Shown piece after piece: positions 1 to 39,191 of a stretch of DNA of 39,191 nucleotides. How positions within the stretch are numbered: the stretch's first letter is position 1; each line of letters opens with the position of its first letter. The notes beneath the pieces were generated by a model. The model was not told the DNA's origin and searched no databases. It worked only from the letters and a program-made list of their open reading frames with translations. This DNA is from Candidatus Bathyarchaeota archaeon A05DMB-3 (GTDB lineage Archaea; Thermoproteota; Bathyarchaeia; Bathyarchaeales; Bathycorpusculaceae): positions 1 to 39,191 of the forward strand of contig JABFQN010000016.1 of assembly GCA_019685555.1 (NCBI GenBank). The letters are read 5' to 3'. The position numbers were made by a program, and so were the translations under genes.

Positions 1-71
1 CGGGAACGGAGCGCGGTTTAACTTCTGAGTTCGGAATGGGATCAGGTGGGTCCCGCGCCCTATGGCCGGCA
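1..71 (-). rRNA. rrf: 5S ribosomal RNA, 5' part (3' end outside window)
   Basis: Read on the minus strand from about 71, the sequence starts TGCCGGCCATAGGGCGCGGG and continues with the conserved 5S segment around CCGAACTCAGAAG. The molecule is cut by the left edge, so only its 5' half to two thirds is visible. No 16S or 23S gene is in the window, so linkage to a full rRNA operon cannot be judged. A TATA-like AAAGTTAATG (minus strand, 101-110) lies about 30 nt upstream, suggesting its own promoter. Confidence 0.9.
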
Positions 72-137
72 AACCCCAAAATACACCTCAAACAATGGCT
101 CATTAACTTTTCGGTGTTCGGCAAAAAGAGAATAACG

Positions 138-145
138 CATATATT
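138..145 (+). promoter_or_regulatory. TATA box of tRNA-Trp
   Basis: CATATATT lies about 27-34 nt before the first base of tRNA-Trp (172), the usual distance of an archaeal TATA element from the start of a tRNA transcript. It shares a spacer of about 100 bp with the divergent 5S promoter. Confidence 0.55.
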
Positions 146-209
146 CCATCTTTCAAAATTATGTCTTGCAAGGGGCCGTAGTCTAGGCAGGTATGACGAC
201 GGGCTCCAG

Positions 210-277
210 AACAAACCAAAACGGGTTTGCGGACCGCACCATGCGGAATGAAGAAGTTCTGGAGCGGTTATAGAGAA
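210..277 (+). other. Intron 1 of tRNA-Trp (canonical 37/38 site)
   Basis: The 68-nt intron fits the usual geometry. Exon bases 204-206 pair with 273-275, C207 faces A272 as a mismatch, and three-base bulges AGA (208-210) and AAA (276-278) place the cuts after position 37 and before position 38. Inside it, 256-265 is a perfect 10-nt complement of the anticodon loop (203-212). A second stretch, 221-228, is a perfect 8-nt complement of the 3' exon border (276-283). ATGAAGA at 248-254 is one base from a box C. The order matches the C/D methylation-guide introns known from archaeal tRNA-Trp, but no clean CTGA box D is present. Confidence 0.6.
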
Positions 278-284
278 ACCCGTA

Positions 285-311
285 GGAGCAGCTACGCGCT
301 GTTTCCGGGTA
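285..311 (+). other. Putative intron 2 of tRNA-Trp (variable region)
   Basis: About 27 extra bases separate the anticodon stem from the T arm. CCCG (279-282) pairs with CGGG (306-309) as a four-base-pair central helix, flanked by three-base bulges TAG (283-285) and TAA (310-312). A further hairpin AGCAGC/GCTGTT (287-292, 298-303) closes the insert. This is the bulge-helix-bulge core cut by archaeal tRNA-splicing endonuclease. Non-canonical intron positions are known in some archaeal lineages. Exact ends may shift by one or two bases. Confidence 0.55.
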
Positions 312-488
312 AAGGTCGTCGGTTCAAATCCGGCCGGCCCCACATCTTAAGCAATTCCAAAGCAACGTTTAGGCAACAGCTTTGCGAAAAGTAAGATTCT
401 TTCCGATTTTCGCAGATTATGAGCGTTAACTAAATAATCTCTTGCAGCTTAGAAATGTTGCAATTTAAATAAATAATGTAGCAATAAG

Positions 489-788
489 ATGAAAGCAATG
501 AGCATAAAAATATCCAGAAAAGTTCTTAATCATATTGTTAGTAGGCATCCGGAAGTTGCACGTTACACGCATGAAATAGTTATGGCGGTTCAGGATCCCG
601 ATTTAATTATTAGGGGGTTGAGGGGCGAGTTTAAAGCTTTAAAGTTTTATGCCAACCTCCATATAGGACCGAAGTATCTTGTGGTTATTTTCCAGGAAAA
701 AGGCGAAGAAAAGGTTATTATAACTGCCTACTTCACTTCTAATGTAGCTAGGGTTAAAGGCGAGATAGTATGGAGAAAGTCGCAGTAA
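489..788 (+). CDS. Putative RNase-like toxin of a TA pair (PBECR/DUF4258-like)
   Basis: This 99-residue protein has no signal peptide or membrane segment. An N-terminal helix carries a conserved-looking HIVSRHPEV segment, followed by strands ending in YLVVIFQEKGEEKVIITAYF. The layout resembles small single-domain RNase-type folds of the DUF4258/PBECR group, which often pair with DUF2283 proteins; the assignment rests on sequence appearance only. The next gene, a DUF2283 protein, overlaps it by 19 bases, so the two are translationally coupled, as in toxin-antitoxin operons. An AT-rich TATA-like stretch (462-474) lies about 20-26 nt before the ATG and no SD is seen, so the mRNA may be leaderless; ATG at 498 is an alternative start. 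Confidence 0.5.
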   Translation: MKAMSIKISRKVLNHIVSRHPEVARYTHEIVMAVQDPDLIIRGLRGEFKALKFYANLHIGPKYLVVIFQEKGEEKVIITAYFTSNVARVKGEIVWRKSQ

Positions 789-982
789 GTCTAGAAAAGA
801 TAGATTTAGACTATGACGAAGAAGCGGATGTGCTATACATAAGCTTTGGAAAGCCCAGACAAGCCAAAGACAGCGTTGAAGTTGAAGATGGAATAATCTA
901 CCGCATAGCAGACAACGAAATAGTAGGCATAACAATAACAAACTTCAAAGCCAGAACACTCAAAAAACAATCTGGCTTATAA
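770..982 (+). CDS. DUF2283 family protein, probable antitoxin partner
   Basis: This 70-residue protein has the DUF2283 (COG5428) signature YDEEADVLYISF near residue 15, then a short acidic middle and the GIIYRI...IVGITITNF strand pair. Family members are small (60-80 residues) beta-rich proteins of unproven function, often found behind small toxin-like genes, so an antitoxin role here is inferred from context. Its ATG lies inside the end of the upstream gene. The C-terminus is basic (ARTLKKQ). The module ends 24 bases before a partial copy of the tRNA-Trp 3' end. Confidence 0.7.
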   Translation: MEKVAVSLEKIDLDYDEEADVLYISFGKPRQAKDSVEVEDGIIYRIADNEIVGITITNFKARTLKKQSGL

Positions 983-1005
983 AATTTAAACGTAGATTTT
1001 CATCT

Positions 1006-1019
1006 ATCCGGCCCCCCAC
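1006..1019 (+). repeat. Partial direct copy of the tRNA-Trp 3' end
   Basis: ATCCGGCCCCCCAC equals the tRNA-Trp 3' end ATCCGGCCGGCCCCAC (328-343) minus two G residues, in the same orientation. It is GC-rich in otherwise AT-rich spacer. With the tRNA it brackets the TA pair at 489-982, as an attL/attR pair would bracket an integrated element. No integrase is present. Confidence 0.45.
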
Positions 1020-1216
1020 CACAGCGTAAGCCAATCTCACCTGACTTCTGAGGAAACTGTTAACTTTTGTGGTTCAAGAGGATAAAATGGCTATTGATAT
1101 TTGCAGTAGCTTAACGCATTTTGGTTAATTATGCTGTTTTCCTTTTACAGTGACTTTATATTGTGTGGGCGTCTTTAAAATTTGCATGTGTATAATGGGT
1201 GTTAAAGTGGGATTGT

Positions 1217-1762
1217 ATGTTTGGGGCGACTGAAATATTTCTTTCTGATAAGGCTTTTTTGAGCATTATCTTATCTTCAGTTGAAGTTTACAAAAATGAA
1301 AGCCATGGAGCTTTGTTGGGCTTTAAGACTCCCAGACGTATAATAGTGGAGTATGCTATTCCATTTCAGTCTGCTAGAAGAAAATTTACTGAGGTTATGC
1401 CTAATTGGCGGAGGGAACTTAAAGTGATTGAAGTTCTTCCAAGACTAATCCATTTGCAAAAACTTGGGTATTATCATTCTCACCCGCAGTTCGGGAAAAA
1501 GCGTGGCACTCCGGAACTTAGTAAAACGGATAGGGAATACATGCAACCGGGTGAAATAGAAATTGTGGTGGCTATCAACGACTCGAAAAGGTCGTCTCCT
1601 TGGAAGGAATCAAAGAATAAATTGTCCGGCACTTTGGGGAAATATCACATTACAATTGCAGGTTTTTACAAGAGAAAAAGGAATGATGAAATAACACAGT
1701 ATAGGGTTTTATGTCCTTACGCGATAGGGTTTGATTATACCTTTGAACAGCCGCTTGTTTAA
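1217..1762 (+). CDS. JAB/MPN (JAMM) domain metalloprotease-like protein
   Basis: This protein of about 181 residues has the JAMM zinc-protease pattern: Glu28 in ESHGALLG, then HSH (His87, His89), Ser102 and Asp105. JAMM enzymes cleave isopeptide or C-terminal bonds of ubiquitin-like proteins, or act on related substrates. The classical spacing is HxH-x7-S-x2-D; here 12 residues separate the second His from the Ser, an insertion rich in Lys/Arg/Gly. No ubiquitin-like, E1 or E2 gene lies nearby, so the substrate is unknown. A GTG at 1199 would add six residues; ATG 1217 was chosen because it is nearer the conserved region, but neither start has a strong SD. No other domain is visible. Confidence 0.7.
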   Translation: MFGATEIFLSDKAFLSIILSSVEVYKNESHGALLGFKTPRRIIVEYAIPFQSARRKFTEVMPNWRRELKVIEVLPRLIHLQKLGYYHSHPQFGKKRGTPELSKTDREYMQPGEIEIVVAINDSKRSSPWKESKNKLSGTLGKYHITIAGFYKRKRNDEITQYRVLCPYAIGFDYTFEQPLV

Positions 1763-1767
1763 AGCTA

Positions 1768-1848
1768 ATGTTTCCGCCATATGTTGTATGGACATTGGTT
1801 CCAGCAGTAGCGGCTGCTCTTATAGGCGCAGTTTTTACATTCTGGTAA
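1768..1848 (+). CDS. Possible 26-residue single-pass membrane peptide
   Basis: This short ORF begins five bases after the stop of the JAMM gene. It encodes MFPPYVVW followed by an almost continuous hydrophobic stretch (TLVPAVAAALIGAVFTFW) and then TAA. The length and composition fit one transmembrane helix with essentially no soluble part. The position suggests co-transcription with the JAMM gene, and a hairpin with a T-run follows directly. No family is recognised. Such a short ORF can arise by chance, but the clean hydrophobic helix and tight spacing make it worth listing. Confidence 0.35.
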   Translation: MFPPYVVWTLVPAVAAALIGAVFTFW

Positions 1849-1851
1849 ATC

Positions 1852-1871
1852 GAAAAGCCTTGGCTTTTTTC
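1852..1871. terminator. Hairpin with T-run between convergent genes
   Basis: GAAAAGCC and GGCTTTTTTC form a seven-base-pair stem with a two-base loop, ending in a run of T on the plus strand and, by symmetry, on the minus strand. It sits just after the short peptide ORF and before the convergent MBL operon, so it could stop transcripts from either side. Confidence 0.35.
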
Positions 1872-2040
1872 TGACACCAGAAGTTTTTTGCATAAAAACT
1901 CTATTCCAAAAATAAACAGTAAGCCCAGCACTTAAACTTTACCAGAAACTGAAGGTGCCTTCAACTAAGACGAAGGACGCGTGAGAACGCTAACAATGGG
2001 GCAAAGGATTCTGGGTAAGTAAAGTTTTGTGAAGGGGCTT

Positions 2041-2658
2041 TTAGGATTGTTTCATGAACTCGATGAATTCCTCAAGTGTGCGTTTTTCAAGGGTGTAATT
2101 CGTTTTTCTCTCCCTGCCTATTGTTGAGTAGGGAAATTCGCCATAATCATGTCCAGGATAAACTTCCACGTCGTCGTCTAGTTTCAAAATTTTGTTGAAG
2201 AGGCTGTTGTACATGTCTTTTGGGTTTCCACCAGGTAGGTCTGTTCTTCCACACTCTCCAATGAAGAGGGTGTCTCCTGTAAGGAGTTTGCCGTTTATTA
2301 ATAGGCATATGCCGTCTGGCGTGTGTCCAGGTGTGTGAATAACTTTTATAACTGTTTTTCCAAGTCTTAAAGTGTCTCCATCTTCTAAACTTATGTGTTT
2401 GTTGATTTTAGAGCGTTTGTGGGCTGCAATTTTTGCGTTGAAAACTTTTTGAAGGTCTTGGTTGCCGGCTGTGTGGTCGCTGTGTCCATGGGTGTTTATA
2501 ATGAATTTCAGTTTGAAGCTTTGCTCTTTCAAAAGTTTTGTTATAATTTCTGCATTAAAACTTGGGTCGACGACGGCAGCATTTTTTGTTGTTTCATCGG
2601 CTATCACGTAGGAGAAGTTGTCTCCATGGTGTTTTATCTGTTTAAAAAACATGCTCAT
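2041..2658 (-). CDS. MBL-fold metallo-hydrolase (glyoxalase II / ETHE1-like)
   Basis: This 205-residue protein contains the full metallo-beta-lactamase metal ligand set: THGHSDH near residue 56, HTPGHTPDG, the TGDTLFIGECGRTDLPGG segment and a final PGHDYG. The GECGRTDLPGG stretch is characteristic of the hydroxyacylglutathione hydrolase / persulfide dioxygenase branch. The protein is thus probably a thioester hydrolase or sulfur-handling oxidoreductase; the substrate cannot be told from sequence alone. It is cytoplasmic, with no signal peptide. ATG 2658 follows an AGAGGGTG SD. It is the last gene of a three-gene operon, seven bases after the unknown 450-residue protein. Confidence 0.85.
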   Translation of the reverse strand: MSMFFKQIKHHGDNFSYVIADETTKNAAVVDPSFNAEIITKLLKEQSFKLKFIINTHGHSDHTAGNQDLQKVFNAKIAAHKRSKINKHISLEDGDTLRLGKTVIKVIHTPGHTPDGICLLINGKLLTGDTLFIGECGRTDLPGGNPKDMYNSLFNKILKLDDDVEVYPGHDYGEFPYSTIGRERKTNYTLEKRTLEEFIEFMKQS

Positions 2659-2665
2659 GCACCCT

Positions 2666-4018
2666 CTAAAGTGGGATGTGTTCGATTTTCATGCCCATTT
2701 TTGCCAAATCCTCCAAATTCTCAACGCAGCCTATGCTGGCGTCTATGTTGCGGTGTTTGGGATGAACCCACATGTGTTTTGGTGAAAGATTAAACTGCAA
2801 GGGAGTTTTCAGCGAAACACCGTATACGTCTAAGCCTCTAATCAAAGCGTTGGTTAGGCATACTTTACGAATCGAAGTGTAACTTTCCAGCAGTTTTTCT
2901 GCGCCGTAGGCGCCTATGCCATGCCATAAAGCTGCGTTTTCCGGAGATGCCAACGAGTAGAGGAAGAACTGGGGCGATGATGGAGTTTCTTTAAATTTGT
3001 AGTTTGTTAGGGCTTCTCCTTCAACCATAAATTCGTCTTCGGCTTTTGCCATGCTTATGTCTTCTGGGTCTATGGCATTCGGATAAAGCGGCGTAGTTTG
3101 ATAGCTCACCTTAACACTTTTCAGTTCTTCTCCTTCAAAATATATTTTGCCCCTTGCCGCGCGCTTTGAACCATAACCCTTAACGGAATGGGGAACCGTT
3201 AAAAGGGTTGTGCGTTTTTTCATGCTTCTACCCATACAGCGGTAGGCGTCTTCTATTGAGCTGTAGCTTCTATGGATATCTTTAATGATGTGGTGTAGCA
3301 ACCCATTAGCGTCTTCTCTTTGCAATGTTTCGATGGGCATGCGCATCGAAGGGAGGCAAAGGTCTATCTCAAAAAATTCAGAAAGCTGCTCCATCTGCTC
3401 ATATTTTACTGCGTCAACCATTTCCACATAGCTGTTACTGTTTTCGAGACGCCGCCTTATCAGTTCAATTTCACCTTGCGATATAAGTGTGCCATCATAT
3501 TTCCGTGCGAAGTTTTCGTCAATCTTCAGCATGCTTGTTTTGACGTAGGCTGACGGAAAGGCGCTTTGTCCGCTTTCAACAATAGACTCTCTAAGCGGGT
3601 TCATTGAGTATCTGTCTGGTTCGATGTCGTCCGTGTTCAGAAGGAAAGAGGTTACTATGCCTTCTTTTGGATTGCGGAGCAGTTCGCATATTTCGTTTAT
3701 GTCGTCCCACGTAATTTCGCTTAAACCGTGATGGTGGAAATAGTTTCCGCAGACTTCAAGCAGCCGAGCGGCAATAATCCCTTGAACCTCTTCCACCGTC
3801 AACTGCGGGTTTGAATATTCAACAGAACCCCTCAGAAAAAAGTGAGGGCCTCTAAGCCTAATTTCACATTTCTTTCCGTTTCGAAAATGGTAAAAGCTGA
3901 ATTCCCGCTTATCGTTTACTTCAAATATGGATAACGCTTTAACTAACTCTTCTACACAGTGCCAAGAGTTTTTTAGGAAGTCTTCAAGAATCATTTTCGC
4001 CAAGTTCTGAGATAACAA
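2666..4018 (-). CDS. Uncharacterised 450-residue protein
   Basis: I recognise no known family. The protein is soluble, with no signal peptide or membrane helix and no obvious nucleotide-binding loop. Features that stand out are a HHHG run near residue 98, a central basic region with KKRTTLLTVPHSVKGYGSKRAARG (given in pieces: KKRTTLLTVPH, then VKGYGSKRAARG), and a His/Trp-rich end around SPKHMWVHPKHRN. The gene lies five bases after a GNAT acetyltransferase and seven before an MBL hydrolase, so all three are probably made from one mRNA. The start is uncertain: TTG 4018 lacks a well-spaced SD, and ATG 3994 would remove eight residues. Confidence 0.75.
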   Translation of the reverse strand: MLSQNLAKMILEDFLKNSWHCVEELVKALSIFEVNDKREFSFYHFRNGKKCEIRLRGPHFFLRGSVEYSNPQLTVEEVQGIIAARLLEVCGNYFHHHGLSEITWDDINEICELLRNPKEGIVTSFLLNTDDIEPDRYSMNPLRESIVESGQSAFPSAYVKTSMLKIDENFARKYDGTLISQGEIELIRRRLENSNSYVEMVDAVKYEQMEQLSEFFEIDLCLPSMRMPIETLQREDANGLLHHIIKDIHRSYSSIEDAYRCMGRSMKKRTTLLTVPHSVKGYGSKRAARGKIYFEGEELKSVKVSYQTTPLYPNAIDPEDISMAKAEDEFMVEGEALTNYKFKETPSSPQFFLYSLASPENAALWHGIGAYGAEKLLESYTSIRKVCLTNALIRGLDVYGVSLKTPLQFNLSPKHMWVHPKHRNIDASIGCVENLEDLAKMGMKIEHIPL

Positions 4019-4023
4019 GCCTA

Positions 4024-4866
4024 CTAGCCTCTTTCAAGGGATTCTGCGATGTAAATGCAGTCTTTAAAAGCTAGCGGTTTAGAAAACATCCTCACAACAT
4101 TAAACTCCGCGGAGAAACCAGTTTCTAAAAGCATCTTTAGGAGTTTCTCTTCCTTTCCAGATACAACCATGGAGACTTCGAAGCCGCGGAGCTTATTCAA
4201 AAGCGTCTTTAAAAGAGCTTCTGCAGCTTCAAGGTGTCCTTCTAGGCAGACAAGTGGTCCTATTTCTGCATAGTGATTGTAAACCTTTGCCATGGCGTAT
4301 CCGAGGATTTCTCTTTCTTCAATGTAGTGGTAGCAAAGATTTCCCCTCATGTTGGCAATTTTTTCCAACAGTTTCCTTCTGGAAGCGCCGAAGTGGAAAG
4401 TGTCAAACGCTATAACTTTTTGTAATTCGCCTTTTTCAGTCACCTTTACACTTTTTTCTTGAAATTGCGAGGGCAAGGGTTCGCCCTTTAAGACTGTGAA
4501 TTCCGTTTCGCGTTTAAATCCTAGACGCATGTAAAATTCCACGTTTTCCTTATACGAGTATAAGCCTATGGTTTCTACCCCTCTGCTTTTTAAATAGCCC
4601 ATAGCATGTTTTACAAGCATGCTTCCAGCGCCCTTTCCACGGTGGCTTTCGTCTACTATGACGCTTCCAATCCATCCAACTTTGCCGAAGCTTATGGTTG
4701 TGGCTATGCCTATTTTTCTCGAATCATGCAAAAGAATGAAGCATCCTTCGGGTTCTAGGCTCATCATGAATTTAAAGTCCCACTCTGTCAAATTCCAGTT
4801 CATCGTGTCTGTGATTTGAACAGCGAATTCTATGTCTTCTTCGCACATCTGTCTTACGCTAAACAT
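4024..4866 (-). CDS. GNAT family N-acetyltransferase with second C-terminal domain
   Basis: The N-terminal half is a GNAT fold. The acetyl-CoA pyrophosphate loop is in DESHRGKGAGSMLVKHAM, and ENVEFYMRLGFKRETEF follows as the typical last motif. The C-terminal half (from about residue 145) resembles the GNAT-like second domain of YitH-type proteins (Acetyltransf_18). It should transfer an acetyl group from acetyl-CoA to an amine; the acceptor is unknown. The longest ORF starts at GTG 4905, but ATG 4866 has a GAGG SD nine bases upstream and gives a natural GNAT N-terminus (MFSVRQMCEEDIE), so it was preferred. It is the first gene of an operon with the unknown protein and the MBL hydrolase. Confidence 0.83.
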   Translation of the reverse strand: MFSVRQMCEEDIEFAVQITDTMNWNLTEWDFKFMMSLEPEGCFILLHDSRKIGIATTISFGKVGWIGSVIVDESHRGKGAGSMLVKHAMGYLKSRGVETIGLYSYKENVEFYMRLGFKRETEFTVLKGEPLPSQFQEKSVKVTEKGELQKVIAFDTFHFGASRRKLLEKIANMRGNLCYHYIEEREILGYAMAKVYNHYAEIGPLVCLEGHLEAAEALLKTLLNKLRGFEVSMVVSGKEEKLLKMLLETGFSAEFNVVRMFSKPLAFKDCIYIAESLERG

Positions 4867-4970
4867 TAAAGTGTCCTCTGCAACGCGTTTTATCAATTTT
4901 TCCACTAGGCATAAACTTTACTAGTATGAGCCGTGTTGAGATAAAGAATCTGGGATGGAGGGTTTAAACT

Positions 4971-5492
4971 ATCGCAGATATAGAGAAACAGTTGAAGGTT
5001 AAGATACCTCGCAACGTTAGGATAACAACCCATTCTTTCACTAAATTTTTCAAGGGCTTCGAGAAAGTTGAGGCGGTAAAAAGCATATTTGGAGAAAAAA
5101 CTGAAGAAGTGCTCAACAACCTACAAGTTGAATTTGCAGGTTTTAGAGGCTACATGGGCGTAAGCGACATAGACGGCCACATAATAATTAGTGCCCGTTA
5201 CTTAAACAACGGAGACTTGATAGACATTTATTTGGACATAATCCACGAGTTGGTTCACGTAAAACAGTTCATGGAGGGAAAGAAGCTTTTCGATGATAGA
5301 TACAGTTACGTCGGCAGACCAACAGAAATAGAGGCGTACCGCCATGCAGTGGCGGAGGCGAAAAGGCTAGGTTTAGACGACTCTCGTATCTGTCAATATT
5401 TAAAAACAGAGTGGATGAACGAAAAAGACCTTAAAAAACTTACAAAAATTCTCGGCGTAAAATATGTTCCACTTGAAAAAAGATGCGTATAA
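4971..5492 (+). CDS. Small HEXXH zinc-metalloprotease-like protein
   Basis: The HELVH motif (about residues 92-96 from the proposed start) followed by an acidic helix (RPTEIEAYRHAV) about 25 residues later matches gluzincin-type zinc sites, with two His and a downstream Glu as ligands. No signal peptide is present, so it is probably cytoplasmic, and the substrate is unknown. The start is odd: no ATG exists in this frame after the in-frame TAA at 4965. TTG 4992 has no SD, whereas ATC 4971 lies nine bases after a GGAGG (4957-4961) and gives a natural beginning, (M)ADIEKQLKVKIPRN. If ATC is not used, the CDS is 4992-5492. Confidence 0.7.
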   Translation: MADIEKQLKVKIPRNVRITTHSFTKFFKGFEKVEAVKSIFGEKTEEVLNNLQVEFAGFRGYMGVSDIDGHIIISARYLNNGDLIDIYLDIIHELVHVKQFMEGKKLFDDRYSYVGRPTEIEAYRHAVAEAKRLGLDDSRICQYLKTEWMNEKDLKKLTKILGVKYVPLEKRCV

Positions 5493-5515
5493 AAAAGAAC
5501 AGGAAAACTCCACAA

Positions 5516-5863
5516 TTACCTTCCAAAAAACCAGAATTTCCTTTTCTCCCCTTTTTCGCTTTTCGCCTTCCTTTCCTCTTCCTCTTTCTGAATCTGATAT
5601 TCTTCTATCTTTTTTACGAGTTTTTCAATATTTTCTGGCTTTTCGGCAAATTTCAAGAGTTTTTCGCTGTCTGGTCCCATAAGGATAAAAAGGGGTTGGA
5701 AGTAGAGGCGCGCCAGTTGGGACCAAACGTGGCTTGTTGGTCCAATGGTTTCTAGGAAGAGCGTTGCAACATTATCCATTTTTGAGTCTACTAGTTTTTT
5801 AGCTATTTTTGAAACCCATTCTTCTTCGTCGCTGTTGTCAAGCTGTTCTTGTTCAAGGTTCAT
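5516..5863 (-). CDS. Small acidic/coiled protein, last gene of the DUF6754 operon
   Basis: This 115-residue soluble protein belongs to no family I recognise. It starts with an acidic region (MNLEQEQLDNSDEEEW) and carries a central hydrophobic-aromatic part (LFLETIGPTSHVWSQLARLYFQPLF). It ends in a strongly charged helix of repeated Glu and Lys, probably coiled coil, followed by KRKFWFFGR. It lies 22 bases after the 234-residue membrane protein and is co-oriented with four membrane genes, so it may be a cytoplasmic accessory subunit whose basic-aromatic tail touches the membrane. That role is inferred from position only. Confidence 0.72.
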   Translation of the reverse strand: MNLEQEQLDNSDEEEWVSKIAKKLVDSKMDNVATLFLETIGPTSHVWSQLARLYFQPLFILMGPDSEKLLKFAEKPENIEKLVKKIEEYQIQKEEEERKAKSEKGEKRKFWFFGR

Positions 5864-5885
5864 TTGGCTTTTCCTTTGCCCCGTA

Positions 5886-6590
5886 CTATTTCTTTTTGAG
5901 GACAGCGAAGGCTATTGCAATAATAGCCAGTATCATCGCCACCAGTGTTGCGTCGAATCTTGGCTGTAGATACTGCAGTATTATGCCTATCAGGAAGCCT
6001 ACTCTAGTCATTATTGTGTTGGCGAATAGGTAGCCGAAACCCACCATCATGCCGTATATTCCAATGGTTACCAGCGCCTTGTACGCTATGCGAACAGGGC
6101 CTGCTTTTCCTTCAGTCTTCGGGAAGAACGTGAAGATGAAGTAGGTTAGTCCGCCGAGGGTTATTAGAATCATGAGCCAGTTGTTGAAGGTTTTCAATGG
6201 GTCGCCCGCCACCCAGAGGGGCAAGACTGCGGCGTTTATCTGCTTTATTATGTTAGCCATAGGTGCTGCTCTTAGGGCTAAGGCTGCTCCGACAGCGACG
6301 TTTACTCCTACACCGTATCTGGCAACCCAATAGTACTTCTTTGAATATTTGAAGAAGAATGTTAGTCCTAAGAGTATTGGGATTATCAAGTGCCAGTATT
6401 CCACACCCTTTACCATTTGGCCGAATGCCGTTCTGTTTAGGCTGTCCAATGATAGTGCTATTGAATAGCCCGCCGCTGTTCCAACGAACAAGTGTTCTGC
6501 AAGTCTATATAGCACGTTGTCTTTGTAGACGAAGCTGTATATCCAAACAATCATGACGGCTGCAAGCCAACCTCCAATCAGCTCAATCAT
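5886..6590 (-). CDS. Polytopic membrane protein of the DUF6754 operon
   Basis: This 234-residue integral membrane protein has roughly six or seven hydrophobic helices, from the N-terminal IGGWLAAVMIVWIYSFV to the C-terminal ATLVAMILAIIAIAFAVLKKK. Between them lie short loops such as GDPLKTFNN. No catalytic motif or transporter signature is recognised. Its ATG overlaps the stop of the upstream 284-residue gene by four bases (ATGA), implying coupled translation and possibly a shared complex. The family is unknown to me; it is described here only as a subunit of the putative membrane assembly. Confidence 0.8.
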   Translation of the reverse strand: MIELIGGWLAAVMIVWIYSFVYKDNVLYRLAEHLFVGTAAGYSIALSLDSLNRTAFGQMVKGVEYWHLIIPILLGLTFFFKYSKKYYWVARYGVGVNVAVGAALALRAAPMANIIKQINAAVLPLWVAGDPLKTFNNWLMILITLGGLTYFIFTFFPKTEGKAGPVRIAYKALVTIGIYGMMVGFGYLFANTIMTRVGFLIGIILQYLQPRFDATLVAMILAIIAIAFAVLKKK

Positions 6591-7441
6591 TTCCTTCTAC
6601 CTCCCTCGGGCTTAGGCTTAGACCTCGTGGCGAATAATATGATGTTTCCGATGATTATGAAGATGAGTATCAGTGCGTGAGCGAAGCTTTGGGCATCCAT
6701 TGAGGCGAGTCCCAACCCTTTTCTGCCTACTAGGGTTTCGTATTCAGCCGCTGACCTCTGCCCTGTAAGCATGCCTATTGCTTGTCCAGCGTCGACGTAA
6801 GGCTTGATTGAAGGCCCTATAACGCTTAATGCGCCGAAGAGTAGCGGAATATCGTAGGGCGTGTACCATTGGCGAACATACCAGCCGAAAGTGTCTGTTC
6901 CAGAAGACGCTATGAAAACAAGGGCGAAGTCTTCAGCTTTGTCGATATTCGCCATCATCTGCAAAGCTGAAATAGCCGTTCCATAATTGTCCACAGCCAC
7001 TGTCCCTCGGATGCTTGTAGCTAAAGACCTAACCGCTGGTTCGTTTCCAGCTATATAACCTAGGAACACGTAGTCAACACCATACGTTTTATCCGCGAAC
7101 AAGTCGGCTGCCGTGGATTTAAGCAGTTCAAACACTATGGGGCCATAAGTGATTGTCGACACAAAGACAAGTTTACAGTTTTTCTCAAAGAGATGTTTGA
7201 TAACTGCTGCTACCTGAGGTTCCAATTCCGCTCTTGCAGCCATCTCATAGTATAGGTCTATTAGGACTGGTTTTCCAGCTGGAAGCGTGTTTTCTATGTA
7301 GTTGTAAACATCTCTCGTCGTTGAAGAAATCCCTATTGGAAGACCAACAGGGTTAAGCAGTGGAATAACTATCGAGATTACGAGCAGCGTATAGATTATC
7401 TGAGCCATGCCGAAAGGTCTACGTTTTTCCTCTTTCGCCAT
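6587..7441 (-). CDS. Membrane-anchored alpha/beta domain protein of the DUF6754 operon
   Basis: This 284-residue protein has an N-terminal transmembrane helix (IIYTLLVISIVIPLLNPVGLPIG), a soluble alpha/beta domain of about 190 residues and a C-terminal helix (FAHALILIFIIIGNIILFA). The soluble part alternates strands and helices (KPVLIDLYYEM, CKLVFVSTI, DFALVFIASSGTDTFGWY). The overall plan is similar to the first protein of the operon, which also carries an alpha/beta domain between membrane helices, so the two may be distant relatives or partners. The function is unknown. It lies one base after the 222-residue gene. Confidence 0.8.
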   Translation of the reverse strand: MAKEEKRRPFGMAQIIYTLLVISIVIPLLNPVGLPIGISSTTRDVYNYIENTLPAGKPVLIDLYYEMAARAELEPQVAAVIKHLFEKNCKLVFVSTITYGPIVFELLKSTAADLFADKTYGVDYVFLGYIAGNEPAVRSLATSIRGTVAVDNYGTAISALQMMANIDKAEDFALVFIASSGTDTFGWYVRQWYTPYDIPLLFGALSVIGPSIKPYVDAGQAIGMLTGQRSAAEYETLVGRKGLGLASMDAQSFAHALILIFIIIGNIILFATRSKPKPEGGRRK

Positions 7442-7442
7442 T

Positions 7443-8111
7443 TTACTCCCTCCTCCCCATCCAAGTGGTTTCTTTGCCGATGATTAGTCGCAATCCCAGT
7501 ATTATCAAGCCGAAGCCTATGCCCATGGTGATTGGTCTAAAGGCCGCAGTGTTTGGAACGTTGTATATCCAGTCTCTCAGCGGGAGGAAGCCTTCCCAAA
7601 TCATTGCTCCAAGGCTTGTGTTTCCAAGCATAACTATTATCGCAACTATCAACAGCAGAATTGCAGGCGGGTTTCTAGCTCTAAAAGTTCTGTAGGAAGC
7701 TGAGGCTATGTAGAAAACCAGTATCGAATACATTGCTGCATCCGCAGGAGCATAAAGGTAAGTGTAAAGCCATTGGAAGTTCGGCTGCGTTGTTATGGCT
7801 ATTCCCGAGGATAGGGCGTAGCATGCGAGTGAAACCATTATTATTTCTAGAACTATGACTATGCTGCTGAAGATTATCTGTCGCCTCTCCCTTTTTCTTA
7901 TTTGGTTTGCATGATACCGCAATATGTCTATTCCACCGACAATGGCGGCAATGGCTGTAATCACAATAGCCCAGTCAGACAGTGCCTTGTCTGCTGTTCC
8001 AAATGCGTCGCTGACTGGCTTTTCTATGTAGAAGAAGTAGAAGATCACCATCAGAACTATTATCAAGGCAACAATTATCTGCGGTATATTGCGTCTTACA
8101 ACAACACTCAT
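7443..8111 (-). CDS. Six-helix membrane protein of the DUF6754 operon
   Basis: This 222-residue integral membrane protein has about six transmembrane helices. The first is IIVALIIVLMVIFYFFYI, and the last (ITMGIGFGLIILGLRLIIG) ends in a basic tail. A basic loop (NQIRKRERRQ) after the second helix suggests its cytoplasmic side. No enzyme or transporter motif is visible. It starts at ATG 8111 after a GGAGGAAT SD and sits 14 bases behind the DUF6754-like gene. It resembles no family I can name and is probably a structural membrane subunit of the operon product. Confidence 0.8.
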   Translation of the reverse strand: MSVVVRRNIPQIIVALIIVLMVIFYFFYIEKPVSDAFGTADKALSDWAIVITAIAAIVGGIDILRYHANQIRKRERRQIIFSSIVIVLEIIMVSLACYALSSGIAITTQPNFQWLYTYLYAPADAAMYSILVFYIASASYRTFRARNPPAILLLIVAIIVMLGNTSLGAMIWEGFLPLRDWIYNVPNTAAFRPITMGIGFGLIILGLRLIIGKETTWMGRRE

Positions 8112-8125
8112 GCGCTCATTCCTCC

Positions 8126-8998
8126 TTATTTAACCAGATACTCAGCCAGTTTAACGCCCATCGGCAGCAGTATCAGCCCCACAACTATCAGAATCCAAGA
8201 AAGCAATTTCCCAATGTCTTGTCCCCTTATAGAAGCAAGGGTTTCAACATCTCCAGAAGCCATGGCACCAGCAGCAAAAATTTCCTCACCTATGAAGGCA
8301 TAGTCTGCAGCAAGCACAAAGAACGGTATTTGAGTTTCACGGGCTGTCCCCGCCACTTGAAAAGCTTCTATGGCTGCTCCGGCTTCCATGAAGATTAGGG
8401 ATTCAGCCCAGAAAGGACCAACAACAATGTTTGCGCCAGCATTTTCCCTTTGTATGGTTGCTTGCACAGCCGAAGCGTATGCAAACTGTTGGTCCGTCAA
8501 ATACCGCACGTTATACGTTACATTGTAAAGCTCGGGTTTTCCGCCAGAATAATAGGCATCTCGAATGATTTCTTCTTCAGCAGCTATCAGTTCTGGAACG
8601 CCGAGTGTTGAAACAAGCTGAGCGCCGTATTTAGCGCAGAGCCTTGCAACATGGCCTAGAACACCTAAACCTGCAAGGTACTGGGGGGCGTTAACGGTTG
8701 ATATAGGGCCGTATCCAAGAGTGAAGTGCACCGTTTTTCCCATCTCAACGGCCCTTGCTATGCCTTCTTCAATTGCGTCAAAAGCCGCGATTTTCCGCAC
8801 GGGGATAGGCTTGCCTCCTCTGGCCTTACCTATGAAGTAGTAGCCCGCAAAGAGCAAAACCAAGAGCAAAACGAAAGACACGTTTCCCGCTTTAGGGTTT
8901 ATGATGCCGAGGCTTTGGTAGTAGCCCACTGACACAACTATCAGAAGCAGAACGAACAGCGCAAGTGCGATCCAAGTTTTATATTTTGCGATGTCCAT
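8126..8998 (-). CDS. DUF6754-like membrane protein, first gene of operon
   Basis: This 290-residue protein has an N-terminal pair of transmembrane helices, a basic linker (KARGGKPIPVRK), an alpha/beta domain of about 180 residues (from AFDAIEEGIARAVEMGKTVH) and one C-terminal helix. The domain matches my recollection of DUF6754, with the segments GYGPISTVNAPQYLAGL and GPFWAESLIFMEAG. DUF6754 has no established function. The longest ORF begins at TTG 9070, but that lies upstream of the TATA box. ATG 8998 has GGGAGAGG (9009-9016) ten bases upstream and was chosen. It heads a five-gene operon and diverges from the MutL-like gene. Confidence 0.78.
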   Translation of the reverse strand: MDIAKYKTWIALALFVLLLIVVSVGYYQSLGIINPKAGNVSFVLLLVLLFAGYYFIGKARGGKPIPVRKIAAFDAIEEGIARAVEMGKTVHFTLGYGPISTVNAPQYLAGLGVLGHVARLCAKYGAQLVSTLGVPELIAAEEEIIRDAYYSGGKPELYNVTYNVRYLTDQQFAYASAVQATIQRENAGANIVVGPFWAESLIFMEAGAAIEAFQVAGTARETQIPFFVLAADYAFIGEEIFAAGAMASGDVETLASIRGQDIGKLLSWILIVVGLILLPMGVKLAEYLVK

Positions 8999-9052
8999 GT
9001 AAAATTTTCCTCTCCCATCCCGTTTTGACAAGAGTTTTGTTTGATGTAGGAT

Positions 9053-9061
9053 GTATATAAG
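9053..9061 (-). promoter_or_regulatory. TATA box of the DUF6754 operon
   Basis: On the minus strand CTTATATAC sits about 59 bases before ATG 8998, which predicts a transcript start near 9030 and a leader of about 30 nt that includes the SD GGGAGAGG. This placement is the main reason to reject the longer TTG 9070 start. Confidence 0.5.
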
Positions 9062-9166
9062 ATTTGTCAAAGGTTTTTTAAACCTAAAAGTTCATTTTTA
9101 ATTGACCTAAAAGGGAAATAGTTCAACAGCTGCAAAGGCTTACCCTCCAGAAACTTACAGAAACAG

Positions 9167-9174
9167 ATATATTA
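9167..9174 (+). promoter_or_regulatory. TATA box of the MutL-like gene (leaderless)
   Basis: ATATATTA is centred about 28 bases before the GTG start at 9198, so the transcript should begin at or within a base or two of the start codon. No SD is present, consistent with leaderless translation. It faces the operon promoter at 9053-9061 across a spacer of about 105 bp. Confidence 0.55.
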
Positions 9175-9197
9175 TTCATGGGCGTGGCTTTATTTTT

Positions 9198-11048
9198 GTG
9201 AAGAATTTGAACAGGAAAGAGCCAAGCTTCATCTTAGCCACAGATGTAGGAAGCACCACAACAAAAGCCAGATTCTTCGGCAAAACCGATGGCGAATGGA
9301 AGTTTCTTTCCAGCGGCGAAGCCCCAACAACCGTGGAAAAACCTGTTGAAGACGTTACGATGGGCATAAGAAACGCTGTGAGAGAAGTGGAGGAACTCAC
9401 AGGTCACCAGATAATAGATTACAACAGCAAGGAACTAAAGTTCATAATGCCCTACAGAGGTGAAAGAACGGGAGTAGATGTTTATGTTTCAACAAGCAGC
9501 GCTGGAGGCGGCCTCCAAATGCTTGTTCAAGGAGTGGTGAAAACTATAACGGCTGAAAGCGCTCAAAGAGCCGCTTTAGGCGCTGGAGCCATAGTAATGG
9601 ACGTCCTATCAGTTGACGACGAAAGGGACACCTATGAAAAAATAAACACGTTGAGGTTTCTAAGACCGGACATAGTTTTGCTGGCTGGAGGCGTGGATGG
9701 AGGAACAAAAACCCATGTTTTAGAGATGGCTGAAATATTGGCTATGGCGAAGCCGCGCCCCCGATTCGAAATAGAATTCCTCCTACCAGTGGTGTATGCT
9801 GGAAATAAAGATGCACGAGAAGATGTGAAGGAAACCCTTGGAGAAAACTTCGATGTAAGAATAACCGAAAACCTGAGACCTACAATAGAAACTGAAAAGG
9901 TTGAACCTGCAAGAGATGCCATTCTACAGCTTTTCATGGAACACGTGATGGCACACGCACCCGGATACGAGAAATTGAAGAAGCTTGTTTCAACCAGTAT
10001 AATGCCGACGCCTGCTGGCGAAGGAATGATGGTGCGAAAATTTTCAGAACTTAAAGGCGTCAACAGCATAGGCGTAGGACTTGGAGGAGCAACAACAAAC
10101 GTTTACTCGTGTTTTGATGGGCGGTTCTTGCGAACTGTCAGCGCAAACCTTGGAATGAGCTACAGCGTAGGCAACGTCCTAAAAGAAACTGGCGTTCAAA
10201 ACGCGAAAAAGTGGGTTCCGTTCGCAGTAAGCGACGAAGAGGTTATGAGCATAGTATACAACAAAATGATAAGACCAACAACGATTCCCATGGCTTTAGA
10301 GGACTTGGTCATAGAACACGCCCTCGCAAGAGAATCCATCAAAATGGCGTTTAACCACCATAAATACTTGGCAAGAGAGCTTAAAGGCTTGAAAAGAGAG
10401 AGAACAATATCAGATATTTTTGAAGAAGTCAAGGCTGAAGACACATACATAGACTTGTTTAGGCTCGACTACATAATAGGCACTGGCGGGCTTCTTTCAA
10501 GAGCCCCTAGAAGAAACCAGTCTATGATGATACTTATAGACGCCTTCCAACCAGTTGGTTTTACACACCTCGTTCAAGACAGCGTTTTTATGATGCCCCA
10601 CTTAGGCGTGCTTTCAACAATCCACCCGAAAATAGCATTAGACATTTTCGAGAAAGAGTGCCTCGTTTATCTTGGAACAGTGATTTCTGGAGCTGGATTG
10701 GGCAAACTTGGCTCTGATATGGCTAAAATAACAATTGAATATAAAGATGGGAAAAAGGAATTCCTAACCCTACAGTTTGGGAAAATAATCAGATTGGAAA
10801 TTCCCCATGAAAGCGAAATTAACGTTACAGCGTCTCCAACCCGCAACTTCAACTTTGGAGCCGGATTCGGCAAAAGCGTATCCAGAAGGGTTAAAGGCGG
10901 CGTGGTTGGCTTAGTCTTCGATGGAAGGGGAAGACCAGTATATATCCCAGAAGATGAGAAGGAGAGGTTTAACATGCTTTTAGACTGGTATTCCTCAATG
11001 AACCTTTATCCAAAAGAAAAAATCGAGGAGTGGAAGACTTGCCTATAA
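9198..11048 (+). CDS. MutL/GlmL-like ASKHA-fold ATPase
   Basis: This 616-residue protein matches the MutL family (PF13941), named after the component associated with glutamate mutase. The actin/Hsp70-type phosphate-1 loop is ATDVGSTTTKARFF (about residues 14-27), and a second phosphate motif is GVGLGGATTNVYSCFDG near the middle. IIGTGGLLSRAPRR and a hydrophobic C-terminal third follow. Family members are thought to be ATPases that repair or activate a partner, like the reactivases of B12 enzymes. No mutase subunit or cobalamin gene is in the window; its neighbours are the DUF6754 membrane operon (divergent) and a KOW-containing protein (overlapping). It starts with GTG and appears leaderless. 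Confidence 0.85.
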   Translation: MKNLNRKEPSFILATDVGSTTTKARFFGKTDGEWKFLSSGEAPTTVEKPVEDVTMGIRNAVREVEELTGHQIIDYNSKELKFIMPYRGERTGVDVYVSTSSAGGGLQMLVQGVVKTITAESAQRAALGAGAIVMDVLSVDDERDTYEKINTLRFLRPDIVLLAGGVDGGTKTHVLEMAEILAMAKPRPRFEIEFLLPVVYAGNKDAREDVKETLGENFDVRITENLRPTIETEKVEPARDAILQLFMEHVMAHAPGYEKLKKLVSTSIMPTPAGEGMMVRKFSELKGVNSIGVGLGGATTNVYSCFDGRFLRTVSANLGMSYSVGNVLKETGVQNAKKWVPFAVSDEEVMSIVYNKMIRPTTIPMALEDLVIEHALARESIKMAFNHHKYLARELKGLKRERTISDIFEEVKAEDTYIDLFRLDYIIGTGGLLSRAPRRNQSMMILIDAFQPVGFTHLVQDSVFMMPHLGVLSTIHPKIALDIFEKECLVYLGTVISGAGLGKLGSDMAKITIEYKDGKKEFLTLQFGKIIRLEIPHESEINVTASPTRNFNFGAGFGKSVSRRVKGGVVGLVFDGRGRPVYIPEDEKERFNMLLDWYSSMNLYPKEKIEEWKTCL

Positions 11049-12184
11049 AAACCTCAAAAGAAAGTTTCGCTTACACACCCGGGTTAAGGATAACCCCTTA
11101 CACTTACATAAGGAGAACCCGCAGTCTCCCATTAAAGGGTGAAATCCTAGTCGAAAAGGGAGACCCTGTAGATTTTGATACAATTGTGGCAAGATGCTGC
11201 CTTGAAGGGATGCCCCACATAATAAAGGTTGCAGAGCTTCTAAACATAGACACAGAAGAAACCATGCGTTATCTTTTAAAAAAGAAGGGGGACAGCGTGA
11301 AAAAGGGAGAAGTCATAGCGAGATACCGCTCCCTATTCGGCTTAATAAACAAGAGTATAGTCGCAGAAGTGGACGGCGTTATAGAAAACATAAACGAAAT
11401 CACGGGACACGTGACAATAAGAGAGCCGCCGAAATTTCTGGAGCTAAAAGCCTACATTAAAGGAAGAGTTGACGACGTGGTTCCCAACGAAGCAGTCGTG
11501 ATAGGAACCTATGGAGCCTTCATACAGGGAATCATAGGGTTTGCCGGAGAAAACTTCGGAGAACTCCGTGTGGCTGTCTCAAACCCGAAAGAAGTTCTTG
11601 AAGCAAACATGATAACAGAAAACGACGCTGAAAAGATAGTTGTCGGAGGCTCATTGGTAACATGGGAAGCCCTAGAAAAAGCATGCAAAACAAAGGTTAA
11701 AGGGATAGTGGCGGGAGGCGCCAAAATGGAAGACTTAGAGAATATTCTAAAAACACGGATAGGCGTAGCCATAACGGGAAGAGAAAACTTGGATTTCACA
11801 TTAATCCTAACAGAAGGTTTCGGAAAACTGCCCATGTCAGAGGCTGCCTTCAAAATACTAAAAGATAACGAGGGAAAAATCGCTGCTGTTAATGGTTCAA
11901 CACAAGTGAGAGCTGGCGTCCTAAGACCAGAAATAATAATACCCCTAGAGAAAGGCAGTCGCCGTCAAGAAAAGGAAGAGCTTGGAGAGGGAAAAATGAA
12001 GGTAGGAAGCATTGTAAGGATAATAAGATTTCCATATTTCGGAGCTGTCGGAAAAGTTGTTGAGCTTCCAGTAGAGCTGAATAAAATAGAGACAGAGTCC
12101 CATGTGAGGGTGGTTAAAGTGGAACTGGCAGATGGGAGAATCGTGACGGTTCCAAGGGCGAACGTTGAAATAGTAGCTGAGTAA
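11039..12184 (+). CDS. MutL-associated protein with biotinyl-like and KOW-like domains
   Basis: This protein of about 381 residues overlaps the end of the MutL-like gene, so the pair is coupled. The N-terminal part has two carrier-like beta-hairpin stretches (LPLKGEILVEKGDPV and KKKGDSVKKGEVIARY), reminiscent of biotinyl/lipoyl folds but without an obvious modified lysine. A central domain alternates GTYGAFIQGIIGFAGENFGEL and AGGAKMEDLENILKTRIGVAITG. The C-terminus (MKVGSIVRIIRFPYFGAVGKVVELP) is KOW-like. The function is unknown. It may be an adaptor between the ATPase and the membrane proteins. TTG 11039 has GAGGAG eight bases upstream; GTG 11030 is the alternative. Confidence 0.72.
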   Translation: MPIKTSKESFAYTPGLRITPYTYIRRTRSLPLKGEILVEKGDPVDFDTIVARCCLEGMPHIIKVAELLNIDTEETMRYLLKKKGDSVKKGEVIARYRSLFGLINKSIVAEVDGVIENINEITGHVTIREPPKFLELKAYIKGRVDDVVPNEAVVIGTYGAFIQGIIGFAGENFGELRVAVSNPKEVLEANMITENDAEKIVVGGSLVTWEALEKACKTKVKGIVAGGAKMEDLENILKTRIGVAITGRENLDFTLILTEGFGKLPMSEAAFKILKDNEGKIAAVNGSTQVRAGVLRPEIIIPLEKGSRRQEKEELGEGKMKVGSIVRIIRFPYFGAVGKVVELPVELNKIETESHVRVVKVELADGRIVTVPRANVEIVAE

Positions 12185-12208
12185 AAAAGAGTGCATGTCA
12201 GCCTTAAA

Positions 12209-12577
12209 CTACTGTTTTTTCTTTAGGCATTTTTCAAAATGCTTTAAAAGTTCGTTGCTCTTTTTCCTGTCTAAAACATCAAGAACAAGGGTTTTATTCT
12301 CAAATGCTAGGATGAGGCTTTCTTCCCGCAGTACAATAGCTGACAAGAACATTAGAACTGCAAGTATGATATAGAAGGGGTTATCAGCGTTAACTATACC
12401 AATTACAGCGAAGATTATTGCCAACAAAAGTAAAGGCTTGCTGAATTTCCGCTTTACACCCACGTTAGCAAGCTTTGACAAGTCGTATTTCTCCTCCACA
12501 GAACCGTTGACAATTTTCAATGTGTCATCTTGAACTACAAGCTTTTTCTTGTTTATCACAATCTCCATTGCAGTCAT
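12209..12577 (-). CDS. Small two-helix membrane protein
   Basis: This 122-residue protein begins with a beta-rich soluble part (MTAMEIVINKKKLVVQDDTLKIVNG...). A hairpin of two transmembrane helices follows (KPLLLLAIIFAVIGIVNA and FYIILAVLMFLSAIVL), and then a second soluble part (LILAFENKTLVLDVL) with a lysine-rich end. A beta domain split by a helical hairpin resembles PH-like membrane proteins seen in many prokaryotes, but no family is assigned. It is convergent with the KOW protein and divergent from the D-aminoacylase, so it is probably a single-gene transcript. Confidence 0.7.
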   Translation of the reverse strand: MTAMEIVINKKKLVVQDDTLKIVNGSVEEKYDLSKLANVGVKRKFSKPLLLLAIIFAVIGIVNADNPFYIILAVLMFLSAIVLREESLILAFENKTLVLDVLDRKKSNELLKHFEKCLKKKQ

Positions 12578-12685
12578 CTTGGCTTCTGTCTCTAAGCTAT
12601 CGATAAGCTGGAATAGGAAAATATAAGAGTTGAGTTATTCCACTTATCTATTTCCAAAAATTATGGCTGAGCGTAGGTGTGGGGC

Positions 12686-14308
12686 ATGTATGATATCCTA
12701 GTTAAAAATGGAAAAGTTGCGGATGGAACTGGCAATCCATGGTTCAAGGCGGACATAGGCATTAAAAATGGGCGGATAGCAGATGTTGGAACATTAAAAT
12801 CTGGCGCAGACAAGGTTATCGACGCCAGCAAAATGGTGGTTTGCCCAGGCTTTATAGATATGCATTCCCACTCAGACTTGGAGCTTCTAATAAACAATTA
12901 TGCCGAAAGCAAAGTTAGACAGGGAGTGACAACAGAAGTTATAGGAAACTGTGGCGTTTCAGGCGCTCCCCTAAACGATGAGCTTAAGGCAAACTTTAGA
13001 AAAGAGAACCCAATACTGGATGAGGCTGGCGTAACGCTAAACTGGTCAACCACGGAGGAGTACTTCAAAACACTAGAAAGAGGCGGATTATCCGTAAACG
13101 TGGCTGCACTTGCCGGACACGCCAACATTAGAGTCTGTGTAATGGGATATGAAAACAGACCTCCAACTAAAAAAGAGCTGGAAGAGATGAAAAAAGTGAC
13201 AGAAGAATCTATGAAGGCTGGGGCTTTCGGCTTATCCACTGGGCTTATTTACCCGCCGAGTTCTTACGCAGACACCAGCGAAATAATCGAGTTGGCTAAA
13301 GTTGTCGCAAAATACGATGGCATATACGCCTCCCACATTAGAGGAGAAGACGCTCCAAGGCTCATTGAATCCATCAGAGAAGCCATAAAAATAGGCGAAT
13401 CCGCCGGCGTTTCAGTACAGATATCCCATCATAAGGCTCATGGTAAGCTCGCATGGGGTAAAGTCAATACAACACTACGGATGATAGAGGAGGCAAGGGA
13501 AAGAGACGTCCAAGTAACATGCGACGTTTACCCGTATACAGCAGCAAGCTTCGGCTTAAGCGCCATACTACCCCCAGAAATCCACGAGGGAGGAATCCCA
13601 AAAATGATTGAAAGGCTGAAAAACTCAAAGTGGCGTAAAAGGATTAGAAAGGAGATGATTGAGGGCTTGCCAAAATGGCCTAGCCCATTTTTAACCGCTG
13701 GCTGGGACTCGATTATGATAGCGTTTTCAAGTAGGCATCCGGAGTATGAGGGCAGAATGATAAGTGAAATTTGCAGTTCGCTTAATGTTGACCCGTTTGA
13801 CTTTGTTTTCAACCTTTTAATAGAGGAAGAAGCATCGGTGCAAGTTGTAAGGTTTACCATGCGAGAAGGAGACGTCTGCACGGTTTTAAGCCATCCAGCG
13901 TCGATGGTGGGTTCAGACGCTTCCATATGTGCAACATACGGATTCCTAAGCAAGGGAAAACCACATCCAAGGGCTTATGGAACATTTCCAAGAGTTTTCA
14001 AGCGATATGTCAACGAGCTTAGTGTTTTAAGACTTGAAGAAGCCGTGAGAAAGATGACGTCTTTCCCAGCCTCCAAACTTAAACTGTTTGATAGGGGAAT
14101 CATAAGGACGGGCATGTGGGCTGACATTGTAATCTTTAACTTGAAGGAAATATCGGATGAAGCAACCTATGCAGACCCCCACAAATACCCAAAGGGCATA
14201 GAATATGTTATCGTTAATGGGGAAATAGTCATAGAGAAAGGCGAACATAGAAAAGTTTTGCCAGGTAAAGTTTTACGCCATAAAACAATACAAAAGAAGG
14301 GGAGGTGA
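12686..14308 (+). CDS. N-acyl-D-amino-acid deacylase (D-aminoacylase) family amidohydrolase
   Basis: This protein of about 540 residues is a TIM-barrel amidohydrolase. It shows the metal-binding HxH in GFIDMHSHSDLELL, the conserved Cys in VIGNCGVSG that bridges the metal in D-aminoacylases, later ligands in YASHIRGED and ISHHKAHG, and the catalytic Asp in MVGSDASIC. The start (MYDILVKNGKVADGTG) and end (GIEYVIVNGEIVIEKGEH) are typical of the family. It hydrolyses N-acyl-D-amino acids or similar amides. ATG 12686 has AGGTG six bases upstream and is preferred over GTG 12677. The next amidohydrolase gene starts at its stop codon, forming a catabolic pair. Confidence 0.85.
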   Translation: MYDILVKNGKVADGTGNPWFKADIGIKNGRIADVGTLKSGADKVIDASKMVVCPGFIDMHSHSDLELLINNYAESKVRQGVTTEVIGNCGVSGAPLNDELKANFRKENPILDEAGVTLNWSTTEEYFKTLERGGLSVNVAALAGHANIRVCVMGYENRPPTKKELEEMKKVTEESMKAGAFGLSTGLIYPPSSYADTSEIIELAKVVAKYDGIYASHIRGEDAPRLIESIREAIKIGESAGVSVQISHHKAHGKLAWGKVNTTLRMIEEARERDVQVTCDVYPYTAASFGLSAILPPEIHEGGIPKMIERLKNSKWRKRIRKEMIEGLPKWPSPFLTAGWDSIMIAFSSRHPEYEGRMISEICSSLNVDPFDFVFNLLIEEEASVQVVRFTMREGDVCTVLSHPASMVGSDASICATYGFLSKGKPHPRAYGTFPRVFKRYVNELSVLRLEEAVRKMTSFPASKLKLFDRGIIRTGMWADIVIFNLKEISDEATYADPHKYPKGIEYVIVNGEIVIEKGEHRKVLPGKVLRHKTIQKKGR

Positions 14309-14313
14309 ATAAA

Positions 14314-15564
14314 GTGGAGAAAAAGAGGGAGGAAGTAACCTGCATAAAAGCGGGTTTATTAATCGACGGAACTGGAAGAGAACCATTAACAAACCCGGTA
14401 GTTGTCATAAAAGGAGACAAAATCGCAGAAATTGGAAAAGAAAGCGAAATAAAAATTCCAGAAGAGGCAAAAATTGTTGACTTGGGAAACCTAACAATTT
14501 TGCCTGGTTTAATAGACGCCCACGTTCATATCTACGGTCGTAGAAGCTACAGTCCAGCTGAGGAGATAATAACCCCCCATGATTTGGCTGTTATTCGGTC
14601 GGTGGAAGACTGCTGGAAGATTTTGAAAGCTGGTTTCACAATGGTAAGGGACCTTGGAAGCACCATAGCCCTATCTCTGAAACGCGCAGTAAATGAGGGA
14701 ACAATCTCTGGGCCGAGAATCTTTGCCGCTGGGAGACCCATCTCCCAGACAGGTGGGCATTCAGACATTCACTACCTTCCAAGAGAAGAGGTAATAAAGA
14801 AAGGGGCATTAATCGCCGATGGTCCGGATGACTGCCGCCGCGCAGCTAGAGAAGCCTTACGAGACGGAGCAGACCTTATAAAAATAATGACTTCCGGCGG
14901 AATCGGCTCTGAGAAAGATCATCCGCGTTATCCGCAGTTTACAGTTGATGAAGTTAAGGCTATAACAGAAGAAGCCCATAGGGTTGAGCGGAGAGTTGCT
15001 TCCCACGCCGAGGGAGTTGAAGGCGTGAAAATCGCCATTTTAGGCGGAGTTGACTCAGTGGAACACGGCTTTTTCTTGGACGAGGAGTCTGTGCAAATGA
15101 TGATTAGCCGAAACATTTACTTTGTGCCCACACTCTGCCTAGTCGAAGTTTATAAAAAGGCTTTGGAACGCCCTTACGACATGCCGCCGTGGAGGCTTAA
15201 AAAACAAGAGGAATGCATAGATGCCATGCCGAAAAGTTTCATGATGGCTTACAAGGCTGGAGTTAAAATCGCCGCCGGGACAGACTATTTTGGGCCTCCT
15301 CTGAGGGCGCATGGAGACAACGCTGACGAAGCGATAACCATGGTTAAGTATGGCATGAAACCCATGGACGCGATACTTGCTGCTACAAGAAATGCTGCTG
15401 AATGCATAGGAGTGCAAAACACGGTTGGCACTGTGGAAAGGGGAAAACTTGCCGACATAATTGGAGTGCAGGGCAACCCGCTTGAGGATATAACTGTGCT
15501 TAAGAAAGTGGATTTCGTCATGAAAGAGGGAAGAATATACGTCAACAGACAAACAGCCATTTAA
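14314..15564 (+). CDS. Metal-dependent amidohydrolase (imidazolonepropionase/prolidase-like)
   Basis: This protein of about 416 residues has the amidohydrolase motifs GLIDAHVHIYG, the bridging-Lys strand DLIKIMTSGGIG, ASHAEG, SVEHGFF and the catalytic Asp in AAGTDYFG. It belongs to the branch that includes imidazolonepropionase-like and Xaa-Pro dipeptidase-like hydrolases; the substrate is not certain. A strong SD (GGAGGTGA, 14301-14308) is correctly spaced from GTG 14314, so this was taken over GTG 14305. The SD overlaps the stop codon of the D-aminoacylase, indicating coupled expression and probably joint breakdown of peptides or acylated amino acids. Confidence 0.82.
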   Translation: MEKKREEVTCIKAGLLIDGTGREPLTNPVVVIKGDKIAEIGKESEIKIPEEAKIVDLGNLTILPGLIDAHVHIYGRRSYSPAEEIITPHDLAVIRSVEDCWKILKAGFTMVRDLGSTIALSLKRAVNEGTISGPRIFAAGRPISQTGGHSDIHYLPREEVIKKGALIADGPDDCRRAAREALRDGADLIKIMTSGGIGSEKDHPRYPQFTVDEVKAITEEAHRVERRVASHAEGVEGVKIAILGGVDSVEHGFFLDEESVQMMISRNIYFVPTLCLVEVYKKALERPYDMPPWRLKKQEECIDAMPKSFMMAYKAGVKIAAGTDYFGPPLRAHGDNADEAITMVKYGMKPMDAILAATRNAAECIGVQNTVGTVERGKLADIIGVQGNPLEDITVLKKVDFVMKEGRIYVNRQTAI

Positions 15565-15633
15565 CAAAGTTTCCACTATTAAGAGATAAAAGGATTTTAA
15601 AACGAACAGCTAAAGCATTGAAGAGCTTGCAGT

Positions 15634-15894
15634 TTATTCTTCTGTGGCTCCAACAACTTTGGCTTCTGCGAATCTTCGGCTGATCCTCGTTATTCTTATT
15701 TTAACATGGTCTCCGGGCTTTGTGTTTGGTATGAAGGTTACTAAGCCTTGGATGCGGGCTATTCCTTCGCCTCTGCGGCTTGTTTCTGTAACATCAACTT
15801 CGTATTCTTTGCCTATTTCAACTGGTTTTGGTGGGAAACGTCTTTGGCTTCTTTCGAAGTCTCTTCTTCCGCCGAATCTTCTTCTTTCTTCCAT
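15634..15894 (-). CDS. TRAM domain protein 1
   Basis: This 86-residue protein has an arginine/phenylalanine-rich N-terminal tail (MEERRRFGGRRDFERSQRRF) followed by a TRAM domain: GKEYEVDVTETSRRGEGIARIQG, then FIPNTKPGDHVKIRITRI and FAEAKVV. TRAM domains are small RNA-binding beta-barrels. Stand-alone archaeal TRAM proteins are proposed to act as RNA chaperones, similar in role to bacterial cold-shock proteins. The SD AGAGGTGA lies six bases before ATG 15894. It is the last of three small nucleic-acid-binding genes in one operon. Confidence 0.88.
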   Translation of the reverse strand: MEERRRFGGRRDFERSQRRFPPKPVEIGKEYEVDVTETSRRGEGIARIQGLVTFIPNTKPGDHVKIRITRISRRFAEAKVVGATEE

Positions 15895-15935
15895 ACGTTT
15901 TCACCTCTCACGTGCGAATAAAATGTTCCGCGTTT

Positions 15936-16226
15936 TCACTCAACTGTGAGTTTTCCGTATTTTCCGACGTTCAGTTGGATTTCTCCCTTGAAACTTGTTA
16001 CGTAACCATTTTCAACTTTGACCGTGTCGTTGACGTTTATTTGATTTATCTGGTCATTCCATAGGGTTAGCTTTATAGTGCCTGTTTCGTCTGCTATGAT
16101 GGCTGTGGCCACTTTATGGGTTGTGTCGCTGAACCTTGATAGAACTTCACGTGTGGCGGATTTCTCCATCACTTTGGCTTCAACATTTACCCTTTTCATT
16201 CCGTTTCGCAGTTCCTTAATTTTCAC
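15936..16226 (-). CDS. OB-fold nucleic acid-binding protein (RPA/SOSS-B-like)
   Basis: This 96-residue protein is a single OB fold. VNVEAKVMEKSATREV forms the first strands, ATAIIADETGTIKLTLWNDQI is the conserved core found in archaeal ssDNA-binding proteins, and VKVENGYVTSFKGEIQLNVGKYGKLTV closes the barrel. It is likely to bind single-stranded DNA or RNA. It starts with GTG 16226 behind an AAGGAAGGG SD and sits two bases after TRAM protein 2. The combination of an OB-fold gene between two TRAM genes suggests a nucleic-acid chaperone set. Confidence 0.85.
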   Translation of the reverse strand: MKIKELRNGMKRVNVEAKVMEKSATREVLSRFSDTTHKVATAIIADETGTIKLTLWNDQINQINVNDTVKVENGYVTSFKGEIQLNVGKYGKLTVE

Positions 16227-16228
16227 TT

Positions 16229-16525
16229 TTACCCTTCCTTTTTGGCTATTCTCTCCGCGACAGCAAATTTCCCGCCCACCGACAGAATGCGCACTTTAAC
16301 CCTTTCGCCTATCTTGCTGTTGGGAACAAAAATCAAGTAGCCCTGAATACGGGCTATCCCATCGCCCCTACTTCCAATATCGTCAATAACAACTTCTAAC
16401 TCTTGGTTTTCCTTAACGGGTGCTGTGTGAAAAAGTGGTCTGCCGGGGTTGAAGCGTCTGCTACTTCCAAACCTTCTTGGTTTTCGCTGGATGTTTTTTG
16501 TTTTTTCTGGAAGCCTTCTTGGCAT
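16229..16525 (-). CDS. TRAM domain protein 2
   Basis: This 98-residue protein has a basic N-terminal tail (MPRRLPEKTKNIQRKPRRFG) and a TRAM domain with VKENQELEVVIDDIGSRGDGIARIQG, IFVPNSKIGERVKVRILSV and FAVAERI. It is a paralogue of the TRAM protein two genes downstream: both have the same domain and a different basic tail, so they probably arose by duplication and now bind RNA with different reach. It is the first gene of the TRAM/OB/TRAM operon. Confidence 0.88.
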   Translation of the reverse strand: MPRRLPEKTKNIQRKPRRFGSSRRFNPGRPLFHTAPVKENQELEVVIDDIGSRGDGIARIQGYLIFVPNSKIGERVKVRILSVGGKFAVAERIAKKEG

Positions 16526-16718
16526 ACTGTTTTTTCGTCCTTATCGCGGAACCAGCCTTTTCCCGCCAAACTCAAGTGCCTTCAAACACCGAGTTTCCAG
16601 CTAAAGGCCAGTTAGCAACACAAATAGCATCCACGCATATAAATCTTGCTAGGGTAAACAGTATATATGGCTGCATGTCATTTGTTATGATACGCTCATA
16701 TGGTGATGGGGCTTAAAA

Positions 16719-17453
16719 TTGCCGGAAACAAAGCAAAAAAAGCCCATAATCCAACTGGTAGACGTTTACAAAGAATACAGAGCTGGAACCATTTCAACAT
16801 TAGCCCTAAAAAGGGTAAACTTCCAAATACACAGGGAGCAGGTTATCGCCATAATGGGGCCTTCCGGTTCTGGAAAAACTACACTTCTTAACATGATAGG
16901 GCTTCTGGACAGACCTACAAAAGGGAAGATTTTCTTCGACGGTCTTGACGTTTTAAGGCTTGACGATAAAACATTGGCGAATTTACGCAACACCAAGCTT
17001 GGCTTCGTCTTTCAAACCTTCAATTTAGTCAATAGGTTAAGTGTTTTTGAAAATGTTGAGCTGCCCCTTATACCTCGCGGGATTCCCCGAGGTGTTAGGG
17101 CAAAAATGGTTTTGGATGCTATAATAAAAGTCGGCGGCGATGAAAGTTGGCTTTCCAAAAAGCCGAACCAGCTTTCGGGTGGACAACAGCAACGGGTGGC
17201 AATTGCAAGAGCCATCGTTGGAAAACCAGTTGTGTTGTTGGCGGACGAGCCCACAGGCAACTTGGACAGAGCCTCCGCCAAAGTTGTCGTAAAAACTTTC
17301 TTAAACCTTAACAAGGCAGGACACACCGTGGTGGTTGTAACTCACGACCCCGAGGTGGCAAACTGCATGGATAAAATATATGTCATAAGAGATGGCGAAA
17401 TTATAGACGAATACTCGTCTAATAAGGCAGAATCCCTTATTAACAAAGTTTAA
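16719..17453 (+). CDS. ABC transporter ATP-binding protein (MacB/LolD-type)
   Basis: This 244-residue ATPase has all key motifs: Walker A GPSGSGKT (residues 47-54), Q-loop around Gln99 (VFQTFNL), signature LSGGQ (152-156), Walker B VVLLADE (171-177) and the H-loop His209 in VVTHDPEV. Its sequence type (VYKEYRAG..., [17 protein letters not shown]) is that of the LolCDE/MacB subfamily, which drives FtsX-fold permeases from the cytoplasm rather than solute channels. It starts at TTG 16719 after a GGTGATGGGG stretch. The two following genes, 26 and 21 bases apart, encode a giant exported protein and the permease. Confidence 0.92.
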
Positions 17454-17479
17454 AAACTCATAGAACAGGTGGAGCAGAC

Positions 17480-20400
17480 ATGAAAACCTTAAAGAAAATT
17501 TTAACCCTCATGTTAGTCCTTACACTAACACTGCAATATTTGTCAATGCTTGCAAATAGAACCTATGGAAACACAACACACGACTTCAACATCGTCCACA
17601 TTAATGTAAGGTCTTCAGCAGACACGGCGGACATATACCCAGGCAGCAGAGGAGTTACATTAAAGATTCAAGCAGTCTACCAGAATGATACTCCAGCCAT
17701 GAGCGTGGTTGGGTGGCTTAACACAACAGAGGGCATAAGCTTTAACGCGAGAAGTGGAGCATGTTCCCCAGCACAACTGCTTAACGGAAGCATAGCTGAA
17801 AACGTGAGCAAAGGCGTCTACGTTGCATTTGAGTATTTACTTGACATTTCCCGTTCCGTCAATACTGGAAATCACACTTTGTGGCTTAATATAACCTACG
17901 TTAGAGAAAGCATCTTCACACATGAACTGCATCCAATAAACGTAACAGTTTCGCCTTATCCTCCCATATCTTTAAGAGTTGTAGACGCCTATTTTTCACC
18001 CGCCTCTTATCCGGATTCCGTTGACACGAACCTTTACGTAATCCTAGAAAACAATGGCAGCACCATAACATCTACAAATTTCAACATAACACTACCGGAA
18101 AACTTCACCATTAAAAATCCGCGGGCAAGCACAGGCCTTGTCAACAGAGGAGACCGTTTCACATTAACTTTTACGGGGATATCCATACCAACAAATGCTC
18201 AAGTCGGCTTTTATAATGGCACCATCTATGCAGACTGCAGCGCAAGAACAGAAGACGGAGTTGCCTACAGCAACACTACAATGTTAAATGTCAAGATAAG
18301 TGTAGAAAGCCCACCTCCAGAAGAACCCATCATGATGGCGGCTGTAAACACACTTTATAATGGTGTTCCAGCACCGCTGCTCCCATCCGCAAGAAACGCT
18401 GTTTTGAGGGTATACCTCATCAATAGGCTTACTGACGCCATAAGCGCTATGGCTTTGAACATCACAGTTCCAGATGGAATGCATGTCAGAGCTGTTTCCG
18501 GCACATACATTAACGGAATGGTGTCCGGCGGCACATGTTACGTCGATATTACCCTTGATATTGACTCCAATGTTGCGGAAGGAAAATATGATGGAGTGTT
18601 GAACGTGACTTACCTCAAAATTGTTTCCGGCGCGTCCTTTCTGTTAAATCAAACTGTGAGTTTCCCAATTAACGTGGAGAGTGTTCACAGCTATATGTCT
18701 GAGTTGGTTCTTGTTAGTGCTTACTGGGGATATCCAGATCCAACACCCGTTTACTCTATCTCGCGGTATGTGCCATTAACAATTAGGCTAGTCAATTATG
18801 GGCGGTATGATGTCTGGGGTGTTGTTGTAAACGCCTCTTCACGGAGTCTCATGCCTATAAAAGATTCGGAGGCTTGTGCTGCAACAGTTGCAAGGGGAGG
18901 CTCATGCACGGCGGTTTTCTACTTCGATATAGACACCACTGCCTTAAGCGTTCCGGTAGATGTCTCGGCAAACTATATATTTGCAGAGTTTGGAACCCAC
19001 ATCAGCGCGGTTAGGAATTTTACAGTTTCTTTACCCGTGGAAATTTATCCAGCTTCTGAAAGCATCTTATCCATAGTTGACGCTGGTTGGCAAAACGGCG
19101 TCAACGTCTTTCCGCAAACAAGCAACGCCACGTATCAAGTAACATTGGCGAATAGGGCGCCTTACTCGATAAGCGGGATAAACCTCAAATTGAAGCTTCC
19201 AGAAGGAATCGCTTCGAAAGGGCGAAACGAAGCAACATCATACATTGAAGGCCCCATAAGAAGCTTAGCCACGTTCACCGCCTCATTCACAATTTCAGTT
19301 GACAACATACAAGTAGGAAGCTACAACGCAAACCTAACAGTTGACTGTATACTGCTTTCCGGCGGTCCAGGAGTTAGGCGTATCGAAAACTTCACTGTAC
19401 AGATATTTGTAAACGATGATGTTTCAGCCTTGGAAATTGTGGAATCCAGATGGTATGAAGGCACGGTTGGACCCCAAACCTATGGCGCCCACCTAATAGT
19501 ACTGATTAGAAATGTTTACGTGGACGGGCTTCATGGCGCAATACTCGAAATCGACTTACCGGAAGGCATCTACAACGCCATAGACAACTCAAGCCATATT
19601 AAAGCCACGCCCTTATCCGTGCAGCTACAATTGCCACTACAACAACAGAATCTCGCGGAAATTTTAAACGCGTTTTTAAGCTCCCAACAGGCGAATCCAG
19701 CGCAGGTTTACGGCAGAGGAGACATTTTAACTTTCACACTAGCCCTCAACCTTTTCGACGTTGAAGTTGGAAGCTACACGTTAGATGGGCGGCTTTCCTA
19801 CATTGACTTGTGGGGCGGCAGCAGAAAAATCCCACTGACGATTTCAGTTGCCGTGCTTGGAAAAGCCGGATACATCGAAGTCGCCATAGACCAAAGTATA
19901 AGTGTAAGAAGCCGCTACGTTAACACTTCGCTTACACTTGTAAACCATGGAAGCACACCAATGTATGACGTTTACATAGCTGTTTCGCCATATCAAGGAA
20001 CACCCATCCTAATAGCGTCCCCAACAGTGAACCATGTTGAAAAAATAGACCCTGGAAAGGAATTCGCAATACCCATAACGTTAGCCTACAACCCTATTGG
20101 GTTTTATGCCCAAACTGGCGCGGCGCCAGCCATAACTTATGGGCCTGTCCCCTTAATTGTTTCAGTCTTCTATAGAGACGCAAGCGGATACTATCGAACC
20201 TTCAATAACTCCGTGACGGTTGTTGTTGAACCCTTCATAGAGCTTTTAATAAGAAATGTGCGGGGCACAGGAACAAACGCCTCCTCAACCGTAACTGGAA
20301 TCCTTGTTAATTATGGCTCTTCAACAGCCTACCGCGTCGAGGTAGAACTGAAAATCGGAGACACTGTGCAGTCTGAAAATATAGGAGATGTCGGCCCCGG

Positions 20401-20668
20401 CGAGGAGGTTGCCTTCAGAGTAGACGTAGACAAGTATAATGCCACAGCCCTTCTTACGATGAAGTACTATAACATTTTCAACGAAAGGGAATCTAAGGAG
20501 ATGAACGTTAGCATAGCACTGCGGGAAGAAGCTGCACCTCCAATAACACATGAAGAGTGGACTATTGAGAGGTGGATTATCGTGGCTGGTGTAATTGTTT
20601 TCCTAGCAATAGCAGCAGTAATGATTTATAGAATGCTGAAGAAGACAAGGCTAGAGGCAACCGTCTAA
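17480..20668 (+). CDS. Large exported beta-sandwich repeat protein (COG1361-like), membrane anchored
   Basis: This 1062-residue protein begins with a signal peptide (KKILTLMLVLTLTLQYLSML) and ends with one transmembrane helix (WIIVAGVIVFLAIAAVMIY) plus a short basic tail, so nearly all of it faces outside. The ectodomain is built of about five or six Ig-like repeats of roughly 130 residues. Each repeat opens with a strand like LVSAYWG, SIVDAGWQNG or IVESRWYEG, and then has a 'V...LVN...' strand and an 'LPEG' turn. Many N-glycosylation sequons (NxS/T) are present. COG1361-type proteins next to MacB-like ABC genes are common in archaea. It probably acts as the extracellular partner of the permease; its ligand is unknown. 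Confidence 0.82.
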   Translation: MKTLKKILTLMLVLTLTLQYLSMLANRTYGNTTHDFNIVHINVRSSADTADIYPGSRGVTLKIQAVYQNDTPAMSVVGWLNTTEGISFNARSGACSPAQLLNGSIAENVSKGVYVAFEYLLDISRSVNTGNHTLWLNITYVRESIFTHELHPINVTVSPYPPISLRVVDAYFSPASYPDSVDTNLYVILENNGSTITSTNFNITLPENFTIKNPRASTGLVNRGDRFTLTFTGISIPTNAQVGFYNGTIYADCSARTEDGVAYSNTTMLNVKISVESPPPEEPIMMAAVNTLYNGVPAPLLPSARNAVLRVYLINRLTDAISAMALNITVPDGMHVRAVSGTYINGMVSGGTCYVDITLDIDSNVAEGKYDGVLNVTYLKIVSGASFLLNQTVSFPINVESVHSYMSELVLVSAYWGYPDPTPVYSISRYVPLTIRLVNYGRYDVWGVVVNASSRSLMPIKDSEACAATVARGGSCTAVFYFDIDTTALSVPVDVSANYIFAEFGTHISAVRNFTVSLPVEIYPASESILSIVDAGWQNGVNVFPQTSNATYQVTLANRAPYSISGINLKLKLPEGIASKGRNEATSYIEGPIRSLATFTASFTISVDNIQVGSYNANLTVDCILLSGGPGVRRIENFTVQIFVNDDVSALEIVESRWYEGTVGPQTYGAHLIVLIRNVYVDGLHGAILEIDLPEGIYNAIDNSSHIKATPLSVQLQLPLQQQNLAEILNAFLSSQQANPAQVYGRGDILTFTLALNLFDVEVGSYTLDGRLSYIDLWGGSRKIPLTISVAVLGKAGYIEVAIDQSISVRSRYVNTSLTLVNHGSTPMYDVYIAVSPYQGTPILIASPTVNHVEKIDPGKEFAIPITLAYNPIGFYAQTGAAPAITYGPVPLIVSVFYRDASGYYRTFNNSVTVVVEPFIELLIRNVRGTGTNASSTVTGILVNYGSSTAYRVEVELKIGDTVQSENIGDVGPGEEVAFRVDVDKYNATALLTMKYYNIFNERESKEMNVSIALREEAAPPITHEEWTIERWIIVAGVIVFLAIAAVMIYRMLKKTRLEATV

Positions 20669-20689
20669 AAACACGGAAGAGGCACAGAA

Positions 20690-21901
20690 ATGCTGGCGGA
20701 TTTTTTGAGGCTCTCTTTGAAGGCTTTAAGCGAGAGAAGAGCCAGAGCAGTCCTAACGATAGTAGGAATAGCCATAGGACCCCTAATCCTCGTCATGATG
20801 AGTTCCGTGGTTGGAAGCTATTCTGAATACATAGTGGAAAGAATCACGTCGCTTGGACAAAACGCCATAGCAATTTTTCCAACAGAAAACTACAGGCTTG
20901 ACGCGGAAGACCTAAACTATATTAGGACTTTTGACGCGGTCAAAAGGGCTGAACCCTTTTACAACACGCAGGGAATCGTGAAAAGAGGAACAGAAGAAAC
21001 AAAAGTGTCAATCTTCGCCGTAGACTATAACCTACTCTTTGAAGCTATTGGAAGCCTAGAAATAGGAGAAGGAGCCATTCCACCTGAAACAGATACACTA
21101 AGCTCGATAATTGGCAGAAAAATAGCCTTTAAGGACGACACGAGGCACTTTAGCCTACACGACGTTTTAACAGTGACTGTGCCAAAAATTGAGGGAGGCA
21201 AAATAACTGGCAAGAAAACCGTGAACGTGGTTGTAAGCGCTATTCTGGAAGAGTATGGCGGCGCCCTCATAGTGGACCCAGACTCTACAATCTTCATGAG
21301 TCTTGAAGCTGGCAGAAGACTTCTTGGACTGGATAAGTGGTCTGGAGTCCTCGTATTGGCGGATAATCCGGCGAATGTTAAGCCAACCGTCTCAGCCTTA
21401 AGGCAATATTATGAGGAGAAAGTGCAAATAATTGCCTTCAGCTCCATTGCTGAAGCCATATCCAGCGTAACCAGCGCCATAACCTTCATAAACTTTTCAA
21501 CATCGCTTTCAGCCTTTGCAGTGGCGGTTGCTGGAGTAGCCGCAACAATGATAACTTCGGTTATGGAGCGAACCCGTGAGATAGGCGTAATGAAAGCCAT
21601 AGGCTACACAAACTTTCAAATTCTGCTGATGATACTTTTGGAGTCGATAATGATGAGCCTTGTGGGAGCAACTGCGGGAATATCAACGGGCGTTGTGGGC
21701 GCCTACATCCTCTCCTCAAGGGGGTTTAGAATAGGCGGCATAGGCGAAAGCGGAATAACCCTACAGCTAAACCCCTTGATAACGCCAACCCTAATAATTC
21801 AAACATTAGCCCTAACAATTCTCATAGGATTGGCTGGCGGAGTCCTCCCAGCCTACAGAGCCTCAAAAATACCACCAGTAGTAGCCTTAAGATATGAATA
21901 G
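20690..21901 (+). CDS. FtsX/MacB-type ABC permease
   Basis: This 403-residue permease has the MacB/FtsX topology: one N-terminal helix (VLTIVGIAIGPLILVMMSSVVG), a large extracytoplasmic domain of about 200 residues, and three C-terminal helices. The MacB-like coupling segment is MERTREIGVMKAIGYTNFQIL, and the end GGVLPAYRASKIPPVVALRYE is diagnostic of the family. Such permeases use ATP in the cytoplasm to do mechanical work on substrates outside the membrane. It starts at ATG after GGAAGAGG and completes the ATPase / ectoprotein / permease operon. Confidence 0.9.
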   Translation: MLADFLRLSLKALSERRARAVLTIVGIAIGPLILVMMSSVVGSYSEYIVERITSLGQNAIAIFPTENYRLDAEDLNYIRTFDAVKRAEPFYNTQGIVKRGTEETKVSIFAVDYNLLFEAIGSLEIGEGAIPPETDTLSSIIGRKIAFKDDTRHFSLHDVLTVTVPKIEGGKITGKKTVNVVVSAILEEYGGALIVDPDSTIFMSLEAGRRLLGLDKWSGVLVLADNPANVKPTVSALRQYYEEKVQIIAFSSIAEAISSVTSAITFINFSTSLSAFAVAVAGVAATMITSVMERTREIGVMKAIGYTNFQILLMILLESIMMSLVGATAGISTGVVGAYILSSRGFRIGGIGESGITLQLNPLITPTLIIQTLALTILIGLAGGVLPAYRASKIPPVVALRYE

Positions 21902-21922
21902 GGCAGAGGCACCGGGGCAAGA

Positions 21923-23086
21923 CTAGACTTGCATCAAAAATCCCTCAATAAACACTGCGACGAAGTAGGCTACAAAAGCTATGAGAAGACTTGTAGTCCA
22001 TGAAAACTCTGTAGTTAAGCGAACGGCTATGGCGCAAAGAGACACCGTCCACATCAGCATGGCTACTTGAATGCCACTGTAGACAAGGTTTACAAGCCAC
22101 GTTTCCTCTGCAATTTTTTGGTAGGCGCTTTCAGCCTCACCCTCAACCCCGCCCATATATCCAAAAGAATACTTGAGCGTTGGCAGAGTGGAAAAAGCCG
22201 CTGTGCTTATTGCAGCTTGTATAAACATGGTTACTAATGCGAACCCAGCTAAAATCAGCATGACCCGCCAAACTGTTTTAGCCTTAAAAGCCTTTGTTAG
22301 GATGTAGATTACCCCGCCAAGCAAAACCCATCTAATAATAAACTGCATAAATGAATAAAGAGCATAAACAGCCATATAACTGGTTACACTTTCCGCATAA
22401 GGCTTAAAAACACCGCCGAAAAACAAACCGTCAATTAAAACCCTTATGTTGGAAGTTTGATTCCACGTAAACTCTAACATTAAGCCAGTTATTTCTGACC
22501 AGTTGGCTGTTGCTGTTCCATGCCAATCGCCATCTGCAAGGGGAATCGTTAAATTGTTCCAGATATTAGCTGTGGCATTGGTAAATTCTCCAGTTACGTT
22601 TCGGTAAAAAAAGTTGCTGAGAGAATGAGTGGAATAAAGATACAACGAAACATTATTAGGCGGATAGGTTGGACTTGTCCACTTCGCCCTCAAATAAAGC
22701 TTTGTAAAGCCGTCTTGACTTGAACAGTTTACCGGTCCTATATCTTGCAGTTGCACAGAGATTTTGTCGCTGCTTTCTGCCGAAAATTCTATGCTTCTAT
22801 TTCCATAGTAATACCCGGCAATAAAGTCATTGAAATTCTCTATTGGAGGGGCTCCAGTGGGGGATGCCCATCTGGTCGCGTTTTCAGTCCATTCATCCAA
22901 CCGAGCTGACGGAGGCAAAGTTTCTTCAACATAGGTTTTTGTGACGAGAACATAGGCGGAGCTCAAGTTTGCAACAATAAAAAGAACCATTATTAATACG
23001 GGTCCAATGTATTTTGGGTTTTGAGCTACCTCTCTTAAAGTTTCACGAGGCGCGTATATGACCTTGAATATGCCGTACGCAAACAA
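21923..23086 (-). CDS. Yip1-like membrane protein with extracytoplasmic jelly-roll insert
   Basis: This protein of 387 residues starts with a Yip1-type N-terminus (IFKVIYAPRETLREVAQNPKYIGPVLIMVLF) and its first helix. An insert of about 180 residues follows, rich in beta strands, aromatic residues and N-glycosylation sequons (NVS, NVT, NAT, NLT, NWS, NQT). It resembles a carbohydrate-binding or ConA-like sandwich. Five C-terminal helices follow (from AVYALYSFMQFIIRWVLLGG). The fold suggests a sensor or scaffold in the membrane; no function is established. TTG 23086 has GGAG eight bases upstream. It is convergent with the ABC operon. Confidence 0.65.
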   Translation of the reverse strand: MFAYGIFKVIYAPRETLREVAQNPKYIGPVLIMVLFIVANLSSAYVLVTKTYVEETLPPSARLDEWTENATRWASPTGAPPIENFNDFIAGYYYGNRSIEFSAESSDKISVQLQDIGPVNCSSQDGFTKLYLRAKWTSPTYPPNNVSLYLYSTHSLSNFFYRNVTGEFTNATANIWNNLTIPLADGDWHGTATANWSEITGLMLEFTWNQTSNIRVLIDGLFFGGVFKPYAESVTSYMAVYALYSFMQFIIRWVLLGGVIYILTKAFKAKTVWRVMLILAGFALVTMFIQAAISTAAFSTLPTLKYSFGYMGGVEGEAESAYQKIAEETWLVNLVYSGIQVAMLMWTVSLCAIAVRLTTEFSWTTSLLIAFVAYFVAVFIEGFLMQV

Positions 23087-23135
23087 TGTCTATGCTCCGC
23101 GCATATTTTGTTTTGGCTTGTTTATTAAAGGTTCG

Positions 23136-24644
23136 CTACATTCCAAGCTTTAGCCGCCTATAAGTGGTATAGTCCACATATTCTATGAACGGGTTTTCCG
23201 CCTGATATCTAACAGTGAGTTTTTGCCTCTGCCTTTTCTCGAGGATTTGGCTTGTGGTTATGAAGGAGTAGGCGTCGCTTCCAGCTCCAGAGCCATAACT
23301 GACTATTAAAATACGTTCATTTGGCTTTGCTATGTCAAGGACTGCTGCTAAGCCAACAGGCGAAGAGCCTGAATAAGTGTTGCCAAACTTCGCCACTTGA
23401 AGCGAAGGCAAGTATTGGTCTTCTTTGAAGCCCAGTTCTTTAGCTATTCTAACTGGAAACTGGACATTGGGCTGGTGGGCTACAAAATAGCTGATGTCGC
23501 CGATTTGCAGATTAAGCCTCTGCATAAGCTTTCTAGCAGCCTTCCGGATGTGCTTAAAGTAGGCTGGGTCGCCTGTAAAGCGCCCACCATGCATGGGATA
23601 TGGTTCACCGTCTCTCCGCCAAAAGTCCGCCGTGTCCGAAGTGCAGGAGTACCATCCTTCAAGCTCAGCAATAACATCATTCTTTCCGAATATATAGGCG
23701 CATCCGCCGAAGCCAACGAAAAGGTCAAGCTCTCCGCCGGGGCAGTCCCTTGGAGCAGCCTGTGAATTATCTGTGCCTATAACCATAGCGTAGGGAACAC
23801 CCATTTTCGGGTAACTTACAAGGGAGGCAGCATCCTTAAACATGCTTGTGGCTGCTTTGCATGCGAATTCGGTATCCACAGCATCTACGCCTTGAACGTC
23901 TTCATCTTCCTCGCCGAGCTTCAAGACCTGGGCTACTTTTGAGGCTATGGGTTTAACAGCGTAAGGGTTTGATTCAGAGCCTACGTAAACCTTGCCGATA
24001 AGTGTGCTGTCAACGCTGGAATGGATTAGAGCGAGTTTTCCAGCTTCCACTGCCGCTGTTATGGCGTCTTCGTCTATGAATGGTACTGAACGTTCCATGT
24101 TGCCTTCGCGAATTCTAAACCTTGAAGTGTAAACGCCGTAACCAACTATTCCAGGCGCATCATACTCCTTGTTTGGTTTCACTGCGCAGTACTCTTGGTG
24201 AGGGTAATATTCATCGGCGAAGGTGAAAGCCAAAGAAATTGTTGGGATTATTTCGCTTCTCTCCACAGAATAGCGTCTTCTAAACCTTGGAACCACCTCT
24301 CTTCCTTCAAGGCTTAAAAAGTCTACAATTTCGCCATTTCTCACTATTTTGTCCGTTAACCTCCCAGGAACCCTTATTTTTCCGTCGTGAAAGGAAACCA
24401 TGCCATAAATATAGCTGCCCAGTTTAGTGAACTTGTTTGTGGGATCCGTTATAAGGGTGCATAGTTCAAGCTTGCCCTTCTCATAGAAGAAGTCTATGTC
24501 TGCCATTTTTCCAAAGCTTTTTCGACCGCAGTTTCCGCAGTAATCCCTTAACTCAAAATATTCTTTCCCGCATATTTGGCAGCGTCTTCCCCTCAACCTA
24601 TCGCCTAAATAAGAGACTCTCCTCTCTATTGGCTCACTGCTCAT
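23136..24644 (-). CDS. HMG-CoA synthase with fused N-terminal DUF35 (zinc ribbon/OB) domain
   Basis: This 502-residue protein has two parts. Residues 1-125 are a DUF35-type rubredoxin-like zinc ribbon (Cys22, Cys25, Cys36, Cys39) plus OB fold. Residues 160-502 are an archaeal 3-hydroxy-3-methylglutaryl-CoA synthase with the catalytic Cys262 in EFACKAA, an acidic loop DEDAIT, and His390 in AHQPNVQFP; GSGAGSDA near the end is also typical. It condenses acetyl-CoA and acetoacetyl-CoA to HMG-CoA in the mevalonate pathway. In most archaea DUF35 is a separate protein bridging thiolase and HMG-CoA synthase, so the fusion is notable. Its ATG directly follows the thiolase-like stop. Confidence 0.9.
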   Translation of the reverse strand: MSSEPIERRVSYLGDRLRGRRCQICGKEYFELRDYCGNCGRKSFGKMADIDFFYEKGKLELCTLITDPTNKFTKLGSYIYGMVSFHDGKIRVPGRLTDKIVRNGEIVDFLSLEGREVVPRFRRRYSVERSEIIPTISLAFTFADEYYPHQEYCAVKPNKEYDAPGIVGYGVYTSRFRIREGNMERSVPFIDEDAITAAVEAGKLALIHSSVDSTLIGKVYVGSESNPYAVKPIASKVAQVLKLGEEDEDVQGVDAVDTEFACKAATSMFKDAASLVSYPKMGVPYAMVIGTDNSQAAPRDCPGGELDLFVGFGGCAYIFGKNDVIAELEGWYSCTSDTADFWRRDGEPYPMHGGRFTGDPAYFKHIRKAARKLMQRLNLQIGDISYFVAHQPNVQFPVRIAKELGFKEDQYLPSLQVAKFGNTYSGSSPVGLAAVLDIAKPNERILIVSYGSGAGSDAYSFITTSQILEKRQRQKLTVRYQAENPFIEYVDYTTYRRLKLGM

Positions 24645-25841
24645 TCAGCCCACCCCCAAAAGGTGAACATAACTTTTGGTGCCGAAACCCTCAAGCTCAA
24701 GCACACATCCATACCGCAGTTCTTTATCATCCTTAACTTGGCGTTCACCAGCTTCTCCCCTAAGCTGCTTAAAAACCTCGTAGATTTGAGCCCCGCCAGT
24801 GGCGCCCAGCGGGTTTCCGTCAGCCTTTAAACCGCCATTCATGTTCACAAAAAGTTTCTGTCCATCTATCTCGTAATACCCCTTATAATCTTGACAATTT
24901 TCAAAAATGGTTTTCCAAGCCCTTCCCCCTTCGCAAAAGCCTAAATCCTCGAGGGAAACCATCTCCATAACAGTTGACTGGTCGTAAAGCTCAAGAACCT
25001 GTATATCATGGAGGCTTATTCCAGCAGTTTTTAAAGCGTTTCCCATTGCTAAACGGCTGGCAAGAAAACCAGTAATGTCTTCCCTCGCAGGGTAAGTCAG
25101 ATAGTCTGTTGCCAGCGCAGAGCCCAACACGTAAACTGGCTTATCTGTGAGCTGTTTAGCAGCTTCTTCAGCGGCCAGAATCACCGCGGTGGCGCCATCC
25201 GATATTGGTGCGAAGTCATAAAGTCCCAAGGGGCGTCTCGCATTCTTTCTGGCTTCCAGCACCTGTCCCACTGTTATTTTCCTCTGATATTGGGCATACT
25301 CGTTTTTTAAGGCGTTTAAATGGTTTTTAACCGAAATTTGCGCCAAGGCAATATTGAGTTTCTCAAGGTTTTCGCCTGTTATGCCGTACCTTTTAATGTA
25401 GGCCCTAAGCATAAGCTCGTGGTTAGCCTCTGGCGTGCATCCAGCATAATAGCTCCATGGGTCTTCAAGAAGCATTAGGTCGTCGCGGATTTTGTCCCAA
25501 CGGTCGGTCATTTTCTCTATTCCACCAACTAGAACTAGGCGGTATTTCCCAGCTTGGATAGCGTTACATGCGTTGAAGAAAGCTGAACTGAAGGAGCGCA
25601 CAACATCCATTGGAACATGCAATTCCGTCAACTCAGATAGGAAGCCCTCCTCCAACCCAAGCTTATTCGTTATTGGAAGAAAATAGTCTGAAAGATAACA
25701 AGCCTCCAAATCCCTCCGTTCCAGCCCAGCCTCTTCAGAAGCCCTAAGCCAAGCCTCCTCTATGAGCCTTTCAGGCTGCCTCTCATAATGTTCTCCAAAC
25801 TTTGTCCTTCCAGCCGCAACGATTACTGGACGGTTTTCCAT
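24645..25841 (-). CDS. Thiolase-fold protein with altered catalytic residues
   Basis: This protein of about 398 residues has a clear thiolase fold (VIVAAGRTKFGEH, YRLVLVGGIEKMT, FAPISDGATAVILA, NMNGGLKADGNPLGATGGAQ). The residues normally used for catalysis look replaced. The nucleophile loop, usually C-A-S-G, reads RSFSSAFF (82-89) with no Cys until 92. The HDCF-type motif reads YDQST. GHPxGATG reads GNPLGATG, and the last Cys/His strand reads VLELEGFG. It lies directly before the HMG-CoA synthase-DUF35 gene. In other archaea thiolase, DUF35 and HMG-CoA synthase form one complex, so it may be a structural or substrate-channelling subunit. ATG 25841 is preferred over GTG 25853. Confidence 0.8.
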   Translation of the reverse strand: MENRPVIVAAGRTKFGEHYERQPERLIEEAWLRASEEAGLERRDLEACYLSDYFLPITNKLGLEEGFLSELTELHVPMDVVRSFSSAFFNACNAIQAGKYRLVLVGGIEKMTDRWDKIRDDLMLLEDPWSYYAGCTPEANHELMLRAYIKRYGITGENLEKLNIALAQISVKNHLNALKNEYAQYQRKITVGQVLEARKNARRPLGLYDFAPISDGATAVILAAEEAAKQLTDKPVYVLGSALATDYLTYPAREDITGFLASRLAMGNALKTAGISLHDIQVLELYDQSTVMEMVSLEDLGFCEGGRAWKTIFENCQDYKGYYEIDGQKLFVNMNGGLKADGNPLGATGGAQIYEVFKQLRGEAGERQVKDDKELRYGCVLELEGFGTKSYVHLLGVG

Positions 25842-25963
25842 TCTCGCATGCACCTTTCTAGTGCAATATTCCCATCAACAAAGACTTTTAAGTGTTTGCC
25901 AACCCAACGTTTAAGAAAAACATAAGCCAAGAAAAACATCTAAAACTGTCGAAGGTGAAAACT

Positions 25964-26278
25964 GTGGAAAAGAAAGGGAAATACAGACTGATCATAACCG
26001 CAATGGAAATAAGAGGAAACTGTCCAGTCTTTAAACCCGGCGACAAGATAGTTGTCGAATCGCCAAAAATAATTGCGAAGGAAACAGACAATATTTGCAT
26101 TCACGCCTTCGGCGGTATGCTTTCTATTCTGGTGCCCCTAAGCCACGGAGAAAGCTTCAAAAAACTGGGTTTATCAAAAGAAGAAGGCGAGAAAGGGTAT
26201 ATGCAATGCCTAGACCCTGGAAAACCCTACACAAACGGCGGAACAGTAATCTTCGAAATAAAAAGAGAAAGACTCTAA
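25964..26278 (+). CDS. TIGR04076 family protein
   Basis: This protein of about 104 residues matches the TIGR04076 pattern: an initial strand pair, GNCPVFKPGDKIVVESPKI with a conserved Cys-Pro, a middle CIHAFGGMLSILVPLSHG, and the end MQCLDPGKPYTNGGTVIFEI. The family is widespread in archaea and anaerobic bacteria, and its function is unknown; the conserved cysteines hint at metal or redox chemistry. A longer ORF begins at GTG 25892, but GTG 25964 has GAAGGTGA five bases upstream and gives the family's usual length, so it is used here. Confidence 0.75.
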   Translation: MEKKGKYRLIITAMEIRGNCPVFKPGDKIVVESPKIIAKETDNICIHAFGGMLSILVPLSHGESFKKLGLSKEEGEKGYMQCLDPGKPYTNGGTVIFEIKRERL

Positions 26279-26288
26279 CAGACTGAAG

Positions 26289-26301
26289 TGCTCGGGCGGG
26301 A
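26289..26301 (-). repeat. Partial direct copy of the tRNA-Glu 3' end
   Basis: The plus strand reads TGCTCGGGCGGGA, identical to the first 14 plus-strand bases of the tRNA-Glu 3' end (TGCTCCGGGCGGGA, 26795-26808) except for one missing C. Orientation is the same as the tRNA. It brackets the TA module at 26405-26794 on the side opposite the tRNA, as an attachment-site copy would. Confidence 0.45.
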
Positions 26302-26404
26302 ACGACGCACAAATTTACCAGTAAATACATTTGCTAATCTGATTTTGAGAGTAAGAGTTAAAACGCCTGTAGAGATTTTATATTCTGAAGGGTTGTGAGA
26401 GGTA

Positions 26405-26605
26405 ATGCCTCTTTTAACAGCGGAAGAGAAAGAATTGCTAACAAAGGCTGCCAGTTTAATGGGTGAGTTATTGGAAACCCTTGAGGTTATGCAGGACAAG
26501 AAACTTGTTAAAGAGTTAAGGATTGCTTTGCGAGAGGTTGACGAAGGCAAGACTAGACCGCTTGATGAGCTTGTAAGAGAGTTAAACCTTGAAGGCGAAA
26601 TTTGA
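26405..26605 (+). CDS. RelB-like antitoxin of a type II TA module
   Basis: This 66-residue, mostly helical acidic protein ends in EVDEGKTRPLDELVRELNLEGEI, the usual C-terminal toxin-wrapping tail of archaeal RelB-type antitoxins (EEG..PLDEL). It overlaps the RelE-like gene by 17 bases. The SD is GAGAGG just before ATG 26405. It should neutralise the partner toxin and repress its own promoter, but the partner here is damaged, so the antitoxin may be a relic or serve to neutralise related toxins. Confidence 0.7.
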   Translation: MPLLTAEEKELLTKAASLMGELLETLEVMQDKKLVKELRIALREVDEGKTRPLDELVRELNLEGEI

Positions 26606-26794
26606 AGTTCGATTTACACCGCGTTTCTTGAAAAACATCAAGGCTTTAGATAAAGAAGTTCAAGTGCGGATAATTCGAGAAATCAACATATTAAAGACTG
26701 ACCCTTATGTTGGAAAGCCTTTACGCGGCGAATGGAAAGGCATTTACTCTTTAAGAATAGGGATTACAGAGTTCTTTATCAGCTTAAAATTAAA
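26589..26794 (+). pseudogene. RelE/ParE-type toxin, frameshifted and truncated at tRNA-Glu
   Basis: The first 58 codons encode a normal RelE N-terminus (FEVRFTPRFLKNIKALDKEVQVRIIREI, given in two parts: FEVRFTPRFLKNIKAL and DKEVQVRIIREI) up to GIYSLRIG. The expected continuation DYRVLYQLKIK is present but in the -1 frame starting at 26762, at a run of three G that would be four in an intact gene. Even when corrected, the gene runs into the 3' end of tRNA-Glu at 26795 and lacks the last 15-20 residues that carry catalytic positions in RelE. It starts at TTG 26589 inside the antitoxin gene. The cause could be mutation, an assembly error in the G run, or (less likely) programmed slippage. Confidence 0.72.
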
Positions 26795-26869
26795 TGCTCC
26801 GGGCGGGATTTGAACCCGCGTCTCCGGCTCGAAAGGCCGGAATACTTGACCGGGCTATACTACCGGAGC
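26795..26869 (-). tRNA. tRNA-Glu (TTC)
   Basis: The minus strand folds into a complete cloverleaf: acceptor GCTCCGG with CCGGAGC, discriminator A, D arm GTATAGCCCGGTCAAGTATTC, anticodon stem CCGGC/GCCGG with loop CTTTCGA (anticodon TTC), and T arm GCGGG-TTCAAAT-CCCGC. It is 75 nt long with no intron and no encoded CCA. Its 3' end abuts the truncated RelE gene. Confidence 0.95.
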
Positions 26870-26917
26870 TTGTTAAGGTTTGGGCATCATGCAGATATTT
26901 TCTCTTTCGGATAAATC

Positions 26918-28090
26918 TTACCCTTTTAAGGCTGTTTTTAAGCATTCTTTAAGGGGTGCCAGTATTGTTTCTGCCTTGTTGAGGGTGGGGGCGTAGTGGG
27001 CTGTTTTTGCGGAGTTTGTCATTATTTTTTTTATTCCAAGCCTATCTGTCCATGTGACCACGGTGCAGGTGTCTGTTAAGACTTTGGCTCCGCTTGCCTC
27101 TATTTTCTGCACAAAAGCTTTTGCTTTCTTTTTCACAAAGCGGGAGGTGCAAATCCAAAACTCAACATTGTCTTTGACTTTTCTAGTGCCAATCATGTTT
27201 GCGATTCTGTGGATTTCGCGTATTGAACAATGGGGGCATCCGATAAAAATTAGGTCGGGTTTTGATGTTGAAGCAGTTGTTAATTCGGCTATGGTTTCTT
27301 TGATGTTTTTAGGTTCAACCGTAATCTTTTCAAGTTCTCTCGCTTCTACAGCGTTATTTTTATAGTGGAACATGTTCACCATGCCAGCGGAAGCCAGCGC
27401 GGCGCCCAACTGTTTTAGGTCTTCAGCCAATGGATTTTTCAAACCCTTTATCAGCGGAATTTTGTCCTCCAAAATTTTCCCTAAAAAGATTCCAAGCGCT
27501 CCATAATCCGCTTCGCTTTTTAGAGGTGCCTCAACTTCGATTAGGATTTTTGGTTTGCGGTTTGCAGCCTTATGTATTCCACAGTTGGGGGTTTTTCCAA
27601 TTATTGCCGCTGCAAGTGCGCTGGGTCCGCCTTCACGGTTTGTCCATGCGCCTAAAACAGAATTGGCATAGACAACCGCTGAGGATTCAGCCCAAGCAAG
27701 GTGAGCGCCTTTTCTAGGCGTTTTAATATAGTAAGGCGTGCAAGTGAAAGAGGGCTTAAAGCCAAGCTTATCAAAGATTTCGCAGAGTTTTAACTGTGCT
27801 TTAACAAGGTTCTCGGGAAGTCTTTCCTTTAAATGTTTATCGAAACTTTGAGGATTTAGGGTGGCTTCAACATTGACTTTTTCGCCTGTGCTTGCTAAAG
27901 ACTCAAGAAAGTCTGTAGGCGCTTCTCCTAAGGTTTTATATGAAACACCCGACACGTGCGCTAACTCTATTGGAATAAGCCTAGAAGCGTCGAAAAGCTC
28001 GCCGAGCTTCACAAGTATTTTCATGCATATTTGCTTCGTCCAACCGTATTCGCCGTTATAGATGCACTCTTCTTCCTTTGTTAAATACGT
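26918..28090 (-). CDS. Phosphomevalonate dehydratase large subunit (aconitase X), likely ACG start
   Basis: This protein of about 390 residues belongs to the aconitase X / DUF521 family. Motifs are RLIPIELAHVSGVSYKTLGE, TCTPYYIKTP, HLAWAESSAVVYANSVLGA, GKTPNCGIH and the Cys-rich FIGCPHCSIREI that helps bind the Fe-S cluster. With the small subunit next door it converts mevalonate 5-phosphate to trans-anhydromevalonate phosphate in the archaeal mevalonate pathway. The first ATG (28024) cuts off the conserved N-terminus: YLTKEEECIYNGEYGW lies just upstream in frame. No ATG, GTG or TTG is available there; ACG 28090, nine bases after a GGAGGG, sits exactly where the family's initiator Met should be. 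Confidence 0.85.
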   Translation of the reverse strand, partial: TYLTKEEECIYNGEYGWTKQICMKILVKLGELFDASRLIPIELAHVSGVSYKTLGEAPTDFLESLASTGEKVNVEATLNPQSFDKHLKERLPENLVKAQLKLCEIFDKLGFKPSFTCTPYYIKTPRKGAHLAWAESSAVVYANSVLGAWTNREGGPSALAAAIIGKTPNCGIHKAANRKPKILIEVEAPLKSEADYGALGIFLGKILEDKIPLIKGLKNPLAEDLKQLGAALASAGMVNMFHYKNNAVEARELEKITVEPKNIKETIAELTTASTSKPDLIFIGCPHCSIREIHRIANMIGTRKVKDNVEFWICTSRFVKKKAKAFVQKIEASGAKVLTDTCTVVTWTDRLGIKKIMTNSAKTAHYAPTLNKAETILAPLKECLKTALKG

Positions 28091-28095
28091 AGCCG

Positions 28096-28515
28096 TTAAC
28101 CCTCCGCTGCTTTGAAGAGTTTAACTAATCCCTTGTAAGCGTCAACCTCAACCACATCACCAGTTTTGATTTCGCTGATGTCTATTTGGTCCACCATTGG
28201 GATGTTGGCTATGACCGCGCCAACCACGATAACTGGGTCGGCTTTTCGGTTAACTATGGATTTTGGAGCTAAACCGTTTTTCGCCAGTGAATATAACACA
28301 TAGCTGCCCACTGTGGAGCCATGCCCGTGTGGAAAGCATAAAACCTTATCTTTTACGCATTTGCCGTAAAGGTCATGACTCTTTTCAGCTATTTTCCCAG
28401 TTGTTGGGTTTACGTCTCCGAGGAAGCTTATGGGTTTCATGGAAACAAGCGCTTCAGCTTTGCATTGTCCTTCAACAATGCCTCGTCCACGCAAAATAAT
28501 TTGCTGCACAGTCAT
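28096..28515 (-). CDS. Phosphomevalonate dehydratase small subunit (DUF126)
   Basis: This 139-residue protein of the DUF126 family has the swivelling-domain motifs ILRGRGIVEGQCKAEALVS, VNPTTGKIAEKSHDLYGK and FPHGHGSTVGSYVLYSL, followed by RKADPVIVVGAVIANIP. It forms the lid of aconitase X enzymes; together with the large subunit downstream (five-base gap) it makes the dehydratase of the archaeal mevalonate pathway. ATG 28515 lies nine bases after an AAAGG SD and is preferred over TTG 28521. The gene follows the HD phosphohydrolase closely and may share its mRNA. Confidence 0.9.
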   Translation of the reverse strand: MTVQQIILRGRGIVEGQCKAEALVSMKPISFLGDVNPTTGKIAEKSHDLYGKCVKDKVLCFPHGHGSTVGSYVLYSLAKNGLAPKSIVNRKADPVIVVGAVIANIPMVDQIDISEIKTGDVVEVDAYKGLVKLFKAAEG

Positions 28516-28527
28516 CTCCAAGCGCCT

Positions 28528-29808
28528 TTAATAGGATATTTTAGCTGAAGAGGGAATCTCCCCGAGAATTTTTAGGGCGGCTTCCGCCACTTTTCCCCTA
28601 TTCTTTTCGTCTGTGTAGACGCGCAGTATGTTTATGAAACCTTTCAGAACATCGAATATCCCAGAGATTTCGCTTAATCGCTTAACCTCCTTTTTTCCAT
28701 CACGTGTTTTATTGAAAACTGGGATTTCCATGGGTTCCATAAACATTGAATGGTGATATGGCACTGAGGGCACTGTTGGAACATCGATTATTATGGCTTC
28801 CGGCTCAACTTTGGCGTCTTTTGCAATCCTATCCCTTATCTGGTTGCGGAATTCCTCGGCGCTAAAAATGTTTGAGACTGTTTTGTCTTTCACGTAGAAC
28901 GTTTGTTCGTAGGCACATTTCAGCATCCTTCGCCTCTCAAGGTTCTTGATTATGGGGCTGGATTTTCTACAGTTTTTAAGCATAGTCCAAACTGTGTAAT
29001 CGTCCATGGCTAAGTAATCTTCTGGATTTTTGAAGCTGGATAAGCCTAGTTCTTCGTCTGCCTTTTCAAGGGCTTTGGCGAGCATTATTTGAGCTGACCT
29101 TCCGACACGGTGGAAGTATATGCTTTTAAAGGATTCTATTCGGGCTATTATGAAGGATTCAAGGGTTGAAAGGGCTCCCATATCCACGGCGAGGTTTCCG
29201 TCTAAAACGTCGAAACTGTGGATTAAGCGGAAAACGTCTACAAAGCCGTATTCTGCGCCAGTGTGATACGTGTCTCTAACAACGAAGTCCAGTTTGTCCA
29301 CGTCTATGGAGCTTCTTATTATCTGGTTGAGAAACGCTTTTCCGCCTATTGAAAGTGAACCAACCGCCAGTTCCGAGATTTCCTCTGCTTTATAGCCAGC
29401 CTTGCCAATAATGTCCTTTAACTCGCTGTGTTTGATTATCCATGCGGTTATGTCCTCGTGGGTTTTGTTAAGCTTCTTTGTTAACAAGTGCTCGAAAACA
29501 TGGGAAAAGGGTCCATGCCCCACGTCGTGGAGCAACCCCGCAATTCTAACGGCTTCCGCCTCTCCATGGCTGATGGCTTTGGAAATGTTGGGGTTTTCAG
29601 TCACTTTGCCGGCTAAGTACATGACGCCGACGGAGTGTTCAAAACGAGTGTGGTTTGCTCCTGGATAAACGTATTCAGCGCCAGCCAGTTGTCGCAGTCT
29701 GCGAAGCCGCTGCACTGGGTAAGAGTCAATTATCGTTTTTTCCTGCTCTGTGATGTAAACGTATCCATGCACTGGGTCTTTTATTTCACCCCAATAGCTT
29801 TTAGGCAT
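28528..29808 (-). CDS. HD-domain phosphohydrolase (dNTPase/SAMHD1-like)
   Basis: This protein of about 426 residues belongs to the SAMHD1-like HD superfamily (COG1078). It opens with the family hallmark IKDPVHGYVYI, then RLRRLRQLAGAEYVYPGANHTRFEHSVGV (metal-ligand His in HTRFEHS), LLHDVGHGPFSH (the HD pair) and DKLDFVVRDTYHTG (the last Asp). Members hydrolyse dNTPs or related nucleotides. ATG 29808 follows GGAG at nine bases. TTG 29838 lies near the predicted transcript start and would give a leaderless form with ten more residues. It diverges from thymidylate kinase, a link to dNTP balance. Confidence 0.88.
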   Translation of the reverse strand: MPKSYWGEIKDPVHGYVYITEQEKTIIDSYPVQRLRRLRQLAGAEYVYPGANHTRFEHSVGVMYLAGKVTENPNISKAISHGEAEAVRIAGLLHDVGHGPFSHVFEHLLTKKLNKTHEDITAWIIKHSELKDIIGKAGYKAEEISELAVGSLSIGGKAFLNQIIRSSIDVDKLDFVVRDTYHTGAEYGFVDVFRLIHSFDVLDGNLAVDMGALSTLESFIIARIESFKSIYFHRVGRSAQIMLAKALEKADEELGLSSFKNPEDYLAMDDYTVWTMLKNCRKSSPIIKNLERRRMLKCAYEQTFYVKDKTVSNIFSAEEFRNQIRDRIAKDAKVEPEAIIIDVPTVPSVPYHHSMFMEPMEIPVFNKTRDGKKEVKRLSEISGIFDVLKGFINILRVYTDEKNRGKVAEAALKILGEIPSSAKISY

Positions 29809-29856
29809 CCCCTTATTCTCCACGTGCGGTTTAGACAATTATTAATGCATGTTCCT

Positions 29857-29865
29857 CTTATAATG
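29857..29865 (-). promoter_or_regulatory. TATA box of the HD phosphohydrolase operon
   Basis: On the minus strand CATTATAAG lies about 26 bases before 29835, so the transcript should start near there and include an SD-led ATG at 29808. A second AT-rich element on the plus strand (about 29838-29847) could serve the divergent thymidylate kinase. Confidence 0.4.
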
Positions 29866-29892
29866 TCTAATGCTTGCCTTGGAGGAGCAAAA

Positions 29893-30495
29893 ATGAACAG
29901 AAAGGGTTTCTTCATATGCGTTGAAGGCTTAGACGGTTGTGGAAAGACAACCCAAGCGAAAATCCTTGTGGAAAAGTTGAAGAAGAAAGGTTACGACGCG
30001 GTTTATACTGCTGAGCCCAGCCGTGGAAAAATTGGAAGGTTTATAAAAAAATATTGTTTGCATGGAGACAAGCGAATCTCAAGCATTGTGGAAGCACTGC
30101 TTTTTGCCGCCGACCGATACGAACACGTGGAAAACGAAATACTTCCAGCATTAAAAAATGGAAAAATTGTTGTTTCGGACCGTTATGTATACTCTTCTTT
30201 GGCGTATCAAGGGGCTGCTGGGCTTAGCCTTGACTGGATTAGGCGAATAAATGAGTATGCCTTAGCGCCGAACTTGGCGATTTTCATAGATGTTGAGCCG
30301 AACACTGTTATTCAGAGGCTGAAACCAAAAAAGTCTGTTATGGAAACCCTTGAAACCCAACGTAAAGTGCGGGAAGTCTACATGAAGTTTGTGGAAAACG
30401 GAGAACTTGTCAAAGTTAACGGAAACAAGTCGAAAAAGGAAGTTGCAAGTGAAATCCTATCTATAGCTCTTAACTCTTTGAAAAGGCGCCTTTAA
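29893..30495 (+). CDS. tmk: Thymidylate kinase
   Basis: This 200-residue protein has the P-loop EGLDGCGKTTQ (residues 11-21), the DRY motif in VVSDRYVYSSLAYQGAAG, and FIDVEPNTVIQRLKPKK with the base-binding and lid region. It phosphorylates dTMP to dTDP. A perfect SD, GGAGGAG (29881-29887), lies five bases before ATG 29893, so the much longer open frame that begins at 29635 is not the true gene. It is shorter than bacterial Tmk by a few residues but within archaeal range. It is divergent from the dNTPase-like HD gene. Confidence 0.92.
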   Translation: MNRKGFFICVEGLDGCGKTTQAKILVEKLKKKGYDAVYTAEPSRGKIGRFIKKYCLHGDKRISSIVEALLFAADRYEHVENEILPALKNGKIVVSDRYVYSSLAYQGAAGLSLDWIRRINEYALAPNLAIFIDVEPNTVIQRLKPKKSVMETLETQRKVREVYMKFVENGELVKVNGNKSKKEVASEILSIALNSLKRRL

Positions 30496-30506
30496 CAAGT
30501 GAACCG

Positions 30507-31022
30507 TTAGACCGCCTTTAACACTTTTCTGGAGAAAAATTCGTTAACTTTATTGACAATTAAGTTGACGATGTCTTCTGGCAACATATGTCTCGGTCCC
30601 CTCTCATGAAAAACGTTTATTTCCATAAAACCAGCGTTGAATGTTAGGCGAAGCATGTAATAATCGAATTTTAACGGAGTTTTCTTTCCATTTTGTTTCT
30701 TGTAATATCTTATGGCGCAGAAAAAGTCCATAATTTGCAGTGGAGCCTTGCGGATTTTTTCCAGCACTTTTTGTGTTTCCACTAAATCCAGATAGTTGAA
30801 GGTGTCGCCTTCCGCTATTCCAAACTCAAAAATAACTATGCACGCAGGAATCGATGATTCTGCAACCTCTTCTAAGCTTAATTTTTCGCCATTAAGCTTC
30901 TGCACTGTTTGAACTATTGTTTGTTGCAGTTTTTTATTCGAAATCAAAGTGGCAAACCGTATAATTTTATGCGCGTTTACTGGAAAGCCTTCATAGAACC
31001 CAAGCATCCTGAAATCGCCCAC
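30507..31022 (-). CDS. Uncharacterised protein behind UPF0148
   Basis: This 171-residue soluble protein is from no family I recognise. It shows a regular alpha/beta pattern with FEFGIAEGDTFNYLDLVETQ in the middle and a beta-rich second half (FDYYMLRLTFNAGFMEINVFHERGPRHMLPEDIVNL), then a lysine-rich helix. It begins 15 bases after the UPF0148 stop and probably shares its mRNA. GTG 31022 is the longest start; ATG 31007 (MLGFYEG) would remove five residues and neither has a convincing SD. Confidence 0.7.
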   Translation of the reverse strand: MGDFRMLGFYEGFPVNAHKIIRFATLISNKKLQQTIVQTVQKLNGEKLSLEEVAESSIPACIVIFEFGIAEGDTFNYLDLVETQKVLEKIRKAPLQIMDFFCAIRYYKKQNGKKTPLKFDYYMLRLTFNAGFMEINVFHERGPRHMLPEDIVNLIVNKVNEFFSRKVLKAV

Positions 31023-31037
31023 AGTTCGCCCACAAAA

Positions 31038-31415
31038 CTAGGCTTTTCTGGCTTTTCTAACCTTCTCCAAGTTCTCTAAAAGTCCGGAAAGGGCTGTGCC
31101 AAGTTTCTGGAGCTCTTCAACGTTTGTTTCATGTTGCATTTTTTCCTGAATTTCTTGAATTTTAGCCAGCAGTGTAACCTCTAAAGTTTCAAGGCTTAAA
31201 GCGCTTGTTATTTTTGCCAGTTCCGCCTCCTCTTTGACAACTATAACTTTTTTCTCGCATTTTGCACACCATAAATCGCCATTTTTAAGCCGAAAAATGG
31301 GTGATGCACAAACTGGACAAGCAAGCTCAGTGAGTGTAGAGCCTTGCCGCAGCAAATCAGCCATACGCTTAATATGCTGTTCTTCAGTCGACTCCGCACC
31401 AGCCTTCTGTGACAT
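31038..31415 (-). CDS. UPF0148 / Sjogren's autoantigen p27-like zinc-ribbon protein
   Basis: This 125-residue protein has a helical N-terminus, a CxxC...CxxC zinc ribbon (CPVCASPIFRLKNGDLWCAKCE) from about residue 34, and a long charged C-terminal coiled coil. This is the UPF0148 / autoantigen p27 layout, widespread in archaea and of unknown role. A GAGGT SD lies close to its start and a TATA element (TTATATAG, minus strand) farther upstream. It diverges from the UPF0147 gene. Confidence 0.85.
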   Translation of the reverse strand: MSQKAGAESTEEQHIKRMADLLRQGSTLTELACPVCASPIFRLKNGDLWCAKCEKKVIVVKEEAELAKITSALSLETLEVTLLAKIQEIQEKMQHETNVEELQKLGTALSGLLENLEKVRKARKA

Positions 31416-31504
31416 CTGTTAAACCTCGAAAATAAGATAGGTATAAAAGCCTATATAACCTAATACACCAACTTGTTACTCTGTAACCGGTGTGGTGACC
31501 CTTT

Positions 31505-31783
31505 ATGGTACGGAAGAAGAAGCTTGAAGAGTATGAAGAACGCATAAAACAAGCCATGGCTGTGCTTGCGGAAGTTTCCGAAGACACCACAACACCCCGC
31601 AACATTAGAAGAGCCGCAAAGGACTCTATGGATGCACTGCAAACAGCAGAGTTTACCCCAGCCGTCCGAGCATCAAACGCCATATCCATACTAGACGAGA
31701 TTTTGCAAGACCCCAACATGCCGCCATATACACGGGTGAAACTCTGGAACGTAATGAGCATACTTGAAGCCATAAAAGACTAA
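31505..31783 (+). CDS. UPF0147 family protein
   Basis: This 92-residue all-helical protein has the UPF0147 hallmark: an N-terminal charged helix, then TTTPRNIRRAAKDSMDAL, RASNAISILDEILQDPNMPPYTR and LWNVMSILEAIK. The family is archaeal and its function is not established. It is expressed from a promoter back-to-back with the UPF0148 gene, with GGTGA a few bases before ATG 31505. Confidence 0.92.
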   Translation: MVRKKKLEEYEERIKQAMAVLAEVSEDTTTPRNIRRAAKDSMDALQTAEFTPAVRASNAISILDEILQDPNMPPYTRVKLWNVMSILEAIKD

Positions 31784-31880
31784 ACTGCGAGCTCTAAATT
31801 AAAATTATCGAGGCATATAAAAAATGGTGGTGATTTGAGCGTTTGCAATTTTTAGAGCCTATGTGCCTTCTTTTTGCTGC

Positions 31881-32666
31881 CTATAACTTTGATTTTTGGG
31901 TTTTTCGTGCAAAGTGAAAGCCGATAGCAACAGTAACTGATGATGCTAGCATCATAACTCCAAGGTTTAAGCCTTCAGGTATTGGTGTCGCTGAGTATCC
32001 TGAGATTAATCCCCACTCATCTGGAATGTTTGCATTGCTGTTTGGTGCCCACGCTGCAAGTGTACTGGTGTTTGCGTCGTAAGCTGCAACTCTCATTCCA
32101 GTTGGCGGTGGGTTAGGAACTTGAACATTACCCGCTGTTTTACTTGTATCAACAATTTCCAGAATCCAGTGGGGAGTGCTGTTGAGCGGAGATGCGCTTA
32201 TTGAATTAGCCCATATTAGTTCACCTAGTTCCGGGGTTATTTCACTCCATCCTGTGCCAGTACCTTGATACACCTTCAGAGTGGTGTGCCCAATGATTTC
32301 TATCATAAAGTCACCAGCGTCAGGAGCTGGGCCACTACTATTGCTATCGTCGAGACAAATTTGCCAGTAATCACCAGTGTCGTTGGTGTTGTCGGTGAAA
32401 ATTTCGATAATCCACTCTAAACCAAGATTTGTAAAGTCTTGTATGTTATATCCGAATTTTCCTGTGGCGTTACCAGACATTTCAGTTATTGGAGAGTCGG
32501 TCCATTCTTCGTCGGTAGTCCATCTTCCATCAACAGTGGCTGTTTGTATGCTTGGGTACTCTATGATTGAGTAGGCTGGGTTTCCAGCTTTACCGATTCC
32601 CAAGCTTAATAGCGACAGTAAGCTGTAAATCATGAGCATTAAAAAGGTAGTCTTTACGATTTTCAT
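31881..32666 (-). CDS. Secreted CBM9-like protein with possible C-terminal sorting tail
   Basis: This 261-residue protein starts with a signal peptide (MKIVKTTFLMLMIYSLLSLL) and ends with a short motif, a hydrophobic helix and a basic cluster: TPIPEGL, GVMMLASSVTVAIGFHFA, RKTQKSK. That tripartite end resembles archaeal CTERM-type signals recognised by archaeosortases. The body (TVDGRWTTDEEWTDSP..., GDYWQICLDDSNS, DFMIEIIGHTTLKVY) looks like a DOMON/CBM9-type beta sandwich for sugars or other ligands. It is probably anchored on the cell surface. No archaeosortase gene is in the window. It is transcribed alone. Confidence 0.72.
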   Translation of the reverse strand: MKIVKTTFLMLMIYSLLSLLSLGIGKAGNPAYSIIEYPSIQTATVDGRWTTDEEWTDSPITEMSGNATGKFGYNIQDFTNLGLEWIIEIFTDNTNDTGDYWQICLDDSNSSGPAPDAGDFMIEIIGHTTLKVYQGTGTGWSEITPELGELIWANSISASPLNSTPHWILEIVDTSKTAGNVQVPNPPPTGMRVAAYDANTSTLAAWAPNSNANIPDEWGLISGYSATPIPEGLNLGVMMLASSVTVAIGFHFARKTQKSKL

Positions 32667-32926
32667 ATTTTAAGTTCCCATAAAAGTATATTAATTGATT
32701 TAATTTTTAAGCCTTTTCTTAATTTCAATAAAGGAAACTCCTAAAATTGCCCTTCACTTTATTTTTTGCCAAATATGGGGGATTTTGCAGGAGAAGTCGC
32801 CATTTTATGGATATATTAAAAGCAATGAAAGATTAAGCTACCCCTATAAGTGTTTCTCATCCACCTTAATGAACAAATATTTAAGGCTTAATTGCTAAAA
32901 ATGCTGCCTGTTAAGAGGTATTCGAC

Positions 32927-33274
32927 ATGAAGGTTTTTCACTATGATGAAGTAAAGGCTGAGGAAGCGAAGGAGGAAGGGGCTTCAAAGTTGAGGGTTAG
33001 GTGGCTCATCACAAAGGATATGGGAGCCCCAAACTTCGCCATGAGGCTTTTTGAAATGAAACCGGGAGGACACAGTCCACTGCACAGCCATCCATGGGAA
33101 CATGAGGTCTTCATATTAGAAGGGGAAGGCGTTGTTGTCGGCGCCGAAGGCGAAACAAGATTTAGGGCGGGCGATGTTGTTTTTGTTCCGCCAAATGAGA
33201 GGCACCAGTTTAGAAATAACGGCGATAAAACCGTGAAGTTTCTATGCCTTGTACCCCACCACAGTAAACCCTGA
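32927..33274 (+). CDS. Small cupin-domain protein
   Basis: This 115-residue single-domain cupin has metal ligands in GGHSPLHSHPWEHEVFILEGEG (two His, then His-Glu) and the second motif AGDVVFVPPNERHQFRNNG. Small cupins of this type bind a divalent metal and serve as isomerases, dioxygenases or sensors; the substrate is unknown. An AAGAGG SD lies seven bases before ATG 32927, and an AT-rich TATA element lies around 32875-32882. The 260-base spacer before it is AT-rich and otherwise shows no feature. Confidence 0.85.
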   Translation: MKVFHYDEVKAEEAKEEGASKLRVRWLITKDMGAPNFAMRLFEMKPGGHSPLHSHPWEHEVFILEGEGVVVGAEGETRFRAGDVVFVPPNERHQFRNNGDKTVKFLCLVPHHSKP

Positions 33275-33355
33275 ATATTCCCACAGTTTTGAAGAGTCGC
33301 TAAAAATATATTCTGGTTGTTACATCTAGTTTTGGGTTTCAAGGGGTTTAAGGCT

Positions 33356-34756
33356 TTGAAATATGACGTAATAATTGTTGGGGCTGGTCCAGCCGGAATA
33401 TTTTCAGCCCTTGAAATAGTTAGCAAAGCAAACCTCAATATCTTAATGCTTGATAAGGGTCCAGACCTTGAGCAACGAAAATGTCCTGCAAGCCGAGGCT
33501 TTGGATGCGTAAACTGTGAGCCATGCGGGCTTCTGTGCGGCTGGGGCGGAGCTGGAGCCTTTAGCGACGGCAAACTCACCTTATCAACAGAGGTGGGCGG
33601 TTGGCTAAACCAGTATGTTTCTGAAAAGGCGCTTAGCGAGTTAATAGACTACGTGGACAATGTCTACATAAAGTTTGGAGCCCCAAACCACGTGTATGGC
33701 GGCGACATAGAAAAGGTTGAGGAAATAGAAAGAAAAGCCTCCCTAGCTGGGTTAAAGCTTATCCACCAAAAGATTAGGCATATGGGGACAGAACGCTGCG
33801 CCCAAACACTGCGTAAAATGCGTCAAGAACTAGAAGGAAAAGTTGAAATTAAAATGCGAAAGGATGTTAAAGGGCTTATTGTGAAAAACAACACTGTTGA
33901 AGGAGTCGAGGCAATCGACGGCGAAAAATTCTTCGGCAAATATGTAATAGTCGCGCCTGGAAGAGGAGGAGCAGAGTGGCTTCAAACAGAATCCCAAGCA
34001 TTAGGCTTAAAAACGCTTAACAATCCAGTAGACGTCGGCGTAAGAGTAGAAGTTCTCGCCACAGTTATGGAAGAGTTAACAAACATTCTTTATGAACCAA
34101 AATTCATCTATTACTCAAAATTCTTTGATGACCAGGTTAGAACTTTTTGTGTGGCGCCCTATGGCGAAGTAATATCCGAATCTTATAATGGAGTGTTAAC
34201 CGTCAACGGGCAAAGTTACGCCGAACGAAAAACTGAAAACACAAACTTCGCAATTTTAGTTAGAACATCCTTCACAGAGCCTTTCAGAGAACCCATAGCC
34301 TATGGAAAATATTTGGCAAGACTTTCGAACCTCCTCAGCGGAGGCATACTCATACAGCGGTTAGGCGATTTGGAAGCGGGTAGACGTTCAACACCAGACA
34401 GAATTGCAAGAAGCGTTGTAACGCCCACGTTGAAAAACGCTACGCCTGGCGACTTAAGCTTCGTTTTGCCATATCGGTATCTCGCAGACATAAGGGAAAT
34501 GCTTGAAGCGTTGGACAACATAGCTCCAGGAATCCACTCAAGGGACACTCTTCTATACGGTGTCGAAGTGAAATTTTATTCCTCAAGGCTTGAGCTAAGC
34601 AACTCGCTGGAAACCAAAATAAGAAATTTATTCACAATAGGCGACGGAGCCGGCGTAACCAGAGGACTAATCCAAGCCTCAGCCTCAGGCGTTATTGTTG
34701 CAAGGGACATCTTGAAGCGGGAAAAGCAGAAGGTTAAGGGAAATGTCAATAGTTAA
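33356..34756 (+). CDS. FAD-dependent dehydrogenase (COG2509 family)
   Basis: This protein of about 466 residues opens with the FAD-binding GxGxxG (YDVIIVGAGPAGIFSALE). A cysteine-rich segment follows (KCPASRGFGCVNCEPCGLLCG) and GWGGAGAFSDGKL, the marks of the COG2509 group, and it ends with a second FAD motif, FTIGDGAGVTRGLIQASASG. It probably oxidises or reduces a small substrate, but none is known. TTG 33356 lies behind AAGGGG and downstream of a TATA box (33301-33315); upstream TTG codons at 33332 and 33317 are less likely. It overlaps the next gene by 14 bases. Confidence 0.85.
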   Translation: MKYDVIIVGAGPAGIFSALEIVSKANLNILMLDKGPDLEQRKCPASRGFGCVNCEPCGLLCGWGGAGAFSDGKLTLSTEVGGWLNQYVSEKALSELIDYVDNVYIKFGAPNHVYGGDIEKVEEIERKASLAGLKLIHQKIRHMGTERCAQTLRKMRQELEGKVEIKMRKDVKGLIVKNNTVEGVEAIDGEKFFGKYVIVAPGRGGAEWLQTESQALGLKTLNNPVDVGVRVEVLATVMEELTNILYEPKFIYYSKFFDDQVRTFCVAPYGEVISESYNGVLTVNGQSYAERKTENTNFAILVRTSFTEPFREPIAYGKYLARLSNLLSGGILIQRLGDLEAGRRSTPDRIARSVVTPTLKNATPGDLSFVLPYRYLADIREMLEALDNIAPGIHSRDTLLYGVEVKFYSSRLELSNSLETKIRNLFTIGDGAGVTRGLIQASASGVIVARDILKREKQKVKGNVNS

Positions 34757-35495
34757 GGAGTTAAGCTGCTCCCACTGTGGCGCGCCCATCTCTTTTAAAC
34801 CAGGCGAAATAATCGCCACATGCAGATACTGCGGCTACACTGTTGTAATCGAAACGGGAAAAGCCTTCGTCTTTGAACACTCCATGCTACAAAACAAGTA
34901 CAACCCAACACAAGTCGAAGAACCAGCGAAAGACTGGATGAGTTCAGGTTTTCTAAAGCCTTCAGACCTAGCTAAAAAATCGAAAATCACTGAAAAAACT
35001 TTGATGTATCTGCCCTTCTGGGTTATATCGATAGAAGCTGAAAGCACTTATAAAGGCATTTTCGAACGAATAAACCCGCCCATCGTTAAGGAGGGGAAAA
35101 TAGCCAAAAAATATGATTGGCTTATCCTCGCAAGAAGAGCTGCAGATTTCCCAACAAAAGAGTATGATGTGCCATTAGAGGGAAAGGTTCCCTACGACTT
35201 TAGAAAAGTTGAGGAGTTCGCCAAAGTCTTAAACAGTGAAATCGACAGAGACGAGGCTGTGGAAATTGCGAAACAGGAAATCACAGAGCACCACCGCTTT
35301 TTAGCCCAACAAGATATTGACCGAATAATAGAGATGAAAAACGAAATAAAAGTGAATCAAGCAGTTTACCTCCACGCGCCAGTATGGCTCATAAAATATG
35401 AGTATAAAGGCGAAAACTACAGTCTATGGCTGGACGGCGCCACCGGAACCGTCATAAAGGGAGAAATACCCACCGCAAAATTTGGAATATTCTAG
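34743..35495 (+). CDS. Zinc-ribbon protein of unknown function
   Basis: This 250-residue protein begins with a zinc ribbon (Cys9, Cys12, Cys27, Cys30 in CSHCGAP...CRYCGY). A beta-rich region follows with MYLPFWVISIEAESTYKG and, near the end, YLHAPVWLIKYEYKGENYSLWLDGATGTVIKGEIP. This strand-and-helix pattern with 'PFWV' and 'PVWLIKYEY' repeats resembles proteins that follow a ribbon with a duplicated domain. No enzyme motif is visible and the family is not named with certainty. It starts inside the end of the COG2509 gene, so they share an operon. Confidence 0.72.
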   Translation: MSIVKELSCSHCGAPISFKPGEIIATCRYCGYTVVIETGKAFVFEHSMLQNKYNPTQVEEPAKDWMSSGFLKPSDLAKKSKITEKTLMYLPFWVISIEAESTYKGIFERINPPIVKEGKIAKKYDWLILARRAADFPTKEYDVPLEGKVPYDFRKVEEFAKVLNSEIDRDEAVEIAKQEITEHHRFLAQQDIDRIIEMKNEIKVNQAVYLHAPVWLIKYEYKGENYSLWLDGATGTVIKGEIPTAKFGIF

Positions 35496-35571
35496 ACCTA
35501 GCGACAGAGAAAACCTCTAACAGTTTTTATTAGCCACCATGAAAATATTGCTGTAGAGGCTTGAATACGCA

Positions 35572-37173
35572 ATGAATAATAAGATAATCGGTCGTGGTAC
35601 ATGGTACGACAAAATGGCTGCAAAAGTGGTTGAACGAGAGCGGAAACTCGGCAGAAGCCTAGATGTGATAAGAACCGAAATGGGATTAGGCGCATCTGGA
35701 TTCCCCCATATTGGAAGTTTAGGCGACGCTGCCCGCGCCTACGCTGTAACCCTAGCCTTAAGAGAGCAAGGCTACCGTTCAGAGCTCATAGCATTCTGCG
35801 ACGACAAAGATGGATTACGCAAAGTTCCAGCCGGACTGCCAAAATCCCTAGAAAAATATTTGGGGTTTCCAGTTACCGATATCCCAGACCCCTTCAAATG
35901 CCACGAAAGCTATGGCAAGCACATGAGTTCGCTTTTGCTGGAAGCCTTAGACAAGTGCGGAATAGAATACCATTATGTATCGGCGAAGGATGCCTATGAA
36001 AAAGGCTTGCTAAACAACGAGATTCGAAAATTGCTGTTAGACGCGAAAAAGGTTGGAGAAATAGTCAAGGAAGAGGTTGGTCAAGAAAGGTACACGGAAG
36101 TTTTGCCATACTTCCCAATCTGCGGAAACTGCGGGCGAATATACACAACTAAGGCATTGGAATTTTTGCCAGACGAAAACAAAGTGCTTTACGTATGTGA
36201 GGGAATGGAGATTAAGGGCAGATGGATTGAAGGCTGCGGACATAAAGGCGAAGTTAACATCACAAAGGGCGAGGGCAAATTAAGTTGGAAAGGCGAATTT
36301 GCAGCCAGATGGAAAGCCCTAAACATAAGTTTTGAAGCTTATGGCAAGGATATAGCTGACTCCGTCCGCGTCAACGATAGGATAAGCCGCGAAATATTGG
36401 GTTATGAACCGCCATCCCACGCAAGATATGAAATGTTTCTTGATAAAAGCGGGAAGAAAATTTCAAAGTCTACAGGCAACGTTTTCACACCGCAGGTTTG
36501 GTTTAGATACGGCTCTCCTCAATCGTTGATGCTGCTAATGCTGAAAAGGTTTGTTGGAACCCGCACATTAGACGTGACAGACATTCCCTCATACATGAAT
36601 AAACTAGACTATTTGGAAGACATATACTTTGGAAAGAAAACCCTAAAAGACAAAAGAGAACTGACAAAGCTGAAAGGGTTATATGAATACTGCTGGGTTC
36701 TAAAGCCCCCGCCAAAACCCAGCGTCCACGTACCCTACAACATGCTTGCCTTCTTAGCCAAAATCGCACCAAAAGACAAGGAAATGGACTTCATAACTGA
36801 GAAACTTCAAAGCTACAGCTATTTGCAAAAAGGACAACAGCCAGACGAAAACTTGAAAAAGCGAATGGAATACGCGATTAACTGGGTTAGAGACTTCGAA
36901 GAGATAAAAGAGACAGCAGTGACGCTAAAAACAGAGGAAAGAAACGCTATAAAAGAGCTTATCCAAGCATTAAAAACAGAAGAAGACCCAGAAAAAATAC
37001 AAAACGCCATATTCAACACAGCCAAAAAACATGGAATACCGCCACCTGAATTCTTCAAAACCCTATACACCATTTTAATAGGCACACCGCAAGGCCCAAG
37101 ACTAGGACCCTACATAATCGCAATGGGCAAACAAAACGTGATAGAAGCCCTACAACGCGCACTAAGTAAGTAA
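35572..37173 (+). CDS. lysS: Lysyl-tRNA synthetase, class I
   Basis: This 533-residue class I LysRS has the HIGH-type motif HIGS at residues 46-49 (GFPHIGSLGD) and KISKS at 296-300. A cysteine cluster (CGNCGRIYTT, CEGMEIKGRWIEGCGHKG) corresponds to the family's zinc site, and a helical anticodon-binding C-terminal half follows. It charges tRNA-Lys. Class I LysRS is typical of archaea and a few bacteria, so it supports an archaeal origin. The gene starts at ATG 35572 and is followed by tRNA-Arg 36 bases later. Confidence 0.95.
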   Translation: MNNKIIGRGTWYDKMAAKVVERERKLGRSLDVIRTEMGLGASGFPHIGSLGDAARAYAVTLALREQGYRSELIAFCDDKDGLRKVPAGLPKSLEKYLGFPVTDIPDPFKCHESYGKHMSSLLLEALDKCGIEYHYVSAKDAYEKGLLNNEIRKLLLDAKKVGEIVKEEVGQERYTEVLPYFPICGNCGRIYTTKALEFLPDENKVLYVCEGMEIKGRWIEGCGHKGEVNITKGEGKLSWKGEFAARWKALNISFEAYGKDIADSVRVNDRISREILGYEPPSHARYEMFLDKSGKKISKSTGNVFTPQVWFRYGSPQSLMLLMLKRFVGTRTLDVTDIPSYMNKLDYLEDIYFGKKTLKDKRELTKLKGLYEYCWVLKPPPKPSVHVPYNMLAFLAKIAPKDKEMDFITEKLQSYSYLQKGQQPDENLKKRMEYAINWVRDFEEIKETAVTLKTEERNAIKELIQALKTEEDPEKIQNAIFNTAKKHGIPPPEFFKTLYTILIGTPQGPRLGPYIIAMGKQNVIEALQRALSK

Positions 37174-37208
37174 AACCCTTTTATGTTAACACCATTATCA
37201 TTTAACAT

Positions 37209-37319
37209 GGGCCCGTAGTCTAGCACGGATTAGGACGCTGGCCTGCGGAACTGTAGTCCAATAGTGGCTTCAGTGGTGAAAGCCGGAGATCCTGGGTTCA
37301 AATCCCAGCGGGCCCGCCA
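37209..37319 (+). tRNA. tRNA-Arg (GCG) with an intron and encoded CCA
   Basis: The acceptor is GGGCCCG (37209-37215) with CGGGCCC (37309-37315), discriminator G and CCA at 37317-37319. The D arm is GTCTAGCACGGATTAGGAC. The anticodon stem is CTGGC (37238-37242) with GCCGG (37282-37286), and the loop CTGCGGA has anticodon GCG at 37245-37247. The variable loop is AGATC and the T arm is CTGGG-TTCAAAT-CCCAG. Without the 32-base intron it is a 79-nt tRNA including CCA. It is the only tRNA here with CCA in the DNA. Confidence 0.92.
37249..37280 (+). other. Intron of tRNA-Arg (37/38 site)
   Basis: This 32-nt insert lies between loop bases 37 and 38. An intron helix ACTG/CAGT (37250-37253, 37271-37274) and three-base bulges GGA (37247-37249) and AAA (37279-37281) sit at the usual bulge-helix-bulge distances. 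The four-base central helix is poor (only the two outer C-G pairs form), so the site is a relaxed version of the motif. Confidence 0.7.
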
Positions 37320-37452
37320 TTAATGCCTATTTCTTTTAACATTTTTGCATAAAATAGAGAGCATATTGTTTTCTGAAAACGCATCTTTTGTAGCAATATT
37401 CGTGATTACGGAATATTTGTTAAAGAAGCCAGCATTAAATATAGGCTTGATA

Positions 37453-39191
37453 ATGATGACCGAACGGAGAAGGCTGGCGATACTCGCGGTAGTAATTGTT
37501 CTCTTCAGCCTTGCATTTGTAAACATAAAAATGGGTTTTTCTAATAACGCTGGAGGTAAAATAGACCTCTTCACGCAAAAAGATCCTTTTAATGGAAAAG
37601 GTTTAAACATGCCAAGCGATGCATTTGCTCCGGAAGAGATTGTTTTCTTATATGCTTTAGTTGAATACAATGGATATCCACGGCAAAATTTGCTGGTAAC
37701 TTTTTCTGTGAAAAGTCCGGATGAATCATCATTCAGTTTAACTGCTGCAACTAACGCGAGTGGTATTGCTTCAATAAACTTCACTATACCCCATAAGTGT
37801 CCTCCATATGAAAATGAGACTCTAGGAGAATGGTCTTCAAGAGCAACCGTTGTTATAGGAGATGCTGTTTTCCAAGACACCTTAACCTTTAAAGTGGGCT
37901 GGATTGTCGAACTTCTTGGAGTAAGAACCATTGACGGAAATCTTGTGCAGCGGGACAGTTTTGGGATAACTGGGGATGTTGGGTTGGAGATTTCTTTGAA
38001 AAATATCGCTATGACCGAGAAGAATGCTACATTAACGGTGGTTATACAAGATGAATTAAATGTCCCGGTAAGTTTTCTTACAATAGACAACTTTGAAGTC
38101 CAGCCGAACGAGAAAACAATTTTTTTGTACACTGAATTGAACATTCCGAAATGGGCTCATGTAGGGAAAGCAAAAGTTTTTGTCTCGGCTTTTACAGCAT
38201 TGCCAAGTCAAAACGGAGTTGCATATTGTCCTACAGTATCTGCAGAGTTTTTCATTACAATTTGCGAACCTATACTGTTGGAATTCCATGATACCGCGAT
38301 TTTGAAGGTAACTCTATCGACCACTTCAGCCAGAATTGGAGAACCAGTTTACGTAAGCGTTAAAGTTAGAAATGAAGGAACAGCCGTGGAGAGCTTCAAT
38401 GTTAACCTATACATGAACAATCAGGTTATTGGTGTATTGGATGTTTTGAATCTTGCACCTTACTCATCAACAATTCTGGGTTTTACGGTTAACACGTCAA
38501 GCCTTATTCCTGGAAATTATTTGGTTTCGGCTACCGTTCTCCCAATATTACATGAAGCTGATGTTACAGACAATACCTTTGTTGATGGCTATATTGAAGT
38601 AAGACCAGCTGTAAACCAATTTTTGGTAACATTTGAAAAAACGGGGCTTCCTACCGACGCACATGGAATTGTTCTAACCGTAAACGGTTTAATAAAAACG
38701 ATTTATGATCTGCCGTACAGCTTTTGGGTTGAAGAAGGAAGTACTGTAACATATACATATGAAGAAACTGTTTCAAGTACAGTTTCAGGCAAACGATTTA
38801 AACTTGATAGTATAACGGGGCCATCTTCACCGATGATAGTGACAGATAATGTAACGGTTGTTGGAAACTATAAGACTCAATATTATCTGTGGGTTTCTTC
38901 ACTTTATGGTTCACCAGCCCCACAAAGTGGGTGGTTTGACGCTGGAACAAGCATCACAGCTTCTGTAACTTCTCCATGGTTAGGACCGGAGGGCACACGT
39001 TACTTATGCTTAGGCTGGGTGGGAACCGGAAGCGTACCACCTTCTGGAACAAGCTTGGCAATAACTTTCACTATTTATCAGCCTTCTACTATTATATGGA
39101 ACTGGAAAACTCAGTATTATTTGGCTGTGGTTTCGCCTTATGGTGTTGTTGGCGGTGTTGGCTGGTATGACGCTAATGAGACGGCTTATGC
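37453..39191 (+). CDS. Large surface protein, partial (C-terminus outside window)
   Basis: From ATG 37453 the frame stays open for 579 codons to the right edge. An N-terminal signal anchor follows a basic start (MTERRR, then LAILAVVIVLFSLAFV). Several beta domains follow: a big-domain-like region (EIVFLYALVEYNGYPRQN), a CARDB-like domain (VTLSTTSARIGEPVYVSVKVRNEGT..., from about 38310), and from about 38870 a repeat that begins KTQYYL. KTQYY occurs at 38872 and 39106, a 78-residue period, each followed by a YG and a GW-DA motif. Many sequons (NAS, NFT, NET, NAT, NVT) fit a glycosylated surface protein. The open frame on the opposite strand (37320-38144) is a shadow. Confidence 0.8.
   Translation, partial: MMTERRRLAILAVVIVLFSLAFVNIKMGFSNNAGGKIDLFTQKDPFNGKGLNMPSDAFAPEEIVFLYALVEYNGYPRQNLLVTFSVKSPDESSFSLTAATNASGIASINFTIPHKCPPYENETLGEWSSRATVVIGDAVFQDTLTFKVGWIVELLGVRTIDGNLVQRDSFGITGDVGLEISLKNIAMTEKNATLTVVIQDELNVPVSFLTIDNFEVQPNEKTIFLYTELNIPKWAHVGKAKVFVSAFTALPSQNGVAYCPTVSAEFFITICEPILLEFHDTAILKVTLSTTSARIGEPVYVSVKVRNEGTAVESFNVNLYMNNQVIGVLDVLNLAPYSSTILGFTVNTSSLIPGNYLVSATVLPILHEADVTDNTFVDGYIEVRPAVNQFLVTFEKTGLPTDAHGIVLTVNGLIKTIYDLPYSFWVEEGSTVTYTYEETVSSTVSGKRFKLDSITGPSSPMIVTDNVTVVGNYKTQYYLWVSSLYGSPAPQSGWFDAGTSITASVTSPWLGPEGTRYLCLGWVGTGSVPPSGTSLAITFTIYQPSTIIWNWKTQYYLAVVSPYGVVGGVGWYDANETAY

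Follow-up and report, generated by a model that had tools for sequence, protein, structure and literature searches.

A conserved two-module system joining DUF6754 membrane cassettes to a MutL-family ATPase in archaea and bacteria, with a possible role in import

Organization of the locus

A 39,191-nucleotide stretch of the genome of Candidatus Bathyarchaeota archaeon A05DMB-3 (contig JABFQN010000016.1; hereafter the window) carries five packed minus-strand genes facing two plus-strand genes, one of which encodes a MutL-family ATPase. This arrangement raises the question of whether the seven genes belong to one system and, if so, what that system does. The first-pass annotation of this DNA had proposed that they may form one seven-gene machine acting at the membrane.

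All seven ORFs (7/7) were recovered at the positions described there, with genes A to E on the minus strand and F and G on the plus strand. ORF calling places A, a small charged soluble protein of 115 aa, at 5516..5863, followed by the polytopic membrane protein B (5886..6590), C (6587..7441, with a Rossmann-like domain between two transmembrane segments), a second polytopic protein D (7443..8111), and the DUF6754 protein E (8126..9070). The spacings A–B, B–C, C–D, and D–E are 22, −4, 1, and 14 bp, respectively. F (9198..11048, 616 aa) and G (11030..12184) overlap by 19 bp, so that the described layout of five tightly spaced genes opposite an overlapping pair holds. The divergent intergenic region between the two operons (9071..9197) measures 127 bp with the listed starts, slightly more than the 105 bp initially reported for the shared promoter region. 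The TTG start of E is uncertain; if translation begins at the internal ATG at 8998 (M25), the gap widens to approximately 199 bp. The whole genome contains one DUF6754 gene, one G gene, and one MutL gene. A chance arrangement is excluded, because homologues of all seven genes are similarly arranged in many phyla.

The membrane proteins

E is a confident member of DUF6754 (Pfam PF20539; E = 1.6e-70, 237.6 bits against a gathering score of 27), a family without a described function whose fixed cassette and F–G partners are reported here. AlphaFold2 modeled E as an alpha/beta domain between membrane helices (pLDDT 88.5) and C as a transmembrane segment, a Rossmann-like alpha/beta domain, and a second transmembrane segment (pLDDT 94.7). 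Both models agree with the earlier description of two proteins with an alpha/beta domain held between membrane helices. The domain of E is likewise Rossmann-like, and both domains carry many conserved acidic and polar residues. Despite the common layout, profile comparison detected no homology between E and C, nor between the two polytopic proteins D and B. Sequence searches of E, C, and F against solved structures returned no homologues, and a Foldseek search of the E and C models against the PDB gave at most loose, nonspecific Rossmann-like matches (TM ≤ 0.36 by query length).

The two domains are predicted to lie on opposite sides of the membrane. In bacterial E homologues, the N-terminus resembles a signal peptide and leads into an FN3-like domain; the first transmembrane segment comes next and is followed by a basic stretch (mean net charge of +2.33 across 57 homologues); because of these two features, the DUF6754 domain of E probably faces the cytoplasm. 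The term FN3-like describes a sequence pattern alone, since the Pfam fn3 match in the long form of E was below the cut-off (E = 0.007, one protein). For C, the mean charge is −0.44 after the first transmembrane segment and +3.02 after the second (66 homologues), and since the basic stretch comes after the last segment, its domain would face the outside. The folds and topology of E and C are thus supported by prediction.

D and B are polytopic as judged by their hydrophobic segments, with ~105 homologues of D in the second cassette position and ~100 homologues of B in the fourth. Neither protein, nor A or C, has a meaningful family match in Pfam or NCBIfam. A lacks a Pfam match and a hydrophobic segment, and its 27 homologues, which neighbour F, G, or E across a wide range of phyla, share a conserved TPAI..LE..KPL..GSQ-type motif.

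The ATPase and its partner

F matches the Pfam MutL model (PF13941, E = 6.6e-117) and extends ~120 residues beyond its C-terminal end. Among 21 homologues, with a mean column identity of 59%, the nucleotide-binding motifs DxGSTTTK, GGATT, and GG are invariant. With its phosphate-1, phosphate-2, and adenosine motifs conserved, F can be assigned from its sequence to the MutL/ASKHA superfamily, as initially annotated.

GlmL, the MutL-type accessory protein of methylaspartate mutase, is presumed to act as a reactivase or activase for glutamate mutase, and enzyme activation, known or presumed, is the role of most MutL/ASKHA relatives, as opposed to driving transport. F is homologous to this family over the whole Pfam MutL model and retains the ASKHA nucleotide-binding motifs, yet it is ~120–130 residues longer, is always accompanied by G, and has a membrane complex, not a B12 mutase, as its neighbour. 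It also falls below the curated GlmL cut-offs, scoring 224.1 against 475 bits (NF040745), 225 against 600 bits (NF040744), and 162.3 against 204.05 bits (TIGR01319). The glutamate-mutase epsilon subunit (PF06368) is absent from the genome, and no glutamate mutase gene was found in the neighbourhood. The reported lack of glutamate mutase and B12 genes is therefore correct for the neighbourhood but not genome-wide for B12, as six B12-binding domains are encoded elsewhere. In genomes carrying DUF6754 together with F, annotations such as “glutamate mutase L” are misleading.

G comprises a barrel-sandwich-hybrid N-terminus, a central domain, and a KOW-like C-terminus. Its Pfam matches are weak and resemble biotinyl-lipoyl and RnfC_N domains (E 0.003–0.006; Biotin_lipoyl at 17.8 bits against a cut-off of 22.1). 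Used as a profile, G matched the KOW regions of SPT5 and NusG (E 0.001–0.05), with no Pfam KOW match, and comparison with solved structures yielded weak matches in the KOW region and to barrel-sandwich (GcvH-like) folds. G thus shows a weak, domain-level resemblance to RnfC-type barrel-sandwich proteins and to the KOW proteins NusG and SPT5, and searches of solved structures revealed none that combines these domains. The barrel-sandwich region has no invariant lysine among 18 homologues, so that G is unlikely to carry lipoyl or biotin; the term carrier-like in the initial label “carrier-like/KOW” applies to its fold only.

The pairing of F and G is strict: G is the next gene in 25/25 cases where F has room for one, and in one genome F and G are fused in two ORFs (836 and 825 aa).

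Conservation of gene order and co-occurrence

A survey of one genome per species yielded 79 further DUF6754 loci in Bacillota, Zixibacteria, WOR-3, Planctomycetota, Acidobacteriota, Ignavibacteriota, Eisenbacteria, Latescibacteria, Bathyarchaeota, Culexarchaeia, and other groups. In profile searches, 103 copies were uncut by a contig end, and 99 of them showed E-D-C-B complete and in this order. Phycisphaerae, Planctomycetes, and one acidobacterium carry all seven genes as a single A-F-G-E-D-C-B operon (eight loci). Seven-gene loci also occur in Bathyarchaeota (three loci, ordered F-G-x-A-E-D-C-B or A-F-G-E-D-C-B) and in Bacillota (two loci, ordered A-E-D-C-B-F-G or E-D-C-B-F-G-A-A-F-G). The divergent F/E form of the window recurs in a Thermoprotei MAG, whose E is 62% identical.

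An additional small PH-like membrane protein is encoded upstream in Planctomycetota and some other groups. A window gene at 12209–12577, compared with this eighth bacterial gene, gave only weak bPH hints.

The neighbourhood survey suggested by the first-pass annotation shows that the association of DUF6754 with MutL extends beyond this lineage, to Planctomycetota, Bacillota, and others. Among 199 Planctomycetota genomes, 50 carried E, 48 carried G, and 49 carried full-length F. E and G occurred together in 45 of these genomes (45/53 positive genomes), E without G in 5, G without E in 3, and neither in 146 (Fisher p ~3e-35, a value that overstates independence, as the sampled genomes are related to one another). 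The association of E with F was similarly strong (p = 4e-34), with E, F, and G together in 44 genomes. Overall, G was present in 26/29 E-bearing genomes. In the phylum of the window itself, DUF6754 was found in 4 of 200 genomes, namely that of the window and three from another genus with 6 or 7 copies each, and the same 4/200 genomes hold both E and full-length G. Ten cassettes from two of the other-genus genomes were all E-D-C-B, with no F-G alongside.

Copy numbers separate the two parts of the system. E-D-C-B reaches 7 copies per genome in Culexarchaeia, 14–15 in Fermentithermobacillaceae, and 27 in one Bacillota MAG, whereas F-G is usually a single pair per genome, with up to ~11 G matches in some Bacillota. 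In Culexarchaeia, none of the seven cassettes has the sole F-G pair beside it; the pair is encoded at a separate chromosomal site. Many E copies per genome against one to a few F-G pairs are as expected for variable units with a common driver. In the E tree, cassettes linked to A-F-G are scattered, with well-supported branches requiring 12 or more changes, which suggests that the same kind of driver has been linked to many kinds of cassette. Among paralogues within one genome, E is the most conserved protein (40–45% identity, against 30–38% for D, C, and B), as would fit a shared inner contact. In Zixibacteria and Ignavibacteria, three tandem cassettes form three separate clades by position, indicating that the array is old.

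Taken together, the seven-gene operons, the co-occurrence, the F–G pairing, and the fusions strongly support one conserved seven-gene system, as originally proposed. Within it, two modules can be told apart: the E-D-C-B cassette, which is autonomous, and the A-F-G module, which is shared.

Genomic context and hosts

Immediately next to dispersed cassettes lie genes for M20, M24, S9, S10, M9, and TldD/PmbA peptidases, creatininases, and D-aminoacylase-like amidohydrolases, as well as for one aminotransferase and for regulators of the IclR and RpiR types. In the window, a D-aminoacylase-like and then a Xaa-Pro-dipeptidase-like amidohydrolase (together 12677..15564, plus strand), both probably context genes outside the core, follow a convergent small gene. 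In the Thermoprotei MAG with the divergent form, the gene after B shows an M20 peptidase sequence pattern, as read by eye. Amidohydrolases are among the leading families in the tally of adjacent genes (n = 118) and are outside the top 25 of distant genes (n = 130). M20 peptidases account for 5/118 adjacent against 3/130 distant genes, in genomes that are peptidase-rich overall. This enrichment for catabolic neighbours is supportive but modest. Published accounts of the host groups describe fermenters of peptides and amino acids (PMC9723716, PMC10215811).

Low-copy bacteria present a different context, in which the system adjoins housekeeping genes: rpsA at two loci, plsX at two loci, and TolQ/TolR near F-G at another two, all with gene names read by eye.

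Proposed function and alternatives

We propose that the locus encodes a new class of importer, most likely for peptides or other amino-acid-like compounds, a reading to which we assign a probability of roughly one half. An importer is the best fit to divergent membrane units served by a single ATPase module, an outward-facing receptor-like domain, and catabolic neighbours. The four proteins E-D-C-B would form one membrane unit, in which C may act as the substrate receptor through its extracytoplasmic Rossmann-like domain, D and B would span the membrane and provide the translocation path, and E could offer an inner coupling site through its cytoplasmic domain. F, its obligate partner G, and A would act on this unit from the cytoplasm, with F spending ATP to drive or gate it, and one A-F-G module could serve many different E-D-C-B units. 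The physical complex, transport, the substrate, and ATP coupling are inferred. None of the proteins A–G matched an ABC, periplasmic binding protein, channel, or transporter family above the cut-off in Pfam or NCBIfam. Where low-copy bacteria keep the system beside housekeeping genes, the context does not point to peptide import.

More tentative still is the stronger version of this proposal, that the system is a primary active transporter of a new class, in which an ATPase of the ASKHA fold (MutL-type) takes the place of a P-loop enzyme and a shared F-G-A driver serves many substrate-specific four-protein units in archaea and bacteria. We know of no case in which an ASKHA ATPase fold powers solute transport.

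Because low-copy systems adjoin rpsA, plsX, and TolQR, we retain as the main rival a cell-envelope machine, driven by F-G-A and engaged in lipid or protein transfer or in envelope maintenance, for which the peptide-gene context would be secondary. The housekeeping contexts (plsX, rpsA, and TolQ/TolR near F-x-G, two phyla), the FN3-like extracytoplasmic domain of bacterial E, the upstream PH-like membrane protein, and the three tandem cassettes maintained as three clades in Zixibacteria and Ignavibacteria all point in this direction. Such a role would however hardly explain an expansion to 7–27 divergent cassettes next to genes for catabolic enzymes and for IclR/RpiR regulators, and the system is also found in archaea, whose lipids differ and which usually lack an outer membrane; we consider this alternative unlikely. 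The same catabolic neighbours are compatible with an enzyme complex in the membrane that works on compounds derived from amino acids, F being its ASKHA reactivase or activase and E or C its catalytic subunits. The membership of F in the MutL/GlmL family and the conserved acidic and polar residues of the Rossmann-like domains agree with this, but no cofactor-binding family was recognised in any subunit, the glutamate-mutase epsilon subunit is missing, and two polytopic subunits with an extracytoplasmic domain would be an unusual activase target, which places this explanation second among the rivals and makes it rather improbable. Least probable of those considered is a signalling or receptor complex in which C senses outside, E relays inside, and F and G respond. 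Although the paired external and internal domains and the many paralogues beside catabolic genes would suit it, the cassette contains no kinase, cyclase, or DNA-binding output, and F, strongly conserved (mean column identity of 59%) and with intact nucleotide motifs, bears a closer likeness to an ATPase of the motor or chaperone kind.

Group II ECF-type ABC transporters, in which many S components share an energising module, offer a parallel to the importer that we favour: they too combine a common module with many divergent membrane units beside catabolic genes. Here, by contrast, the ATPase is of the ASKHA and not the P-loop ABC type, the membrane unit has four genes, and no sequence relation was found. 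F also recalls the PilM/FtsA-type proteins, cytoplasmic ASKHA ATPases that presumably work on an assembly in the membrane, yet it comes from a different subfamily, and the seven-gene set has no pilus or division gene. The literature collection searched contained no paper that mentions DUF6754 or PF13941 and nothing relevant on MutL/ASKHA proteins with membrane systems. Among the systems compared or found in this collection, none matches the seven-gene set.

If the importer reading is correct, the system would use for solute transport an ATPase fold that is not known to power it, and may be a main nutrient uptake route in the little-known peptide-fermenting Fermentithermobacillaceae and Culexarchaeia (7–15 copies per genome). 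Even without it, seven families, one of them a DUF and the other six unnamed or misnamed, become a defined seven-part system.

No E homologue was found in plasmids. Best identities suggested that the window locus had been transferred from Bacillota; the tree does not support this origin and groups the window E with archaeal E proteins.

Amplification of the membrane cassette

In five loci (L094, L096, L075, L088 and L111), three copies of the four-gene membrane cassette E-D-C-B lie in tandem. Across phyla, the E (DUF6754) proteins of these arrays group into separate clades according to their place in the array, a pattern that would suit distinct roles for the three cassettes. A single Bacillota MAG of 3.8 Mb (G217) contains 27 DUF6754 matches; in this genome, DUF6754 is an uncharacterised membrane family amplified to an unusual degree.

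Additional and fused F-G genes

Additional pairs of F (the MutL-family ATPase) and its barrel-sandwich/KOW-like partner G were observed in Bacillota loci L197-L201 and L207-L209, with unrelated genes as neighbours and up to 11 G matches in one genome. The G proteins of these pairs are longer, and in many of them the barrel-sandwich region is apparently duplicated. In Ignavibacterium and Zixibacteria (L145:6898-12387 and L146:9248-14628), F and G flank a protein of ~270 aa, exported and anchored C-terminally, and TolQ/TolR-like genes adjoin the set.

Genome G393 encodes two F-G fusions as single ORFs (L181:1310-3817 and L182:1275-3749), in which F is missing its C-terminal extension and G its KOW part; no E-D-C-B genes were found near either. 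Genome G348 (C37) may carry a frameshifted counterpart.

Candidate additional components

A membrane protein of ~140 aa with weak similarity to bacterial PH domains is encoded immediately upstream of E or of A, the small charged protein (L049:5799-6221, L051:9417-9869, and L057, L058, L062, L066 and L082), and is a possible eighth component in bacteria. The window gene at 12209-12577 (122 aa, two TM segments) may be its counterpart. Bathyarchaeota loci L067, L078 and L098 encode a ~310-aa protein between G and A; it also adjoins cassettes in a Bacillota MAG, where this member (L034:8699-9604) shows DUF483 similarity.

Separately, a window gene run at 16719-21901, comprising an ABC ATPase, a 1062-aa NEW3-domain protein and a MacB/FtsX permease, probably encodes an export or tripartite-like system.
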